Shown: in pieces, positions 1-64,000 of the stretch
Position numbering within the stretch: the first letter of the stretch is position 1
How the letters are laid out: each line of letters begins with the position of its first letter
DNA from: Catalinimonas alkaloidigena
Lineage (GTDB): Bacteria; Bacteroidota; Bacteroidia; Cytophagales; Flexibacteraceae
Assembly (NCBI RefSeq): GCF_900100765.1
Contig: NZ_FNFO01000003.1
Span: 781,348-845,347 of the forward strand
Direction: 5' to 3'
Length of the DNA stretch: 64,000 nucleotides
Program-made: the position numbers and the translations under genes
The notes under the pieces: model-generated
Told to the model about the DNA's origin: nothing
The model's input: only the letters and a program-made list of their open reading frames with translations
Databases searched by the model: none

Positions 1-1965
1 CTGCTCTCCCTGGCTGTTGAAAAGCGACTGACGGCCTGCGGCGTCGGTGGCCAGCAGCAGGTAAACCGGAGTTTCGTTGGCGCCCAGCGTAAACTTGTTG
101 GTCAGCACCTCTACCTTCTGGTACCGGTTGAAGTTGACCATTTTGTCCTGCCCGAACGCAGCAAAAAGGTTATCGTTCAGCGAGAGAAGCAGAATGTTTT
201 CTGCCAGAAACTGTACTGAGTCGTACGCGGGCTCTTTGTAAAACGCACCGGCTTGGTTCAGAACGCCCCAGCGTCCGGCCACCTTCACGCCATAGAATTG
301 TGTATTGAAGATCACCCGTTCGAACCCCTGCGGATGCAGCGGCTGCCCATCGCGGTTCATCAGGAAGTACTGCTGGTCTTTCTGCACCAACCAACCGCCG
401 GGCGTGTATTCTACGGCATCGGCCGTGACGGGGACAATGGGTTTGAGGCGGGCGTTCACCACCCCCCAACGGTCGCCGACGCGCACCAGAAACGATTCCT
501 GCGGCTGCGGCACCACTTCGTGAAACTGGAACTGCGGCCGCGGTGCGCGGTTTTGTTGCAGGTCGTTGAGGAGTTGCGTCCACCGCAACACCGCATAGCG
601 CCCGTTTTGGCGCACCAGCAGCTGATCGTCTTCCATCGAAATGTCCTCAAACGTGCCTTTCAGGACGTTGTGTCCCTGGAGCGTTAACAACCGTACTTGC
701 CCGCCTGTTTCGGCGCGGACCAGAAAGCCTCCGACCAAACTGATGTCTTCGAACTGCAACGGGATGGTTTCGCCATCGGCCCCGGTCACCAAACCAACGC
801 TGTCGCCGCGTTCGGCGCGGTAGATACCGGGACGCAGGGCTTCCAGCCGGTCGTAGCGGAAAGCCGTCAGCGGTTTGCCCGCCCGGTCGACCAGCCCGGC
901 GCGCGCGTTCTGATGAAGTACGAAATACGGCGCATCGACTTCTGCACAGCGGTATTCGTCGGTCGGTGCGTCGTAACGAGCCGGAATGCGCCACTGGCCT
1001 GCTTCGTCGATAAATCCCCAGCGGGCGTTGGCCGGCATCGGCAACAGTTGCGTGGTGGCGGTGGTCAGCCGGATCAACATGCTGTCGGCCGACGGTAGGC
1101 TGTACTGATTGGCGAACTGCTCCAGCGTACCTTCCTCCCGGTGGAACAAAAAGAGCCATTCGAGCGCGTGGGGAGCCACGTGTGCGTGCGGGTAGTCAGC
1201 GTAGAAAAGCGCGTAGGCTTCGGGGGTATGGGGCGCGGTGCGCAGGGCGTAGATGTGCCGCTGGGCCTCGGTCAGGTAAGCGTTATGGGGATAGCGACGC
1301 ACAAAATTCTCGTAAGCCTCCAGCGTGCCCGAGGCGGTCTGGTTTTCGTAAAGCAGAAGCTCGTAGATTTCGTTGGCCTCGCGGGCCTGCCGGGCGTCAG
1401 GGTACTGTTTCAGGAAACGTTGGTACGCCTGGTAGGTACCCTCGGCTTTGGCCGCTTCGAAGGCCAATGAGTCGCGCGTGGCGGTGGCGGCGGGGCGTTG
1501 CGGTGCCGAGGCATAACGATCCAGAAAGGCCTGGTAGGCCGGTACGGTGTGCACCGAACGCGCGTAGGCAAAGGCCAGACTGTCGACTTTGATTTTTTGC
1601 CGGTCGAGCGCGGTGCTGTCCAGCTTGAGTTTTTTCAACTGTTTGGCCCCTTCGTCCGGGGCAAGGGCATAGACTCGCTGCGCGGCGGTGATGTAGTGGT
1701 ATGCCGAGTCGAACGGGTTGGCGGTGGTGTCGGCTTCTACGAAATAACGCGACGCGACGTACAGGCCCGCTACCTGAGCTGAATCTTTTGCGAGCACTTT
1801 GCGCCACTTTTTAGAGGCGGCTTCGTACTTTTCTTTTTCGAGTTGATGCAGGGCCGAGCGGGGGGCGTTACAGCCGGCGTACAGGCACGTCCACAAGGTC
1901 AGCACGAGCCGCCACCAGGCCGGTGAGCAAGAAGCTGCAGCAAGAGGAAATCGAGCGATGCGCAA
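1..1965 (-). CDS. WG-repeat lipoprotein, C-terminus beyond window
   Basis: The frame is open from the left edge to a stop at 1984-1986, so about 655 residues are visible and the C-terminus is missing. The N-terminus has a hydrophobic stretch ending in the lipobox LYAGC, so it is probably a lipoprotein. The next roughly 280 residues look like tetratricopeptide-style repeats (YQAFLDRY, YQRFLKQYPDA, YENFVRRYPHN). The rest holds WG repeats such as ARWGFIDEAGQW, DRWGVVNARLKPIV and GRWGVLNQAGAF. WG repeats usually form beta-rich surface modules of unknown ligand. No ATG lies between the upstream stop and the lipobox; TTG at 1965 is the best start, giving an unusually long 31-residue signal before the cysteine. 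The role is unknown. Confidence 0.8.
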   Translation of the reverse strand, partial: MRIARFPLAAASCSPAWWRLVLTLWTCLYAGCNAPRSALHQLEKEKYEAASKKWRKVLAKDSAQVAGLYVASRYFVEADTTANPFDSAYHYITAAQRVYALAPDEGAKQLKKLKLDSTALDRQKIKVDSLAFAYARSVHTVPAYQAFLDRYASAPQRPAATATRDSLAFEAAKAEGTYQAYQRFLKQYPDARQAREANEIYELLLYENQTASGTLEAYENFVRRYPHNAYLTEAQRHIYALRTAPHTPEAYALFYADYPHAHVAPHALEWLFLFHREEGTLEQFANQYSLPSADSMLIRLTTATTQLLPMPANARWGFIDEAGQWRIPARYDAPTDEYRCAEVDAPYFVLHQNARAGLVDRAGKPLTAFRYDRLEALRPGIYRAERGDSVGLVTGADGETIPLQFEDISLVGGFLVRAETGGQVRLLTLQGHNVLKGTFEDISMEDDQLLVRQNGRYAVLRWTQLLNDLQQNRAPRPQFQFHEVVPQPQESFLVRVGDRWGVVNARLKPIVPVTADAVEYTPGGWLVQKDQQYFLMNRDGQPLHPQGFERVIFNTQFYGVKVAGRWGVLNQAGAFYKEPAYDSVQFLAENILLLSLNDNLFAAFGQDKMVNFNRYQKVEVLTNKFTLGANETPVYLLLATDAAGRQSLFNSQGEQ

Positions 1966-2122
1966 GGGTGTGTTAGGATTATTTCAATAGCTTTGACCCT
2001 GAAAAATCGGGCTAAAATCCCGAAACGTAGGAAGACCCAACTTGCCTTCTTTGCAAGGGAAATGTCAGATAACGAGGCAATTACAGTTTCCCTGTGCAAT
2101 GCCGGGCATAAACATACAATGA

Positions 2123-2713
2123 ATGTCAGAATTTAGTGCTTACCTCGCGTTAGGCTTCCACCACATTCTTGACCCCCATGCATACGACCACATTTTGTTT
2201 GTGATTGCCCTATGCGCCGTTTATTTTTCGCGCGACTGGCGACAGGTGCTGGTGGTGGTGACGGCGTTCACGGTTGGGCATTCGGTTACGCTGGCGCTTT
2301 CGGCATTTGAGGTGTTTCGCTTTCCACCGCAGGTAATCGAAATCCTGATCCCCATCACCATTCTTTGTACCGCCATTGCCAATTTGTTTGTCCGTCACCA
2401 GCGCAGCCTCCTGACCGACACCAACTACCGGCCCCGCCTTCGGTACGCGCTGGCGCTTTTTTTTGGTTTTATTCACGGCATGGGTTTTTCGACGTATTTG
2501 CGGTCGTTGCTTCCGCCCGACCAACCCATCGTTTGGCGCCTGCTGGCCTTTAACCTAGGCATCGAACTGGGGCAACTGGTGGTGGTGTGTGCCGTTTTGT
2601 TCATTTCCTTCATTTTCGTGCAGTTTGTGAAAACCGAGCGGCACGACTGGAGTCTTTTTGTGTCGGGCATGGTGGCCGGCGTTGCTTTCATCCTACTTTA
2701 TCAGCAGTTGTAA
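2123..2713 (+). CDS. HupE/UreJ-like membrane protein
   Basis: This 196-residue protein is almost entirely hydrophobic, with about five or six membrane segments. The family's polar signatures are visible: HHILDPHAYDHILF near residue 13, GHSVTLAL near 52, and FFGFIHGMGFSTYL near 114. The conserved histidines and aspartate fit metal binding in the membrane. HupE/UreJ relatives are implicated in nickel or cobalt handling for hydrogenase or urease, but this compact form is widespread in Bacteroidota without such genes, and neither enzyme is encoded nearby. The metal role is therefore only inference. The next gene starts 36 bases downstream on the same strand. Confidence 0.82.
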   Translation: MSEFSAYLALGFHHILDPHAYDHILFVIALCAVYFSRDWRQVLVVVTAFTVGHSVTLALSAFEVFRFPPQVIEILIPITILCTAIANLFVRHQRSLLTDTNYRPRLRYALALFFGFIHGMGFSTYLRSLLPPDQPIVWRLLAFNLGIELGQLVVVCAVLFISFIFVQFVKTERHDWSLFVSGMVAGVAFILLYQQL

Positions 2714-2749
2714 ACGAAGGCAGCGAGCGTTGCCGTAGATTTTTATTGG

Positions 2750-3868
2750 ATGAACCGATTGCGTGACGTAACCGGCTCCCGCTCTGCGCAACGGCGCCGG
2801 CGGCAGCTACGGAAGAGCGATCTGCTGATGGCAGGGTTGTACGGGGTCCTTTACCTGATGCCTTTTATCAAGCCCGGCGGCAGTCTGTGGTGGATCGGCG
2901 TTAGCGGGTTGGGCATTTTGCCGGCTTTGCTGCTGCACCTGCTGCTGTTGCTGGTCGGGTTGCTCCGCCGCCCCTGGACCACGCAGCTACCCCTGTTATT
3001 TGCTTTGCTGATGGGGCTGCCCTACCTGTGGGCGACGTTCGGAAAAGGGGGGAGCGCTCCGCTGCCGACGGACGAGGTGAAGGTGTTGACGTACAACGTG
3101 AAACAGTTTGAGCGCGACGCCTACCATCCCCGCGAAAAGGACGCTGAACCTCGGTCACCACAGGTGATCGATCAGGAAGTGGCCTGGATTGCCGCGCAGG
3201 GGGCAGACATCGTAGTGATTCAGGAATTCTACGATTTCGAAGGATCGCCCCTGTTCAACATGCGTGAGCGTTTCCGGGAGAACGGCTACCGCTACCAGGC
3301 GTTCGATCCCTACATCGTGAGCCGGTCGGGCAAAATCAACCATTACGTTGGCACGATGGTGATGAGCCGCCATCCGATCATCGCGTCCGGCCTGATGCCC
3401 AACAGCATCTCGGCCCATCTGAACCAGAATCTCTGGACCGACATTGCGTTGCCTAGCGATACCGTTCGCTTTTATGGCGTCCACATGCAATCGTACGGCT
3501 TGCGCCCGGAAAACCGGGATACGTGGTTCGAACAGATCCGGGATGGGTTAAGCCGGCGCAGCGACCAGACGGTGGCTTTGCGGGAGCACATGCTGCAGTC
3601 GCCCTATCCGGTGATGGTGTGCGGTGACATGAACGACACCCCCTACAGCTACACCTACTGGCAAATGCGCATGCACCTGGCCAACGCGTTCGAAAAAGGG
3701 GGACAAGGCATCGGGCTTACGTTTCCGAGCGTGTGGCCCCTGTGGCGTATCGATCATATGTTTGCTGCCGAGGCTTTTCAGTGTACAGACTATCAGGTTT
3801 TTGACCAGGTTCACTTTTCAGACCACCTGCCCGCCCTGGGAACGTTCCGGTTCAGCGCCCGCGATTGA
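2750..3868 (+). CDS. Endonuclease/exonuclease/phosphatase family membrane protein
   Basis: The 372-residue protein has three hydrophobic segments in the first 95 residues (about 26-40, 47-72 and 80-96), then a soluble EEP domain. EEP signatures are seen in order: LTYNVKQFE with the metal-site Asn at 116, VVIQEF with the Glu at 159, YGVHMQS, CGDMNDTP near 292, and FSDHLP near 357. The family hydrolyses phosphodiesters in nucleic acids, phosphoinositides or sphingomyelin. The tethered form common in Bacteroidota probably faces the periplasm, and its substrate is unknown. The 3' end overlaps the convergent permease gene by 17 bases. Confidence 0.88.
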   Translation: MNRLRDVTGSRSAQRRRRQLRKSDLLMAGLYGVLYLMPFIKPGGSLWWIGVSGLGILPALLLHLLLLLVGLLRRPWTTQLPLLFALLMGLPYLWATFGKGGSAPLPTDEVKVLTYNVKQFERDAYHPREKDAEPRSPQVIDQEVAWIAAQGADIVVIQEFYDFEGSPLFNMRERFRENGYRYQAFDPYIVSRSGKINHYVGTMVMSRHPIIASGLMPNSISAHLNQNLWTDIALPSDTVRFYGVHMQSYGLRPENRDTWFEQIRDGLSRRSDQTVALREHMLQSPYPVMVCGDMNDTPYSYTYWQMRMHLANAFEKGGQGIGLTFPSVWPLWRIDHMFAAEAFQCTDYQVFDQVHFSDHLPALGTFRFSARD

Positions 3869-4766
3869 TCAACAGCACGCCACCCACCACCGTAACCATC
3901 CCCACCAGATGTGCCGGCTGTAGCGATTCACCATCAAGCAGTCCCCAGGCCAGCGCGACAATCGGAATCACATACGTAGTCGAACTCGCGAAGATGGGTG
4001 TAGAGAGCTGGATGAGTTGGTAGTAAAAAATCAGTGCAATGGCGGTGTTCACCACGCCCAGCAACAGCACACCCGACAGCGCCAGACCCGCCCCCGGTGC
4101 CTGCACCGTGCGCGTCACAAAGTCGGTCGAGAACAGCACTACCGCCGCCGGAAGGCCCACCGCCAACAGGGAAAGTGCGGAGATGTGCACAGGACGGACG
4201 CCGTGCAAAAAACGCTTGACCATGCTGATGTTCACCGCGTAGCAAAGCGCCGCCAGCACCACGAAACCCGCGTAGAGGTTGACACGTCCCGCAAATCCGA
4301 ATGTAAACCCACCGGTCAGCAGCAGGACGCTGCCCAGCAGCCCCAGAACTACACCGATCAGTTGGGGTGTCCGCACCTGTAAACCCAACCAAACCGCTCC
4401 AATCAGAAACGTGAACAGGGGTGTCAAGGCGTTCAATGCGCCCGACAAGGCACTGGGAATGTGTTGTCCGGCGATCGAGAAGAAGATGGCGGGGATCAGG
4501 CTGCCCGTAAAGCCTGCAAACACCAGGAAAACCCACTGTGCTCGGCTCAGTTGTTGCAACACACCGCGTCGGATCAGCGGTACTCCGAAAGGAACCATGA
4601 ACACCGCCGCGGCCAGGATGCGCAGCGTACCTACTTGCAGCGGGGTGTACACCTGAACACCTTTTTTGATCAGAATAAACGAACTGCCCCACAGCAGCGA
4701 AAGGAAGAGCAACAGTGTCCAGGCCTGAACGGCCGGGCGCGTCCGGAGGGCGGCGGCCCAACTCAT
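3852..4766 (-). CDS. EamA/DMT-superfamily permease
   Basis: This 304-residue protein has about ten membrane segments in two EamA repeats. The first begins WTLLLFLSLLWGSSFILIKK and the second includes YAGFVVLAALCYAVNISMVK; conserved Pro/Gly residues lie near the ends (YVIPIVALAWG). EamA proteins usually export metabolites or amino acids across the inner membrane; the substrate here cannot be told. The frame runs further upstream, but that part is dusB sequence in another frame. ATG at 4766 is chosen because it overlaps the dusB stop as ATGA, which suggests translational coupling. The 3' end overlaps the convergent EEP gene. Confidence 0.88.
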   Translation of the reverse strand: MSWAAALRTRPAVQAWTLLLFLSLLWGSSFILIKKGVQVYTPLQVGTLRILAAAVFMVPFGVPLIRRGVLQQLSRAQWVFLVFAGFTGSLIPAIFFSIAGQHIPSALSGALNALTPLFTFLIGAVWLGLQVRTPQLIGVVLGLLGSVLLLTGGFTFGFAGRVNLYAGFVVLAALCYAVNISMVKRFLHGVRPVHISALSLLAVGLPAAVVLFSTDFVTRTVQAPGAGLALSGVLLLGVVNTAIALIFYYQLIQLSTPIFASSTTYVIPIVALAWGLLDGESLQPAHLVGMVTVVGGVLLINRGR

Positions 4767-5755
4767 CCGAGGGGCACGTACGTCAATTGCTCGCCGATTT
4801 CGGCCAGGGTATCGTACACCTCCTGTGCATCGTCGGACGTAACCAGGCGGGTGCGGTACGGTTTGAAGTTGGGCGTCCCGCGGAAATAGTTGGTGTAATG
4901 GCGGCGCATTTCCGTCAGGCCTGCCACCGGGCCTTTCCACTGCAACGAAAAGTCGAGGTGTTGGCGACAGACCGCCACGCGTTCGGCCATGTCGGGGGTG
5001 GGGAGGTGTTCGCCCGTTGCCATAAAGTGCTTGATCTCCCGGAAAATCCACGGGTACCCAATGGCGGCCCGGCCGATCATGATGCCGTCCACACCGTAAC
5101 GCTGGCGGTATTCCACCGCTTTTTCGGGCGAATCGATGTCGCCGTTGCCGAAGATGGGGATGTGGATGGCCGGGTGGTTTTTCACCTCGGCAATGTGCGA
5201 CCAGTCGGCCTCACCTTTGTACATTTGCTGGCGTGTGCGTCCGTGGATCGTCAGGGCGGCAATGCCCACATCTTGCAGGCGCTGGGCAACTTCTACGATG
5301 CGAATCGTGTTAGCATCCCAGCCCAGGCGGGTTTTGACCGTGACCGGAACCGAACAGCGCTTTACAATCTCGGCCGTCATCTGTTGCATCTTGGGCAAGT
5401 CGAGCAAAATGCCCGCACCGGCGCCTTTGCACGCGACCTTTTTGACCGGACAGCCGTAGTTGATGTCGACCAGTTCCGGCCCGGCTGCCTCGGCAATGGC
5501 CGCTGCCTCGCGCATGGAGTCAATTTTATCACCGAAAATCTGGATGCCGATGGGCCGTTCGTCGTCGTAAATGTCAAGTTTCTGGACACTCTTGTGCGCA
5601 TCACGAATCAGCCCCTCCGACGAAATGAACTCCGTGTACATCAGGTCGGCCCCGTTTTGTTTGCAAACGGCCCGGAATGGCGGATCGCTTACGTCTTCCA
5701 TCGGCGCCAGCAGCAACGGAAATTCGCCCAGTTCTAAGTCACGGATTTTTACCAC
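4763..5755 (-). CDS. dusB: tRNA-dihydrouridine synthase B
   Basis: The 330-residue protein matches the DusB family along its length. It is an FMN enzyme that reduces specific uridines in the tRNA D-loop with NADPH. Motifs include LAPMEDVSDPPFRAVC at the FMN barrel start, the active-site segment DINYGCPVKKVACKGAG carrying the catalytic Cys, VKTRLGWD, IHGRTRQQMYKGEADW, and FGNGDIDSPEKA for phosphate binding. It is transcribed divergently from the CPBP protease gene, with 28 bases between the start codons. It shares an ATGA overlap with the downstream permease, an arrangement that does not by itself imply related function. Confidence 0.95.
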   Translation of the reverse strand: MVKIRDLELGEFPLLLAPMEDVSDPPFRAVCKQNGADLMYTEFISSEGLIRDAHKSVQKLDIYDDERPIGIQIFGDKIDSMREAAAIAEAAGPELVDINYGCPVKKVACKGAGAGILLDLPKMQQMTAEIVKRCSVPVTVKTRLGWDANTIRIVEVAQRLQDVGIAALTIHGRTRQQMYKGEADWSHIAEVKNHPAIHIPIFGNGDIDSPEKAVEYRQRYGVDGIMIGRAAIGYPWIFREIKHFMATGEHLPTPDMAERVAVCRQHLDFSLQWKGPVAGLTEMRRHYTNYFRGTPNFKPYRTRLVTSDDAQEVYDTLAEIGEQLTYVPLG

Positions 5756-5783
5756 GATACAGTTGCGTTAAGTCAAACAACCA

Positions 5784-6761
5784 ATGTCTGAATACAAAAT
5801 TACACAAAGCGGAGCGTTCTCCGACGGTCGTTATGCTTCGGACCAGCCGGGCGTTCAGCCCCCTTACTGGAACCGCCGACCCGCTCCGTTTTACATGTTA
5901 ATCATCTACGTGGGCATCGGGTTCATTCTGGCGGCCATTTTGCAATTGTTGGTCCTGGCGCCGTTTGTCGACTTCAACCTCACCCGCATGGGCGACGTGA
6001 TGACGGTCCCCGACGAATTTCCGAACGCCCGCATTGCCATTTTGCTGGCGCAGGGCGTGTCGGCACTCTGCATCTTTGTGCTGGCCCCGCTGGCCTATTT
6101 ACGATGGCAGGAGCGGCAACCCCTGCGGGCGCTGAGCCCGGGACCGCTGTTGCCGGTAGGCGTGTTGCTGGCCTTTGCCGTGACGCTGATTGCCCTGCCC
6201 GCCAATGCCTTTTTTATCGAGTGGAACCAGAACGTAGAGTTGCCGTCGTGGCTGACTCCGGTGCAGACGTGGGCCCGGGAAAAAGAAGATAGCCTGGCCG
6301 AACTGACCGAATACATTACCAACTTCGAAGGGGCCGGTCAGTTTCTGCTGGCGCTGCTCGTGATTGCCGTCATTCCGGCTTTTGGCGAAGAACTGCTGTT
6401 CCGGGGCCTGTTGCAAAATCGTCTGACGCGCGCGCTGCGCAATCCGCACGTGGCGATCTGGCTCACGGCCTTCGTATTTTCGTTTTTCCACTTTCAGTTT
6501 TTCGGGCTGATTCCGCGCATGCTGCTGGGGGCGTTGTTGGGCTACCTGTACTATTGGTCGGGTAACCTGTGGATGTCGGTTGCCGCGCATTTCTGCAACA
6601 ACGGGTTTACGCTCCTGATGCTCTACCTCTACCAGCAAGACGCCATCGGCGTCAACCTGGAATCGCCGGAAGGCACGCCCCTGCACTATTCGCTGCTGGC
6701 CGGGGTAGGCGTGGCGGCTATGCTGTTCCTGTTCCGCAGACAGTTCCGTCCCGCGGCATGA
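5784..6761 (+). CDS. CPBP-family intramembrane metalloprotease
   Basis: The 325-residue multi-pass protein carries the CPBP (Abi/CAAX-protease-like) signatures: a Glu-Glu-x3-Arg motif at residues 202-207 (GEELLFRG), then SFFHFQFFGLIPRM and VAAHFCNN, which supply the other conserved polar residues. The family includes CAAX prenyl endopeptidases and bacteriocin-immunity proteins; the bacterial target is unknown here. An N-terminal cytosolic tail of about 35 residues precedes the first membrane segment. It is the first gene of a tight three-gene run: its TGA overlaps the ATG of the DUF2007 gene, which in turn overlaps cdsA. Confidence 0.88.
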   Translation: MSEYKITQSGAFSDGRYASDQPGVQPPYWNRRPAPFYMLIIYVGIGFILAAILQLLVLAPFVDFNLTRMGDVMTVPDEFPNARIAILLAQGVSALCIFVLAPLAYLRWQERQPLRALSPGPLLPVGVLLAFAVTLIALPANAFFIEWNQNVELPSWLTPVQTWAREKEDSLAELTEYITNFEGAGQFLLALLVIAVIPAFGEELLFRGLLQNRLTRALRNPHVAIWLTAFVFSFFHFQFFGLIPRMLLGALLGYLYYWSGNLWMSVAAHFCNNGFTLLMLYLYQQDAIGVNLESPEGTPLHYSLLAGVGVAAMLFLFRRQFRPAA

Positions 6762-6964
6762 AGAACTGGCAACGTGTCTACAGTACCCAGCAAGCCTACC
6801 GGGCCGAGATCGTCAGGGCGGTGTTGACGGACGCCGGTCTGAACCCCGTGGTGGTGAATAAGCAGGATTCCGCGTATCTTTTCGGCTTTCAGGAGGTGTA
6901 CGTTGCTCCCGAGCACGTCCTTCTGGCGATCAAAATCATTGAGGATGAGATTACGTTTAAGTAG
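6758..6964 (+). CDS. DUF2007-type small protein
   Basis: This 68-residue protein begins with ATG overlapping the upstream stop (ATGA). It matches the DUF2007 pattern: an N-terminal VYSTQQAYRAEIVRAVLTDAGL helix region resembling a PII-like ferredoxin fold, the middle VVVNKQDSAYLFG, then VYVAPEHVLLAIKII. DUF2007 proteins are called putative signal-transducing proteins, with no established reaction. Its place between a CPBP protease and CDP-diacylglycerol synthase, with overlaps on both sides, points to co-translation. No membrane segment is seen. Confidence 0.82.
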   Translation: MKNWQRVYSTQQAYRAEIVRAVLTDAGLNPVVVNKQDSAYLFGFQEVYVAPEHVLLAIKIIEDEITFK

Positions 6965-7772
6965 CCTGAGCAACCTACAGCAACGTGTCATTGCGGCGTT
7001 TGTGGGCGCGCTGGCTATCGTGAATGCCATTTACTGGGACGAATGGAGCTATTTTGGGTTGTTCTTTGTCCTGCTGGCGGCGGCGCAACTGGAGTTCTAC
7101 AAACTGCTGGGCCTTGACGGCAACATTCCACTCAAGTCGTACGGTACGTTTTGCGGCCTTCTGATCTATACGCTTACGTTTCTGGTAGAACAGGGTACCT
7201 TGTCTGCGGTCTGGTACCTGCTGATTCCGCCCGTGCTTTCGTTTATTTTTCTGATCAAGCTTTACAAGATCGAAGCGAAACCATTCACCAACATCGCGTT
7301 TACCTACCTGGGGGTGGCCTACGTGGCGCTGCCGTTTGCGCTGTTGAACTACGCCGTGTTCGAGAACGGAACCTACCAGTATCAGATCGTGCTGGGCAGT
7401 TTGTTTCTGCTCTGGGCCAGCGATACAGGGGCGTATTTTGCGGGCGTCAACTTCGGGCGGCGGCAGCTTTTTGCGCGCGTATCGCCCAAAAAATCGTGGG
7501 AGGGAAGCATCGGCGGACTGATTGCGGCGCTGCTCACGGCTACAGCACTGGCGACGTGGTTTACGCAATTGCCGGGCTGGCAATGGTACTGCATTGCCCT
7601 CATCATCGTAGTGACGGGCACGTACGGCGACTTGGTCGAATCGCTGTTTAAACGAAGTATTGCCATCAAAGATTCGGGTACGGCCATTCCCGGACACGGT
7701 GGTTTCCTTGACCGTTTCGATGGCCTTCTGCTGGCCTCTCCCTTCATCGCCGCCTTCCTGAATCTTTTATAA
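6945..7772 (+). CDS. cdsA: Phosphatidate cytidylyltransferase
   Basis: The enzyme makes CDP-diacylglycerol from phosphatidic acid and CTP at the inner membrane, the branch point for phospholipids. The 275-residue protein has about seven or eight membrane segments. The C-terminal family signature is complete: SLFKRSIAIKDSG followed by IPGHGGFLDRFDGLL. Other typical segments are SDTGAYFAG and SPKKSWEG. ATG at 6945 lies 20 bases inside the DUF2007 gene and gives a normal N-terminus; a TTG further upstream would add residues of no known use. A folded intergenic element follows at 7797-7851. Confidence 0.95.
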   Translation: MRLRLSSLSNLQQRVIAAFVGALAIVNAIYWDEWSYFGLFFVLLAAAQLEFYKLLGLDGNIPLKSYGTFCGLLIYTLTFLVEQGTLSAVWYLLIPPVLSFIFLIKLYKIEAKPFTNIAFTYLGVAYVALPFALLNYAVFENGTYQYQIVLGSLFLLWASDTGAYFAGVNFGRRQLFARVSPKKSWEGSIGGLIAALLTATALATWFTQLPGWQWYCIALIIVVTGTYGDLVESLFKRSIAIKDSGTAIPGHGGFLDRFDGLLLASPFIAAFLNLL

Positions 7773-7796
7773 TTCGGTGGAGGTGATGGAATAAGC

Positions 7797-7851
7797 GGTT
7801 ATCAGGATACCCTAGCATGGGTTGATCCAGAGGAGCACTGAACTGATAACC
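7797..7851. other. Candidate structured element after cdsA
   Basis: A perfect 9-bp inverted repeat, GGTTATCAG at 7797-7805 and CTGATAACC at 7843-7851, encloses 37 bases. Inside are ACCC/GGGT (around a 6-base loop) and CAG/CTG, so the segment could fold as a three-way junction. It lies 24 bases past the cdsA stop and before the nitroreductase terminator. No U-tract follows it, so it is not an ordinary terminator. It may be a cdsA 3' UTR structure, a small RNA or a repeat-family member. I do not recognise the family. Confidence 0.4.
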
Positions 7852-7919
7852 CACAACACCCTTGATTACACGTCCTTAGTTCTCCAGTCTGTAATTCACC
7901 ATTCTGCTATGTCACCCCA

Positions 7920-7958
7920 CAAAAAAGCCCGGCGGCGGCGGGGCACACCAGGCTTTTT
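7920..7958 (-). terminator. Rho-independent terminator of the nitroreductase gene
   Basis: On the minus strand GCCTGG pairs with CCGGGC (one G-U pair) around a GC-rich loop and is followed by six T residues. It starts about 20 bases past the nitroreductase stop. Confidence 0.75.
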
Positions 7959-7978
7959 CGGCAAAATAAATCTTTGAA

Positions 7979-8584
7979 TTAACGGGCCAACTGGCCTGCA
8001 AACGCGATCTGTTCCAGGGGTTTGCGGTGGCGTTCGGCCAGCTCACGACTGCGGAACGGCTCTTCCAGCGTTTCCGGATTGTCCAGGTAACCCAGCGCAA
8101 TGAAACAGACCGGTTCCAGGTGCTCAGGCAAATCAAAAGCCTGCACGGTTTTCTGCCGGTCGAAGCCACCCATCTGGTGACCATAAATGTCCATCGAGGC
8201 CGCCTGGAGCAACAGATTTGTGTTGGCGGCCCCTACGTCGTGCCACGCGTGCGTATTGGGTCGTCCGCTGTTCTGATAGTTCTTTTCGGCCAGGCTCAGG
8301 ACCAGCACCGCTGCCCGGTCGGCCCACGCCTGGTTGCCCGGCATTAGGCAGTCGAAAAATTTCTGAAAATTTTCCGCGTCGCTACGGTGCGCATACAGGT
8401 AGACCCACGGTTGCTCGTTCATGCTGCTCGGTGCCCACGACGCCGCTTCGAACAGCGTACGCAAGGTGTCTTCGTCCAGGGCTTTATCGGCAAAGGCCCG
8501 CGCGCTCCAACGGCTCCGCAGCAGCTCGTGTACGGGATATTTCGTTTTGGCGCTTTTGATATCTAACGTTTCCGGATGATTCAT
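7979..8584 (-). CDS. Nitroreductase-family flavoprotein
   Basis: This 201-residue protein matches the FMN-dependent nitroreductase fold. Family landmarks are RSRWSARAFADKAL (FMN phosphate contacts), FEAASWAPSSMNEQPWVY, and the late VCFIALGYLDNPE segment. Such enzymes reduce nitroaromatics, quinones or enones with NAD(P)H in the cytosol; the natural substrate is not readable. It is monocistronic by appearance, with its own terminator at 7920-7958. A direct repeat at 8614-8632 lies 30-48 bases upstream of the start and could be a regulator site, possibly redox- or xenobiotic-responsive (inference). Confidence 0.88.
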   Translation of the reverse strand: MNHPETLDIKSAKTKYPVHELLRSRWSARAFADKALDEDTLRTLFEAASWAPSSMNEQPWVYLYAHRSDAENFQKFFDCLMPGNQAWADRAAVLVLSLAEKNYQNSGRPNTHAWHDVGAANTNLLLQAASMDIYGHQMGGFDRQKTVQAFDLPEHLEPVCFIALGYLDNPETLEEPFRSRELAERHRKPLEQIAFAGQLAR

Positions 8585-8613
8585 AAGAGTAGAAAGTGAT
8601 CTGCCTCTTTAAC

Positions 8614-8632
8614 TACATGTAGGTACATATAG
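8614..8632. promoter_or_regulatory. Tandem TACATRTAG repeat upstream of nitroreductase
   Basis: TACATGTAG (8614-8622) and TACATATAG (8624-8632) are direct repeats with a 10-bp period, one helical turn. The first copy sits in the palindrome CTACATGTAG. The position 30 bases upstream of the nitroreductase ATG suggests an operator, for example for a MarR- or HxlR-type regulator, but none is encoded next to it. Confidence 0.4.
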
Positions 8633-8637
8633 TTTCG

Positions 8638-9070
8638 TCAACCGGTATGATCTACGACAATTACCCATGCTCCGTCAATTTTACGCCAGAGTAACGTGAA
8701 GTACCCATCCGCATCGCCCTTTTCGGGGCGCGTCAAAAAGAACCGACCGACCAGAAAAGCCGAGTCATCGCTCAGTAGCTCCGTAGAAACAATTTCGAAG
8801 CGCAACGTACCGCGCGAAGCGGCATCGGGATACCGCTGCCGGTACCGGTCCAGCGTGGCCTGCCATCCGTACGTAATGCCCTGCGTGCTGACGAACCGCA
8901 GCGAATCGGAACGCCAGTACCCCGCCATAAAGCCTTCAAGATTACCCGCGTTCCAGTCTCCGGCCTGTTGGTCCAGCACCGCTCGAATGGCCGTCAGTTC
9001 GTTGATGGGCGCGTGATGTGTGCAGGCGGTGAGTAGCAGGAAAAAAGGGACTCAGAAGAATAGAACGCAT
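8638..9070 (-). pseudogene. SnoaL-like (DUF4440-type) lipoprotein, frameshifted in signal peptide
   Basis: The body of about 130 residues looks like an NTF2/SnoaL-type domain: GDWNAGNLEGFMAGYW, then LRFVSTQGITYGWQATLDRY, ending WRKIDGAWVIVVDHTG. This family includes ketosteroid-isomerase-like and DUF4440 proteins of uncertain function. The body frame reaches back to a lipobox LLLTAC but then meets TGA with no start codon. An ATG at 9070 opens MRSILLSPFF in the other frame. Removing one base from the A6 run at 9041-9046 joins them into MRSILLSPFFLLLTAC, an ideal lipoprotein signal. The gene is therefore either inactivated by a one-base insertion, phase-variable, or affected by a sequence error. 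Confidence 0.7.
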
Positions 9071-9228
9071 GGGAACAGATCGGGAGATAGGTGATGCAGA
9101 TGCGTTAAACTACAAAGAACGATCAGGAAAGCGGATGGGAGGTGGGGGCACGTCATTACCCTAACCGCAGCACCGCCATGCCCCTTAATACATCCACCAA
9201 CTCGCCAATTCACAGACCCTCCAGTCCG

Positions 9229-10344
9229 CTACTGCGTCGCTTCGTCACTCCACTGAATCACGGTTTTGATGTCGTCTTCGTCCCGTTGGTTCAGCGCCTC
9301 AGAAAATTGGGTGTAGCTCAGCCGCGTGGTGATCAGTTCGTCGACCACGTCGCCCCACTTGTTCCGGGCTTTTTCCAGGTCTTCGATGCCCAGCGCAAAA
9401 TGCCGCTGGCTGGCGTTGACACTTCCCAGAATCACCTGGTTTTTCAGCACCAGCTGGCGCATCAGATCGGGGCCCGTGATGCACACCGGACGGTTGCCGT
9501 GCGGAATGCCCGTCATCACGTAAACGCCGTTGATTCCCAGCGCGTCGATCAGGTTGAAGCCCAGTTCGGCCACCCCCGTCGCTTCGAAAATCAGGTCGAC
9601 TTCGCCGTATTGGTCGTCGATGTTGATGGTTTGGATCTTCCGTCCGTCGATGTATTCGCCGCCGATGCGCTTCAGCAACTGCGGGCGTTTTGTGTCTTCG
9701 TCGACAATGTCGAGCCCGAGCACACGCGCCCCGCGGAGCCGCAGCACAATGGCTGCCAACATCCCGATGGCGCCTACGCCGGCAACCAACGTAGTTTTGC
9801 CCTGCAACCAATCGGCGTCGTCTACTTCGGGCAGGCGCGCGGCCTGGAGCTTAACCGCTTCGTCGATGGCCTTTTCGGCAACTGACATCGGCTCGGCCAG
9901 CACCCCGACCGACTTGATCGTTTCCGGCACCTTTACCAGGTATTGCTCGTCGTCAACAACGTATTCGGTTTCGAAGCCGTGGGCTTCTTTGATGCCGCGC
10001 TCGGTATAGTCACCGGTGTAGCACATGTCGCTGCGGTTGTTTTTACAGGACACGCACTCCCCGCAGCCCCGCCGGACCGTGAACACGGCGTAGTCGCCGG
10101 GATGCACCAGCACCACGTCGCTGCCCACTTCTACCACCCGCCCGAACATCTCGTGTCCGATGACCAGTTTGTGACTACCGTGCGGGGCGTCGGCCCGCCC
10201 ACCGATGGCCTCTTCGCGGTCGGTCCCGCAGATGCCTACTTCCAGTACTTTGACTTTGACCTGTTTGGGATGGGTGATTTGCGGTTCGTTGCTGTCGATC
10301 AGTTCGGCATTGCCCTCGCCGGGCGTAATCGCAATTGCTTTCAT
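9229..10344 (-). CDS. Zinc-dependent glucose 1-dehydrogenase-like MDR enzyme
   Basis: The 371-residue protein is a zinc-dependent medium-chain dehydrogenase closest in layout to archaeal-type glucose dehydrogenases. It has the catalytic zinc segment VGICGTDREEA (Cys39), the GHEMFGRV motif, the structural zinc cluster CGECVSCKNNRSDMC, and the NAD(P)-binding VAGVGAIGMLAA. The C-terminal part resembles the glucose dehydrogenase C-terminal domain. The expected reaction is oxidation of glucose (or a similar aldose) to the lactone in the cytosol. It lies 7 bases downstream of a GH15 glycosidase, so substrate and product would be linked. Other sugar or polyol substrates remain possible. Confidence 0.8.
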   Translation of the reverse strand: MKAIAITPGEGNAELIDSNEPQITHPKQVKVKVLEVGICGTDREEAIGGRADAPHGSHKLVIGHEMFGRVVEVGSDVVLVHPGDYAVFTVRRGCGECVSCKNNRSDMCYTGDYTERGIKEAHGFETEYVVDDEQYLVKVPETIKSVGVLAEPMSVAEKAIDEAVKLQAARLPEVDDADWLQGKTTLVAGVGAIGMLAAIVLRLRGARVLGLDIVDEDTKRPQLLKRIGGEYIDGRKIQTINIDDQYGEVDLIFEATGVAELGFNLIDALGINGVYVMTGIPHGNRPVCITGPDLMRQLVLKNQVILGSVNASQRHFALGIEDLEKARNKWGDVVDELITTRLSYTQFSEALNQRDEDDIKTVIQWSDEATQ

Positions 10345-10351
10345 AAAAAAA

Positions 10352-12184
10352 TTAAAAAGAGATGGGTGTTTCTTGATTGCGTTGGTCGTTCAGTTGGTGA
10401 TCAAGGTTGATGGCGGCAGAAATCAGGCCGAGGTGGGTGAAGGCCTGTGGAAAATTGCCGAGGTGTTCGCCCCGGAAGCCCAGCATCTCGGAATAGAGGC
10501 CCAGATGGTTGGCGTAGCCCAGCATTTTCTCGAAATAGAGCCGGGCCTTTTGCAACTCGCCGGCGCGCGAAAGACACTCGACGTACCAGAACGTACACAT
10601 CGAAAAAGTACCTTCGCCGCCACTCATGCCGTCGTCGGCCGCTTTCTCAGGATGGTACCGGTACACGAGCGAATCGGACACCAGTTCCTGTTCGATGGCT
10701 TTCATGGTCGATGTCCAACGCGGGTCTTTGGCGCTGATGAAGCGGATCAGCGGCATCAGCAGCGTGGCCGCATCGACGGTGGTGGAGCCGAGGTACTGTA
10801 CGAAGCATTGCTTCTCGTCGTTCCAGAATTCGTCCCAAATCGTGTTGTAAATCTCGTCGCGGACTTTCACCCAGTGGTCGGGGATGGGAAACGGGCGCAT
10901 GTTGGCCAGTTTAATGGCGCGATCCATCGCCACCCAGCACATCAGGCGGGAGTAGAGAAAATGGCGTTTGCCGCCCCGCACTTCCCAGATGCCCTCGTCC
11001 GGCTTGTTCCAGTTTTGGGTGAGCCACTCGATGTGCCGTTTAAGCGCCTGCCAGAAATCGTACGAAATGGGCTCTGCGTATTTGTTATAGAGGTAGACGG
11101 CATCCATCAGTTCGCCGTAAATGTCGAGCTGGATCTGCTCGTAGGCGTCGTTGCCGATCCGAACGGGCTTGGAACCGCAGTACCCTTCCAGGTGGTCGAG
11201 CGTCTGTTCGGTCAGTTCGTGGTCGCCGTTGAGTTTGTACATCAGCCCGAGGTACCCGTTTTCGGCCATGTCCTGGCATTTTTTTTCGACCCAGCACATA
11301 AACGCCGAGGCTTCGCGCGTGTACCCGAGGCTCAACATGGAGTAGACCGTAAACGAAGCGTCGCGAATCCAGGTGTAACGGTAGTCCCAATTGCGCTCGC
11401 CACCCATCCACTCGGGCAGAGAAAACGTGGGCGCCGCCACCAAAGAGCCGTGTTTGTACGAGGTCATCAACTTGAGCGTCAGGGCCGAGCGGTTCACCAT
11501 TTCGCGCCAGCGCCCGTTGTATTTCGACTCGTCAACCCACTTTTTCCAGTAGTTGACCGTCTCGTATAGGTGGCGCGTCACGAACGAGTCGATGTCGCGG
11601 TTGAAATTCACTTTCTCGTTCAGGAGCTCCAGCACAAAATCTGCCGACTGGCCACCCTCCAGGGTAAATTCGGCAGTGGCGTCGTCCTGCCGAATCTGGA
11701 TCGGTACGTTGCTGGTCAGGCGCAATGTGAAGCCGCCGTTTTCTTTGCTGCGGAACAAAATGGCCCCACCTTCTTCCACAATCCGATGCTCGTCGCGCGC
11801 GTAGTTGAACCGGGGGGCGCAGGTCATGGTAAACGTTAGCGTGCCGCGCACGGCCGTCACCCGGCGGATCAGCACGTTGCCGCCTTCGTAGCACTCTTCC
11901 ACGGGCATAAAATCGGTGATTTCGCCGACGCCTTCCGACGACAAAAATCGGGTGATCAGCACGTTGGTGTCGGGCAGGTACATCTGCTTGTTGCGGACGT
12001 CGTCGAGGTGGCTGGGCTGCACACAAAAAAAGCCGCCTTTGTCGGCGTCGAGCAAGGCGGTAAAGATGGACGGCGAATCGAAATCGGGAAAACAGAGAAA
12101 ATCGATCGAACCGTGGATGCCCACAAGGGCTACGGTGTTCAGGTCGCCGATAATGCCGTAATTTTCAATGGGATGGTAACGCAA
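10352..12184 (-). CDS. Glycoside hydrolase family 15 protein (glucoamylase/trehalase-like)
   Basis: This 610-residue protein has the bacterial GH15 layout: an N-terminal beta-sandwich beginning RYHPIENYGIIGDLNTVALV, then an (alpha/alpha)6 barrel. Motifs include WMGGERNWDYRYTWIRDASF at about residue 260 and WEVRGGKRHFLYSRLMCW further on. There is no signal peptide, so it acts in the cytosol. GH15 members release glucose from alpha-glucans or cleave trehalose; the sequence alone does not decide. The next gene, 7 bases away, is a glucose dehydrogenase, which fits a glucose-releasing enzyme. A trehalose synthesis block lies about 10 kb away on the same strand. Confidence 0.88.
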   Translation of the reverse strand: MRYHPIENYGIIGDLNTVALVGIHGSIDFLCFPDFDSPSIFTALLDADKGGFFCVQPSHLDDVRNKQMYLPDTNVLITRFLSSEGVGEITDFMPVEECYEGGNVLIRRVTAVRGTLTFTMTCAPRFNYARDEHRIVEEGGAILFRSKENGGFTLRLTSNVPIQIRQDDATAEFTLEGGQSADFVLELLNEKVNFNRDIDSFVTRHLYETVNYWKKWVDESKYNGRWREMVNRSALTLKLMTSYKHGSLVAAPTFSLPEWMGGERNWDYRYTWIRDASFTVYSMLSLGYTREASAFMCWVEKKCQDMAENGYLGLMYKLNGDHELTEQTLDHLEGYCGSKPVRIGNDAYEQIQLDIYGELMDAVYLYNKYAEPISYDFWQALKRHIEWLTQNWNKPDEGIWEVRGGKRHFLYSRLMCWVAMDRAIKLANMRPFPIPDHWVKVRDEIYNTIWDEFWNDEKQCFVQYLGSTTVDAATLLMPLIRFISAKDPRWTSTMKAIEQELVSDSLVYRYHPEKAADDGMSGGEGTFSMCTFWYVECLSRAGELQKARLYFEKMLGYANHLGLYSEMLGFRGEHLGNFPQAFTHLGLISAAINLDHQLNDQRNQETPISF

Positions 12185-12295
12185 GGAAGTTCTGGGTTTA
12201 GGGATACGATCAGCTTAGATGCAGGTAGTTGTTAATCTCATACGGCAGATTTGCCGTTTTTGATTTTATCTTCTTCTTTGTGTCCCTGGCCTGCA

Positions 12296-13363
12296 ATGCC
12301 ACACCACACTTCACCTTACGCTTCTGCTGTGCTCGAAAAAGAACGCATCCGCCAACCCTGGCGCCTCCGTCTCCACGAAATCATCTTCGAATCCGACACG
12401 CCCGCCGGCAAGGCATTCGACGTGGTGCTACTGATTCTGATTCTGTTCAGTATCCTGATCGTGATGCTGGAAAGCGTCGATTCGGTGGCGCGGCGGCATG
12501 GCGAAATGCTGCGGCTGGTCGAGTGGATCGTCACGCTGCTTTTTACCATCGAATACGGCCTGCGCATCCTGTCGGCCGGGCGCGCGTCACGCTACCTGTT
12601 CAGCTTTTTCGGCATCATCGACCTGCTGTCCATCTTACCAACGTACCTGAGTCTGGTCATTGTCGGGTCGCAATACCTGCTGGTAATCCGAGGGCTGCGG
12701 CTGTTGCGCGTGTTCCGGGTGCTGAAACTGAGCCGGTACATGGGCGAGGCGCAGATCCTGACGCTGGCCCTCCGGCAGAGCGTGGCCAAAATCACCGTCT
12801 TTATCGGCACTGTCGTGATTCTGGTGATCATCATGGGGGCGGCCATGTACCTGATCGAAGGACCGGAAAATGGCTTCCGCAACATTCCCATTTCGATTTA
12901 TTGGGCGGTGGTGACGCTAACCACCGTGGGCTACGGCGACATTGCACCGCAAACGACCGCCGGCCAATTGCTGGCGACGCTGCTGATGATCATGGGCTAC
13001 GGCATCATCGCTGTCCCGACGGGCATCGTATCGGTAGAACTTAACAAGGCGGAGCGCAAGCCGACCGACCGTGACGCCGCCTCCGGACAACAGGCGGACG
13101 CCGCCGGGACGTCGCCCGGACCGATGGACCTGGAAAGGGCGGTGCATAGCGCCTGTCGCGTGGAGCGCGTGTGGTTCGATGCCGAGCGCATCCATTTTGT
13201 GTTGCACGACGGGCGCGATGTGGGCATCCCTTTTGCATGGTACCCTACGTTGCAGCACGCCGAACCTCAGCAGCGGGAGCGTTGGAAGTTGCTGGCCAAG
13301 GGTGCGCTGGTCCACTGGCCTGGGCTCGACGTCGATATCCTGATTACCGAGGTGTTGAAGTGA
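12296..13363 (+). CDS. Voltage-gated potassium channel fused to DUF2442
   Basis: With ATG at 12296 the protein has 355 residues. Six membrane segments of a Kv-type subunit can be followed: S1 about 40-58, S2 72-93, S3 100-123, S4 127-147 with regularly spaced arginines (RGLRLLRVFRVLKL), then S5, the selectivity filter TVGYGD at 210-215, and S6. A linker of about 30 polar residues leads to residues 282-354, which match DUF2442: VHSACRVERVWF, HDGRDVGIPFAWYPTL, and VHWPGLDVDILI. It should form a tetrameric K+ channel in the inner membrane with a cytosolic DUF2442 domain. An upstream TTG would only add non-conserved residues. It is divergent from GH15. Confidence 0.85.
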   Translation: MPHHTSPYASAVLEKERIRQPWRLRLHEIIFESDTPAGKAFDVVLLILILFSILIVMLESVDSVARRHGEMLRLVEWIVTLLFTIEYGLRILSAGRASRYLFSFFGIIDLLSILPTYLSLVIVGSQYLLVIRGLRLLRVFRVLKLSRYMGEAQILTLALRQSVAKITVFIGTVVILVIIMGAAMYLIEGPENGFRNIPISIYWAVVTLTTVGYGDIAPQTTAGQLLATLLMIMGYGIIAVPTGIVSVELNKAERKPTDRDAASGQQADAAGTSPGPMDLERAVHSACRVERVWFDAERIHFVLHDGRDVGIPFAWYPTLQHAEPQQRERWKLLAKGALVHWPGLDVDILITEVLK

Positions 13364-13597
13364 GGTGTAAAATGCTGAAGGGCTGCATTGAGAGGGGATT
13401 TATTACCTCCAATTGGCACGCTAAGTGGGCGATTGGTTATCGCCGAGGTGCTGGAAGCGGTAATTCCAACGCGTTTTCCAACAGACCACCCCGAAAATCC
13501 GAATCAATTTGAACCAATCTCTTAGCCCAATGTTAACTTAATGTTAAGTATTTGTTACCTTAACATTTCTTAAAGAAGAACAAGGAGGACTAAGACG

Positions 13598-13972
13598 ATG
13601 GAAAATATCTTTTTGCTATTCGGGATTGCGCTGGTGGGGATCGGTCTCTACTGGCTGGTGACGGACTTTATTCACGTGCGGAACGGGTTTCAGACCCGCG
13701 GCCGAGTGGTGAAGGTGATCCGTGCCTGGAAAATGGATGCCGGGCAACTGCGCTACAGCTTTGCGCCGGTGGTGCAGTTTCAGGGAAAGGAAAATCAGGC
13801 GGTAGAACGTCCGTTGGAAACGTGCAGCAACCCGCCGGTCTTCTTCGAAGGCCAGTCGCTCGATGTAGTGTATTATGACGACAAACTTTACCCCACAGGG
13901 TCGGGCTGGAAAGTTCTGTACGCGCTGACGTGCGTGCTGGGGCTGGGCCTGTTGATCACGCAACTCTTCTGA
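13598..13972 (+). CDS. DUF3592-type membrane protein
   Basis: The 124-residue protein has an N-terminal membrane segment (about 4-22), a central extra-membrane part with RGRVVKVIRAW, SFAPVVQFQG and VVYYDDKLYP, and a C-terminal membrane segment (about 105-123). This is the DUF3592 pattern, in which a small beta domain sits between two helices; no function is established. A clear Shine-Dalgarno-like AGGAGGA lies 9 bases before the ATG, which is notable because Bacteroidota genes often lack one. A strong terminator follows at 14041-14070. Confidence 0.72.
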   Translation: MENIFLLFGIALVGIGLYWLVTDFIHVRNGFQTRGRVVKVIRAWKMDAGQLRYSFAPVVQFQGKENQAVERPLETCSNPPVFFEGQSLDVVYYDDKLYPTGSGWKVLYALTCVLGLGLLITQLF

Positions 13973-14040
13973 GATTTTATAGCCTAAAGCTGCGCCGCCA
14001 CGAGTGACAGGAAGGTGCGTAAGCGCTGCGCAGTTTACCA

Positions 14041-14070
14041 AAGCCGGGCCATCAATAGCCCGGCTTTTTT
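14041..14070 (+). terminator. Rho-independent terminator
   Basis: AAGCCGGGC (14041-14049) pairs with GCCCGGCTT (14058-14066) around an 8-base loop, followed by a T-run to 14070. It ends the transcript of the DUF3592 gene. Confidence 0.85.
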
Positions 14071-14253
14071 GTGGCCGTCGCAATAGGCTCTGGCACCATT
14101 TGTATGCCTGCGAGGCGCTCGAACTGTGCCCTAAGTCCAATCTATCCCGCGACAGCTTCTACCTGCGGTCGCAAACGCCCGACAGCGGCGCAGCGCTGGG
14201 GCCTACTCCCCGGCGACGATAAACATAGAAGCGGGAAATTCGTTACTCCCCAC

Positions 14254-15510
14254 ATGGAACCTAAACGTGTGATCATTGTCGGGGGAGGGTTGGCCGGGCT
14301 GGCCGCGGCCGTCACCCTGCACCGCAAAGGCGTACAAGTGCAACTCCTGGAAGCGACCGAGCGGGTCGGCGGCCGGGTCAAAACCGATTTTCAGGAGGGC
14401 TTTCTGTTCGACCGGGGCTTTCAGGTCCTGCTAACGGCCTACCCCGAGACGCAAAAAATGCTCGACTACGGCAAGCTCGATCTGCATGCGTTTACACCCG
14501 GTGCGTTGTTGCACTTGCCGGAAGGCACCACCCGCCTGGCGGACCCGACGCGCGCCTGGCAGGAAGCCTGGCCGACGTTGCGTTCTCCGGCGGCTACGCT
14601 GGCCGACAAAATGCTGATGCTGTCGCTCAAACGGAAGCTGGAGCGAACATCGGTCGAGGCACTTTTCCAGCGGCCCGAAGTGCCCACCCACACGATCCTG
14701 AAGACCTATGGATTCAGCAACCGCATCATCCGCAATTTTTTTCGGCCGTTTTTCGGGGGGATTTTTCTGGAGCGCGACCTGATCACCTCACGGCGGATGT
14801 TCGACTTTGTCTTCAAGATGTTTTCGGAAGGCGCCACCGCCATTCCGGCGAAGGGCATGGAGGAAATTCCGAAGCAACTGGCCGCCCGCCTGCCCGAAGG
14901 CAGCATTCGTGTCAATACCCCGGTGAAAGCGGTCGAAGCGAGAAAAGTGACCACCGAAGCTGGCGAACAGCTGGAGGCGGACGCCGTGCTGGTAGCGACC
15001 GAAGCCACGGGCCTGGCTAGGCAACTGGGGCGAGACGTAAATACGGAATTTGTCAGTACCACCAACGTGTACTTCAGCGCCGATACACCCCCAATCGACG
15101 AGCCGATCATCGCGCTGAATGCGTCCGAAGGGGCGCTGGTCAACAACCTGTGTGTACTCAATAAAGTAGCGCCCGCCTATGCGCCACGCGGCAAATACCT
15201 GATTTCGGTGTCGGTGCCCGGCTTGCCCGAGGCTGACGATGCGGCACTAGCCGAAAAGATTCGCACGGACCTGATGCCCTGGTACGGCTTCTACGGTAAT
15301 GCTGTGCACCAGTGGAAGTACTTGCGTACGTACCGTGTTGTCTACGCCCTGCCGAAGCAGGTGTCGGTGGTGCATGCGCTACCCCACGAGGGCATACGGC
15401 TGCAAGAGGGACTCTACTTCTGTGGCGATCACCTGCTGAACGGTTCGATCAACGCCGCACTACGGTCGGGGCGGCTGGCGGCCGAACAGATTCGCCAGGA
15501 GGGCGCATAA
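14254..15510 (+). CDS. FAD-dependent amine oxidase/desaturase-like oxidoreductase
   Basis: The 418-residue protein begins with an FAD-binding Rossmann motif ([15 protein letters not shown]) and GGRVKTDF, as in flavin-containing amine oxidases, protoporphyrinogen oxidases and carotenoid desaturases. The C-terminal flavin segment is [20 protein letters not shown], with the usual GD and small-residue helix. It is probably cytosolic or membrane-associated; the substrate is unknown and no carotenoid gene is adjacent. ATG at 14254 is chosen because it directly precedes the FAD motif; the frame upstream runs through the terminator region. The rplU promoter lies 20 bases past its stop. Confidence 0.82.
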
Positions 15511-15529
15511 TGAGAAAAGAGGCCGGAAC

Positions 15530-15560
15530 TTTGTAAAGCCATAATCAATTACTACTTTTG
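15530..15560 (+). promoter_or_regulatory. Bacteroidota-type promoter of rplU-rpmA
   Basis: TTTG at 15530-15533 is followed after 19 bases by TACTTTTG at 15553-15560, a full match to the -33/-7 pattern TTTG, 19-21, TAnnTTTG. The ATG is 28 bases past the -7 box. Confidence 0.75.
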
Positions 15561-15588
15561 CGGTCCGAAAAATTTTTAATTTCCGAAC

Positions 15589-15900
15589 ATGTACGCAATC
15601 GTTGAAATTGCAGGTCAGCAGCACAAAGTGCAAAAAGATCAGGCACTCTACGTTCCCCGGATCGATGGAGAAACTGGCGCTGCCCTGTCCTTCGACCAGG
15701 TATTACTGGTTGAAGATGGCGACAACATTCAAGTTGGAGCGCCCCTGCTAAGCGGCATTACCATTTCCGCTAAAATCCTTGAACACGTGAAAGGCGACAA
15801 AGTGATCGTCTTCAAGAAGAAACGTCGGAAGGGGTATCGGAAAAAGAACGGGCACCGCCAACAGTTCACTAAAATTCAAATCGAAGACATTCAACTGTAA
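15589..15900 (+). CDS. rplU: 50S ribosomal protein L21
   Basis: The 103-residue protein is of normal L21 length. It starts MYAIVEIAGQQHKVQKDQ and carries the family's IVFKKKRRKGYRKKNGHRQ basic segment, which contacts 23S rRNA domain I. It is a component of the large subunit. It is followed 6 bases later by rpmA, the standard pairing. A matching Bacteroidota promoter lies at 15530-15560, and the pair ends at the terminator at 16211-16249. Confidence 0.98.
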   Translation: MYAIVEIAGQQHKVQKDQALYVPRIDGETGAALSFDQVLLVEDGDNIQVGAPLLSGITISAKILEHVKGDKVIVFKKKRRKGYRKKNGHRQQFTKIQIEDIQL

Positions 15901-15906
15901 GCACCC

Positions 15907-16170
15907 ATGGCACACAAAAAAGGAGCAGGTAGTTCGCGTAACGGACGCGATTCAGAAAGTAAACGCCTTGGCGTGAAAGTTTTCGGAGGCCAACCCGCCA
16001 AAGCCGGAAACATCATCGTACGCCAGCGCGGCACCAAACATCACCCCGGCCTGAACGTCGGCATCGGCAAAGACCACACGTTGTTTGCCTTGGTGGATGG
16101 TAATGTAGAATTCAAAAAAGGGTTCAACAAGCGTTCTTACGTATCGGTTGTTCCCCAAGCGGCAGAGTAA
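15907..16170 (+). CDS. rpmA: 50S ribosomal protein L27
   Basis: The 87-residue protein has the conserved N-terminus [20 protein letters not shown], whose tail reaches the peptidyl-transferase centre, then LGVKVFGGQ and [15 protein letters not shown]. Unlike Firmicutes L27 there is no N-terminal extension to be cleaved. It is co-transcribed with rplU and ends before a perfect hairpin terminator. Confidence 0.98.
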
Positions 16171-16210
16171 GGCGCGTTTCCGAACGCCCGTCTTGCCCAG
16201 ACAGCATCAT

Positions 16211-16249
16211 AAAAAAGCCGGCTTCATCTCAGATGAAGCCGGCTTTTTT
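16211..16249. terminator. Bidirectional terminator between rpmA and the lipoprotein gene
   Basis: A perfect 19-bp inverted repeat (16211-16229 and 16231-16249) surrounds one base; it has A6 on one side and T6 on the other. It can terminate rplU-rpmA on the plus strand and the 16267-16866 gene on the minus strand. Confidence 0.92.
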
Positions 16250-16266
16250 ATGAGCGTACCTTGGGG

Positions 16267-16866
16267 TCACTCCAGAAGGTAAAGCAGTAGCATGACGAGC
16301 GCTATGATGATCATCACACCCCCGATGATGTAGAACGCGGCTCCTATACCGCCTGGGATGGCAGCCCCCACAATTTCCAGGATCAGCCCGATACCCCCGA
16401 TCAGCAGAATGTTACGCAGTTCCGGGTCCAGGTCCTGGGCCTTTTTGATATCACGCACTTTTTTGACCTCCGCTTTGATCTTTTTCTTCAGCGTTTTCTT
16501 CTCAGCACGTGTGATGTCCTTCTTCTTGAGACTTTCGCCTGCCGCTACAATTTCCTGAAGCGATTCTTTTACTTCGGCTTTCACACGGGCGACTTGTTCA
16601 GCGCGCGTTGCCGTGGCGGGTTCGGCCAACTGAACGGGTGCCGGTGCGGTTTTGGTCAGGCCCTGCAGGGTAGCTTCCTGCTCCGTGGCGGTGTACACAG
16701 GCTCTTCTTTCGCGGGAGCCGGGGCTACTTCAGCTTTTGCGTAATTGGGCGGCGTGGCGTAGTGGAAGTGCGCTGCGTACTTCTTCTTGGCAGTACAGGA
16801 GGCCATCATACCCAATGCCAGTAGCAAAACCCAGAGGCGGGTGGTAAGGAGTGGGAGGTTTTTCAT
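16267..16866 (-). CDS. Lipoprotein with C-terminal membrane helices, unknown function
   Basis: I do not recognise a named family. The 199-residue protein has a signal ending in the lipobox MMASC. A proline/alanine-rich part (about 35-85) follows, then a highly charged helical stretch, about 90-145, rich in Lys and Glu (KKKDITRAEKKTLKKKIKAE), likely coiled coil. The C-terminus has two hydrophobic segments with glycines (ILLIGGIGLILEIVGAAIPG and a final helix to residue 197). A lipid anchor together with membrane helices is unusual and suggests an inner-membrane protein. It shares the bidirectional terminator with rpmA. Confidence 0.75.
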   Translation of the reverse strand: MKNLPLLTTRLWVLLLALGMMASCTAKKKYAAHFHYATPPNYAKAEVAPAPAKEEPVYTATEQEATLQGLTKTAPAPVQLAEPATATRAEQVARVKAEVKESLQEIVAAGESLKKKDITRAEKKTLKKKIKAEVKKVRDIKKAQDLDPELRNILLIGGIGLILEIVGAAIPGGIGAAFYIIGGVMIIIALVMLLLYLLE

Positions 16867-16970
16867 AAAAGGTACAGGATTATTAGGGTAAGTTAACTAG
16901 TGTTAATCCTACGTAAGATATTTGAAAATCGCTACGATTTCGCAGACATCTTTCCTGCACTGCACGCTAA

Positions 16971-17585
16971 CTAATTGAAAATGTTCCAGTTAGCAAGCTG
17001 GTAAAAAAAGTTGGAAATGACCGAGGGAAACAAAACTAGCGTGAACGCCACCCCGAACAGCGCCCCATACAGGTGCGCATCGTGGTTGATGTTGTCGTTG
17101 GCCTGTTTGGCCCGGTAGGCAGAATAAAATAAGTACAAGATCCCGAAGATGAAGCCCGGAATCGGAATGGGGATGAAAAAGAGATAGAGCCCACGGATAG
17201 GGTCGAACAGGATGGCCGAAAACAGAATGGCCGAGACCCCGCCCGAGGCGCCCAACGAATGGTAGTGCGAATGATTTTTGTGCTTGGCATACGTGGGCAG
17301 GCTGGACACCACGATGCCCACCAGGTACAACACCAGAAACAACAGAGGTGAACGGAAATACTGTTCAACCGCCGTCCCGAAGAAGTAGAGCGTAATCATG
17401 TTGAACAGCAGGTGTCCCCAATCGTTGTGAATAAAGCCGGATGTCAGGAACCGATCGTACTGGTTGCGGGTCCTGATGAGGTACGGGGTGAACATCCACC
17501 GTTCGAACAAGTTGGCGTTGTTCCAGGCCAGCAGCGACGTGACCACGGTGATGATGATGACAATCAGAGTGAGGCTAAGTGACAT
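16971..17585 (-). CDS. Rhomboid-family intramembrane serine protease
   Basis: The 204-residue, about six-helix protein carries rhomboid signatures: FIHNDWGHLLFNM (the His-Asn region of the second helix), the catalytic serine motif GASGGVSA near residue 105, and a late histidine in NHDAHLYGALFG that would complete the Ser-His dyad. Rhomboids cut transmembrane substrates inside the inner membrane; the substrate is not known. It lies 3 bases downstream of a polyprenyl synthase gene and probably shares its transcript. No extra soluble domain is present. Confidence 0.9.
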   Translation of the reverse strand: MSLSLTLIVIIITVVTSLLAWNNANLFERWMFTPYLIRTRNQYDRFLTSGFIHNDWGHLLFNMITLYFFGTAVEQYFRSPLLFLVLYLVGIVVSSLPTYAKHKNHSHYHSLGASGGVSAILFSAILFDPIRGLYLFFIPIPIPGFIFGILYLFYSAYRAKQANDNINHDAHLYGALFGVAFTLVLFPSVISNFFYQLANWNIFN

Positions 17586-17588
17586 AGG

Positions 17589-18566
17589 TTAAAATTCCCG
17601 GCCAATGAGTTGTGTAGTAAACGTGCGTAGGGGTGCTTTCTGCGCGTCGGAAAGCTGAAGCTGCTCGAGGGCTTGCCACGCCGTTGTAAAGCAGACGTTC
17701 ATGCGTTGTTCGGTCTGTTTGCGGATGTGCAGCTGATCGTAAAGTGAACGCACCGCCTGTACTTTCTCTTCCTTCTCAAACGCGGTGCGTGTTAACCAAC
17801 TGTTCAATTCGGTGGCCTGCGCGCCTTCGGCCTGTTCAAGGGCCTTGATGAGCAGAAAGGTTTTTTTGTTGGCGATGATGTCGCCGCCTACCTGCTTGCC
17901 AAACTTTTCCTGATCGCCATATACGTCCAGCAAGTCGTCTTTCAGTTGAAAGCCGATGCCTACGCTGACCCCAAATTCGCGCAGCCGGTGCTGATCGGCT
18001 TCGGAAGCGCCGCCGATCAGGGCCCCTAGCTCCAACGCAAAGCCCAACAGCACTGCCGTTTTCAGGCGGATCATGCCGATGTATTCTTCTTCGCTGACGG
18101 TAGCACGGCGCTCGAAGTTCATGTCCAGTTGTTGTCCTTCGCACACTTCGGCTGCGCATTGGCTGAACAAGGCCAGCACTTTCCGCAGGTGGACGTCGGC
18201 GACTTGTGCCATGAACTCGTACGCCCGCACCAGCATCACGTCGCCCGAAAGAATGGCTACGTTCGGGTTCCATTTCTCATGGACCGTAGGCTCACCCCGC
18301 CGCAGGGGGGCGTCGTCCATGATGTCGTCGTGCATCAGGGTGAAATTGTGAAACAGCTCCACGCCGATGGCCGGCGCCAACGCCGGTTCCCACCGGTCGC
18401 TGAAGGCGTGGCACGCGAGCAGCGTGAGCAACGGGCGGAGGCGTTTACCGCCCAATTGCATCAGGTACCGGATGGGTTCGTAAAGCTCGGGAGGATGCTG
18501 ACCGAAAGGTAATGCGGCGATTTCCTGGTTGAGGTGCTCACGGACAGCCTGAAGGGCGAAAGACAT
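17589..18566 (-). CDS. Polyprenyl diphosphate synthase
   Basis: This 325-residue protein is an all-helical trans-prenyltransferase condensing isopentenyl diphosphate with allylic diphosphates. The first Asp-rich motif is LMHDDIMDDAPLRRG and the second is FQLKDDLLDVYGD, with the GGKRLRP substrate-binding segment near the start. Phe at the fifth position before the first motif suggests a shorter C15-C20 product, but that rule is only a guide and a longer quinone side-chain synthase is possible. It is cytosolic. It is followed 3 bases later by the rhomboid gene and preceded by rnr with 26 bases between. Confidence 0.9.
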   Translation of the reverse strand: MSFALQAVREHLNQEIAALPFGQHPPELYEPIRYLMQLGGKRLRPLLTLLACHAFSDRWEPALAPAIGVELFHNFTLMHDDIMDDAPLRRGEPTVHEKWNPNVAILSGDVMLVRAYEFMAQVADVHLRKVLALFSQCAAEVCEGQQLDMNFERRATVSEEEYIGMIRLKTAVLLGFALELGALIGGASEADQHRLREFGVSVGIGFQLKDDLLDVYGDQEKFGKQVGGDIIANKKTFLLIKALEQAEGAQATELNSWLTRTAFEKEEKVQAVRSLYDQLHIRKQTEQRMNVCFTTAWQALEQLQLSDAQKAPLRTFTTQLIGREF

Positions 18567-18592
18567 GCGCTCGAAAAAGGGTGTGCCGCAAG

Positions 18593-20818
18593 TTAGCGAG
18601 TTCTGCTTTTTCGCGACATGGTTTTGCCACCACCCTTTCGGCTCGGCTTGCGGCCATTGGTACCGGCAAATTCCAGGTCGATGATGCGCTTCTCCAGATC
18701 GGTGTTCAACACGCGCACCTGGACCGTATCGCCAAAGGCAATGATCCGCTTCGAACGTCGTCCGACGGCCCGGTAGTTTTCCGGATCGAGTTCATAATAA
18801 TCGTCCTCGATGTCGCTCATTCGCACCATGCCTTCGCACTTGGTTTCGATGATCTCGACGTAAATGCCGTATTCGCTCAGTCCGGAGACAATGCCTTCGT
18901 ACGTCCGGTTCGGGTCCTGTAGCTTCATGAATTCCACCTGCTTGTACTTCACCGAAGCGCGCTCGGCATCGGCCGCCTGTTTTTCCCGGTCGGACGAGTG
19001 CTTCGCCAGCTTTTCCCACGGCTCTGGGTCAACGGGCTGCCCGCCATCCAGGTAGTGCTGCAACAGGCGGTGCGCCATCATGTCGGGATAGCGGCGGATT
19101 GGCGAAGTGAAATGGGTGTAGTGCTCGAACGCCAGCCCGAAGTGACCGAGCGGCTCCAGGGTGTAGCGCGCCTTGGCCATCGTACGGATCGCCAGGGTCT
19201 GCAACAGGTCCTGTTCCGGCTTGCCCTCCATGGCGGTCACCATCCGGTGCAGCGACTGCGACATATTTTTCCCTTCGGCCTCTACCTTGTAGCCGAAGCG
19301 TTGGGCGAAGTTGGCGAACGTCAGGAGCTTATCGGGGTCGGGGCTTTCGTGTACGCGGTAGACCATCGGGTTTTTCTTCCGGCCCTTGCGCAGGTGGTAC
19401 ACAAACGTGGCGACCTGCTTGTTGGCCAGCAGCATAAACTCTTCGATCAGCTTGTGCGCATCTTTCCGGACTTTGGGCACGACTTCCAGCGGGGTGCCGT
19501 CTTCGGCCAGTTTGAAGCGCACCTCGGTGGTTTCAAACCCGATCGCCCCGCGTCGGAAGCGGTCTTCGCGCAACTTGTGCGCCAGGCGGTTCAGCACCAG
19601 CAACTCTTCCTGGTAAGTGTCGTCGCGTCCTTCCAGCACTTCCTGTGCGTCTTCGTATGCAAAGCGGTGATCGGAGTGGATGATCGTACGGCCAAACCAT
19701 TCGTTGACGATATGCGCCTGGTCGTCCAGTTCGAACACGGCCGAAAACGTCAGTTTGTCTTCGTGGGGACGCAGGGAACACAGGCCATTGGACAACCGCT
19801 CGGGCAGCATGGGCACCACCCTGTCCACCAGGTAGACGGAGGTAGCCCGGCGTTCAGCTTCGCGTTCAAGCTGGGTATTCAGCTGGACGTAATGGGTAAC
19901 GTCTGCGATGTGTACACCCACCTCCCAATGGCCATTTTCCAGCTTTTGGATGGAAAGGGCATCGTCGAAATCTTTGGCATCGACCGGATCGATCGTGAAC
20001 GTCAACACGTCGCGGAAGTCGCGGCGCTTGGCAATTTCTTTTTTCGAGATGGCTTCCGGGATGGCTTCCGCCTCTTTCTCGATTGTTTCCGGAAAACTGT
20101 AGGGAAGGCCGTATTCCGCCATGATGGCGTGCATCTCGGTGTTGTGGGCACCAGCCGGGCCGAGCACATCCTTCACCTTGCCGACGGGCTGAAAATCGCC
20201 TTCGGGCCATTCCACTACCTGCACGATCACCTTCTCGCCATTTTTAGCGCCGTTGAGGTCTTCCTTCCGCACAAAAATGTCTTCGTACATCCGGCGGTTG
20301 TCGGGGATCACAAACGCGTGCCGTTCCGACACTTCGATGCGGCCGACGTACTCGGTCCGGTTGCGCTCCAGCACTTGCAGCACCTCGCCTTCGGGATTAG
20401 CGTGGCGGCGGCTGGCCCGGTTGCTGGCTTTGCGCGCGTACACCAGGACGCGTACGCGGTCGCCGTCTACGGCTCCTTTCAACTGATCGGTGTTCACCTT
20501 GATGTCCACCGGTGCGTCGTCGCTGACGATGAATCCGAAACGCGGATTGACGTGGTCCAGAATGCCTTCGATCTCTTGGGCGTTCTGAGGCGTAGCTTTG
20601 CTACGGAACGCTTCTTCTTTAGTGACCATCAGGCGTTTCATCGCCGTCATTTCCTGCAATATTTCCGAAAGACGAATCTTCTCTTGTTTGCTGTTCAGGT
20701 CCAGTTCACGCGCCAGTTCCTTGAACGAATAGGTTTTGTCGGGCTGGCTGTCGAGCAGGGCCGCTACTTTATCGGGGGAGAGGGTGAAACGTGATTTTAC
20801 TTTTTTGCTTTTACTCAT
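18593..20818 (-). CDS. rnr: Ribonuclease R
   Basis: The 741-residue 3'-5' exoribonuclease has the RNase R order: an N-terminal helix-turn-helix-like part, cold-shock OB folds, the RNB catalytic domain, and a C-terminal S1 domain. The RNB metal-site motif is TIDPVDAKDFDDALS, followed by HYVQLNTQLEREAERR-type sequence and YRVHESPDPDKL. S1 is seen at about 640-720 (YEGIVSGLSEYGIYVEI), then a short basic tail. It degrades structured RNA and takes part in RNA quality control. A matching promoter lies at 20952-20981, overlapping the end of the upstream gene. Confidence 0.96.
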   Translation of the reverse strand: MSKSKKVKSRFTLSPDKVAALLDSQPDKTYSFKELARELDLNSKQEKIRLSEILQEMTAMKRLMVTKEEAFRSKATPQNAQEIEGILDHVNPRFGFIVSDDAPVDIKVNTDQLKGAVDGDRVRVLVYARKASNRASRRHANPEGEVLQVLERNRTEYVGRIEVSERHAFVIPDNRRMYEDIFVRKEDLNGAKNGEKVIVQVVEWPEGDFQPVGKVKDVLGPAGAHNTEMHAIMAEYGLPYSFPETIEKEAEAIPEAISKKEIAKRRDFRDVLTFTIDPVDAKDFDDALSIQKLENGHWEVGVHIADVTHYVQLNTQLEREAERRATSVYLVDRVVPMLPERLSNGLCSLRPHEDKLTFSAVFELDDQAHIVNEWFGRTIIHSDHRFAYEDAQEVLEGRDDTYQEELLVLNRLAHKLREDRFRRGAIGFETTEVRFKLAEDGTPLEVVPKVRKDAHKLIEEFMLLANKQVATFVYHLRKGRKKNPMVYRVHESPDPDKLLTFANFAQRFGYKVEAEGKNMSQSLHRMVTAMEGKPEQDLLQTLAIRTMAKARYTLEPLGHFGLAFEHYTHFTSPIRRYPDMMAHRLLQHYLDGGQPVDPEPWEKLAKHSSDREKQAADAERASVKYKQVEFMKLQDPNRTYEGIVSGLSEYGIYVEIIETKCEGMVRMSDIEDDYYELDPENYRAVGRRSKRIIAFGDTVQVRVLNTDLEKRIIDLEFAGTNGRKPSRKGGGKTMSRKSRTR

Positions 20819-20951
20819 AAATCTTCATGAAACCCTGGCCTAAATATGGAATGAATTCTGGTGTTGGACACAGGGCTTTTCTCTTTAACTACTACGAAAT
20901 GTAAAAAATGTTAACGGCAGGGAGGTAGAACGGGCGGGGGAGAAGGTCGGA

Positions 20952-20981
20952 CAAAAGTACGGTATATTTTGATTACATCAA
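20952..20981 (-). promoter_or_regulatory. Promoter of rnr
   Basis: On the minus strand TACTTTTG (20959-20952) matches the -7 consensus and TTG (20981-20979) lies 19 bases upstream. The -33 box overlaps the stop codon of the nucleoside phosphorylase gene. The predicted 5' leader of rnr is about 125 bases. Confidence 0.6.
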
Positions 20982-21838
20982 TCGGCAGAGAAGCGTTCCA
21001 GTACCCGGCGAATCATGCGCTCGACCGTTGTGCCGGGTTGGGTCGAAAACTGATCGTTGGCGCGGTTCGCTACCAGAGCATTAACGGACAAGACCTCATG
21101 ACCTAACAGGCGTCCCAGCGCGTAGTATCCGGCCGTTTCCATCTCGAAGTTGGTGAGCCGCTGCCGCTGCCAGCCAAAGGTACGGTAGCGTTCGAGCAGA
21201 TCGGTGGGGCGCGGTGCCAGCCGGACGTGGCGACCCTGGGGAGCGTAAAAGCCGGGGCAGGTCAGGGTCAGGCCGGGCGTCAGGTCCGAGGCGAGCTTCT
21301 CCTGAAGCCGTGCCGATCCGGCCACTACATAAGGGCGAAACGAAAGATCCAGGTGTCGTTGCAACGCTTCGCCTAATGCCCGCTCGTGCGCCTCCTGTGG
21401 GAAATCATAAAACTGCGTCAACGGATCGAGGCCCACGGCCTGCGCTGAGACCAGCAACGAGTCGATGGGCAGGTCGGCATGGAGCGCCCCCGAGGTACCC
21501 AGCCGGACCACGTTAAGGGCACGTAGCGTAGGGTGCGGTGTGCGTTGCGTCAGGTCCACGTTGACCAGCGCGTCCAACTCTGTCATCAGAATTTCTACAT
21601 TGTCGGTACCCATGCCGCTGGAAATCACGGTCAACCGCTTTTTGCCCAGCCAGCCGGTGTGGGTCACAAACTCGCGTTTCTGGGTCTGAAACTCGATGCG
21701 GTCGAAGTGCTGACTCACCTGCGCGACGCGCTCCGGGTCACCTACCGTCAGCACCGTATCGGCCAAGTGTTCGGGGCGCAACCCCAGGTGATAGACACTA
21801 CCATCGGGATTCAGAATTAGATCAGCGGGAGAAATCAT
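20978..21838 (-). CDS. Nucleoside phosphorylase (uridine phosphorylase-like)
   Basis: With ATG at 21838 the protein has 286 residues and matches the PNP/UDP family. Motifs are TVGDPERVAQVSQHFD (phosphate and ribose contacts), ISSGMGTDNVEILMTELDAL, VRLGTSGAL, and NFEMETAGYYALGRLLGH, where the Glu-Met-Glu contacts the ribose. It splits a nucleoside with phosphate into free base and ribose 1-phosphate in the cytosol. The GMGT-ELDAL pattern is nearer uridine than purine phosphorylases, but the base is not certain. A long folded leader lies at 21865-21912, just before the start. Confidence 0.85.
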   Translation of the reverse strand: MISPADLILNPDGSVYHLGLRPEHLADTVLTVGDPERVAQVSQHFDRIEFQTQKREFVTHTGWLGKKRLTVISSGMGTDNVEILMTELDALVNVDLTQRTPHPTLRALNVVRLGTSGALHADLPIDSLLVSAQAVGLDPLTQFYDFPQEAHERALGEALQRHLDLSFRPYVVAGSARLQEKLASDLTPGLTLTCPGFYAPQGRHVRLAPRPTDLLERYRTFGWQRQRLTNFEMETAGYYALGRLLGHEVLSVNALVANRANDQFSTQPGTTVERMIRRVLERFSAD

Positions 21839-21864
21839 GCAGCAATAGAATGAGTGAATAAAGC

Positions 21865-21912
21865 GAAGCGTACCACATTTGTCGCTCGTGCGTGGCAAAC
21901 GGGGTACGCTTC
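21865..21912 (-). promoter_or_regulatory. Structured leader or terminator before nucleoside phosphorylase
   Basis: Read on the minus strand, GAAGCGTACC (21912-21903) pairs perfectly with GGTACGCTTC (21874-21865). Inside, GTTTG pairs with CAAAT, and CGC pairs with GCG around the loop ACGA, giving one long three-part hairpin. It ends 27 bases before the start codon of the phosphorylase and 85 bases past the malQ stop. Only a weak T-rich stretch follows, so it could be a leaky terminator of the malQ operon or a regulatory leader. Confidence 0.5.
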
Positions 21913-21996
21913 AAATTCAATGGGGGCGCTTGCCACCGAGGCAGGTTTACTACCAAAGACGGGGGCCCTGAACAGCGCTGAACGCCCTTGACATAC

Positions 21997-23544
21997 CTAC
22001 GCGTCTTCGTCGTCTTCCGCAACCATCGCTTTTTCGGGCAGTCGGTCATACAGAAGCGTCAGTTCGCGAAGGTGATGCGCTAACTCTGGGGTCAGTTTAT
22101 TGGGTTCCAGCCGCCAGGCCCAGTTGCCTTGGGCTACTGACGGGCGGTTCATGATCGCCTCTTCGCCCAGGCCCAGAGCGTCTTGCATGGGGAAAACCGC
22201 CAGTTGGGCGACTGAACTCATCGCCAACCGCAACACAACGTCGTGAACGTTCACCTTGGTCACCCGCTGTCCGGCATACGCTTGCAGGCGCTTGCGGTCT
22301 TCAGGCGTGGACATGTTGTCGTACCAACCGCGGGTGGTGTTGTTGTCGTGCGTACCGGTGTACACAATGGCGTTCACGTCGTGGTGGTGCGGGATGTAAA
22401 TGCCTTTCGGCATGCCGTCTCCAAAAGCAAACTGCAACACCCGCATGCCCGGCAGGTCGAATTTGTGCATCAGCTTGCGTACCGGCGCGTCGATGTCGCC
22501 CAAGTCTTCGGCCACGATGGGCAACGACGGATAATGCTTTTTCAGAAGCTTGAAAAACGACTTGCCCGGTCCGGGACTCCACTGGCCGTTGATGGCCGTC
22601 TCTTCGTCAGCCGGAACCTCCCAGAAGGCCGAAAAGGCGCGAAAATGGTCGAGGCGGATCAGGTCGAACATCGCGAGGTTCTGGTCGATGCGGTCGACCC
22701 ACCACCCGTAGTTTTCGTCTTTCAACACATCCCAGCGGAACACGGGCGTGCCCCAGCGTTGTCCGGTTTTGCTGAAGTAATCGGGCGGGACGCCCGAAAC
22801 CGTCTTCGATTTTCCGTCGCTGTCCAGGTTGAAAATGTGTTGATTTGCCCAGACGTCGGCGCTGTCATAACCTACGTAAAAAGGAATGTCGCCGAACAAC
22901 CCGACTTCCCGACGTTGGCAGTAGCTTTTCAGGGCAAACCACTGCCGGAAAAACTCGTATTGCAGAAACTGCTCGCGTTCTATCGTATCGGCCACTTCCT
23001 GGCTAATCTCTTTCAGGGCTTTCTTCTTTCGCAACCGGATCGGTTCGGGCCACTCCGACCACGACGTCCCGTTGAAGTACTGGCGCAGGGCCATGTAGAG
23101 CGCAAAATCGTCGAGCCAGAATTTTTGCGCTTTGCAAAACTTGCGGAACGCCTTCTGCTGTTTGGTCGTGCCCCTTTCGCGGAAGGCGCGGTAGGCTTTC
23201 TCCAGCAACTGCACGCGGAAGGGGATAACTTTTTCAAAATCCGTTTTATCGGTCGGAAACGAAGGCGTTTTGCTGAGGTCGCTCTTTTGCAGGTAGCCTT
23301 CTTCAATCAGCACCTCCGGCGAAATCAAGAGCGGATTGCCGGCAAATGCCGAAAGGCCACTGTACGGCGAATTGCCACTACCCATCTCCGTAGGGTTCAG
23401 GGGCAACAACTGCCACCAGGATTGCCCGGCATCGACCAGAAAATCGACAAACTCGTAGGCGGCCGGTCCTAAGTCGCCGATGCCGTACGCGGAGGGAAGA
23501 GAGGTGATGTGGAGCAGGATTCCGCTGCTGCGTTCGATGTTCAT
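21997..23544 (-). CDS. malQ: 4-alpha-glucanotransferase (GH77)
   Basis: The 515-residue enzyme moves maltosyl and longer units between alpha-1,4-glucans in the cytosol, releasing glucose. GH77 landmarks are SSGILLHITSLPSAYGIGDL at the N-terminus, LIRLDHFRAF with the nucleophile Asp, IVAEDLGDI with the acid/base Glu, and GTHDNNTTRGWY. ATG at 23544 overlaps the treY stop as ATGA; the frame upstream of that is treY sequence in another register. The overlap couples it to trehalose synthesis, where it would recycle short maltodextrins left by TreY/TreZ. Confidence 0.94.
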   Translation of the reverse strand: MNIERSSGILLHITSLPSAYGIGDLGPAAYEFVDFLVDAGQSWWQLLPLNPTEMGSGNSPYSGLSAFAGNPLLISPEVLIEEGYLQKSDLSKTPSFPTDKTDFEKVIPFRVQLLEKAYRAFRERGTTKQQKAFRKFCKAQKFWLDDFALYMALRQYFNGTSWSEWPEPIRLRKKKALKEISQEVADTIEREQFLQYEFFRQWFALKSYCQRREVGLFGDIPFYVGYDSADVWANQHIFNLDSDGKSKTVSGVPPDYFSKTGQRWGTPVFRWDVLKDENYGWWVDRIDQNLAMFDLIRLDHFRAFSAFWEVPADEETAINGQWSPGPGKSFFKLLKKHYPSLPIVAEDLGDIDAPVRKLMHKFDLPGMRVLQFAFGDGMPKGIYIPHHHDVNAIVYTGTHDNNTTRGWYDNMSTPEDRKRLQAYAGQRVTKVNVHDVVLRLAMSSVAQLAVFPMQDALGLGEEAIMNRPSVAQGNWAWRLEPNKLTPELAHHLRELTLLYDRLPEKAMVAEDDEDA

Positions 23545-26288
23545 GAGGAGGGTTGGTTGATCAACAAGGCTACGGGAAATTTCGCCAGCAAGTTTGCCAG
23601 GGGCAGGCGTCCGCCCTCGACCGTGTACGTCGCGCCATCCAGCACGTTCCGCCACCGGGTGGGTGCATCCGCAGGCAACGACACGCTCGCTCCCTGCCAA
23701 TACGTGGCACCGTCGTAAGCGTCCAGGCCGTTGGGTGCCAGCGACATAAAGCGAAGCGGCGTGACGACAGCAACGGCTTCTCTTGCGTGTTGACGCAACA
23801 GGCCGAAGGCGGCCGGGCCGTCCGTGAAGGTAAGCGTTTGGTACGAACCCTGCGCGAACAGGGCGGCGTGGGCGCGGCGCAGTTCCAGTGCCTGCTGGAG
23901 CGTAAAGAGCTTTAGGTGGGCGTCTTCTGGCTTTGCCAGCAGCGAGGTCAGCAAGCGACCGGGGTCTTTCGCCATGGCCTCGCGCAGTTGTGTTACCTGT
24001 TTGGTGCGCTGCGGATAGTCTACCGGGCGGCGGTTGTCAGGATCGACCAGACTCAGGTCCCAGAATTCGGTGCCCTGGTAAGTATCGGGTACGCCGGGCG
24101 CGGTGAGTCGTACCAGCGTTTGTGCCAGCGAGGCAACCGCACCGGCTTGCCACAGGGGTGTCCAGAACGCCTGAAAATCCTGCAGAAACGCTTTGTCTTT
24201 CAAGCTCTTGTTCAAAAAATCCTTGACCGCCTTTTCGTATTCTTCGTTTGGGGCCGACCAACTCGTGCGGTCCTTGGCTTCGCGGAAGGCTTTCAGGGCA
24301 TACGCCTGCAACCGTTCGTTAACGTCTTTGGTCGCTTTTCCGTCGGGCGGAAACACGCCCAGCAATGCCTGGTAAAGGAAGTATTCGTCGTTTGGGGTGG
24401 GCCACGCCTCTTTGCGCGTTCCTTCGGTTTTGCAGGCCTGCGTCAGTTCCCGCCAGCGTGCTACGGCTTCGCCCCACTGCTGCGGAATTTCGCTCAGCAG
24501 GTTGATGCGCATCCGTGCGTCTTCGCCGCGTTTGGTGTCGTGCGTGGCGGTGGTGTTCATGGCGTGCGGAAACTTCTGCTGCCGCTCCTGCATCGCCTGG
24601 TGAAACGTCTCGGCCGTCAGGCCCAGATGCTCGGGCTGGTCGCCGACTTCGTTATGCGACACCAGCGGGTTGTAGCGGTAGAACGTGGTGTCTTCCACAC
24701 CTTTGGCCATGAGCGGCCCGGTGAACTGTTGCAGTCTTTTGATAAAGTTGACTTCCGCACCGCTCGGGCTTTCTTTCGACAGCAGAACCGCTTTCAGTTC
24801 TTTCCAGAGGTCTTCCAACTGTGGCGACCGTTTTTCGGCCAGCGCAAGGGCTTCTTGCCAGACGTGCCGGTCGGCCTCTGAAAAAGGCGGTTGTTCGGCA
24901 TAGGTGCGGTAGACCGGAAACGATGCCATCAGCGTCACCAGCGCTTCGCGGCGGGAGTTCAGCTCCCACAAGCTCTGTGACTCTTCCGGCAGGGCCAGTT
25001 TCCAGAGGCGCATCAGGTTGTTCAGTTCGCCGCCCATACGTTCGGTCAGGATGAACCGCTTTTGCGTGTACACCACGTCGGCGTAAACGGGTTGGGTCCC
25101 GATAAAATTCTGATACACTTCCGCCAGTGGCGCGGCCCCTTCCGGGGTGGTGAACAGCTGGCTGACGTGCGCCAGAAATCCGTAACCGCTTTCGCCCTGC
25201 ACGGGCCAGTCTTCCGGCAGGTGCTCGCCCTCTTCCAGAATCTTCTCGACTACGATGTAGGCCTCTTCGCCCAACAGCGCACGCAGGCGGCGGAGGTACT
25301 GTCCCGGGTTGGCCAGTCCGTCGACGTGATCGACGCGGACGCCTTGGATCAATCCTTTGTCGTACAGCTCCTTGATAAACCGATGGTAGCGGTCAAACAC
25401 TTCCTGGTTTTCGGCCGCCAGGCAAATCAGGTCGTTGACGGTGAAAAAGCGACGGTAGTTGATGTGACGCTCCGTCATCTTCCAGTGACTCAGGCGGTAA
25501 TGCTGGTCGCGTACCAGCCGCTGCAACAGTACGGAGTTGTCGCTGTATTTCCAGCGCAAGCCGTTGAGTACCCGCTGGAGAGGCTTGTGTTTTTCGAGCA
25601 AGGTGTTGAATTGCTGACGCAACTCTGCCCAGGCGTCGGTGGCGTCGGGCTGTTGCACCGTTTTGCGGATCTCGCGCAGCAGTGCCGAAAGGTCTTTCTT
25701 GGCCTTGCCTTCCTTTTCTTTCAGGTCGGAGCGCATCCGCGTCAGCAGACCCGGGTAGTTGCGACGGCTCACCGGAAAGCGGTTGTCCCAATACGCCAGC
25801 ACAAAGCCCCGGTCCGGGTCCCAGTCCAGCTTGATTTCACCTTTTTCCATGATCTCTTTGGCGGGCCCGCCCAGCACCGGCAGCATGATGCGCTTGCGCA
25901 GTTGGGGGTTCGGATGGCGCCAGTCGACGTCGAAAAACGAGGCGTAAGGAGAGTGCTCGCCTTGTTCGAGGATGCTCCAGATCCAGGGATTGCCCGGGTC
26001 GTAGGCCATGTGGTTCGGCACGATGTCCTGCACCCACGACATGTTTCGTGCTTTCAGATCGGCAACCAGGCTTTCGAATTCTTCGAGCGTGCCGATCAGG
26101 GGATTGATCCGATCGGGGTTGATTACGTCGTAGCCGTGGTTGCTCTCGGGCCGCGCCTCGAACATGGGCGCGGCGTAAATGGTATCGATGCCCAACTGGT
26201 GCAGGTAGGGCAAAATGGCACGCAGGTCAGCCAGTGTGAACTGTGGGGAAAGCTGTACCCGGTAGGTAGCCGAAGGAGTAAAGGGCAT
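23541..26288 (-). CDS. treY: Malto-oligosyltrehalose synthase
   Basis: This 915-residue GH13 enzyme turns the reducing end of a maltodextrin into a terminal trehalose unit. Recognisable segments are ATYRVQLSPQFTLADLRAIL at the start, DIVPNHMAYD, VRVDHVDGLANP with the nucleophile, VVEKILEEGEHLPEDW with the acid/base Glu, and NTTATHDTKRGEDARMR. The length is at the upper end for TreY. It is cytosolic with no signal peptide. It is coupled to malQ by a 4-base overlap and lies 70 bases downstream of a GH57 gene; treZ is one gene further upstream. Confidence 0.95.
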   Translation of the reverse strand: MPFTPSATYRVQLSPQFTLADLRAILPYLHQLGIDTIYAAPMFEARPESNHGYDVINPDRINPLIGTLEEFESLVADLKARNMSWVQDIVPNHMAYDPGNPWIWSILEQGEHSPYASFFDVDWRHPNPQLRKRIMLPVLGGPAKEIMEKGEIKLDWDPDRGFVLAYWDNRFPVSRRNYPGLLTRMRSDLKEKEGKAKKDLSALLREIRKTVQQPDATDAWAELRQQFNTLLEKHKPLQRVLNGLRWKYSDNSVLLQRLVRDQHYRLSHWKMTERHINYRRFFTVNDLICLAAENQEVFDRYHRFIKELYDKGLIQGVRVDHVDGLANPGQYLRRLRALLGEEAYIVVEKILEEGEHLPEDWPVQGESGYGFLAHVSQLFTTPEGAAPLAEVYQNFIGTQPVYADVVYTQKRFILTERMGGELNNLMRLWKLALPEESQSLWELNSRREALVTLMASFPVYRTYAEQPPFSEADRHVWQEALALAEKRSPQLEDLWKELKAVLLSKESPSGAEVNFIKRLQQFTGPLMAKGVEDTTFYRYNPLVSHNEVGDQPEHLGLTAETFHQAMQERQQKFPHAMNTTATHDTKRGEDARMRINLLSEIPQQWGEAVARWRELTQACKTEGTRKEAWPTPNDEYFLYQALLGVFPPDGKATKDVNERLQAYALKAFREAKDRTSWSAPNEEYEKAVKDFLNKSLKDKAFLQDFQAFWTPLWQAGAVASLAQTLVRLTAPGVPDTYQGTEFWDLSLVDPDNRRPVDYPQRTKQVTQLREAMAKDPGRLLTSLLAKPEDAHLKLFTLQQALELRRAHAALFAQGSYQTLTFTDGPAAFGLLRQHAREAVAVVTPLRFMSLAPNGLDAYDGATYWQGASVSLPADAPTRWRNVLDGATYTVEGGRLPLANLLAKFPVALLINQPSS

Positions 26289-26358
26289 AGGGAATAGTTA
26301 GGTTAAAAAAAGCTGGGGGCGATTCATCCGTTGCACCGCCCCGAACAACAGGGATTGG

Positions 26359-28809
26359 TCAGACCTTGACCGGTACGTAATGATCCACTTTCATGTTGAG
26401 GCTCTTGGTGAGCTGCTCGAAGTGCTGCAGCCACTTTTGCGCGGGGCGTTCCCCTTGTTCGGCTTTCTGTTGCATGTCGTGGCGGTGTTCGCGCCACACC
26501 ATAAAGCAGAGGTTCTGCGCCCGCCACAAATCCAGCTGCGCCGAGGTTTTGCCCACCAGGTCTAGCAATTGGCTGGCCGTTTGCATCAGCGCCACCTTGA
26601 ACGGACTCGTGGTGAGGTCTTCCATCAGCTGGTTGACCCGCTCGACCGTTGCGTAGTGCAGCGTAACCAGATCGAGGTCGACCTGCAGGCGCTTTACTTC
26701 CGCAAAGATGCGCTTCAGTTCATCCAGATCAATGTGCCTGGCTTCCAATTGCCTGCGAATCCGCGTGTTCAATACAAACTCCACTGGAATTTTCAGGTGA
26801 CTGGGCATCGGCATGCTGAAGTTGCGCAAGACCTGCATAATCGGGAAGTTGTTGTCGTAGATCTGCTGGAACATGCCTTCCACGCTGGTGTAGGTGTAGG
26901 ACAGCACCTGATCGATGATTTTCTTCTGATCGTCGCGGAACAGGTGCCAGAACGAGTAGCTGTGCATGCCGAAATGCTGGTCCATCAGCATGATGATCTC
27001 GTGAACGTTGCTGCGCTGAAAGGCATCTTCCATGGCATCACGCATCACGTGGTACGCGTCTTCGTCCAGAAACTCGCGTACCCCTCCGAACAGGTGATGG
27101 TCGCCCAGGTGCAGGACCGCAAACGAAAGCGTGTCGCGCCCGAGGGTCGTTTCCGACAGCAGTTCGGCCTTGCCGATCGCCAGCTTTTGTTTTCCGGCTT
27201 CGAAGCGCTCGTATTTGAGGGAGCGCGCCTGGTAGCTGTAGACATGCGCTTCCTCGGGGTAATCGCTGAAAAGGGACGAAATGGCGTAATGTGCGCCGAC
27301 GCGCTTCAGGTCCACAACCGACGGACGAATTTCCTGTTCGTATGCTTCGGCGGCCGTGGCAAATTCGTCGGAGTTGCTGGGGGCCTGCGCCAGGAGGCGG
27401 ACAAATTCCGGTTCCAGCTCGACCCCTGCCAGTTCTTCGGCGATCTGAATGGCCCGCGCCGCGTAGCAAACGTCCTGCATGGCCTCGATGCCCGTCACTT
27501 CGTCGAAAAACCAGCCGCAACTGGTGTACATCAACAGGGCATGAAACTGCATTTCCATCAACTTCATGAGGCGGCTCTTTTCTGCATCGGACAGGCGGTG
27601 CCGGGCGTGCCGTTGGATAAAGGCCTCCACGTTGTCGGCCGAGCGGTCCAGAATCACCGAGATGTAGTCGTTGCGGGCTGCCCACGGGTCGTGCACCAGC
27701 GCATCCATCTGGCGTTCGTAAATCGGAATCAGTTGGTCGCGCAGCCAGTCAAACGCTTCGCGCAGCGGGCCGCGCCAGGACTGCTTGCCGCCCAGGGGGC
27801 CGCCCGTGTGGCAACCGCAGTTGCTGCGCCAGCGCTCCACGCCGTGTGCGCAACTCCACGAACTGTTTTCGACAATCCTGGCCTCCCACTGCGGCGGGAA
27901 TTTCTCCAGGTATTCGCCGTAAATGGTTAGGGTGGCTTCCTGATTGCGTTGAATGTAGTCCAGACAGAACGACAGGGCCATTTCGCCGAACCGGTGGTGG
28001 TGGCCGTAGCTTTCGCCGTCGGTCGCGATGTGCATCAACTCCGACTGATCGTTGGGCGAATAATTGCCCATCAGCCGTTGGGCAAACCGCTCGCCGTTGT
28101 TCAGAAGGCCTTCGAAGGCAATGCCCTGCGACACGGGCCCGTCGTAAAAGAACAGGCTGATCGTGCGTCCGGAGGGGAGTTTGCACAGGTAAGGTTGGCG
28201 CGGATCGACACGTGCGCCGGTCACTTCCGTCCAGGCACCGCCTTTCAGGGGGCGTACCTGTTCTGCCTGATAGGGCGACAAAATCGTGAACTTGATGCCG
28301 TGCTCGGCCAGCACTTCCAGCGTCGGCGTATCGACGGCCGTTTCGGCCAGCCAGATGCCTTCGGGTTTCCGGTGGAACCGGCGCTCGAAATCCTGAATGC
28401 CCCAGATCACCTGCGTCTGTTTGTCGCGTTCGTTGGCCAGCGGCATGATCATGTGGTTGTAGACCTGCGCCAACGCAGAGCCGTGACCCGAGAAGCGCTT
28501 CTGGCTCTCGCGATCGGCGTCCTGAATGGCCGCGTACACATCGGGCGCCTTTTTCTCCATCCACTCCAGCAACGTAGGGCCGAAGTTGAACGAGATGTGG
28601 GCGTAGTTGTTGATGATGTCCAGAATGCGGCCTTCCTCGTCCAGAATGCGGGCGGCCGAGTTGCGCGCGTAGCACTCGGCGGTGATGCGGGCGTTCCAGT
28701 CATGAAAGGGGTAAGCCGACTCCTGCATCTCTACCTCATTGAGCCACGGGTTTTCGCGGGGCGGTTGGTAGAAGTGGCCGTGAATACAGACGTATTTATT
28801 TTTACCCAT
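26359..28809 (-). CDS. GH57-type glycoside hydrolase with DUF3536
   Basis: The 816-residue protein starts KYVCIHGHFYQPPRENPW, the typical opening of the GH57 barrel, and contains GIWLAETAVDTPTLEVLAEH, whose Glu is the likely nucleophile, followed by ILSPYQAEQV. The region after about residue 300 matches the DUF3536 extension (SWSCAHGVERWRSNCGCHTG). GH57 members include amylopullulanases, glucan-branching and 4-alpha-glucanotransferase enzymes; the exact activity is not known for this subtype. It is probably cytosolic. Its place between treZ and treY suggests it acts on the same alpha-glucan, perhaps debranching it, since no treX is present. Confidence 0.85.
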   Translation of the reverse strand: MGKNKYVCIHGHFYQPPRENPWLNEVEMQESAYPFHDWNARITAECYARNSAARILDEEGRILDIINNYAHISFNFGPTLLEWMEKKAPDVYAAIQDADRESQKRFSGHGSALAQVYNHMIMPLANERDKQTQVIWGIQDFERRFHRKPEGIWLAETAVDTPTLEVLAEHGIKFTILSPYQAEQVRPLKGGAWTEVTGARVDPRQPYLCKLPSGRTISLFFYDGPVSQGIAFEGLLNNGERFAQRLMGNYSPNDQSELMHIATDGESYGHHHRFGEMALSFCLDYIQRNQEATLTIYGEYLEKFPPQWEARIVENSSWSCAHGVERWRSNCGCHTGGPLGGKQSWRGPLREAFDWLRDQLIPIYERQMDALVHDPWAARNDYISVILDRSADNVEAFIQRHARHRLSDAEKSRLMKLMEMQFHALLMYTSCGWFFDEVTGIEAMQDVCYAARAIQIAEELAGVELEPEFVRLLAQAPSNSDEFATAAEAYEQEIRPSVVDLKRVGAHYAISSLFSDYPEEAHVYSYQARSLKYERFEAGKQKLAIGKAELLSETTLGRDTLSFAVLHLGDHHLFGGVREFLDEDAYHVMRDAMEDAFQRSNVHEIIMLMDQHFGMHSYSFWHLFRDDQKKIIDQVLSYTYTSVEGMFQQIYDNNFPIMQVLRNFSMPMPSHLKIPVEFVLNTRIRRQLEARHIDLDELKRIFAEVKRLQVDLDLVTLHYATVERVNQLMEDLTTSPFKVALMQTASQLLDLVGKTSAQLDLWRAQNLCFMVWREHRHDMQQKAEQGERPAQKWLQHFEQLTKSLNMKVDHYVPVKV

Positions 28810-28937
28810 GGTGTAAAGTACTATCTGTTCGGTACCGCTGGTAGCGACGGAGCCAAACAGCCCGCCGACAACCAGGGGTATAAAATTAGAAAATCAAGCA
28901 AATCGTTACGACGCTACGGTTTCTGTAGCGGTGGTGC

Positions 28938-30791
28938 TTAGGTCGTTGCTGCGGTTGTGGTTTCGTAAACCAGCACGCCATAGGGAGGCACAATGAACGC
29001 ATCGGTCTGTTTCAACTGCTCCGGCACCGAGGCACTGCCGCCCCATTGCGCATCGCCCGCGTTGTGCAGAAGCCGCCAGTGGCCAGTGTGAGGCCACAGG
29101 GTGGAACGTGTGGTTTGAGTCAGGTTGAACACCGCACACAGCCGATGTTCGCCGTGCGTCCGCGTCATTTCCAGCAGATGCTGGGAGGCGTCGAGTTCAA
29201 ACTGCATCGCGTCGCGCGTGCCGGTTCCCAGAGCCGGATGCTCTCGCCGCAGGCGGATCAACTCCCGGTGATACTGCCACAACAAGCGTTTTTGAGGATC
29301 GTTGGCGTATTCCCAGTTCAGCTTCGAACCCTGGAACGTCTTTTCCGACTGCGGATCGGGCACCTCGTGTCCCTCGCGCTGAAAATACGCAAATTCTCGC
29401 TTCCGTCCGGTGCGCACCGCTTCGATGAGGTCCGGGTCGCCGTGGCTGACGAAATACATGAAGGGCGTGTCTTCGCCCCATTCTTCGCCCATGAACAGCA
29501 TCGGCAGGTAAGGGGAGAGCAATAGCACCGCGGCGGTGAGCTTGAGGGCTTCGAACGACAGGGTCGTCGCTAGCCGGTCGCCCATCATGCGGTTGCCGAT
29601 CTGGTCGTGATTCTGCGCGAAGTTGACAAACCGCCACGTGGGTAGGTGGCTGGCATCGCTGCCAAAGCGGCGCTTGCGATGGGGCGAGTATTGCCCGTTG
29701 TACACAAATGCGCGCTGGAAAGCCGCCAGCAATTGCCCGGAATCTCCAAAGTCTTCGTAGTACCCCATGCGCTCATGGGTCGTCAGTGCGTGCAGGGCGT
29801 GGTGAAATTCGTCGATCCACTGGGCGTCGAGCCCAAAGCCGTTGCGCTCGGTCGGGTCCAGGTAGCGCACGTCGTTCAGATCACACTCCCCGATCAGGAT
29901 GTACTGACGCTCGTTTTGGGCTTCCAGTTCGGCCTTCATCTCCGAAAGTTCGCGCAGTAGGTGCTTGGCGCTGGAATCGCGGATGGCGTGGATGGCGTCA
30001 AGGCGCAGCCCGTCCAGATGAAACTCTTCCAGCCACATGCGGGCGTTTTGCAGGAAGAAGCTGCGCACGGGGTCGCAGTGTTTGTCGTCGAAGTTAATGC
30101 CCTGCCCCCACGGGGTGTGGTGCTTGTCGGTGAAATACGGTCCAAAGTCGCGCAGGTAGTTGCCTTCGGGCCCCATGTGGTTATAAACCACGTCGAGAAT
30201 AACGGCCAAGCCTTTGGCGTGGCACGCGTCAACGAGCTGCTTGAGACCGCGCGCGCCTCCGTACGAATGCTGTACGGCAAAGGGATAGACGCCGTCGTAC
30301 CCCCAGTTTCGCCCGCCCGGAAATTGGGCGACGGGCATGATTTCGAGGACATTGACTCCCAGCTCCAGCAGATGGTCCAGTTTCTGGATAACACCGGCAA
30401 ACGTGCCTTCCGGGCTAAACGTGCCGACGTGGAGTTCGTACAGAATCCAGTCTTTTTGCGGAGGCGCCTGCCAGTGCTGGTCGTTCCAGGCAAAGCCGGG
30501 ACCCACCACCGCGGAGTCGCCGTGTACGCCCTCCGGCTGGTGACGCGAGGCCGGGTCTGGCCGCCGCAGTTCGCTGTCGAGTAGGAACGCGTACCGCGTG
30601 CCTTCCTTGATGTTAGGCAACGTCACGCTCCAGTAGCCCCAGGCATCGGGGTGCATCGGAACGCTTTGCACACGCGGAGAAGAAAGTTCGAGAGAAACGG
30701 TTTCGGCCAAAGGGGCCCAGACAGTAAATTCACAGGCATCGGCCTGCAGAAACGCCCCCACGGGGCGGTACATAGGTATGGATGATGGCAT
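28938..30791 (-). CDS. treZ: Malto-oligosyltrehalose trehalohydrolase
   Basis: The enzyme hydrolyses the bond next to the trehalosyl end made by TreY, releasing trehalose. The 617-residue GH13 protein has an N-terminal E-set domain (FTVWAPLAETVSLEL), then LYELHVGTFSPEGTF, DVVYNHMGPEGNYL, LRLDAIHAIRD with the nucleophile, LIGECDLND with the acid/base Glu, and FAQNHDQIGNRMMGDRLA. ATG at 30791 is preferred because AGGG lies 9 bases upstream; TTG at 30797 or ATG at 30773 are also possible. It is the first trehalose gene in the block and lies 71 bases after mcrC. Confidence 0.94.
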   Translation of the reverse strand: MPSSIPMYRPVGAFLQADACEFTVWAPLAETVSLELSSPRVQSVPMHPDAWGYWSVTLPNIKEGTRYAFLLDSELRRPDPASRHQPEGVHGDSAVVGPGFAWNDQHWQAPPQKDWILYELHVGTFSPEGTFAGVIQKLDHLLELGVNVLEIMPVAQFPGGRNWGYDGVYPFAVQHSYGGARGLKQLVDACHAKGLAVILDVVYNHMGPEGNYLRDFGPYFTDKHHTPWGQGINFDDKHCDPVRSFFLQNARMWLEEFHLDGLRLDAIHAIRDSSAKHLLRELSEMKAELEAQNERQYILIGECDLNDVRYLDPTERNGFGLDAQWIDEFHHALHALTTHERMGYYEDFGDSGQLLAAFQRAFVYNGQYSPHRKRRFGSDASHLPTWRFVNFAQNHDQIGNRMMGDRLATTLSFEALKLTAAVLLLSPYLPMLFMGEEWGEDTPFMYFVSHGDPDLIEAVRTGRKREFAYFQREGHEVPDPQSEKTFQGSKLNWEYANDPQKRLLWQYHRELIRLRREHPALGTGTRDAMQFELDASQHLLEMTRTHGEHRLCAVFNLTQTTRSTLWPHTGHWRLLHNAGDAQWGGSASVPEQLKQTDAFIVPPYGVLVYETTTAATT

Positions 30792-30862
30792 AAGCAAAAG
30801 CCCTCAACGGGCAGTTCAGGAAGAAAATACGCAGGAGCAGGGCAAAGGGTTGGTCTGATCGC

Positions 30863-32098
30863 CTAAACGAGCCGGGCAATCGGAGAATCGGCCAGCATAC
30901 CCTGCAAAAGCTCGCGGCCCAGGTGCGGATTCAACGAGCCGTGGCGCAACAATGCCGCAAACTGCACACGACAGGCGTGTGGCCGGTCAGAGGCCGACAG
31001 GCGTGGGGTGCGGTGGTAACTACCGTGAAAATCAGACGCTTCGTTGGTTTGTGGATACAGCAGCACCGCGCAGTCGGCTCCGTAGTAGTGCGTGTACACA
31101 TACATCTGTTTCAGGTCGTCGTCGTCGGGCTGGCCCCGACGGGACGTTTTCCATTTGGTATCGAGCACCCACCGCTGGTCGCCCGCTTCGATTAGAATAT
31201 CGGGACGGATCGAACGGGTTTCCCAGAAAAGGCGGCTGCATTGCCGCGTGATGCGCAAAGCTTCGGTTTCGTGGGCCTTCAATTGCCGGTAGACGTACTC
31301 CTCAAACAGGCGATTCATGTCGAAGAGCAGCGCATGCACGTGGTCGGGTCCACCCTGGCCATCGACGCGGGTGTGCGTCAGAATCAGGCGTGCCAGCACC
31401 AAGGCCTGCCGGTATGTATCGTTCCAGGCGGTTTTGATCAACTGTTCTGCCCGCGCCGTTGCATCAGGCAGGGGAGTGGTGATCGGCCACTCTTGACGCA
31501 GCCGTCGCCGTTGTACCTGTAGCGAGGCGGCCAGTGGCCAGCTCGCCAGCGCTTCCAGGGCCTGATACAGCAACTGGTGGACCGGATGATCGATGGCGTA
31601 ACGGGTGTGGCGTGTGTAGCACCGTTCCTGGTGCAGGTAGTTTTGCCGAAGTTGCTGTCGCATCACCACCTTGCCCCGCCAGAAGGGTAAGTTTCCTTCT
31701 TCGGCCTGATAATGCCGGCGTAACCCTTGCGCCCACAACTGTTCCAGTATCGAAAGGTAATGCTGAGCGTATTGCTCCGGCAACGTCCCCGGCGTCGGTG
31801 CCTGCAAAGCCTCGGCCTGTTTAACGGGTAGCAGACGACAGGCCCGCAGCAAGTCGGGCAGGGCTTTGCGCCACAGTTCAGCGTGACCCTGGCGGCCGGT
31901 TTTAGGCAGAATTTCCAGTTGGAGGTCGCCGACCTGCACCGAGCCTACCCACGAATTCAGGCGTACCCCCTGGTAGACTGGCGTCAGAAAACGATGGCCC
32001 GAGCGTTCGGCATACCGGAGTAACGCCTGCACGTGTTTGGCCGTCACCGTCGGGCCGACCGACAAGGTATCGTGCTCAAAAACGGTGAGGCGTTGCAT
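30863..32098 (-). CDS. mcrC: McrC nuclease subunit of an McrBC-type restriction system
   Basis: McrC is the nuclease partner that docks on McrB rings and cuts modified foreign DNA. This 411-residue protein has the N-terminal McrC fold (WVGSVQVGDLQLEILPKTG), the central FWRGKVVMRQQLRQNYLHQ, HTRYAIDHPVHQLLYQAL, and a C-terminal PD-(D/E)xK site: RPDILIE with Asp300 and WVLDTKWK with Asp313 and Lys315. The nuclease residues are intact. It is downstream of the HTH gene by 48 bases and followed by treZ. Base composition seems a little less GC-rich in the intergenic sequence of this locus than in neighbouring genes. Confidence 0.92.
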   Translation of the reverse strand: MQRLTVFEHDTLSVGPTVTAKHVQALLRYAERSGHRFLTPVYQGVRLNSWVGSVQVGDLQLEILPKTGRQGHAELWRKALPDLLRACRLLPVKQAEALQAPTPGTLPEQYAQHYLSILEQLWAQGLRRHYQAEEGNLPFWRGKVVMRQQLRQNYLHQERCYTRHTRYAIDHPVHQLLYQALEALASWPLAASLQVQRRRLRQEWPITTPLPDATARAEQLIKTAWNDTYRQALVLARLILTHTRVDGQGGPDHVHALLFDMNRLFEEYVYRQLKAHETEALRITRQCSRLFWETRSIRPDILIEAGDQRWVLDTKWKTSRRGQPDDDDLKQMYVYTHYYGADCAVLLYPQTNEASDFHGSYHRTPRLSASDRPHACRVQFAALLRHGSLNPHLGRELLQGMLADSPIARLV

Positions 32099-32146
32099 CG
32101 GAGTCAGGAAAGAAGAAAAAAGAACGAAGGTACGAAATCGTGCGGC

Positions 32147-32641
32147 CTAATTGCCGAGCAGCCACCCGAAAAAGCCACCCGCTTTTGGCGCGGCCTGGGG
32201 GGTAACGGTCTCCGGCTCCGGAAGTTCCTGCACGGGTTGCTGGGGCATGGCGGGATATTGGTCACGCTTGGAGCCTTCCAAAAGGTAGGTCTGTTTTTCG
32301 ATGATGCGCAGGTGGCTCTCTTCCCGAAACTCGGCGGCTTCGCGGCGCTCACGTTCGATGTCTCGTTCGCGGCGAAGCATCTCATTTTCTTTCTTCAGCA
32401 TCAGGTACTCCATGTAATCCACGGAATGCTCCGGCTGTTCAACCTTGTTCACCTGAACGGTTTTGGGCGTGTCTACCGCTTTCAGGTCGGGATAGTGCCT
32501 TAACAGTTCGGACGTGTCGAAAAGCTTGTTCCCCCGTTCGTCCACATCAAACGAAATGCGCTTCTTATCAATGTCTTTGTAAAAGGTTGTACGGGAAATT
32601 CCGGCAGCCTTTGCTGCCTGCGTTACGTTCAGTTTGGCCAT
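32147..32641 (-). CDS. HTH/coiled-coil protein between mcrB and mcrC, plasmid exclusion/KfrA-like
   Basis: The 164-residue protein begins LNVTQAAKAAGISRTTFYKD, a helix-turn-helix like that of plasmid entry-exclusion-1 or KfrA-type proteins, followed by a wing-like segment DVDERGNKLFDTSEL. Residues about 77-125 are charged and helical (MLKKENEMLRRERDIERERR), a likely coiled coil. The tail is Pro/Gln-rich and ends GGFFGWLLGN, an aromatic end seen in this plasmid family. I infer a DNA-binding regulator or accessory part of the McrBC locus. TGTTCA repeats touch its start codon and recur in its own coding sequence, which fits autoregulation or DNA coating. It is not a standard McrBC component. Confidence 0.75.
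   Translation of the reverse strand: MAKLNVTQAAKAAGISRTTFYKDIDKKRISFDVDERGNKLFDTSELLRHYPDLKAVDTPKTVQVNKVEQPEHSVDYMEYLMLKKENEMLRRERDIERERREAAEFREESHLRIIEKQTYLLEGSKRDQYPAMPQQPVQELPEPETVTPQAAPKAGGFFGWLLGN
32436..32451. repeat. TGTTCA pair inside the HTH gene
   Basis: TGTTCA at 32436-32441 and 32446-32451 (10-bp period). The 16 bases are identical to those at 32642-32657 just upstream of the start codon. Confidence 0.6.
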
Positions 32642-32668
32642 TGTTCAACCTTGTTCATAGGGTGTTCA
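32642..32668. repeat. Triple TGTTCA repeat at the HTH gene start
   Basis: TGTTCA occurs at 32642-32647, 32652-32657 and 32663-32668, with spacing of 10 and 11 bases. The first copy directly abuts the ATG (minus strand, 32641). All lie on one helical face, as expected for an operator bound cooperatively. Confidence 0.65.
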
Positions 32669-32891
32669 ATCGTAGGGTTTATGTGTGGAACTCTGATGGA
32701 CAGAGGCCGGTGTGCGCTCAAAATCACGGGTATGGTGGAAAGGCTATTTCTTCCCGTTAAAGAGAAGTTTCTGCCTTTTTGGAAAGCCGTTGGAGGCTAA
32801 ACTACTGATAAATAACAAAATCTGCCTCGAAAATACGATTTCCGCGCTGAACACGCACAAGCGCAACGCGTCTGTACAAGCGACAAGGGGG

Positions 32892-32907
32892 TGTTCAAGT
32901 CTGTTCA
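32892..32907. repeat. TGTTCA pair near the mcrB end
   Basis: TGTTCA at 32892-32897 and 32902-32907, period 10, same orientation as the group at 32642-32668. Confidence 0.6.
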
Positions 32908-32991
32908 GGAAGGTGTGATGCTTGGCGTATATCTTGTGTAAAATCTGCCATTTTGGCGTCTATTAGCGTATTTTGTAATGATGTTGGTGTG

Positions 32992-34653
32992 TCAACGGCG
33001 GTAGATGCTGATCACGGCTTCCTGAAATGCTTCGCGCGACATGGCATCGGGCGATTTCAGGCGAAAGGGAGGCTGTTCGTCCCACGCGTACGGAGCAGTA
33101 AAGCGAGATTCAGCGAAAAAGTCGTCGGTGCTTTCAGAAGAGGCATCGCCTTCCGAAAAGTGGCGTCCCAGGACCAGCTCCAGTTGGTTGGGCGTTGCGA
33201 AAAAATACTCCTGCAACAGTGGCAACAGGCGGTCGCGGAAAAGCTGGCGTAAGGCTTCCCACGGATCGGGCGCAAACGCCAGTTCCATAAAATAAGCATG
33301 GCCCAGACAATGGTTCCGGTCCAGTAGGCGCTCGATGCGCCGGTTTAGGGTGAAAAGCAATGCTTTCAGGTCGACTTGGGGCGTTGTCAACGTGGTTTTC
33401 TTCGGGCCATACCGCGCTAAGGGTTCGGCGACTTGCGGCGGGGTGGTCTTGTTCTGGAGAAAGTCCTGCAAAGGAGCTAGTGCAAGGCCCTGCCGTGCCC
33501 GTTCAGCCAGAAGCCGTTCGGCAGCAAGTAGAGCGGGCTGCGGCGGCATTTCGACAAAGTGGAACCGCCGTCGCAGCGCCGTATCCAAGGCTTCGATGCT
33601 GCGGTCGGCTGTATTCATGGTACCGATCAGGTAGAGGTTGGGCGGCACGGTAAAGCGGTCTTTGGAATAGGGCAGCTCGACGCTCAGGGCTTCGGCGTTG
33701 CCACCGCGTTTGTCCGGCTCGATCAGGGTAATCAGTTCACCAAAAATACCCGCTACGTTGCCCCGGTTGATCTCGTCGATGATCAGCACGTAGCGGTCGG
33801 CCCACCGCCGGTCGAGTTCGGTCAGGGAAGCGTAGTCAAAATCGGCAATGGTGCGGCGCTTGGTGTCGTAGTCCGGATCACTCAGCAATTCTTCTTCGTA
33901 AAGCGCTTCTTTCTCCAACACGTACGAATCGAACGGTTGCTCGAACTCTTTCAGTGCACGAAACACCGCCCAGTAGACCGACGTGTTGCAACCGCCGATG
34001 GTCTCCAAAATATCGGTCGTGATGTTCTGAATTTCGTCTGGGTGCGCAAAACGCTCGTAAAGGCGGCGCAAGCGCCCTTTGGACACCACGTAGGTCCGGT
34101 TGCCTCGGGTGTGGCGCACCGACAGGTTGTTGTTGCCGGTGATGCCGGTCAGCATCACTTCCGAACCCGAACGCGTCGTGAAAATCGGTGGGGTCACGTG
34201 ACTTTGCATCCGCTGTTTCAGGTCCACCATAAAGTCGAAGTAGAGCGCGTTGAAGTCGCGGTTGGTGCGTCGCTCGCGCGTCGTAATGGTCCGGGCGGGG
34301 CGGTGCTGCGCCACGTACAGCGCGTAAGTGGCCTCGGTGCAGAGCTGTTTGAAAATGCCGTCTTCGACTTCGTACGTAAGACCGCCCTGTTCGCTGCGAC
34401 GGGGCCGCAGGCCTTCTACAAAATCTTCGTACCCAAACGATTGGTGGAACGTGACGAACGCGATCTGACCGGTTTCTTTGTAGCGCTCGAACTGCCGCCG
34501 CAGCCGTTCCCGCGCCTCAGGCGGGTACTGTTCCCGAAAACTTTGTTCCGAGAGCCCTTCTACCACGGCTACCGCACGGTCGATGGTGTGGTAGGTTTTG
34601 CCGGTGCCGGGCGGCCCGAAAAAAATCTGGTTGAGCGGATGAGAAGAGGCCAT
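32992..34653 (-). CDS. mcrB: McrB-type AAA+ NTPase with internal insertion
   Basis: McrB is the GTP-driven ring motor of McrBC. In this 553-residue protein Walker A (GPPGTGKT) is already at residues 13-20, so the usual N-terminal DNA-recognition domain is absent. The McrB segment FVTFHQSFGYEDFVEGLRPR (67-86) and EVEDGIFKQLC follow. Walker B and the McrB motif IIDEINRGNVAGIFGEL (291-307) come only after about 175 extra residues (111-287). The signature GTMNTADRSIEALDTALRRR (345-363) is intact. In E. coli McrB these two parts are nearly adjacent, so the insertion may hold the target-recognition function (inference). An inverted repeat precedes the gene at 34668-34701. Confidence 0.92.
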   Translation of the reverse strand: MASSHPLNQIFFGPPGTGKTYHTIDRAVAVVEGLSEQSFREQYPPEARERLRRQFERYKETGQIAFVTFHQSFGYEDFVEGLRPRRSEQGGLTYEVEDGIFKQLCTEATYALYVAQHRPARTITTRERRTNRDFNALYFDFMVDLKQRMQSHVTPPIFTTRSGSEVMLTGITGNNNLSVRHTRGNRTYVVSKGRLRRLYERFAHPDEIQNITTDILETIGGCNTSVYWAVFRALKEFEQPFDSYVLEKEALYEEELLSDPDYDTKRRTIADFDYASLTELDRRWADRYVLIIDEINRGNVAGIFGELITLIEPDKRGGNAEALSVELPYSKDRFTVPPNLYLIGTMNTADRSIEALDTALRRRFHFVEMPPQPALLAAERLLAERARQGLALAPLQDFLQNKTTPPQVAEPLARYGPKKTTLTTPQVDLKALLFTLNRRIERLLDRNHCLGHAYFMELAFAPDPWEALRQLFRDRLLPLLQEYFFATPNQLELVLGRHFSEGDASSESTDDFFAESRFTAPYAWDEQPPFRLKSPDAMSREAFQEAVISIYRR

Positions 34654-34667
34654 AGGGGAAAATTGAA

Positions 34668-34701
34668 CAGAGGCCTCCCTTTGCGAAAAAGAAGGCCTCT
34701 G
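34668..34701 (-). terminator. Hairpin between moeB-like gene and mcrB
   Basis: CAGAGGCCT (34668-34676) and AGGCCTCTG (34693-34701) form a 9-bp stem. On the minus strand it is followed by TTCAATTTT, a moderate T-rich tail, so it probably terminates the upstream MoeB-like transcript. Confidence 0.55.
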
Positions 34702-34718
34702 CGGAAAATGAGGTCGTA

Positions 34719-35858
34719 TTAGTAACGGGGCACCGAGGGGTCGATCTCGGCCGACCAGGCCAGCGTGCCGCCTTTCAGATTATACAGGTTGTCGAACCCG
34801 TGTTCGCGTTCCAGTTTTTCGATGATCTTGCCGCTGCGGCCTCCACTGCGGCAGTGGACCACCACTTTTTTGTCGCGGGCAATTTTATCAACGTGCTGGT
34901 CGATTTGCCCCATGGGCATAGGCTCTCCGCCGATGTCGGCGATTTCGCGCTCGTAAGGTTCCCGGACGTCGATCAGTTGAAAATCTTCGCCCGATTCCTT
35001 CATCTTCTGGAGTTCCTGGACAGTCACTTCTTTCATAGGAGAGGGAGGTTGGGTGGATGCACAAAATGTTTGATAGTCCTGCAACTTAGTAATTTCCGGA
35101 CGGTTTTTGCGTGCCTTGTAGCGAATGGTGCGTACCTGGCCGGTCAGGGCATCGAACGTCCAAAGCTGTCCGGCCAGCGGTTCGCCCAGCCCACACAGGA
35201 CCTTGATGGCCTCGTTGGCCTGCATGCTGCCGATCACGCCCGGCAATACGCCCAGCACACCGCCCTCGGCACAGTTGGGCGCCAGTTCGGGCGGTGGCGG
35301 TTCGGGAAACAGATCGCGGTAATCGGGCGAAACTTGCCCGTCGTGTAGCGTCAGGTTGAACACCGACATCTGTCCTTCGAAACGATAAATCGATCCGAAA
35401 ATCCAGGGTTTGCCTGCCAGCCGACACGCGTCGTTCAATAGGTAGCGCGTCTCAAAGTTGTCCGTCCCGTCTACCACCAGATCATAGTCCTGCAGCACGT
35501 CCAGCGCATTTTCGGGCGACAGTTGTAATGCGTGCACACGGCAGTTGACGTGCGGGTTTAACGCCTTTAGACGCTGCGCAGCGCGCAAAGCTTTGGGTTG
35601 TCCCACTTCCTGTTCACTGTACAAAACCTGCCGCTGGAGGTTACTTACATCGATGCGATCGAAGTCGACCAGCCCCAGTGTCCCGACACCCGCCGCTGCG
35701 AGGTACAGCGCCACCGGACTACCCAAGCCACCCATCCCCACGATCAGCACCCGGGCGTCGTGCAGGCGTTGCTGGCCCTCCACGCCGAAGCCGGGCAGCC
35801 GGAGTTGCCGACCGTAACGAATCAGTTCTTCGGACGAGAGGGTAAGTGAGTCTTCCAT
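34719..35858 (-). CDS. moeB: MoeB/ThiF-type adenylyltransferase with rhodanese domain
   Basis: The 379-residue protein joins an E1-like adenylyltransferase to a C-terminal rhodanese. It has RYGRQLRLPGFGVEGQQRL, the nucleotide-binding GMGGLGSPVALYLAAAGVG, DFDRIDVSNLQRQVLY, VDGTDNFETRYLLNDAC, and NCAEGGVLGVLPGVIGSMQA. The rhodanese (about 275-379) has the active loop CRSGGRSG. It would adenylate a ubiquitin-like sulfur carrier (MoaD or ThiS) and help supply sulfur for molybdopterin or thiamine. No other cofactor gene is adjacent, so the carrier is not known. A TACTTTTG box lies 14 bases before the start. Confidence 0.9.
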   Translation of the reverse strand: MEDSLTLSSEELIRYGRQLRLPGFGVEGQQRLHDARVLIVGMGGLGSPVALYLAAAGVGTLGLVDFDRIDVSNLQRQVLYSEQEVGQPKALRAAQRLKALNPHVNCRVHALQLSPENALDVLQDYDLVVDGTDNFETRYLLNDACRLAGKPWIFGSIYRFEGQMSVFNLTLHDGQVSPDYRDLFPEPPPPELAPNCAEGGVLGVLPGVIGSMQANEAIKVLCGLGEPLAGQLWTFDALTGQVRTIRYKARKNRPEITKLQDYQTFCASTQPPSPMKEVTVQELQKMKESGEDFQLIDVREPYEREIADIGGEPMPMGQIDQHVDKIARDKKVVVHCRSGGRSGKIIEKLEREHGFDNLYNLKGGTLAWSAEIDPSVPRY

Positions 35859-35872
35859 GAGGCAAAAGTAAC

Positions 35873-35880
35873 GTAGACGA
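35873..35880 (-). promoter_or_regulatory. -7 box upstream of the MoeB-like gene
   Basis: TACTTTTG on the minus strand matches TAnnTTTG, 14 bases before the ATG. No clear -33 box is found, so the leader would be very short. Confidence 0.4.
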
Positions 35881-36027
35881 AAAGAAATAAATTTTGAAAT
35901 AAGGCCGAAAAAAGGGTCAGCAAGCCATAAAATGGGCGTCGTGATGCGAAAATCTATACAACACTACAACCTAACGGCGGGGCTCCCGTATACACCAACA
36001 AGATTGCGAATTAAAATATTCTAAGAT

Positions 36028-36483
36028 ATGGCTAATCATAATGAAGCTGCCATTCGCACGTTGAATGGCCTTATAAAGATAAATGAAGACGGAAAAGCGG
36101 GGTACAAAAATGCCGCTGAACACATTGACGATCAGGAACTGAAAACGATCTTGCTTCGTCTGTCACAGCAGCGTTCCCTGTTTGAAGAAGAGTTGAAAGA
36201 CGACATCCGGCAGTTGGGTGGCGAATATGACATCAAAGCCTCCGGTACATTGCTGGGCGATGCCCACCGGGCCTGGTTCGACATCAAGTCGAAATTTGTC
36301 AAAAACGACACAGATGCCATTTTGGATGAGTGCAAACGCGGTGACCGCTCCGCTTTGGAAGCGTACAGCAAAGCCCTCGACAACAAATTGCCGGACGTAG
36401 TCCGCGAGCGCCTAGCCAATCAGGTAAAACTGGTGGAAGGCACGTTGCGCCAACTGGACGAATTTAAGCACAGCGTCCACTAG
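36028..36483 (+). CDS. PA2169-family four-helix-bundle protein (DUF2383)
   Basis: The 151-residue, all-helical protein begins with the DUF2383 pattern: AIRTLNGLIKINEDGKAGYKNAAEHI, followed by ILLRLSQQRSLFEEELKDDI and DAHRAWFDIKSKF. This family forms a ferritin-like four-helix bundle and is often found in stress-related loci; its biochemical role is not established. No signal peptide is seen, so it is cytosolic. It is alone on its strand, divergent from the MoeB-like gene. Confidence 0.85.
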   Translation: MANHNEAAIRTLNGLIKINEDGKAGYKNAAEHIDDQELKTILLRLSQQRSLFEEELKDDIRQLGGEYDIKASGTLLGDAHRAWFDIKSKFVKNDTDAILDECKRGDRSALEAYSKALDNKLPDVVRERLANQVKLVEGTLRQLDEFKHSVH

Positions 36484-36578
36484 GACGTACTAACGCTTTA
36501 ACAATATAGTAGCAGTAAACAGGCTCTATCCGTATGGGTGGAGCTTGTTTCGTGTTAGAGGGTGTATCTTGCAGTTGT

Positions 36579-37022
36579 ATGCTGGTCAAACCCAAATCTA
36601 AATCGCTTGTTGCCATCGTCATGTTTCTGGTGCTGGGCTACGCTGTGCTGGGCACCATGCTGGTCAGTTTTACCCGCGCCCCCCGCGGATGGCTGATGGT
36701 GGCGATTCCGCTGACAATCATCCTGATGGTGGGCATTACGCTCAAGATGCTCTGGGATTACAAGGTCATCCGGCTTACTGAAGGCAAGTTCTACTTCCGT
36801 CAGCCCCTGTTGTTTCGCCAACGTACGTTCGACCTGCGCCAACTGGACGACTTGCAAGAAACTTCGATCAAAACCTGGAACGGTACCTTTCGCCAACTGG
36901 AAATCCACTTTGGGCCCGACCGCATTACCATCAACCAACAGGAGCACGAAGGGTACGACGCCCTCCATCGTGCGTTGAAGAAGCACCACACGCCTTCGCG
37001 CAAACGCGCCAAACGCCGTTGA
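36579..37022 (+). CDS. Two-helix membrane protein with PH-like domain, unknown
   Basis: I do not recognise a named family. With ATG at 36579 the 147-residue protein has two membrane segments (about 10-30 and 40-60), then a cytosolic part resembling bacterial PH-like domains: VIRLTEGKFYFRQPLLF, FDLRQLDDLQET, ITINQQEHEGYDALHRAL. The C-terminus is basic (SRKRAKRR). The start is chosen over an upstream ATG because the residues before it are not hydrophobic or conserved-looking. Such proteins are common orphans in Cytophagales. Confidence 0.65.
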   Translation: MLVKPKSKSLVAIVMFLVLGYAVLGTMLVSFTRAPRGWLMVAIPLTIILMVGITLKMLWDYKVIRLTEGKFYFRQPLLFRQRTFDLRQLDDLQETSIKTWNGTFRQLEIHFGPDRITINQQEHEGYDALHRALKKHHTPSRKRAKRR

Positions 37023-37160
37023 ACGGGAAGGGGAATGCTGCGCACCCTGTAGCTCATCGGCATGTCCCTGATGCGAAAGCCTGAAGGTGGAACGGGCGGA
37101 TAATTTTTTGTGCTTTCGTGCGGATGGGGTAAGCTTGCTGAAGCGTTTAGCCCTCTGCTT

Positions 37161-38006
37161 ATGATTCTGATTGCCGATAGCGGTGCGACCAAAACCGACT
37201 GGCGACTTCTGCACCAAGATGGTACGGTCGAACAGGCCAAAACCATCGGATTTAATCCTTATTTCATTTCGGCCGACGAAATGGTGCGCCACATGCGCGA
37301 GCACCTGATGCCGCACCTGTCGGGGCCACCACAAACGGTGTTTTACTACGGTTCCGGCTGTGCCGCTCCGGAGAAAAATGCGCAGGTAAAAGGAGCGATC
37401 GCGACCCTGATGCCCGACGCCGAAATTCACGTGCAAAACGACGTGGTGGCGGCCGCACGGGCGCTTTGCGGACACGAACCGGGCATTGCTTGCATTCTGG
37501 GGACGGGGGCCAATTCGTGCTACTACGACGGAAAGGACGTTGGGGCCCAACTACCGAACCTGGGCTTTTGGCTGGGCGACGAAGGCAGCGGTGGCTATCT
37601 GGGCAAACGCCTGCTCACCGACTTCATGCAGCTCGAACTGCCCGCCGATCTTCACGAAAAGTTTCTCAAACGTTTTCCCGGTACCAACCGCGATGCGCTG
37701 TTGCAGCGGCTCTATTCCGAGCCCATGCCGAGTAGCCACGCCGCGTCGTTCGCCAAGTTCCTGTTCGATAACCTCAGCCATCCGTACGTGTACCAACTGG
37801 TCTACGATGCGTTCGGCCTCTTTTTTCAGAAGTACGTGGAGAAATACGACCGGGCCAAAGAGGTGCCGGTCCACTTTGTTGGTTCCATTGCGTTCTACTA
37901 CGCCAATGTGCTACGGCAGGTCGCCAACGACCGGGGCCTGACCCTCCGCAACATCCTCGAAACTCCCATCGCCGGGCTAACCCTCTATCACCAGGGCGAG
38001 ATCTGA
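37161..38006 (+). CDS. BadF/BadG-type ATPase, N-acetylglucosamine kinase-like
   Basis: The 281-residue protein belongs to the ASKHA fold. It has the phosphate-1 motif MILIADSGATKTDWRLL, the DNDVVAAARAL-like segment (HVQNDVVAAARALCG) with the catalytic Asp, and phosphate-2 IACILGTGANSCYYDG, then FWLGDEGSGGYLG. It most resembles Bacteroidota N-acetylglucosamine kinase-like proteins used in amino-sugar recycling; BadF-type activators are longer and carry Fe-S sites not seen here. ATG at 37161 puts the first motif at the N-terminus. The next gene begins 8 bases later. Confidence 0.85.
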   Translation: MILIADSGATKTDWRLLHQDGTVEQAKTIGFNPYFISADEMVRHMREHLMPHLSGPPQTVFYYGSGCAAPEKNAQVKGAIATLMPDAEIHVQNDVVAAARALCGHEPGIACILGTGANSCYYDGKDVGAQLPNLGFWLGDEGSGGYLGKRLLTDFMQLELPADLHEKFLKRFPGTNRDALLQRLYSEPMPSSHAASFAKFLFDNLSHPYVYQLVYDAFGLFFQKYVEKYDRAKEVPVHFVGSIAFYYANVLRQVANDRGLTLRNILETPIAGLTLYHQGEI

Positions 38007-38014
38007 TTCGCGAA

Positions 38015-38413
38015 GTGGCCAACGGGGATTTTCTTTCTTTACTGAACGCCTGCTTGGATACGGCAGAAAAGCTTCTGCGGAAGCAGGGAGAGTTTTATCC
38101 CATCGGGTTTACTGTTGAGCCAAACGGAGAGATAGGTTCAATTAGCTACTATGAAGGGGATGATTTTCCGAAAAGCGAAACGCTGCTTCGGCACTTGCGG
38201 GAAATCACAGAAGCGAAATGCCAGCAAGGTAAGAGCCGGGCTTATGCCCTCGCCTACGACGTTCTTGTCAGAAGGGAGGCGGCTACGGAAAAAATCGATG
38301 CCATCGCCATCGAATGCAGGAGTAAAGAGCGGCGAATAACGTATTACTATCCTTATCGAATTGCGGCAGATTCGCTCGAATTTCAAGAACCATGGGGTAT
38401 CGAAGAGGAATGA
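38015..38413 (+). CDS. Conserved-looking hypothetical protein, GTG start
   Basis: I do not recognise the family. The 132-residue protein starts with GTG 8 bases after the kinase stop, so it is probably co-transcribed. It is soluble, with a helical N-terminal half (LLNACLDTAEKLLRKQGEF), a beta segment FTVEPNGEIGSISYY, and a C-terminal ALAYDVLVRREA, DAIAIECRSKE, RITYYYPYRI pattern. The last part recalls small uncharacterised proteins with the layout YDV, DAI(A/V)x(E), PY. Its base composition is less GC-rich than that of its neighbours, and the next 188 bases are AT-rich. Confidence 0.65.
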   Translation: MANGDFLSLLNACLDTAEKLLRKQGEFYPIGFTVEPNGEIGSISYYEGDDFPKSETLLRHLREITEAKCQQGKSRAYALAYDVLVRREAATEKIDAIAIECRSKERRITYYYPYRIAADSLEFQEPWGIEEE

Positions 38414-38601
38414 GTATTTCATCAAAAACGGCATGAGCAATCATCTGTAGGAGATATACCCCGCGCTTATTTCCTGGTAGACCAGCCTTTTCGATCTTGC
38501 AGAGCTTTTTTGTGTTCAAATGCACTACGACTTGTGTCTTGTCGTACGATTTAGCCTCTCTTTTTAACAGGGCATCGCCTCATGAGGCAAGCTTGTAGGT
38601 A

Positions 38602-41600
38602 TCAAAATACGCTTTCCTGAGTCCGTCTGTACGCCACCACTTGCTGTTGATTCATGCCGAACAACACTAGATCGTCCCAAACCGTGATGCTGCGCACGTC
38701 GCCGGTGAGGTGGAAGCCGGAACGCTGCTGCGGCACATAGGTGAAGTGGCCTTTGCCATCGCTTTCCAGGAGGATTCCGTGGTTGGCGCCCGCATTGCCG
38801 AGGCGGAGGCGGGCGTGGTGTACGTTGCCGCCCAGCCACAGATCCAGGTGCCCGTCGCCGTTGTAGTCAAAGGTGGCGATGGTGTGGACCGGAGCGTACT
38901 GCGCTTCTTCCGGTAATGACCCTAACTCAAAAATACCGTTGGCGTTCTGGGAGAAGTACGCCGTTTCCAGGACGTTGGCCTCGGCGTGTTGCGCGCCGGC
39001 AAGTTCTTCTTCGGTAAAGATATCCTGGAGGGTGGCGTCGGCGTAGCTTTTGTAATTCGGAAAGCGGGACCGCAGCCGGACTACCTGATCGAGCATTTCG
39101 TCGCGACTGACGTACGGATAGCTTTTTCCCTGGATGTAAAAGGTCAGGATCGGATCGACAGAGCCGTTGTCGTCGAAGTCCTTATAGTAGAGTTCGGCCG
39201 GTTCGGCGTCGCTCGCACGCACCTGCGTGTTTAGTCCCTGGTTGCCCACCACCAGTTCTGCTTTTCCGTCGCCGTTCAGGTCCTGGACACATAGTGTGTT
39301 CCACCAACCTTGGTACGCTTGGGCAAAGTAGCGGGAGGTCTGGTCCGAGAAGGTACCATCTTTTTGTTCCCACACCGAAATGGGCAGCCATTCGCCCACG
39401 ACGATGAGTTCCGGTTGTTGGTCGCCGTTGAGGTCGTGCCAGGCGGCGTCGGTCACCAGTCCCAGGTTTTGTAGGGCAGGGGCCAGCGTGGCCGTCTGAT
39501 CCGTGAAGTGGCCCTGTCCATCGTTGATCAGCAAATAACTTTCCGGTGCTTCCGGGTACCGGCCGGGAATGCAGCGCCCCCCCACGAACAAATCCAGGTG
39601 TCCATCCCTGTTAACATCGGTCGCACAGACGGTACCGGTGCTGGTCAGCATCTTCGGCAGTCCGGCGCTTTTTGTGAAGTTACCTTTTCCGTCGTTCAGG
39701 TAAAGGCGGTCTTGCAACAGCGGATCGTCGGGTTGGTAACGGTCGTAGCCACCGCTGCTGACGTACAGGTCGATCGCCCCGTCATTGTTGGCATCGAAAA
39801 AGAGCGCGTCGGCATCGTCGCTGCCCTGATCGGTCGCAAAAGCCGCCACGGCTTTAGGGGTAAAACGACTGTCGGCTTGTTGCAGGTACAGCGCGCCGGA
39901 TTGCCCATTCCCCCCGCCGATGAACAAATCGTCCCGACCGTCGCCGTTGACGTCGCCTTTCGCCATGCAGGGCCCCACGTACGAGAGCGGGTTGATGAGG
40001 AGCGACTGCCGTTTGAAATCGTTGACGGCGGCATCCGCGTGCGTAAACGCTACCGGCGACTTCACTTCCCGGTACAGCGGTCGGGGAGCGAGCGCGGGGC
40101 GGTAGTTGCCGGAAGCATCGTTTTCGTCTACCGTCAGGATCTGATCGGCCGCGACCTTCCGGAGGAGTTGCTGTTTCCCCGTCGGCCAGACGATGCGCAG
40201 GGAGTCCAGGGTGGTGGCGTCGCCCAACCCGAAGTGTAGGATCGGCGAGACGCTGGACTGAAAACCACGCGTCGGCATTTGTTCCAAATATTGCGTGTTC
40301 GCCCCTGTGTAGGCCATCACCTTCGCGCCGATGCCCTGTGTGTTGCGTCCGGCCCCTTTCAGTTGTACCTTCAGAAAGTGACGCGGCTGTTGCCGGTCGG
40401 TGTCGTTGCGGTAAATGAACGCGGGCAGGTTGATGTTGTTGATCACGAGGTCCAGGTCGCCGTCGCCGTCGAGGTCGGCATAGGCCGCGCCGTTGCTGTT
40501 GGAAGGCTGGTTAAGTCCCCATGGGGCGCCCACCGACGTGAATTTCAGCCCGCCCTCGTTACGGAACAGGTAGTTGGTGACGTTGGAAGCAGGCATCTGC
40601 TGAACCAGCTCCACGACATCCTCGCGCAGGATGCGCCCGCCTTTTTTCTGCACAAAGCTATCCATAAACTTCACGAAGTCCATGTTCGTGTAGTCGTGCA
40701 GGTAGCCGTTGGTGACGTACAGGTCTTTCCAGCCGTCGTTGTCGAAATCGGCGAATAGGGGCGCCCAACTCCAGTCGGTGTTGGATAGGCCGGCGATCTG
40801 CCCAATCTCCGTGAAGGTCGGGCGGCCGCTGGTGCCGTTGCCTTCGTTGAGTTGCAGCATGTTCCGCATGTACTGGTAATGAAAGCCCACGCGCACGTTC
40901 AACTCAAACTTTTCATAATTGTCGGGCGCAAACAAGAGCTTCTGACGGCGGTTGTCTTCCGGCAGCATGTCGAGCGTGTAGATGTCGGGGCGGGCGTCGT
41001 TATTAACGTCCACCACTTCGTTGCCCATCGAAAACTGCGAGGTGTAGTCCACGCTTTCCTGCAGGCGATCGGTAAAGGTGCCGTCGCCGTTGTTCAGGTA
41101 GAGGTAGTCGGGCACGGCGTAGTCGTTCGAAAGGTACAGGTCCGGCCAGCCGTCCTGATTCAGGTCGGCCACCGCTGCCCCCAGGCCGTACGACAGCGAC
41201 GAGCTGCGCAGCCCCGCGCGTTCGGTAACGTCTTGGAAGCGTGCTACGCCCGTTTGGGTGTCGGGACCTTCGTTGCGAAACAGGCGGGAACCGCTTTGTG
41301 TGTCGACCTGGCGGAGCAGTTCGGCTGTGGAGCGCTCGTTCAGGATGGGCAGCGGGTGCGGGTGGTGATTCAGAAGAAACAGGTCCAGGTCGCCGTCGCG
41401 GTCGTAGTCGAAAAAGAGCGCCTGCGTGCTGGTAGCCGGGCTGTCCAGGCCGTAGGCCGCGGCCTGTTCGGTGAAATGCGGTACGCCACTGCTGTCCGGT
41501 CCTTGGTTGATGTAGAGTTCGTTGCGTCGCCGTTCGGGCCGCAAATTGCCCGAGTAACAGACGTAAATGTCCAGCCAGCCGTCGCCGTTCACGTCGGCCA

Positions 41601-42009
41601 GCGTGGTACCCGTTTTCCAGGGGCCGTTGCGCGTGGCGACCCCGGCCGCCGCGGTCACGTCCTCGAACTTGAAATTCCCCTGATTCAGGTACAGCCGGTT
41701 TTCCGTCATGTTGGCCGAAAAATAAAGATCGTCGCGCCCGTCGCCGTTCAGGTCACCGACGGCCACACCCCCGCCGTTGTAGAAGTACTCGTACATCATC
41801 ACGTTGGTGTTGGGGCCTTCTGTAAGCGGGTTGTTGAACTGCACGCCCGTCTCCGACGCTGGGAGCAGCGTAAACCGGGGCGGCGGGGCCGACTCGGCAG
41901 GCGCAGGGCGATCCGACGTATGAGATTCTTGAGGCGTTTCCGACTGGCAGGCGGCAAAGAGGCTGACGAGCGCCAGCGCACGAAAGGAACTAGAATAAAG
42001 CTTCAACAA
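38602..42009 (-). CDS. FG-GAP/VCBS and ASPIC/UnbV repeat lipoprotein
   Basis: This 1135-residue secreted protein has a signal ending in the lipobox LFAAC, then a beta-propeller-like repeat array. I count about 13 calcium-loop motifs of the form DxNGDGxxDL, such as DLNGDGRDDLYFS, DVNGDGWLDIYV and DYNGDGHLDLWLGG. An ASPIC/UnbV segment lies near residues 550-620 (GRNTQGIGAKVMAY, LHFGLGDATTLDSLRIVWP). Such proteins commonly accompany SusC/SusD pairs and are probably surface-exposed glycan-binding proteins. Only TTG (42009 or 42006) is available as start after an in-frame stop, and a terminator hairpin lies between it and susD. Confidence 0.9.
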   Translation of the reverse strand: MLKLYSSSFRALALVSLFAACQSETPQESHTSDRPAPAESAPPPRFTLLPASETGVQFNNPLTEGPNTNVMMYEYFYNGGGVAVGDLNGDGRDDLYFSANMTENRLYLNQGNFKFEDVTAAAGVATRNGPWKTGTTLADVNGDGWLDIYVCYSGNLRPERRRNELYINQGPDSSGVPHFTEQAAAYGLDSPATSTQALFFDYDRDGDLDLFLLNHHPHPLPILNERSTAELLRQVDTQSGSRLFRNEGPDTQTGVARFQDVTERAGLRSSSLSYGLGAAVADLNQDGWPDLYLSNDYAVPDYLYLNNGDGTFTDRLQESVDYTSQFSMGNEVVDVNNDARPDIYTLDMLPEDNRRQKLLFAPDNYEKFELNVRVGFHYQYMRNMLQLNEGNGTSGRPTFTEIGQIAGLSNTDWSWAPLFADFDNDGWKDLYVTNGYLHDYTNMDFVKFMDSFVQKKGGRILREDVVELVQQMPASNVTNYLFRNEGGLKFTSVGAPWGLNQPSNSNGAAYADLDGDGDLDLVINNINLPAFIYRNDTDRQQPRHFLKVQLKGAGRNTQGIGAKVMAYTGANTQYLEQMPTRGFQSSVSPILHFGLGDATTLDSLRIVWPTGKQQLLRKVAADQILTVDENDASGNYRPALAPRPLYREVKSPVAFTHADAAVNDFKRQSLLINPLSYVGPCMAKGDVNGDGRDDLFIGGGNGQSGALYLQQADSRFTPKAVAAFATDQGSDDADALFFDANNDGAIDLYVSSGGYDRYQPDDPLLQDRLYLNDGKGNFTKSAGLPKMLTSTGTVCATDVNRDGHLDLFVGGRCIPGRYPEAPESYLLINDGQGHFTDQTATLAPALQNLGLVTDAAWHDLNGDQQPELIVVGEWLPISVWEQKDGTFSDQTSRYFAQAYQGWWNTLCVQDLNGDGKAELVVGNQGLNTQVRASDAEPAELYYKDFDDNGSVDPILTFYIQGKSYPYVSRDEMLDQVVRLRSRFPNYKSYADATLQDIFTEEELAGAQHAEANVLETAYFSQNANGIFELGSLPEEAQYAPVHTIATFDYNGDGHLDLWLGGNVHHARLRLGNAGANHGILLESDGKGHFTYVPQQRSGFHLTGDVRSITVWDDLVLFGMNQQQVVAYRRTQESVF

Positions 42010-42041
42010 TGTAGGGAGTTGTTTAGCAGCGTACCAAAACT

Positions 42042-42081
42042 AAAAAATCTATGCCGGAAGCTTACGCTCCCGACATAGATT
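42042..42081 (-). terminator. Hairpin terminator after susD
   Basis: On the minus strand a 16-bp stem (two G-U pairs) around the loop GTAA spans 42081-42046, followed by four T. It separates SusC-SusD from the FG-GAP gene and may attenuate its expression. Confidence 0.8.
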
Positions 42082-42106
42082 CTGTCCAAAATCAACGGTC
42101 TGTAAG

Positions 42107-43966
42107 TTAATAGCCCGGGTTCTGCACCAATTCGGTGTTCCGGTTCATTTCGTCCCGGTGGATGGGCAAGTAGTACATTTTATCGTCCCACTGGCGGTTC
42201 TCGATCCCCGGATCGATGTCTTGTGGCGTGTACTCGTAGTTGTACTGCGCGGGGTCATAGCGGTACAACGTCACTTCGGCACTCGGTTTCAGCGTACCGA
42301 TGATCTCGATGCGTTCGGCCTGCTGCCCCAGCGTTTCCGGTGCAATCATCCAGCGGCGGGCGTCGTGGTAACGCTGTTCTTCATAGGCCATCTCGATGCG
42401 CCGTTCGTTGCGGTAGCGGTCGCGCAGCGCCTGCCCCGAGGCAGTTACGGCGGGCATCCCGGCGCGGAACCGGATTTTGTTGAGCCAGGCCAGCGCCTCA
42501 GCCTCATCGCCCAGTTCCAGGCTGGCTTCGATGTAGTTGAACACCATTTCCGTGTAGCGCAAAAAGGGCCACGGAATTTGCTGCCACGTGTTCTGGTCGA
42601 CGATCGACGGGTTGGGATCAATAAATTTCCGCATGTAGTAGCCCGTCCGGGTGCCGTTCCAGTCTTCCACCGAACTCTGGCGCGTGTCCAGCCCGAAATG
42701 GGGGACTTTTTCGCCTTCGGCATTGATCACCTCGTATTGCCCGGTCTGAATCTCGTTGAACGGATCTTTGCCGGCGACATCGGCAGTACGGGGCTTCCAG
42801 GGCGCGCCGTCGTACAGCACGGTGGCGTAGAACCGCGGATCGCGGTCACTGTACGGATCGCTGGCCTGCGCCGGGTTGTTCCAGTCGAACGAAGTGCCGT
42901 CCATCATCTCGTAATCGTCCACCAGGTTCTGGATCGGCGTGTTGCCCGCCCAGTTGTGGTAGCCGTTCGGGCCGTTGAACAGCCCTATCCGGCCGCCGTT
43001 TTCCTGCTTGGCGTTGATGAAGTAGCGCCCAAACAACAGCTCCCGGTCGCCGCCGTTGCGCGACATGGCCATGTTCACGTAGTTCGCGGTGCCTTCTTCG
43101 GCCGTGGCGGGTGCGCTCAGGTCGAGCATGTACCCGAACTCAGTCATGTCCACTACGGCCTTGGCGGCATCGCGGGCCTGCTGCCAGCGCGCCGTGCGGT
43201 CACCGCTCAGGTAGCCCAGGTATTCGGGCTTGCTGTACGACGCAATGGCCGCTGAGTTTGCACTGGCGGTCGGGATGTCGTGCAGGTCGCTGGCGGCGTA
43301 CAACAGAATGCGCGCCTTGAGGGCCATCGCGGCGGTAGCGTTGGCACGACCGCTGGCGATGTCGCCCTTGACGGGTAACAGTTGCGCCGCCATGTCGCAA
43401 TCGCTGATGATGAAGTCGACACACTCTTCGAATGTGTTGCGCGGGGCCATGTAGTCGGGCTCGTTCAGTTCGTAGGGACGGTCGATCAGCGGCACTCCGC
43501 CAAAATAGCGCACGAGCTGGTGGTAATAATACGCACGCATGAAGTACGCCTCGCCTCTCAGGCGCTGCGCCATGTCCGGATTGTCGAACCCGGGTGACTC
43601 CAGGTTGGTCAGCGCCAGGTTGGCCGCCCGGATGCGCGCGTACATGTTGGGCCAGTCGAGGGTGTTGTTGATCCAGCCCCGGTCGGCCGGGTTCGACCGC
43701 GCCTCCGTAATGGTGTTGATGCCCCGGCCGGGGTGCGTGAAAATGGCTTCGTCGGTCAACGAGGCTAGCATTTGTTCGTCGAAGCCGCCGTTGCCCAACC
43801 CGGTGTACAGGTCGGTCACAAACGCTTCGGCCAGACCGGCATCGGTCCAAACCAGGTCGGCGGATACTTCCGTCAGGGGCTGGGTGTTCACGAAGTCGTC
43901 GTTGCATCCAGTCGTCACAAAAACGGCCATGACGATCCCCAGCGGGATAAACTTGGTATTTTTCAT
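42107..43966 (-). CDS. SusD/RagB-family outer-membrane lipoprotein
   Basis: The 619-residue protein is the surface ligand-binding partner of the SusC channel. Its signal ends in the lipobox VTTGC. The SusD N-terminal TPR part includes LTEVSADLVWTDAGLAEAFV and LRGEAYFMRAYYYHQLVRYF (a highly typical SusD segment). The C-terminal part has FLRYTEMVFNYIEASLELGD, ALAWLNKIRFRAGMP and RNERRIEMAYEEQRYHDARR, another family hallmark. It starts 21 bases after susC. The ligand is not readable; no polysaccharide-degrading enzyme is encoded in this locus. Confidence 0.95.
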   Translation of the reverse strand: MKNTKFIPLGIVMAVFVTTGCNDDFVNTQPLTEVSADLVWTDAGLAEAFVTDLYTGLGNGGFDEQMLASLTDEAIFTHPGRGINTITEARSNPADRGWINNTLDWPNMYARIRAANLALTNLESPGFDNPDMAQRLRGEAYFMRAYYYHQLVRYFGGVPLIDRPYELNEPDYMAPRNTFEECVDFIISDCDMAAQLLPVKGDIASGRANATAAMALKARILLYAASDLHDIPTASANSAAIASYSKPEYLGYLSGDRTARWQQARDAAKAVVDMTEFGYMLDLSAPATAEEGTANYVNMAMSRNGGDRELLFGRYFINAKQENGGRIGLFNGPNGYHNWAGNTPIQNLVDDYEMMDGTSFDWNNPAQASDPYSDRDPRFYATVLYDGAPWKPRTADVAGKDPFNEIQTGQYEVINAEGEKVPHFGLDTRQSSVEDWNGTRTGYYMRKFIDPNPSIVDQNTWQQIPWPFLRYTEMVFNYIEASLELGDEAEALAWLNKIRFRAGMPAVTASGQALRDRYRNERRIEMAYEEQRYHDARRWMIAPETLGQQAERIEIIGTLKPSAEVTLYRYDPAQYNYEYTPQDIDPGIENRQWDDKMYYLPIHRDEMNRNTELVQNPGY

Positions 43967-43987
43967 GGGAATAAGCTCAGGGGGTGG

Positions 43988-46900
43988 TTAGAAAGTGACG
44001 GTAAGGCCGGTGTTGATGATGCGCGATTGCGGATAATACTGCCCCGTGGGGTTGGCATTTTCCGGATCGTAGACCTTCAACTTGCTGACCGTAGCCAGGT
44101 TCAGGCCGTTCACGTACACCCGCAGGTTGCCGATGCCGATTTTGTCGACAATGGGCGAGGGCAGGGTGTAGCCCAGTTCCAGGTTTTTCAGGCGGATGTA
44201 GTCGGTGCTGCGCAGCCAGTATGTGTTGTTGAACGAGAAATACTGGTTGCCCCGGTCGGCGATGCGCGGATGCTCGTCGCTGGGGTTGTCGACCGTCCAG
44301 CGGTTCTCGTACATGTCGAGCAGATAGTTGCCGATGCTGCCCATTTCGGCCGGACTGATGTAAACCTGTGCACCGGCCGCGCCCTGGAAGAGGATCGACA
44401 GGTCGAAGTTTTTGAACTGCGCCCCGATGTTCACGCCTCCCTGGAAGGTCGGGATGTTCGTCTTGTCGTTGCGTACCTGATCGTCCGGCGTGATCTTTCC
44501 GTCGTTGTTGTAGTCCACGTACTTCATGTCGCCGGGGCGGAGCGTTTGCGTGATGGCGCTGTAGTCGATGGTGTTGGCATCGATCGCCGACTGATCTTTA
44601 AACACGCCGTCGTAGATGTACGCCTGGTAGGTATACATGGGCTTGCCGGTAGTCCGTTGCCAGGCGGGCGCGCCGGGAGCTTCGTCCCAGAACAACACTT
44701 TGTTTTTTGAGTAGCCGCCGTTTACGCTCACGTTGTAGCTCAACTCGCCGACCTGCCCGTTGTGGCCGAGCAAAAACTCGAACCCACGGTTGGCCACTTT
44801 CCCGATGTTTTGCGGCGGCAGGCTCATCCCGGTCGATTGAGGAATCGATCCGAACTTGGGCCACAGGATGTTGGTGCGCTTGTTGTAAAAAACGTCCAGT
44901 TCGAAGAAGAAGCGGCCCTGCATCAACTGCCCTTCCAGCCCGATGTCGGCGTTGTTGGCAATTTCCCAGGTGATGGAGGGGTTAGGAACGCGCGTTTCGT
45001 AGAGCGTCAGCACTTCCTGCCCGCCGATGATGTAGCTGCGGAAGGCGTTGGTCGACAGATACTGATACTCTTGCAGCGGCTCGTCGCTGTCGATTACGCC
45101 GTTGCGGTTGGCGTCGTAGTAAACCTGGTCGTTCCCCATCTGCCCCCACGAACCGCGTAGCTTCAGGTAGTTGACCCACGGAACACTCTCTTTCCAGAAG
45201 CTTTCCTCGGAAATTTGCCAGCCTGCCAGAAAGCCGGGGAAGAACCCGTAGCGGGTCGCTTCAGGAAACATGTAAGAGCCGTCGTAACGCCACAGAAACT
45301 CCGCCAGGTACTTTTCTTTGTAGTTGTACGCCACCCGACCGAAGTAATTCAGGCGGGCGCGCTCCCAGGCACCGCCGCCGTTGTTCCGTTCGGCATTGCC
45401 CCCCGCCGCCATCTGGTCGACCACCGGCGAGATGAAGTAGCGCCGGTAGGCACTGAACCCGTCGTTCTGAATCGTTTCCCGGTTGGTACCGGCCAGCACC
45501 GTGAGGGCGTGGCCGCCGAACGTACGCTCGTAGGTGAAAATCCCGCCGAGCAGAATGTTGAGCTGATCTTCGTCGCTTTGGTTGAGGCGGGGCTCCGCGG
45601 GGCCGCGTTTGCCGGGCACCAGCTTGGGCGTGACGCCATCGTCCTCATACGAAACTTTGTCCCAGGTGTAGAGGTACCACGGAATCTCCCAGCGTTTGGT
45701 CCGCCGGATGTACTTGTCGACGGCGGCCGTACCCGTAAATTTCAGCCCCTTCACCCAGGGAATCGTGACGTCGACCGAGCCGTTCGTTTGCACATAATAG
45801 CGCGTGTCGCGGTCGTAACCGGTCTGGTTAGTGGTGATCACCACCGGGTTCTGTCCATTTTCGATGTCCGGCCCTGGCAGGCCGTTTGGCCAGTAGGCGG
45901 GTTGGGTCGGAATGCCCCGCATCTGCATGCGGAAAATGGCCCCGGCCCCTACGGTCGGGAAGAAGCGGTTTTCCTGACGCCCCAATACCCCGATGGTCGT
46001 TTTGATGTACTTGTTCACGTTGGCGTCGAGGTTCACGCGGAAGTCGTACTGCTTGTAACCGGTGGCGGCATCGCGGTAAAACGCATCCTGGTTCTGGTAA
46101 CTCAGCGACGCCAGGTATTTGAAAGCTTCGGTACCGCCGGTCAGTTGCAGGTTGTGGCGCGATTGGGGCGACCAGGGCTTCAGCGTGGCGTCGTACCAGT
46201 CGGTATTGGGGTGGCCCCAGGGATCGGAACCGTCTGCAAACTTCTGGAAATCGTCCGGGCTGTAGGGCGCTTTGATTTCCGAGCCGTTGGGCCGTACGTA
46301 CGTACCGGTCTGCCGGAATGCGTTCTGCGCAGCCGACCATTCGTCGGCCGGTAGGTTGTAAATTTCCAGTTCGTTGCGCATCTCGGCAAACTGCGTTGCG
46401 TCGGCCAGTTGAGGAATCACCGTGGGTTGTGCCCAGCCCTGGTTGTACGAATACGACAGTTCCGGTTTACCACTCTGGCCCCGTTTGGTCGTGATCAGAA
46501 TCACCCCGTTGGCCGCCCGTGCGCCGTAGATGGCAGCAGAAGCATCTTTCAGTACCGAAATGTTTTCGATGTCGGCCGGGTTGATGCGTTCAATGCCCCC
46601 CTGGCGGGCAGGAATGCCGTCGATCACGATCAGCGCGTCGTTATTGCCCAGCGTGTTCGAGCCGCGGATGCGGATGCCGGAGCCGTCGTAGCCCGGTTCG
46701 CCGCTGCGGTTCACCGCCACGACTCCCGGCATGCGACCAGCCAGCGAGTTCGAGAGGTTGACCGCTGGCGATTTGACCAGGTCTTTGCCCTTCACGGTGA
46801 CGACCGAGCCGGTCACCGTCTCTTTTTTCTGGGTGCCGTAGCCGACCACCACCACTTCGGAGAGGGACTGAACGTCTTCCAGAAGAATGACGTCGATCGT

Positions 46901-47182
46901 GGAGCGACCGTTTACGGGTTCTTCGTGCGTGTTGTACCCGATGAAGGAAAATACCAGCGTCGCGTCGCCACTGGGAACGCTCAGCGAATAATTGCCTTCG
47001 GTGTCGGTAATGGTGCCCGCGTTGGTGCCTTTGACCAGCACGTTCACACCGGGCAAGGTACCGCCCCCTTCGTCGGAGACTTTTCCGGAAATGGTGGTCT
47101 GGGCAAAGGAAGAGAAAGAATACAGAAGAGCAAGATGAAGTATAAAGACATACCTCATCTGCCGGAGTAGATGTGTTTGCAT
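43988..47182 (-). CDS. SusC/RagA-family TonB-dependent outer-membrane channel
   Basis: The 1064-residue protein is a TonB-dependent beta-barrel importer. After a signal peptide (cleavage near SFAQ) comes a carboxypeptidase-like regulatory domain (ISGKVSDEGGGTLPGVNVLV), a TonB-box-like stretch VVVGYGTQKK, and the plug with IYGARAANGVILITTKRG, the SusC signature. The barrel ends with INTGLTVTF. No FecR/sigma signalling N-terminal domain is seen, and no anti-sigma pair is adjacent. An internal ATG at 47158 would give a cleaner signal peptide. It is co-transcribed with susD. Confidence 0.95.
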   Translation of the reverse strand: MQTHLLRQMRYVFILHLALLYSFSSFAQTTISGKVSDEGGGTLPGVNVLVKGTNAGTITDTEGNYSLSVPSGDATLVFSFIGYNTHEEPVNGRSTIDVILLEDVQSLSEVVVVGYGTQKKETVTGSVVTVKGKDLVKSPAVNLSNSLAGRMPGVVAVNRSGEPGYDGSGIRIRGSNTLGNNDALIVIDGIPARQGGIERINPADIENISVLKDASAAIYGARAANGVILITTKRGQSGKPELSYSYNQGWAQPTVIPQLADATQFAEMRNELEIYNLPADEWSAAQNAFRQTGTYVRPNGSEIKAPYSPDDFQKFADGSDPWGHPNTDWYDATLKPWSPQSRHNLQLTGGTEAFKYLASLSYQNQDAFYRDAATGYKQYDFRVNLDANVNKYIKTTIGVLGRQENRFFPTVGAGAIFRMQMRGIPTQPAYWPNGLPGPDIENGQNPVVITTNQTGYDRDTRYYVQTNGSVDVTIPWVKGLKFTGTAAVDKYIRRTKRWEIPWYLYTWDKVSYEDDGVTPKLVPGKRGPAEPRLNQSDEDQLNILLGGIFTYERTFGGHALTVLAGTNRETIQNDGFSAYRRYFISPVVDQMAAGGNAERNNGGGAWERARLNYFGRVAYNYKEKYLAEFLWRYDGSYMFPEATRYGFFPGFLAGWQISEESFWKESVPWVNYLKLRGSWGQMGNDQVYYDANRNGVIDSDEPLQEYQYLSTNAFRSYIIGGQEVLTLYETRVPNPSITWEIANNADIGLEGQLMQGRFFFELDVFYNKRTNILWPKFGSIPQSTGMSLPPQNIGKVANRGFEFLLGHNGQVGELSYNVSVNGGYSKNKVLFWDEAPGAPAWQRTTGKPMYTYQAYIYDGVFKDQSAIDANTIDYSAITQTLRPGDMKYVDYNNDGKITPDDQVRNDKTNIPTFQGGVNIGAQFKNFDLSILFQGAAGAQVYISPAEMGSIGNYLLDMYENRWTVDNPSDEHPRIADRGNQYFSFNNTYWLRSTDYIRLKNLELGYTLPSPIVDKIGIGNLRVYVNGLNLATVSKLKVYDPENANPTGQYYPQSRIINTGLTVTF

Positions 47183-47577
47183 GGTGGATGGGAAAATAGG
47201 TTGGAGTAAATCGGGTGCTAGCTGAATAGGAGCATGGCTAGAAAGGAGGAGTGTTGTTCGATAGGCAGGTAGGGTTGATGGAACGGTTGATGAGTTGGAA
47301 ATGGAGCATAAGTCGTTGGTACTGGAAGACTTACAGCGGGTAATATCTGTAATTTCCGGAAAATTGCAATGCCGGAAAGAAAGTTTGTACAGACAAAGTG
47401 GCGTTCAGAAGAGAAGATTGGGGATTTCGTAGAGAAATCTACCGGAAGTGATCGAGAGGGGTGTGGTTGAGTTAGCCCATCGCACCCCAAAGGAAGCACA
47501 CGGTGTCGCGTCGGTTTTTTCCTAGCGAATGGTCTGCCCAGGGGCGTACTTGCGAACGTTTTAAGCAAGCAACTCTT
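47183..47577. other. Divergent intergenic region between susC and a secreted-protein gene
   Basis: These 395 bases hold the promoters of two divergent genes. No full TTTG-19-TAnnTTTG match is found. TTTCCGG (47353-47359) and CCGGAAA (47372-47378) form a dyad around ATTGCAAT (47363-47370), about 170 bases upstream of susC. A 116-codon frame on the minus strand within it lacks family features and is not called. Confidence 0.5.
47353..47378. promoter_or_regulatory. Dyad element upstream of susC
   Basis: Inverted TTTCCGG/CCGGAAA with a nested palindrome ATTGCAAT. The placement suggests a regulator site, but no regulator gene lies nearby. Confidence 0.3.
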
Positions 47578-48225
47578 ATGAAAACTTTCTTTGGCGGGGT
47601 GGCCGTTGCCTTGTTTCTGGCAGGCCCCCTACAGGCGCAAATCGTTTCCGACTCCGAACCCCTCACCGTTCCGGTAGAAGGCTACGTGGTGACCCATACG
47701 CTCGACACGCTGCGCGGCAAAGTGAACGTCTCGGGGCAGGCCGGTTACGTCACCCAGATCACGCTGCGCGAAGGCTCCGGCCGCAAAACCAAGTACAAGG
47801 CCGAAGACATCCGCGCGTTTGGGCAGAAGCGCCCGAAGCTGCTGCGCGACTTTACGGACCTGACCACCGTCGACAAACAGTACCTCCATTACGAAAGCCA
47901 CGAGCACCCAAAACGCGAAGGCAAGGTGGTGTTTATGGAGCGCCTGATGGACGGCCGGAAAATCAAGCTCTACAACAACCCCGCGGCCATGGAATCGTCC
48001 ACGTCGCTGGCCGGGTTCAAGCTCTCGGAAAAAGAGATGAACTATGTAGTGTTTAAAGAAGGCGAGAAGCCCTACATTTTGCGGAGACGCAACTACGAAG
48101 AGGAATTCAACCAACTGTTCGGCGACTGCGAAGAGTTTATGTTGTACGTGGCCAATCATCCCGAACTGCGTACCTACAAGCGGTTGGGCACCACCATCGA
48201 GCAGTATAACCTGCAGTGCGAGTAG
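47578..48225 (+). CDS. Secreted protein of unknown function
   Basis: I do not recognise a named family. With ATG at 47578 the 215-residue protein has a signal peptide (KTFFGGVAVALFLAGPLQAQ, cleavage after QAQ). The mature part has VEGYVVTHTLDTLRGKVNV, YKAEDIRAFGQKRPK, VVFMERLMDGRKIKLYNN and a late helix KRLGTTIEQYNLQ. The 'xxGxVxxxDTLxGKV' layout with a following 'AEDI-F' segment recurs in Bacteroidota periplasmic orphans; the gene at 53882 has a shorter, similar theme (KRIKGTVQLVN, MKVGELDRIDY). It is divergent from susC. Confidence 0.7.
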   Translation: MKTFFGGVAVALFLAGPLQAQIVSDSEPLTVPVEGYVVTHTLDTLRGKVNVSGQAGYVTQITLREGSGRKTKYKAEDIRAFGQKRPKLLRDFTDLTTVDKQYLHYESHEHPKREGKVVFMERLMDGRKIKLYNNPAAMESSTSLAGFKLSEKEMNYVVFKEGEKPYILRRRNYEEEFNQLFGDCEEFMLYVANHPELRTYKRLGTTIEQYNLQCE

Positions 48226-48429
48226 AGGCGTGACGCTCTTGACGAGCTACATGCGCACCGCACCACACCCACGCCCCGTCAACCGGAAACCGCTTCATCC
48301 AACCGGCACCGGTCAACGCTGTACAAAGCACGAGGGTGCAGCTCTGTGGACCTGACCTTGCGGGTAGCGGCCAGCAAGCCGGACGAAAAAGACCTTCTGT
48401 TCCGGGTGATGGTGCATCGGATCAACCGC

Positions 48430-48472
48430 AAAAACAAACGGCGTCGCTTCCGAAAGAGGCGACGCCGTTTGT
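48430..48472 (-). terminator. Terminator of the aspartokinase gene
   Basis: On the minus strand a perfect 14-bp stem (48472-48459 with 48447-48434) is followed by TTTT. It begins 17 bases past the aspartokinase stop. Confidence 0.85.
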
Positions 48473-48488
48473 ATGAAAGCGAATGCGG

Positions 48489-49817
48489 TTATTCCTGCGG
48501 CAGCAGGTCGAATACTTTCTCGTTGAGGGCACGCAGGGCGGCCTCTTTGTATTTCGATTGCACCAGTACCGAAATGTTGTGGCGGCTGCCCCCGTACGAA
48601 ATCATCCGGACAGGGATGCCTTTCAGGGCGCTCATCACCCGGTACGCATTGTCCGAGTTTTCGGAGAGACGATTGCCCACGATGCAGACGATGGTGTGAT
48701 CGCGGTCGGCCTCTACGGTCCCGAAAGGCTCCAGCGCTTTCACAATCTCATCCAGGTGAGAACTGTCGTCGATGGTGACCGAAACGGCAATCTCCGAAGT
48801 GGTAATCATGTCGATGGGGGTACGGTAGCGCTCGAATACCTCGAAAACACGCCGTAGAAAACCGTAGGCCAGCAGCATCCGGCTCGATTTGATCCGAATG
48901 GCCGTGATGCCATCTTTGGCGGCTACGGCCTTGATCTGCCCCGTCGGCGAGTGATCGGCGATGGTAGTGCCCTGCGCGTCCGGTTGCATCGTGTTGAGCA
49001 GTTTCACCGGAACGCCAAAGCGTTGCGCCGGACGGATGGACAGCGGATGCAGGATCTTCGCTCCGAAGTAGGCCAGTTCGGCCGCTTCGTCGAACGACAG
49101 TTCCGCCACCGGATAGGTACGGTCCACAATGCGTGGGTCGTTGTTGTGCATCCCGTCGATGTCGGTCCAGATCTGAACTTCTTCACTGCGCAATACCGCG
49201 CCCAGAATCGACGCTGTGTAGTCGCTGCCGCCGCGTTGCAGGTTATCGATCTCGTCGCGGTGGTTCCGGCAGATGTAGCCCTGCGTCAGGTAAATCTCCT
49301 GGTCGGGCGATTGCGCCATCAAGGCGTTGAGTTTCTCGCCGATCAGGTCGAAGGCCGGCTCGTGGTCTTCGTCGACACGCATGAAATCGAGCGCCGACAA
49401 CAGCACGGACCGCACCCCGATTTCCAGCAGGTAGATCTGGAACAGTTGCGTAGAAAGAAGTTCGCCCTGGGCCAGCAGCTCACGTTCCGACACGCCCGTG
49501 AAAGGCGTTTGCGCCAGGTTGAGCATCCAGCGGAATTGCCGGTCGATCACCTCTTCGCCCTGTTGCTTGCTCAGGTCTTCGCTGTAGAGGTCGTTGACAA
49601 ACTGTTTATATTTTTTGAACAATGCGGCGATTTTATCTTCGGCCACTTCCTGCAAACCCTGTTGCAGATCCTGCCCAATGGCCACCAACGCGTTGGTCGT
49701 ACCGCTCACGGCCGAAAGCACGACAAAGTTGGGCGTACCACCCTGAATGAGTTGCGCAACGTGGTGCATTCGCTCAGGTGAACCCACCGACGTTCCGCCG
49801 AATTTAAGAACCTTCAT
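48489..49817 (-). CDS. lysC: Aspartate kinase
   Basis: This monofunctional enzyme phosphorylates aspartate, the first step to lysine, threonine and methionine. The 442-residue protein opens with MKVLKFGGTSVGSPERM, contains QRGGSDYTASILGAVLRSEE and WTDIDGMHNNDPRIV, and ends in two ACT-type regulatory segments (RTPIDMITTSEIAVSVTIDD and IVCIVGNRLSENSDNAYRVM). Feedback control by an amino acid is therefore likely. No homoserine dehydrogenase domain is fused. ATG at 49817 is used because TTG further upstream would only add three residues. Its own terminator follows. Confidence 0.93.
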   Translation of the reverse strand: MKVLKFGGTSVGSPERMHHVAQLIQGGTPNFVVLSAVSGTTNALVAIGQDLQQGLQEVAEDKIAALFKKYKQFVNDLYSEDLSKQQGEEVIDRQFRWMLNLAQTPFTGVSERELLAQGELLSTQLFQIYLLEIGVRSVLLSALDFMRVDEDHEPAFDLIGEKLNALMAQSPDQEIYLTQGYICRNHRDEIDNLQRGGSDYTASILGAVLRSEEVQIWTDIDGMHNNDPRIVDRTYPVAELSFDEAAELAYFGAKILHPLSIRPAQRFGVPVKLLNTMQPDAQGTTIADHSPTGQIKAVAAKDGITAIRIKSSRMLLAYGFLRRVFEVFERYRTPIDMITTSEIAVSVTIDDSSHLDEIVKALEPFGTVEADRDHTIVCIVGNRLSENSDNAYRVMSALKGIPVRMISYGGSRHNISVLVQSKYKEAALRALNEKVFDLLPQE

Positions 49818-49899
49818 ACTGTGCAATTAGTCAATCAGAAACGGAAAATTTAGTAGTAAAAATCGGGGGGGATACTCGGGTAGTTGGTTGGTGTGCAGA

Positions 49900-50376
49900 T
49901 CAGAAGCTCAGCATCTTGATGGCCGTGATGGCCGCCTCGTCGCCTTTGTTGCCATGCTTGCCTCCGGCGCGGTCCAGGGCTTGTTGCTGGTTGTCGGGTG
50001 TGAGAACGCCGAAAATTACCGGTTTGTTGTACTTAAGCCCCACTTCGGTGATGCCGTGCGCCACGGCCGAGCAGATAAAATCGAAGTGGCGGGTTTCGCC
50101 CTGAATGACACAACCCAGGCAGATGACGGCGTCGATGTCGGGGCGTTGCGCTAGGTACTGCCCGCCCAGCGACAACTCAAAACTGCCGGGCACGTTTTTG
50201 CGGACCACGTTTTCGTCAGGCACGCCGTGCTGTTTCAGCGTGGCGATGGCGCCTTCGAAAAGCGCTTCCGTCACCTCGTGATTCCACTCGGCTACCACAA
50301 TGCCGAACCGCCGGGCCGATACGTCGCGGATGCCTTCCGACTGGTACTCTGACAAATTTTTGAGGGCAGTGGCCAT
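49900..50376 (-). CDS. ribH: 6,7-dimethyl-8-ribityllumazine synthase
   Basis: The 158-residue enzyme carries out the penultimate riboflavin step, condensing the ribitylamino-pyrimidine with dihydroxybutanone phosphate. Motifs are FGIVVAEWNHEVTEALFEGA, the phosphate-binding NVPGSFELSLGGQYLA, ICLGCVIQGETRHFDFICSA with the catalytic His, and FGVLTPDNQQQALDRAGG. It is cytosolic and normally forms a 60-mer or pentamers. Other rib genes are not in the window and no FMN riboswitch is seen; the intergenic gap to kynU is only 49 bases. Confidence 0.96.
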   Translation of the reverse strand: MATALKNLSEYQSEGIRDVSARRFGIVVAEWNHEVTEALFEGAIATLKQHGVPDENVVRKNVPGSFELSLGGQYLAQRPDIDAVICLGCVIQGETRHFDFICSAVAHGITEVGLKYNKPVIFGVLTPDNQQQALDRAGGKHGNKGDEAAITAIKMLSF

Positions 50377-50425
50377 AAGCTTCTGTACTAAGAAAAGGAC
50401 CGCAAAGATGCGTCAAGATGACGCG

Positions 50426-51766
50426 TTACGCAACGGAATCGGGCCACAATTCATAAAACAATTGCACAAAGGTATAGACCTCCTCGAAGGTATTATACAG
50501 GGGTACGGGGGCCACGCGGATCACGTCCGGCTCGCGCCAGTCGGCCACGACGCCCCGCTCGGTCAGTCGCTGAAAAAGTGCGCGCCCTCCTTCGGGCACC
50601 AGCAGTGAAAGCTGGCAGCCCCGTTCGGCCGGGTTGCTGGGTGTGATGATCTGCACCTCGGGCAATGCCTTTGCGGGGCGGTGGCGAGCGGCGTGCTCCT
50701 GGTAATCGCGCAACAGAAACTCCAGGTAGCCGGTGAGCCGCTCGCTTTTGGCGCGCAACGCTTCCATGCCCCCGGCCGCCTCAAATACCTCCAGCGATGC
50801 TTTGTGGATGGCCATCGGGAAGATCTGCGCGTTGCTCAGTTGCCAGCCCGCCGCGCCCGGCATCGGCTGAAAGCCCTTCTGCATCAGAAAGCGTTCCGCT
50901 TCGTTGTGCCCCCACCAGCCCGCCAGGCGTGGCAGTTCCTTGTTCCGGGCGTGGCGCGCGTGCACGAACGTACCCGACGTGCCCCCCGGCCCGGAATTCA
51001 GGTACTTGTAACTGCACCAGACCGCAAAGTCGACGCCCCAGTCGTGCAGGCGGAGGACAACATTTCCGGCGGCGTGCGCCAGATCGAAGCCCGCATAGGC
51101 CCCGACGCGATGCGCCGCTTCGGTAATGGCGGCCATATCGTAGCATTGTCCGGTGTAGTAGTTGACGCCGCCCATCATGACCAGCGCCAGTTCGTCGCCG
51201 TACCGGGCGATGGTGGCGAGGAGGTCTTCGGTACGAAGCGTGTGTTCGCCCGTGCGAGGATGGACTTCCACGATGGCTTCGTCGGGGTCCAGGCCGTGCA
51301 GGCGTGCCTGAGATTCCAACGCATATTGGTCGGACGGAAACGCGCCTCCTTCCACCAGTATGCGGAAGCGACGGGTGCCGTTTGCCTCGCGGTGCGGCTG
51401 GTAGAACGAAATCAGCATCAGGTGCAGGTTGACCGTTAGGCTGTTCATCACCACCACTTCGTCGGGTTCTGCTCCCACGAGGCGGGCGGCCGGTTCCTGC
51501 AACAATTTATGGTAGTAAAGCCACGGATTTTTGCCCTGAAAATGCCCCTCTACGCCCAGCCGTGCCCAGTCGTCCAGTTCCTGTTCTACGGCAGCGCGGG
51601 CGCTTTTAGGCTGCAAGCCCAGCGAATTTCCACAGAAATAGAGGGCCGGTTTTCCTGCGTGCTGAGGTAGGTGAAACTCCGCGCGAAACCGGTGCAGCGG
51701 ATCGTGCGCGTCGCACTGTTGGGCGTAGGCGAGGGTATTCTGGAAGGCGTGTGTGGTAACGGACAT
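50426..51766 (-). CDS. kynU: Kynureninase
   Basis: The PLP enzyme splits kynurenine or 3-hydroxykynurenine into (3-hydroxy)anthranilate and alanine. The 446-residue protein has FCGNSLGLQPKSARAAVEQE, NSLTVNLHLMLISFY, FDLAHAAGNVVLRLHDWGVD, and the cofactor-lysine segment VWCSYKYLNSGPGG. ATG at 51766 gives the normal N-terminus; residues further upstream are not conserved-looking. No other kynurenine-pathway gene is present in the window. A TACTTTTG box lies at 51822-51829, about 55 bases upstream. Confidence 0.94.
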   Translation of the reverse strand: MSVTTHAFQNTLAYAQQCDAHDPLHRFRAEFHLPQHAGKPALYFCGNSLGLQPKSARAAVEQELDDWARLGVEGHFQGKNPWLYYHKLLQEPAARLVGAEPDEVVVMNSLTVNLHLMLISFYQPHREANGTRRFRILVEGGAFPSDQYALESQARLHGLDPDEAIVEVHPRTGEHTLRTEDLLATIARYGDELALVMMGGVNYYTGQCYDMAAITEAAHRVGAYAGFDLAHAAGNVVLRLHDWGVDFAVWCSYKYLNSGPGGTSGTFVHARHARNKELPRLAGWWGHNEAERFLMQKGFQPMPGAAGWQLSNAQIFPMAIHKASLEVFEAAGGMEALRAKSERLTGYLEFLLRDYQEHAARHRPAKALPEVQIITPSNPAERGCQLSLLVPEGGRALFQRLTERGVVADWREPDVIRVAPVPLYNTFEEVYTFVQLFYELWPDSVA

Positions 51767-51821
51767 GGCGAGGCAAAAATGCAGGAAAAATGGCAGCCCT
51801 CCGTTGCGGGGAAGCTGCCAG

Positions 51822-51829
51822 CAAAAGTA
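51822..51829 (-). promoter_or_regulatory. -7 box of the kynU promoter
   Basis: TACTTTTG on the minus strand matches TAnnTTTG; it lies between the superoxide dismutase stop and the kynU start. No clear -33 element is seen. Confidence 0.42.
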
Positions 51830-51861
51830 CGCGATGGTACGAAGGCCGTAGGGCCACGGCG

Positions 51862-52467
51862 TTACAGCGTGGCCTGGTAATTTTTGGCGACCTGGTCCCA
51901 ATTGACGATGTTCCAGAAAGCCGAAATGTAGTCGGGGCGGCGGTTCTGGTAATTCAGGTAATAGGCGTGCTCCCACACGTCCAGTCCCAGGATCGGCGTG
52001 CCTTTGGTGTCGGCCACGTCCATCAGCGGATTGTCCTGATTGGGCGTCGAAGTGAGGGCCAGTTTCCCGTTTTGGGAGATCAGCCAGGCCCAGCCGGAAC
52101 CGAAGCGCGTGGCAGCTGCATCCGAAAAGTTCTCTTTGAAGGCCTCGAACGAACCGAAGGCCGAGTCGAGGGCCTGGGCCAGTTCGCCGGTGGGTTGGCC
52201 TCCGCCGTTGGGCGAAAGAATCTTCCAGAACAAACGGTGGTTGTAGTGACCGCCGCCGTTGTTGCGCACGGCCAACGGGTATTTGCTGACGTGCGTCAGC
52301 AGCTCCTCGATCGATTTACCTTCCATGTCGGTACCGTCGACGGCGGCATTTAGTTTCGCGACATAGCCGCCGTGGTGTTTTCCGTGGTGAATTTCCATCG
52401 TTTGCTGGTCGATGTGCGGCACCAGGGCGTTGGCGGCATAGGGGAGAGAGGGCAGTTCAAAAGCCAT
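51862..52467 (-). CDS. sodA: Fe/Mn superoxide dismutase
   Basis: The 201-residue enzyme converts superoxide to peroxide and oxygen. Family features are [34 protein letters not shown] with a metal His, [13 protein letters not shown], and [17 protein letters not shown] carrying the metal Asp and His. No signal peptide precedes the ATG at 52467, so it is cytosolic. Iron or manganese cannot be told from the sequence, so the symbol is tentative. It lies downstream of tadA by about 100 bases. Confidence 0.94.
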
Positions 52468-52568
52468 AAGAATCAGAAATTTTAAGGGTGAGCGGGGATA
52501 CGAAAATTCGTCTGTACGCAGGAAAAACGGAACATCCGTGGCGCGGAGGGCAGGACTCGGGTTGTATG

Positions 52569-53051
52569 CTACACGTACGTTCCGCCGGAGGGAGGGTTTC
52601 TGAGCCGCCCAAAAAATTCTTGCAGCAGCTGCCGCGCTTCTTCGGCACGCAAACCGCTCATGATCTGTGTTTTCGGATGAAGGAGCGTCCCCTTTGCGGA
52701 AGCCAGTCGCGAAAAGCCCCGCTTCTCGTCGGCCGCAGCGTAGTACAACTTGCCCAACTGTGCCCAGGCCAGCGCCCCGGCACACATCACGCAGGGTTCG
52801 AGCGTGACGTACAACTCACACTGCGACAGGTACTTGCCCCCCAGATGATTGGCGGCGGCCGTAATGGCCAGCATTTCGGCGTGGGCCGTCACGTCGTTCA
52901 ACTGTTCGGTCTGATTCCAGGCGCGGGCAATAATCCGGTTCCGACACACCACCACTGCCCCTACGGGAACCTCGCCGGCGCCGGCCGCCTGTCGGGCCAG
53001 TTTCAGGGCTTCGCCCATGAAATAATCGGGAGAGAACGGATCGACTTGCAT
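52569..53051 (-). CDS. tadA: tRNA-specific adenosine deaminase TadA
   Basis: The zinc enzyme changes the wobble adenosine of tRNA-Arg(ACG) to inosine. The 160-residue protein has [20 protein letters not shown], the zinc and proton-shuttle motif [25 protein letters not shown] with the two cysteines, DEKRGFSR and [10 protein letters not shown], then the C-terminal helix [11 protein letters not shown]. This layout fits TadA better than guanine deaminases. ATG at 53051 is preferred; only 4 bases separate it from a -7 box at 53056-53063, so the mRNA may be leaderless. Confidence 0.9.
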
Positions 53052-53055
53052 AGGC

Positions 53056-53084
53056 CAAAAGTACGGGTCGGCGCTTAAACCAAA
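53056..53084 (-). promoter_or_regulatory. Promoter of tadA, probably leaderless
   Basis: On the minus strand TACTTTTG (53063-53056) and TTTG (53084-53081) are 17 bases apart. The -7 box ends 4 bases before the ATG. Confidence 0.5.
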
Positions 53085-53122
53085 CCACAACGCCCGGGCG
53101 GCGCCTACGTACTACAGAAACG

Positions 53123-53764
53123 ATGCAATGGCCTACTACAATTGAGGACGCTACGGCCGTCCAGCTTCAATTACGCGATCGGGTGATTCGCGACGATCAG
53201 TTCGAACCGTTCCGCACGGTGGCGGGGGTAGACGTGGGGTTTGAACAGGAGGGAACCATAACGCGCGCCGCGGTCGCCGTGCTCGATGGGCAAACCCTCC
53301 AGCTCATCGACTACGCCCTGGCGCGGCAGCCCACCCGTTTTCCCTATGTGCCCGGCTATCTGTCGTTTCGGGAGGTGCCCGCGGTCCTCGAAGCGTACGA
53401 TAAGCTCCGGGCCAAGCCCGATCTGCTGCTGTGCGACGGGCAGGGAACAGCCCATCCCCGGCAGTTTGGCATTGCCTGCCACCTGGGCGTGTTGCTCGAC
53501 CTTCCGTCGGTGGGTGTAGGAAAATCGCGTCTGGTGGGGCGTTATCAGGAAGTGCCGGACGAGCGCGGTGCCTGGCAACCTTTGTATTACCAGCGTGACA
53601 TCATCGGGGGCGTATTGCGTACGCGGGTGGGCACCAAGCCGCTGTTCATTTCCACCGGCCATCGGGTGAGCCTCGAAACGGCCATCCGGTTGGTGATGCA
53701 TTGTGCGCCGAAATACCGCCTGCCCGAAACCACGCGTCAGGCACACAAACTGGCCTCGGGGTAG
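53123..53764 (+). CDS. nfi: Endonuclease V
   Basis: The 213-residue enzyme nicks DNA one base 3' to deoxyinosine. Motifs include TVAGVDVGF with a metal Asp, FPYVPGYLSFREVPAVLEAY with the wedge region (PYxPGxLxFRE), LLLCDGQGTAHPRQFGIACH, and VGVGKSRLVGRY. Length and residue order are normal for the family. It is divergent from tadA; together the two genes deal with adenosine deamination in RNA and repair of deaminated adenine in DNA, though this pairing may be chance. Confidence 0.95.
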   Translation: MQWPTTIEDATAVQLQLRDRVIRDDQFEPFRTVAGVDVGFEQEGTITRAAVAVLDGQTLQLIDYALARQPTRFPYVPGYLSFREVPAVLEAYDKLRAKPDLLLCDGQGTAHPRQFGIACHLGVLLDLPSVGVGKSRLVGRYQEVPDERGAWQPLYYQRDIIGGVLRTRVGTKPLFISTGHRVSLETAIRLVMHCAPKYRLPETTRQAHKLASG

Positions 53765-53881
53765 CAGCGCGGGTGTAGGTTTTCCCTGAAAGAAGAGTGG
53801 TAACTCTGTTTTTTTAGGCTGTAATTTGTTATGAAAATCAATTGAATCCTTAACCTGATTCTTTCATACAACGATTGCAGC

Positions 53882-54172
53882 ATGAAAAAATGGTTACTCA
53901 CCGGCGTTGGGCTTCTGTTGGCCTTTGCTAGCTATGCCCAAACCCCCCAAGACGTGATTGTCACCAACAAAGGCAAGCGCATTAAAGGCACTGTCCAACT
54001 GGTCAACATCGACGAAGTGCGCTACACCAAAGAAGGAGACGCCAGCGGCGCGGTCTATACCATGAAAGTGGGCGAACTGGACCGGATCGACTACGCCAAC
54101 GGTACGCAGGATCTTTTCATCGAAGAGTCCCCCACCTATTTGAGCAACACCACCGACGAAGAAATCAAGTAA
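53882..54172 (+). CDS. Small secreted protein of unknown function
   Basis: The 96-residue protein has a signal peptide (KKWLLTGVGLLLAFASYAQ, cleavage after YAQ). The mature part of about 77 residues reads DVIVTNKGKRIKGTVQLVNI, EVRYTKEGDASGAVYTM, VGELDRIDYANG. This 'DxIxxxxGxxIxGxV' theme is common among short periplasmic orphans of Bacteroidota and is predicted to be a small beta domain. No function is known. It has its own terminator at 54215-54248. Confidence 0.72.
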   Translation: MKKWLLTGVGLLLAFASYAQTPQDVIVTNKGKRIKGTVQLVNIDEVRYTKEGDASGAVYTMKVGELDRIDYANGTQDLFIEESPTYLSNTTDEEIK

Positions 54173-54214
54173 ACTGTCCTGATTGTCCTACATACAGTTG
54201 AGTTCCAATCGACA

Positions 54215-54248
54215 AAGCCGGTTCCTGTTACACAGGGCCGGCTTTTTT
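54215..54248 (+). terminator. Terminator of the small secreted-protein gene
   Basis: AAGCCGG (54215-54221) pairs with CCGGCTT (54238-54244), with a further inner CCTGT/ACAGG stem, and a T-run to 54248. Confidence 0.85.
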
Positions 54249-54285
54249 CGTAGGTCCGCAGGGAAACACACAAACGTCGGGGCAC

Positions 54286-54311
54286 AAAAAAAGCCCGATG
54301 GGGGATCGGGC
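54286..54311 (-). terminator. Terminator of the 77-residue protein gene
   Basis: On the minus strand GCCCGAT pairs with ATCGGGC around five C, followed by a run of seven T. It begins 9 bases past the stop of the gene at 54320-54553. Confidence 0.85.
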
Positions 54312-54319
54312 CAGTGGGG

Positions 54320-54553
54320 TCAGAAAATATTTAAGATGCGTGAGATACGCCGGTAAGCGTTGGCATTCGCTTCCTGCAAGCGTAACCAAAGACGTTTCTT
54401 TTCTTCCGGCAACCGATCGGTCTCTTCCGGGCTCAGGTTGTGCGCAATCAGCAGGTCGTGCAATTGCGCCCGATTGGGGTCCAGCACATCCTGATAGATC
54501 TTCTCCACAAGCTGAGAAGTCTTTACTTGTTTTTCGTCGTTCAGCATCAGCAT
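54320..54553 (-). CDS. Small helical protein, unknown
   Basis: I do not recognise the family. The 77-residue protein is charged and helical with no signal or membrane segment: KQVKTSQLVEKIYQDVLDPN, then LLIAHNLSPEETDRLPEEKK and ANAYRRISRILNIF. ATG at 54547 is an alternative start two residues in. A canonical terminator 9 bases past the stop supports it as a real, separately transcribed gene. Confidence 0.62.
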   Translation of the reverse strand: MLMLNDEKQVKTSQLVEKIYQDVLDPNRAQLHDLLIAHNLSPEETDRLPEEKKRLWLRLQEANANAYRRISRILNIF

Positions 54554-54905
54554 AAGGTTGGGTATGGTGTAGTAGTCGTTACGAGCACACCGCTTTTAGT
54601 AGAAAGGCGGTCAAACATAGCACCTGGAGTAAGCGTAGCGGATCCCCTGAATCAGGTTTCCCTAATAACTAATAGATAAAAAAAGTAGATGAGGCCCAGA
54701 CATCAACAAGGTAAGGATTAGTTTCGATAATTACTATAATCCATTCTGCTAAATCTGCCGAATGCTCCGTCGAATCGACCGAGGGGCAGTGGTGAGGGCT
54801 TGTGTGCTACCTTTTTTTTCGGGCTTCCGTTCTTCTTCATAAAGAGCAATACACCCAAACGTACTGTCTCCGTATAACACCCCAAAAGAGATGTAGTTCC
54901 GCTTC
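54554..54905. other. Intergenic region before the AI-2E permease gene
   Basis: These 352 bases contain no credible coding frame. The stretch around 54655-54750 is AT-rich and may hold promoters for the divergent genes, but I see no full consensus. No repeat or RNA gene is recognised. Confidence 0.4.
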
Positions 54906-56003
54906 ATGTTGAAAAAAGATTTATTATTCCGGGCCACCCTTGTTTTAGCATTTTTCTTTGTTCTGTTTGTGTGCTTGGCCCGTGCGCAGGGATTTTTAAA
55001 GCCGGTGGCCTTTGCCGCCATCTTCGCCATGCTCCTCCAGCCCGTCTGCCGATGGTTGGAGCAACGCATGAGCCGTACCTGGGCTAGTCTGCTCAGCGTG
55101 TTGCTGTTCGTCTTGGTGTTTGGGGGATTGCTGGCGCTCTTGTCCGGCCAAATGGCCGATTTTGCCGAGCGACTCCAGCAAGTGGGGGGGCAATTCACGG
55201 AAATGCTGGACAAGTACCAGAAGGTAGTGGCCGAAAAGTTTGGCATCAGTCCAGAAGAACAGAAAAAGTTGCTGGAAAGCGGGGACTCCGCCATGAGTGG
55301 CCTGAAGTCGATGGCGCAGGGATTTGTGATGGGCCTCTTCGGGACGATGGCAGACCTGTTCCTGACCCTGGTTTACATGTTTCTGTTTCTGATGTACCGG
55401 ACCAAGTTTCGCCGTTTCATTCAGAAGCTTACGCCCGACGACGCCAGCGATCGCACCGATAAGGTAATTACCGAAGGCTCGAAGGTGGCCTACCAATACT
55501 TGTTCGGGCGCTTGATTCTGATCGTGATTCTGAGCGTATTGTACACGGTAGGGCTGCTGGTAGTAGGCGTGCAAAATGCATTTTTCTTTGCGCTGCTGGC
55601 GGCCGTTGTGAGCATCATCCCCTACATCGGCAACATCGTGGGCGGTGGGCTGCCTCTGGCCACGGCGCTGATTTCGGGCGATAGCGGACAAGCCATCGGG
55701 GTGATAGCAGTCTTTACCGTAGCGCAGATGTTAGAAAACTACGTGCTGGAGCCCTTAGTCGTGGGGAAGCGGGTCGAACTGAATGCCCTGTTTACCATCG
55801 TAATCATCGTGGTGGGGGGCAGTGTGTGGGGCGTGGCGGGTACCATTCTGGCGATTCCGTACCTGGCCATCCTGAAAATTATTTTCGATCACGTACCGCC
55901 TTTGCATCCGTATGCCTACCTGATCGGGGACCAGTCGGGAGGCGATTCGACCGACGACGCCATGCAGCGCGTGAAAGATTGGTTCCGGAAGCGATTCCGT
56001 TAA
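54906..56003 (+). CDS. AI-2E family transporter
   Basis: The 365-residue protein has about eight membrane segments in the AI-2E layout: two N-terminal helices pairs, a cytosolic/periplasmic part of about 100 residues with RLQQVGGQFTEMLDKYQKVV, then C-terminal helices with YLFGRLILIVILSVLYTVG, VSIIPYIGNIVGGGLPLA and NYVLEPLVVGKRVELNALF. Members have been linked to autoinducer-2 export or to Na+/H+ antiport; the substrate here is unknown. Its stop lies 2 bases from the end of the convergent START gene. Confidence 0.9.
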   Translation: MLKKDLLFRATLVLAFFFVLFVCLARAQGFLKPVAFAAIFAMLLQPVCRWLEQRMSRTWASLLSVLLFVLVFGGLLALLSGQMADFAERLQQVGGQFTEMLDKYQKVVAEKFGISPEEQKKLLESGDSAMSGLKSMAQGFVMGLFGTMADLFLTLVYMFLFLMYRTKFRRFIQKLTPDDASDRTDKVITEGSKVAYQYLFGRLILIVILSVLYTVGLLVVGVQNAFFFALLAAVVSIIPYIGNIVGGGLPLATALISGDSGQAIGVIAVFTVAQMLENYVLEPLVVGKRVELNALFTIVIIVVGGSVWGVAGTILAIPYLAILKIIFDHVPPLHPYAYLIGDQSGGDSTDDAMQRVKDWFRKRFR

Positions 56004-56005
56004 AG

Positions 56006-56671
56006 TTACGGCGCATCGGTCGGGGACACCGGGGGGGAGGGTGAGCGTGTCGGGGTGGTGTCCTGTAGTTCCTGACGCATCCGGCGGAAGGTATTCCACA
56101 GGCTGTTGCTGACCAGCGGAACCGCTACCCACGGCGGAACCTGAAAACGCGCGTTTTGCTGGATTTTTACCCGGTAGGTTACTTCTGTGTGCGTCGCATC
56201 GAGCGCGCGAAGCTTCCACGTACCTTCCGAATGCGCCATCCTGACCTTGTTCTCTTTTTCAGGTAAAAAATCGGCCACGCCGCGCATTTCGATGCGTAAC
56301 GAACGTTCCTGCGTATCCTCGTAGAGTTGGTTGTGCGTTACCACATCGCGGTTCTGGAACGGCCACGGCAGGGCCAATTCGGCGTAGGTATACCATTCCT
56401 GCGCGTTGACGATCTTGACGTCTTGCAACAAAATCATGCGGTCGATCCACCTGGGGCCGCGGGGCGAGTCGCGTATGAGGGCCACCAGGGCCGCCTGGGG
56501 CGCATCAATTTGCATAACCGCTTTGAAGTGCCGGGCGCCCTTTTCTGGATGATGCACATAGACACGGATGCTATCTTCTTGCTTGGAGAGTTCCCAGGTC
56601 GGCTCTTGTGCACACGCAGGCAGAACCCAGCCCAGCCAGCCGCTCCACCACAAGAAAAGCAAGTATTTCAT
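56006..56671 (-). CDS. START-domain protein, secreted
   Basis: The 221-residue protein has a signal peptide (FLWWSGWLGWVLPACAQ) and a START/SRPBCC domain: WELSKQEDSIRVYVHHPEKG, FKAVMQIDAPQAALVALIRD, WYTYAELALPWPFQNRDVV, then GTWKLRALDATHTEVTYRV. START domains hold a lipid or other hydrophobic ligand. A proline/serine-rich tail ends the protein. Cys in LPAC could be a lipobox, but the QE that follows fits cleavage after CAQ. ATG at 56671 is used; upstream residues lack a signal. Confidence 0.85.
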   Translation of the reverse strand: MKYLLFLWWSGWLGWVLPACAQEPTWELSKQEDSIRVYVHHPEKGARHFKAVMQIDAPQAALVALIRDSPRGPRWIDRMILLQDVKIVNAQEWYTYAELALPWPFQNRDVVTHNQLYEDTQERSLRIEMRGVADFLPEKENKVRMAHSEGTWKLRALDATHTEVTYRVKIQQNARFQVPPWVAVPLVSNSLWNTFRRMRQELQDTTPTRSPSPPVSPTDAP

Positions 56672-56809
56672 CTGCCTTTTCCGATTTAAACTGCTCAAGA
56701 TAAGGGGATTTGGCACGCTACGAAAAATCGTAGCCGGAAGAGAGGTAATATTGCGGCAGGCGGGTGCACAAAAGCAGTCGCGCCAGATTGACCACCTTTA
56801 TACTGATCT

Positions 56810-58270
56810 ATGGCTTCCAACTTCCAACAGCACAGTTACGATGCGATTGTCGTCGGCTCGGGGCCGAATGGGTTCGGTGCTGCCATCCGCCTGCAACAGG
56901 CCGGGTTGTCTACGCTCCTGGTCGAGGCCAAGCCGACCATTGGCGGCGGCATGCGCACCGAAGAACTGACCCTGCCGGGGTATCGGCACGACCGCTGTTC
57001 GGCCATCCACCCTATGGGCATGGGATCGCCGTTTTTTCAGAGTCTGCCCCTGGACGAATACGGACTGGAGTGGATTCAGCCCGACTTGCCGCTGGCGCAC
57101 CCCGTCGACGGCGGGACGGCCGCACGACTGGAACAATCGCTGGAGGCGACAGTGGCGGCTTTTGGCAAAGACGGGAGCATGTACCGGAAACTGATCGGCC
57201 CGATTGTAGACCGGTGGGAAGACCTGGTGCCCAACATTTTAGCGCCGCCGCTGGGCATCCCTAAAAATCCGATTGCTTTTTCCCTGTTTGGCCTGAAAGG
57301 CTTGGTGCCGGCCCGCGAGCTGGCCCACTGGGCCTTCAGCGACAAAGCGAACCGGGCTTTGTTTGCCGGGCTGGCCGCGCACTCGATGTTGCGCCTTACG
57401 CAGCCGCTTTCTTCGGCCATTGGGCTGGTGCTGGGTAGCATCGCGCATCGGTTCGGGTGGCCTTTGCCGAAGGGAGGTTCACAGAGCATTGCCGACGCGC
57501 TGGCGGGCTATTACCAGGCCATCGGGGGCGAAATTGTGACGGATTTTATGGTGACGGATGTCCGTGACCTGCCAGCCTCGCGGGCCGTGATTTTCGACCT
57601 CAATCCCAAGCAACTTCTGCACATGGGGGGACTGGCGTTTCCGCAGCGTTACCAGAAACAGGTAGAGCGCTACCGGATGGGCATGGGCGTGTTCAAAGTG
57701 GATTATGCGCTCGATGGGCCGGTGCCTTTCGAAGCCGAAGCGTGCCGCCGGGCCGGGACGGTGCATCTGGGCGGCTCGTTGAACGAAATTGCCCGCTCCG
57801 AAGAGGAAATCTGGCAGGGTCGCCATCCGGAGCGCCCTTATGTGTTGATGGCGCAGCAAAGCTTGTTCGATACCACGCGTGCGCCGGAGGGCAAGCATAC
57901 GTTGTGGGCATATTGTCACGTGCCGAACGGCTCGCAGGAGGATATGACCGACCGCATCGAGCGGCAGATCGAGCGGTTTGCACCGGGCTTCCGCGATCGG
58001 GTCCTGGCGCGCCATACGATGTTTACTGCCGACATGGAAGCTTACAACCCCAATTACCTGGGGGGCGACATCAACGGAGGCGTGCAGGACATGCTGCAGA
58101 CGTTTGCCCGCCCGACGCTGAGCTTATCGCCCTACAAAACTCCGCTGAAAGGCGTTTACGTCTGTTCGTCTTCCACCCCGCCGGGCGGGGGCGTACACGG
58201 CATGTGCGGCTACCACGCGGCAGCACAAGTCCTGAAGGACTGGAACAAGGCGGGGTGGTCGTTTGCGTAA
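56810..58270 (+). CDS. Phytoene desaturase-like NAD(P)/FAD oxidoreductase
   Basis: The 486-residue protein begins YDAIVVGSGPNGFGAAIRLQ, the FAD-binding motif, followed by GGGMRTEELTLPGYRHD. The C-terminal flavin segment is GVYVCSSSTPPGGGVHGMCG, typical of the CrtI/retinol-saturase branch. It could desaturate a polyene, but CrtI partners (crtB and others) are absent, and this subgroup includes uncharacterised enzymes. No signal peptide is seen. It is followed by rfbB on the same strand. Confidence 0.85.
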   Translation: MASNFQQHSYDAIVVGSGPNGFGAAIRLQQAGLSTLLVEAKPTIGGGMRTEELTLPGYRHDRCSAIHPMGMGSPFFQSLPLDEYGLEWIQPDLPLAHPVDGGTAARLEQSLEATVAAFGKDGSMYRKLIGPIVDRWEDLVPNILAPPLGIPKNPIAFSLFGLKGLVPARELAHWAFSDKANRALFAGLAAHSMLRLTQPLSSAIGLVLGSIAHRFGWPLPKGGSQSIADALAGYYQAIGGEIVTDFMVTDVRDLPASRAVIFDLNPKQLLHMGGLAFPQRYQKQVERYRMGMGVFKVDYALDGPVPFEAEACRRAGTVHLGGSLNEIARSEEEIWQGRHPERPYVLMAQQSLFDTTRAPEGKHTLWAYCHVPNGSQEDMTDRIERQIERFAPGFRDRVLARHTMFTADMEAYNPNYLGGDINGGVQDMLQTFARPTLSLSPYKTPLKGVYVCSSSTPPGGGVHGMCGYHAAAQVLKDWNKAGWSFA

Positions 58271-58349
58271 GTAGAAGCTTTGATGTAAGAAATGCCGCTG
58301 GTTTGTAGCGAATTTTGGATAAATTGAACCTTGGTTAAGCAATTGCGCT

Positions 58350-59411
58350 ATGTCTAAAAAAAAGATTTTAATCACGGGAGGGGCGGGCTTTATCGGTTCG
58401 CACGTGGTGCGTCGTTTTGTCAACGAATACCCCGACTACCATATTTATAACCTCGATAAGCTGACCTATGCGGGGAACCTGTTGAACCTGACCGACATCG
58501 AACAGAAGTCGAACTATACGTTTCTGAAAGGCGACATCACCGATGCGCACTACATTCAGGAACTGTTCGGGGCGTACAATTTTGACGGCGTCATTCACCT
58601 GGCGGCCGAGTCGCACGTCGACCGCTCCATCACCAATCCCCTCGACTTTGTGCTGACCAACGTGGTCGGAACGGTCAACCTGCTCAACGCGGCTAAACAT
58701 GCGTGGCGCGATACCCTCGACCAGCACCTGTTCTACCACGTTTCGACCGATGAAGTGTACGGCTCGCTTCACGATCCCGACACGTTCTTCACCGAAGAAA
58801 CGGCCTACGACCCGCGTTCGCCTTATTCGGCCTCTAAAGCCTCGTCCGACCATTTTGTGCGTGCGTACCACAATACGTACGGCCTGCCGGTGGTGCTTTC
58901 CAACTGCTCAAACAACTACGGTCCCAACCAGTTTCCCGAAAAACTGATTCCGCTTTGCATTCACAACATCCAGCACGACAAGCCCCTGCCCATCTACGGC
59001 AAAGGCGAGAACGTTCGCGACTGGCTGTTTGTGGTGGATCATGCGCGCGCCATCGATGCGGTCTATCACCAAGGGAAGGTGGGCGAAACCTACAACATTG
59101 GCGGGTTCAACGAGTGGCAGAACTTGGAGCTCATCCATTTGCTGTGTGACGTTATGGACCGCAAACTAAACCGGACGGAAGGCACTTCGCGGAACCTCAT
59201 CCAGTTTGTAAAAGACCGGGCCGGACACGACCTGCGTTACGCCATCGACGCGACCAAAATTGAGTGTGAGTTGGGCTGGAAGCCGTCGCTGCAATTCGCC
59301 GAAGGGCTGGAGAAGACCGTCGACTGGTATCTAGACAATCAGGAGTGGCTCCAAAACGTAACCTCTGGTGCCTACCAGCACTATTACAAAGAGCAATACG
59401 AAGCGCGGTAA
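58350..59411 (+). CDS. rfbB: dTDP-glucose 4,6-dehydratase
   Basis: The 353-residue short-chain dehydrogenase-type enzyme makes dTDP-4-keto-6-deoxyglucose. It has the NAD motif ILITGGAGFIGSHVVRRF, LAAESHVDRSI, HVSTDEVYGSL, the catalytic YSASKASSDHFVRAY, and NNYGPNQFPEKLIPL. It acts in the cytosol on the route to dTDP-rhamnose and other deoxysugars for surface polysaccharide. rfbA follows after 176 bases; rfbC and rfbD are not in the window. Confidence 0.96.
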   Translation: MSKKKILITGGAGFIGSHVVRRFVNEYPDYHIYNLDKLTYAGNLLNLTDIEQKSNYTFLKGDITDAHYIQELFGAYNFDGVIHLAAESHVDRSITNPLDFVLTNVVGTVNLLNAAKHAWRDTLDQHLFYHVSTDEVYGSLHDPDTFFTEETAYDPRSPYSASKASSDHFVRAYHNTYGLPVVLSNCSNNYGPNQFPEKLIPLCIHNIQHDKPLPIYGKGENVRDWLFVVDHARAIDAVYHQGKVGETYNIGGFNEWQNLELIHLLCDVMDRKLNRTEGTSRNLIQFVKDRAGHDLRYAIDATKIECELGWKPSLQFAEGLEKTVDWYLDNQEWLQNVTSGAYQHYYKEQYEAR

Positions 59412-59587
59412 GTCACCGGTAGGCTAATCGGGCGTTAAAATAGCAAGGGCGGGTGCGAAGGTGTCCGCCTTTTTGGTGTAAAAGTGGCTTCCTTACATTG
59501 CACTTCGCGCGCTCCCTGGTTTCTTCCCCACGTTTGCCATTCTGACCAGAGTTTAGAACTTTACGATTTCAACCACGCATCCATTCG

Positions 59588-60448
59588 ATGAAAGGAATTA
59601 TTCTGGCCGGCGGCTCCGGCACCCGTCTTCATCCCCTCACCTTGGCAGTCAGCAAGCAGCTTATGCCGGTGTTCGACAAACCGATGATCTATTATCCGCT
59701 GTCGGTCCTGATGCTGGCGGGCATCCGCGAGGTACTGATTATCTCCACGCCGCACGATCTGCCGCACTTCGAGCGACTGCTGGGCGACGGTTCGCGTTTA
59801 GGCTGCTCGTTCTCCTATGCAGTGCAGGAAAAGCCGGAGGGGCTGGCGCAAGCTTTTACGATCGGGGCGGATTTCATCGGGAACGACAAAGTGGCGCTGA
59901 TCCTGGGCGACAACATTTTCTACCGCTCCGGCCTGTCCAGCCTGTTGCAGGAATGCAACGATCCCGACGGCGGCATCGTCTTCGCCTACCATGTGCACGA
60001 TCCTGAGCGTTACGGTGTAGTGGAGTTTGACGAAAACTTCAAAGCGCTTTCCATCGAAGAAAAACCCACACAGCCCAAATCGAGCTACGCCGTGCCGGGC
60101 CTGTACTTTTACGACAACCGCGTGGTCGAAATCGCGCGCAACCTGAAGCCGTCGGCACGGGGCGAGTACGAGGTAACCGACATCAACAAGAAGTACCTGG
60201 CCGAAGGAAAACTAAGCGTCAAAATTTTTAACCGCGGAACCGCCTGGCTCGATACCGGTACGTTCCCGTCGCTGATGCAGGCCGGGCAGTTTGTTCAGGT
60301 GATCGAAGAGCGCCAGGGGCTGAAGATCGGCTGCATCGAAGAGGTCGCCTATCGCATGAAGTTTATCAACCGAGCACAACTTACTGAACTGGCCCAACCG
60401 CTGATGAAAAGCGGCTACGGTCAGTACCTGGTGAACCTCCGCGAATAG
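59588..60448 (+). CDS. rfbA: Glucose-1-phosphate thymidylyltransferase
   Basis: The 286-residue enzyme joins dTTP and glucose 1-phosphate to give dTDP-glucose, the substrate of RfbB. Motifs are [73 protein letters not shown] and [14 protein letters not shown]. Length and motifs fit the short RmlA type that is inhibited by dTDP-rhamnose. It reads in the same direction as rfbB. Confidence 0.96.
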
Positions 60449-60561
60449 AAGGTCGACTTCAAGATCGTCTAACGCAAATCACCCCTTTTCCGGCGTGCCA
60501 CGGTAAAAGTGCGGTTCCTGCGGGCGCAGCGGTTGTTTGTGCAATTGTGTCTGATGGACAC

Positions 60562-60592
60562 TTTGGTGCTAATGACCGGTTGCTTACCTTTG
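60562..60592 (+). promoter_or_regulatory. Promoter of the MFS gene
   Basis: TTTG (60562-60565), 19 bases, then TACCTTTG (60585-60592): a full match to the Bacteroidota -33/-7 consensus. The predicted leader is about 57 bases. Confidence 0.7.
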
Positions 60593-60654
60593 CCGAAACT
60601 TTTTCTAATACTTTTTCGAGCGACGGCCCACCACCCGCGTAGAACCCGAAACCT

Positions 60655-61812
60655 ATGGCAAGTGAGGTGGTAGTGGCGACACGTCACCGCAGGACGCACC
60701 GCATGGCGGTGGGCGCGTTTTTCTTTTTACGAGGACTTATTTTTGCTTCATGGGCCAGCCGTATTCCACAAATTCAGGAACGGTTAGCGCTGAGTGACGG
60801 CGAACTGGGCGGCGTTTTGTTGGCCATGCCCGCCGGGATGATCCTGGGCATGCCCCTGTCGGCATGGCTGGTCGGGCGCTTGGGAAGTCATCGGTTGCTG
60901 GCCGTGGGGGCACCCTTCTACGCCGTAGCTCTGTTGCTGATCGGCATGACGCAAGCCACCTGGCAGCTGATGGGCGTCCTGTTTTTGTTCGGCCTTTCCG
61001 GCAATCTTTACAACATTGCAACCAACACCCAGGGCGTGGGTGTAGAGGCCCTTTACGGTCGCTCGGTCATGGCTTCGTTCCACGGACTCTGGAGCCTGGC
61101 GGGGTTTCTGTCGGCGCTGTTGGGCAGCTATTTCATTTCGCTCGAGCTTGCCATTACTACCCATTTTGCCATCACCAGCCTTACGGCATTGGTGCTGATG
61201 CTGGCGTTCCACCGGTACACGCTTGACGAAGACGCCAGTGCTCATAAAAACAAGCCGATCTTCGTGCGGCCCGACCGTACCCTGCTCAACCTCGGGGCCA
61301 TTGCGTTTTGCAGCATGATCTGCGAAGGCACCATGTTCGACTGGAGCGGCATTTATTTTACCAAAGTGGTCGGCGTGCCGGAATCGATGACCGCACTTGG
61401 TTACGTGGCGTTCATGGCCACCATGGCGGGTGGGCGTTTCTTCGGCGATTGGCTGGCGATGCGGCTCGGCGTCCGGCGGCTCATTCAGGTCAATGGCGTG
61501 TTGATTGCCCTGGGACTGCTGACGGCTGTGCTGTTGCCCTATCTGCCCACGGCGGTGGCGGGCTTCCTGTTGGTGGGCGTGGGTACCTCGACCATCGTTC
61601 CGCTGGTATACGGCATCGCCGGGAAAACCACCACCATGTCGACCGGCATGGCCCTGACGGCCGTCTCGTCCACCGGCTTCCTCGGCTTTTTGTTTGGTCC
61701 ACCGCTCATTGGGTTCATCTCCGAAATCGCCAACCTGCAGTGGTCGTTCGCGCTCGTCGCATTGCTTGGCCTTTGTTCCGCGTGGCTGATCTCCCGTGTC
61801 CGACTGAGCTGA
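60655..61812 (+). CDS. MFS transporter
   Basis: The 385-residue protein has 12 membrane segments. It opens with a basic tail and FLRGLIFASWASRIPQIQER, followed by LAMPAGMILGMPLSAWLVGR, as in the YbjJ-like branch of the major facilitator superfamily. The second half starts ALGYVAFMATMAGGRFFGDW. The conserved loop-2/3 pattern (LVGRLGSHR) is visible. The transported compound is unknown. It has its own promoter at 60562-60592 and seems monocistronic. Confidence 0.87.
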   Translation: MASEVVVATRHRRTHRMAVGAFFFLRGLIFASWASRIPQIQERLALSDGELGGVLLAMPAGMILGMPLSAWLVGRLGSHRLLAVGAPFYAVALLLIGMTQATWQLMGVLFLFGLSGNLYNIATNTQGVGVEALYGRSVMASFHGLWSLAGFLSALLGSYFISLELAITTHFAITSLTALVLMLAFHRYTLDEDASAHKNKPIFVRPDRTLLNLGAIAFCSMICEGTMFDWSGIYFTKVVGVPESMTALGYVAFMATMAGGRFFGDWLAMRLGVRRLIQVNGVLIALGLLTAVLLPYLPTAVAGFLLVGVGTSTIVPLVYGIAGKTTTMSTGMALTAVSSTGFLGFLFGPPLIGFISEIANLQWSFALVALLGLCSAWLISRVRLS

Positions 61813-61893
61813 GTCTGGCGCATCCCTGTAAGAATCTAATCCCTCGTCGTCGCTTCTTACCCAAAGTCAATGAACTTCAGGGGATGAGGGGAA

Positions 61894-61901
61894 TACCTTT
61901 G
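61894..61901 (+). promoter_or_regulatory. -7 box of the MDR oxidoreductase gene
   Basis: TACCTTTG matches TAnnTTTG, 23 bases before the ATG. No clear -33 box is found. Confidence 0.45.
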
Positions 61902-61924
61902 CTTCATCACAAAATCACAACGCG

Positions 61925-62887
61925 ATGAAAGCAGTAACCTATCAGACCTACGGAGCACCGGAGGTGCTTCAGCTGGCAGAAGTGGAAACGCCTACGCCGC
62001 AGGATCACGAAGTGCTGATCCGGATTCATGCCACGACGGTGACGGCCGGCGACTGGCGCATGCGGAAAGGCGACCCGTTTGCAATACGCCTGTTCAGTGG
62101 ACTGACCGCCCCGAAACATCCGATTCTGGGGCATGAACTGGCGGGCGAAGTGGAGGCGACCGGCAAGGCGGTGACGCGTTTCAAAAAAGGCGATTGGGTA
62201 TTCGGGTCAACGGGGTTGCAGTCGGGTACCTACGCAGAATACATCACCTTGCCGGAAGACGGTACGCTGGCGCTGAAGCCGAAACACCTCACCTGCGAAC
62301 AGGCGGCGGCCGTACCCGTCGGCGCCCTTACCGCGCTGCATTTTCTGAGGAAGGCCCAGATCCGGCGCGGGGCGAACGTCCTGATTCACGGCGCCTCCGG
62401 GGCAGTCGGTACGGCCGCTGTACAGCTAGCGAAAGCGTATGGCGCAACGGTAACGGGGGTGTGTAGCACCGCCAACCTGGAGCTGGTTCGGTCGCTGGGC
62501 GCGGACCGGGTCATCGACTACACCACGACCGATTTCACAACTCTGCCTGATGCGTACGACATCATCTTCAGCACCGTCGGGAAAACGTCGTACACCCAGT
62601 GTCGACACCTGCTGACCGATCAGGGCGTGTATGTCGCCAGCGAAGCGGCTCCGTCCGACTATTTCCACATGGTCTGGGCGCCTCTGGTCAGCCGTCGGAA
62701 AGTAGTGGCCGGGGTGGCCAAAGGGCGCCAGGAAAACTTACGCTTCATCAAACAGCAATTGGAAGCGGGAACGTTGCGCCCTGCCATCGACCGGCGTTAT
62801 GCTCTGACGCAACTCGCAGAAGCGCACCGGTATGTGGAGCAGGGCCACAAAAAAGGAAACGTCGTGATCACCGTACACGCCGACTAA
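61925..62887 (+). CDS. NAD(P)-dependent MDR oxidoreductase (quinone reductase-like)
   Basis: The 320-residue protein is a zinc-free medium-chain reductase. It begins MKAVTYQTYGAPEVLQLAEV, has ILGHELAGEVEATGKAV, VPVGALTALHFLRKA, and the NADPH-binding VLIHGASGAVGTAAVQLAKA. The zinc-ligand cysteines are absent. It likely reduces quinones, enones or aldehydes in the cytosol. The DUF4386 gene follows after 4 bases, and a Crp/Fnr-type regulator is convergent, an arrangement that suggests shared control. Confidence 0.88.
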   Translation: MKAVTYQTYGAPEVLQLAEVETPTPQDHEVLIRIHATTVTAGDWRMRKGDPFAIRLFSGLTAPKHPILGHELAGEVEATGKAVTRFKKGDWVFGSTGLQSGTYAEYITLPEDGTLALKPKHLTCEQAAAVPVGALTALHFLRKAQIRRGANVLIHGASGAVGTAAVQLAKAYGATVTGVCSTANLELVRSLGADRVIDYTTTDFTTLPDAYDIIFSTVGKTSYTQCRHLLTDQGVYVASEAAPSDYFHMVWAPLVSRRKVVAGVAKGRQENLRFIKQQLEAGTLRPAIDRRYALTQLAEAHRYVEQGHKKGNVVITVHAD

Positions 62888-62891
62888 CGCC

Positions 62892-63614
62892 ATGAAAACG
62901 CACACATTTCGACGACTCGCCGGTGCGGCAGGAATCGGTTATCTACTCATTTTTCTGTCCGGCTTCTTTGCCAATTTCTTTGTGTTGGAAAGCCTGGTGG
63001 TGCCCAACGATGCCGCGGCGACCGTACAGGCGCTGATGACGCACGTGCTTCAGTTTCGCCTGGGGCTGCTGGCGTTTGTGCTGATGGTTGCAGTCGATGT
63101 AGCGCTGGCGTGGCCCTTGTACATCCTCCTCAAACCGATGCATCCGCGTCTGGCGCAACTGTCGTCGGGGTTACGAGTTGTAAACGGAGGGCTGTTTGGC
63201 GTAGCGCTGTACGCGTTATTTCGCATTGCGTTCCTGACGAGCAGTGCCAGTCCCCTGGCGGCGGAAGCGCTGCCTGACGCTGTGATGGCCGCGCTGGCTT
63301 CCTTTGACCAAATGTGGCTCGTCGGCTTGATTTTCTTCGGCGCTCACCTGGCCCTGCTGGGCTTCCTGGTCATCCGGGCGCCTTACGTACCTACCCTGGT
63401 GGGGCTTTTGCTTCTGGCCTCTTCGTGCGGGTACCTGGCCGACAGCCTGGCGCATTTCTTCCTGACGAGTTACGCGGATTACGAAGTCGTCTTCACCGGA
63501 ATTGTGGTGCTGGCAGGCGTGATGGGAGAGTTGTCTTTGACCGGCTGGTTGTTGTGGGCGGGTTTTCACCGACCAAATTGCTCCGGGAAAAGGCAGGCGT
63601 TAGCCCTTGAGTAG
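62892..63614 (+). CDS. DUF4386 membrane protein
   Basis: The 240-residue protein has six or seven membrane segments and matches DUF4386: RRLAGAAGIGYLLIFLSGFF, ANFFVLESLVVPNDAAATVQ, DVALAWPLYILLKPMHPRLA, RVVNGGLFGVALYALFRIAF, and FFGAHLALLGFLVIRAPYVP. No function is established. It starts 4 bases after the MDR gene and so is co-transcribed. Its last 15 bases overlap the 3' end of the convergent Crp/Fnr gene. Confidence 0.86.
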   Translation: MKTHTFRRLAGAAGIGYLLIFLSGFFANFFVLESLVVPNDAAATVQALMTHVLQFRLGLLAFVLMVAVDVALAWPLYILLKPMHPRLAQLSSGLRVVNGGLFGVALYALFRIAFLTSSASPLAAEALPDAVMAALASFDQMWLVGLIFFGAHLALLGFLVIRAPYVPTLVGLLLLASSCGYLADSLAHFFLTSYADYEVVFTGIVVLAGVMGELSLTGWLLWAGFHRPNCSGKRQALALE

Positions 63615-64000
63615 AATCCGTTTGCGGATGCGGCTGAGCGATTCGGGCGTGACGCCCAGGTAACTCGCCAAGTGGTATTGCGGCACGCGTTGCAGCAAAT
63701 CAGGCCGAGAGTCTAACAGGGCCCGGTAGCGTTGTTCGGGCGAGGACGTGATGAAGCGGGCCAACTGCTCTTGCGTCTTGCCGAAGTCCTGTTCCACCGC
63801 CACACGGCAAAGCGACTCAAATTTCGGGTACCGCCGAATCAGCTCCTGTTCCTTCTCGTAATTGAGCACCAATACGGTAGTTTCTTCCACGCAGGCAAGG
63901 TAGTGGGTCGCGGGCGCTCGGTTGGTGTAGCTGTCGAGCGACGCACACGACTGCTCTTCTGTATAGAATGCTGTAGTTTTTTCGTCGCCGTCCAGCAGAT
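63600..64000 (-). CDS. Crp/Fnr-family transcription regulator, N-terminus beyond window
   Basis: About 133 C-terminal residues are visible; the frame is open to the right edge, so the start is missing. The part of the cyclic-nucleotide-binding-like domain seen is LDGDEKTTAFYTEEQSC and VLVLNYEKEQEL. The helical linker and the winged helix follow: EQRYRALLDSRPDLLQRVPQYHLASYLGV with the recognition helix TPESLSRIRKRI. In Bacteroidota this subgroup often sits next to genes it may control, here the MDR-DUF4386 pair. No Fnr-type cysteines can be judged. Confidence 0.85.
   Translation of the reverse strand, partial: LLDGDEKTTAFYTEEQSCASLDSYTNRAPATHYLACVEETTVLVLNYEKEQELIRRYPKFESLCRVAVEQDFGKTQEQLARFITSSPEQRYRALLDSRPDLLQRVPQYHLASYLGVTPESLSRIRKRILLKG

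Follow-up and report, generated by a model that had tools for sequence, protein, structure and literature searches.

The mcrB-mcrC pair of Catalinimonas alkaloidigena is split by a plasmid-type HTH gene with clustered TGAACA direct repeats

In Catalinimonas alkaloidigena, the mcrB and mcrC genes of a McrBC restriction system are separated by a gene for a small helix-turn-helix (HTH)/coiled-coil protein of a plasmid family. TGAACA direct repeats, grouped in three clusters, lie upstream of this gene and within it, a feature that the first reading of the DNA had missed. From the sequence we propose that the HTH protein may coat its own array and repress itself, and would thereby also limit mcrC. 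We rate the probability of this reading at about 0.45, somewhat below even odds. The family is already known by name; the TGAACA arrays at the HTH gene and their counterparts in relatives are new as judged from the open-access literature.

Results

The analyzed DNA, a stretch of 64,000 nucleotides referred to as the window, belongs to an 897-kb contig, and thus the locus is taken as chromosomal. The features of the locus are listed in Table 1. The HTH gene is intact, is present as a single copy in the genome, and ends exactly 48 bp ahead of the mcrC ATG. Its length, strand and position between mcrB and mcrC were as originally predicted. The mcrB stop codon is 350 bp from the HTH start codon, and mcrB and mcrC are 893 bp apart and not directly adjacent. 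The 350-bp gap has a GC content of 45% as compared to 57.5% for the window, and weak Bacteroidota-type promoter matches were found in it between clusters A and B. No terminator-like site was seen between the HTH gene and mcrC. Two further elements were noted upstream of mcrB. A lone TTGAACA heptamer (34663-34669, + strand), which is oriented opposite to the arrays, precedes the mcrB start codon by about 10 bp and could be due to chance. An inverted repeat, CAGAGGCCT/AGGCCTCTG (34668-34701), lies between a ThiF/MoeB-like gene and mcrB and is a possible terminator of the upstream gene.

Table 1. Genes and repeat clusters of the mcrBC locus (positions in the window)
Feature	Position	Strand	Description
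mcrB	32992..34653	(-)	553 aa, AAA+ NTPase subunit; ORF and domain matches
Repeat cluster A	32892..32908	(-)	TGAACA pair with 10-bp spacing, between mcrB and the HTH gene
Repeat cluster B	32642..32669	(-)	three TGAACA, steps of 11 and 10 bp, abuts the HTH ATG
HTH/coiled-coil gene	32147..32641	(-)	164 aa; related to NF038291 and to 'entry exclusion protein 1'
Repeat cluster C	32436..32452	(-)	two TGAACA, 10 bp apart, in HTH linker codons
mcrC	30863..32098	(-)	411 aa, nuclease subunit; 48 bp downstream of the HTH gene

On the gene strand, TGAACA is found at -27, -16 and -6 relative to the HTH gene, the last copy abutting the ATG, and again at +190 and +200 within the linker codons. Cluster C shares its 16-mer with cluster B. 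The window contains four phased TGAACA pairs, every one of them at the HTH locus. In the whole 7.1 Mb genome the paired pattern occurs five times, three of them at this locus, and the reversed pattern used as a control does not occur. Of the two remaining genomic pairs, one falls within a long ORF and the other in a gap between unrelated genes; both were taken as chance. With the motif defined from the upstream DNA only, the in-gene copies exceeded those of codon-permuted genes (p = 0.009); when synonymous codons were shuffled with the protein kept, the excess was borderline (p = 0.06).

Arrays of other hexamers are present in relatives of the HTH gene. GCAACA repeats were found in plasmid genes of Dyadobacter, Rufibacter, Pontibacter and Shewanella, GGCACA repeats in the Pseudomonas and Halomonas members, TGAGAC in the Klebsiella member, GCTACA in the Sulfitobacter relative, and AATACA or TGAACA in Acinetobacter, one member of which has TGAACA at the gene start. 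The spacing is often 10-11 bp. The in-gene copies of the relatives lie near +166, +190 and +200, with further arrays at the ATG; in the Bacteroidota plasmids they lie at about 202/212, which equals 190/200 after a four-residue insertion in the linker. In more than a dozen relatives the in-gene copies of the upstream-defined motif exceed those of codon-permuted genes, and several stay significant in the synonymous-codon shuffle with the protein kept. A phased-hexamer score with p <= 0.005 was obtained for 13 of 31 members (window included) vs. 4 of 89 control genes; because about half of the relatives examined have no array, the relatives are not mutually independent, and hexamers in some groups were chosen after viewing the data, these counts are no formal family-wide test. 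The equivalent arrays at matching positions point to putative cognate binding sites of the HTH protein and its relatives, some of them inside coding sequence. Because the linker residues vary with the hexamer, the constraint appears to act on the DNA.

The best curated match of the HTH protein is NF038291 (residues 2-143, E = 4.1e-12). Its score of 46.8 bits is below the curated cut-off of 85 bits, and the protein is thus a homologue and not a formal member of NF038291. The same model was the best match for all ten relatives scanned, and most of those from outside Acinetobacter are also below the cut-off. The HTH half resembles Exc1 ('entry exclusion protein 1'), for example with 33-35% over residues 1-89 in tblastn. 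These matches confirm the entry-exclusion-like HTH that was first proposed. The label KfrA-like did not hold in its strict sense, as no KfrA_N was among the Pfam hits at E up to 1, and KfrA proper was ruled out on this ground. Also discarded were the PADLOC hits (mad1 with E = 0.0016, others weaker), which are short HTH or coil matches only, and the PHROG hits to terminase small subunits (E = 0.0067), which are HTH-type matches.

An AlphaFold model (8 input sequences, mean pLDDT 74.7, pTM 0.35) contains a confident winged HTH at residues 1-50, then a disordered linker, one long helix at residues 72-126 and, within the aromatic tail, a short helix at the C terminus. The linker encoded by the sites of cluster C is thus in a region predicted to be disordered. 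The nearest solved folds are those of Xis, BldC, MerR-type proteins, RacA and pSK1 Par, all with Z below 7, the winged HTH being a common fold. For Xis and BldC, Z was 6.8-6.9 (rmsd 2.0 over 52 residues), and the pSK1 Par and RacA structures 8csh and 5i44 gave Z of 5.3; the Par sequence profile gave E = 0.099.

Relatives of the HTH gene were found mainly on plasmids. A tblastn search of plasmids returned 1312 records with distant relatives. Most of these plasmids are mobilizable, and the relatives are frequently named 'entry exclusion protein 1'. Within the same order, seven of 390 genomes besides the genome itself have a match, and for five of the seven relatives the contig measures 6.4-19.9 kb and bears a Rep_3-type initiator gene that adjoins the relative or is one small ORF away. 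Three of these five contigs have matching ends, which indicates that they are circular. The description of the gene as plasmid-type is well supported by the small Rep_3-bearing contigs and by the more than 1000 plasmid records. At the present locus there is no Rep gene beside the HTH gene, whose neighbours on the 897-kb contig are mcrB and mcrC. A profile search of 395 genomes of the phylum recovered only the gene's own copy, and the gene is absent from 10 genomes of the same family. Scans of genome-contig and viral-contig collections with the single protein gave no match; an alignment query was needed, and it added Pontibacter, Shewanella, Sulfitobacter, Commensalibacter and two Burkholderiales loci. 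None of the relatives examined is beside mcrBC. One relative in another genome of the order is chromosomal (198 aa, L019:8816-9412) and lies about 2 kb from a tyrosine-recombinase-like ORF. Three Rep_3 initiator genes were observed elsewhere in the assembly of C. alkaloidigena, on contigs C14, C18 and C21, which are possibly plasmids; none is accompanied by the HTH gene.

The adjoining Rep genes of many relatives would fit a segregation or DNA-organizing element, in which the protein would resemble pSK1 Par, RacA or RocS in coating or tethering its array, and the locus would be a stray centromere-like site on the chromosome. The HTH, coiled coil and short aromatic tail agree with this reading, since pSK1 Par and RacA, which share the HTH and coiled-coil plan, are among the fold matches, and RocS has an HTH-coil-amphipathic tail plan (PMC11500499). 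However, the matched fold is a common one, and this reading and autorepression do not exclude each other. We regard a segregation element as unlikely.

The McrB and McrC genes on both sides are intact. McrC matches PF10117 in Pfam (E = 4.7e-53), and McrB has an AAA_5 match and a match to the McrB model PRK11331 (E = 5e-33). The Walker A motif of McrB is at residues 13-20 with no separate N-terminal DNA-binding domain ahead of it. A long stretch, at about residues 100-275, separates Walker A from the AAA_5-matching half. McrBC systems normally have no gene between mcrB and mcrC. McrC matches were found in 57 of 241 genomes of the order searched (C. alkaloidigena counted in the 57), and an HTH relative was present within about 1.5 kb at none of the 29 other mcrC loci of the order that were fetched. 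In the 14 related loci with a readable McrB just upstream, which are those covered by the adjacency count (12 loci of a more distant McrC type with undetectable McrB were left out), the McrB stop overlaps or touches the open mcrC frame and is at most 82 bp from the first mcrC ATG, with no gene between. For the closest McrC (43%), the McrB relative is on another contig of a fragmented assembly.

These results bear on the suggestion that the HTH protein is a third structural part of this McrBC or a factor that gives it specificity. Its position between the two genes, and an McrB that starts at Walker A without a DNA-binding domain of its own, could be taken in favour of this idea. However, the related McrB hits start at query residues 3-11, and the same layout is therefore found in mcrBC pairs lacking the HTH gene, while the HTH homologues live without mcrBC. 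Homologues away from mcrBC and related mcrBC pairs lacking the gene are also the outcome which the first reading of the DNA had named as refuting its view. A third component is thus very improbable, and it was dropped as the main reading. Because no relative is beside mcrBC, the relatives are mostly on small plasmids, and the other mcrC loci have no HTH relative, the HTH gene is, as judged from these comparisons, a single plasmid-type insertion and not a shared third part of McrBC.

Discussion

We propose that the HTH gene is a member of a plasmid protein family that strayed onto the chromosome, and that it entered the mcrBC operon along with its upstream region and cognate sites. Copies of the HTH protein would occupy neighbouring TGAACA repeats along one helix face, joined head to tail into an oligomer; the coiled coil could link the three clusters, and the binding would repress transcription of the HTH gene. 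Since mcrC follows on the same strand after 48 bp, and no terminator was seen before it, the autorepression loop would include mcrC and may hold McrC, the nuclease half, low or delayed independently of McrB. The gene, its family, the site arrays and the recurrence of such arrays in relatives are observed, whereas binding, autorepression, co-transcription with mcrC and a benefit to the defence system are all steps that we infer. The first two of these steps are drawn from the repeat arrays, the fold, and the parallels with BldC and RA3 KfrA. The arrays lend plausibility to the original view of the protein as a regulator or as an accessory that coats DNA, with the binding sites themselves remaining putative.

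The main rival to an autoregulator limiting mcrC is that the gene is a self-regulating passenger, a plasmid fragment which landed in the operon and persists by self-repression, its effect on mcrC being incidental or neutral. The HTH gene occurs inside mcrBC only once, its relatives are on plasmids without mcrBC, and the arrays would be needed for self-control on plasmids too, so that alone they imply no role in mcrBC. Because the occurrence is in a single genome, there is no conservation argument for such a role, and we make no claim that defence depends on the HTH gene. However, gene and sites are intact, and a gene on the operon strand 48 bp before mcrC can hardly avoid affecting it. We consider the passenger possible, if somewhat improbable.

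Several known systems resemble parts of the proposed autoregulation. NF038291 is rep_pAB02_ORF2, a 'plasmid replication DNA-binding protein' of Acinetobacter encoded downstream of repM. The HTH protein shares with it the HTH, coiled coil, aromatic tail and, in one Acinetobacter member, TGAACA repeats at the gene start, but differs in its sub-cut-off score, the lack of a Rep gene, and its chromosomal place inside mcrBC. Exc1 of ColE1-type and Rep plasmids has a similar HTH, and its Pseudomonas, Halomonas and Klebsiella members have phased repeats at the same gene positions; their hexamers differ, and an exclusion function is not implied for the HTH protein. KfrA of RA3 and R751 also has an N-terminal HTH and a coiled coil, but here the KfrA_N match is absent, the coil is much shorter, and repeats are also within the gene. 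RA3 KfrA is an autorepressor with an operator made of direct repeats (PMC7783346), and BldC molecules line up head to tail on direct repeats of 9 bp (PMC5859096). BldC/Xis-type winged-helix proteins are the closest winged-HTH folds to the model, whereas they have no coiled coil and the repeats of BldC are 9 bp as compared to 10-11 bp here.

In C-protein-controlled restriction operons, a gene for a DNA-binding protein is likewise just ahead of the nuclease gene. The usual C-protein fold differs from the MerR/Xis-like HTH seen here. As a type IV restriction system, the locus is like other McrBC in having McrB and McrC intact and unlike them in the gene in between.

Our searches of the open-access literature turned up neither a gene of this kind inside mcrBC nor in-gene repeat arrays. 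For a family that is present on more than 1000 plasmids and is annotated there as no more than 'entry exclusion' or 'replication DNA-binding', the proposal offers a function that can be tested, namely sequence-specific autoregulation through direct repeats which the gene itself carries. The variation among hexamers hints at a recognition-helix code, and our impression, gained from a few groups, is that hexamer and recognition helix are linked. A wider reading, which we offer tentatively as possible though less likely than not, is that this plasmid family writes its own sites into its gene, at the start codon and at fixed linker codons, with the hexamer tracking the recognition helix, and that here the device has been wired between mcrB and mcrC where it would meter the nuclease. 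If mcrC is under such control, an autoregulator of the plasmid maintenance type would have been adopted by a type IV restriction operon, and we know of no earlier case of this.

Restriction-like genes were also noted on some plasmids with HTH relatives. In E. coli plasmid p1493-3 (L079:7001-12423), the HTH relative is followed by a small ORF on the same strand, two 'site-specific DNA-methyltransferase' pieces and a helicase gene, a layout which resembles a type III restriction operon; no repeat array is present there. Other plasmids carry restriction/methyltransferase-like ORFs of 1093 aa (L014:1507-4788) and of 368 and 373 aa (L018:2450-4664).
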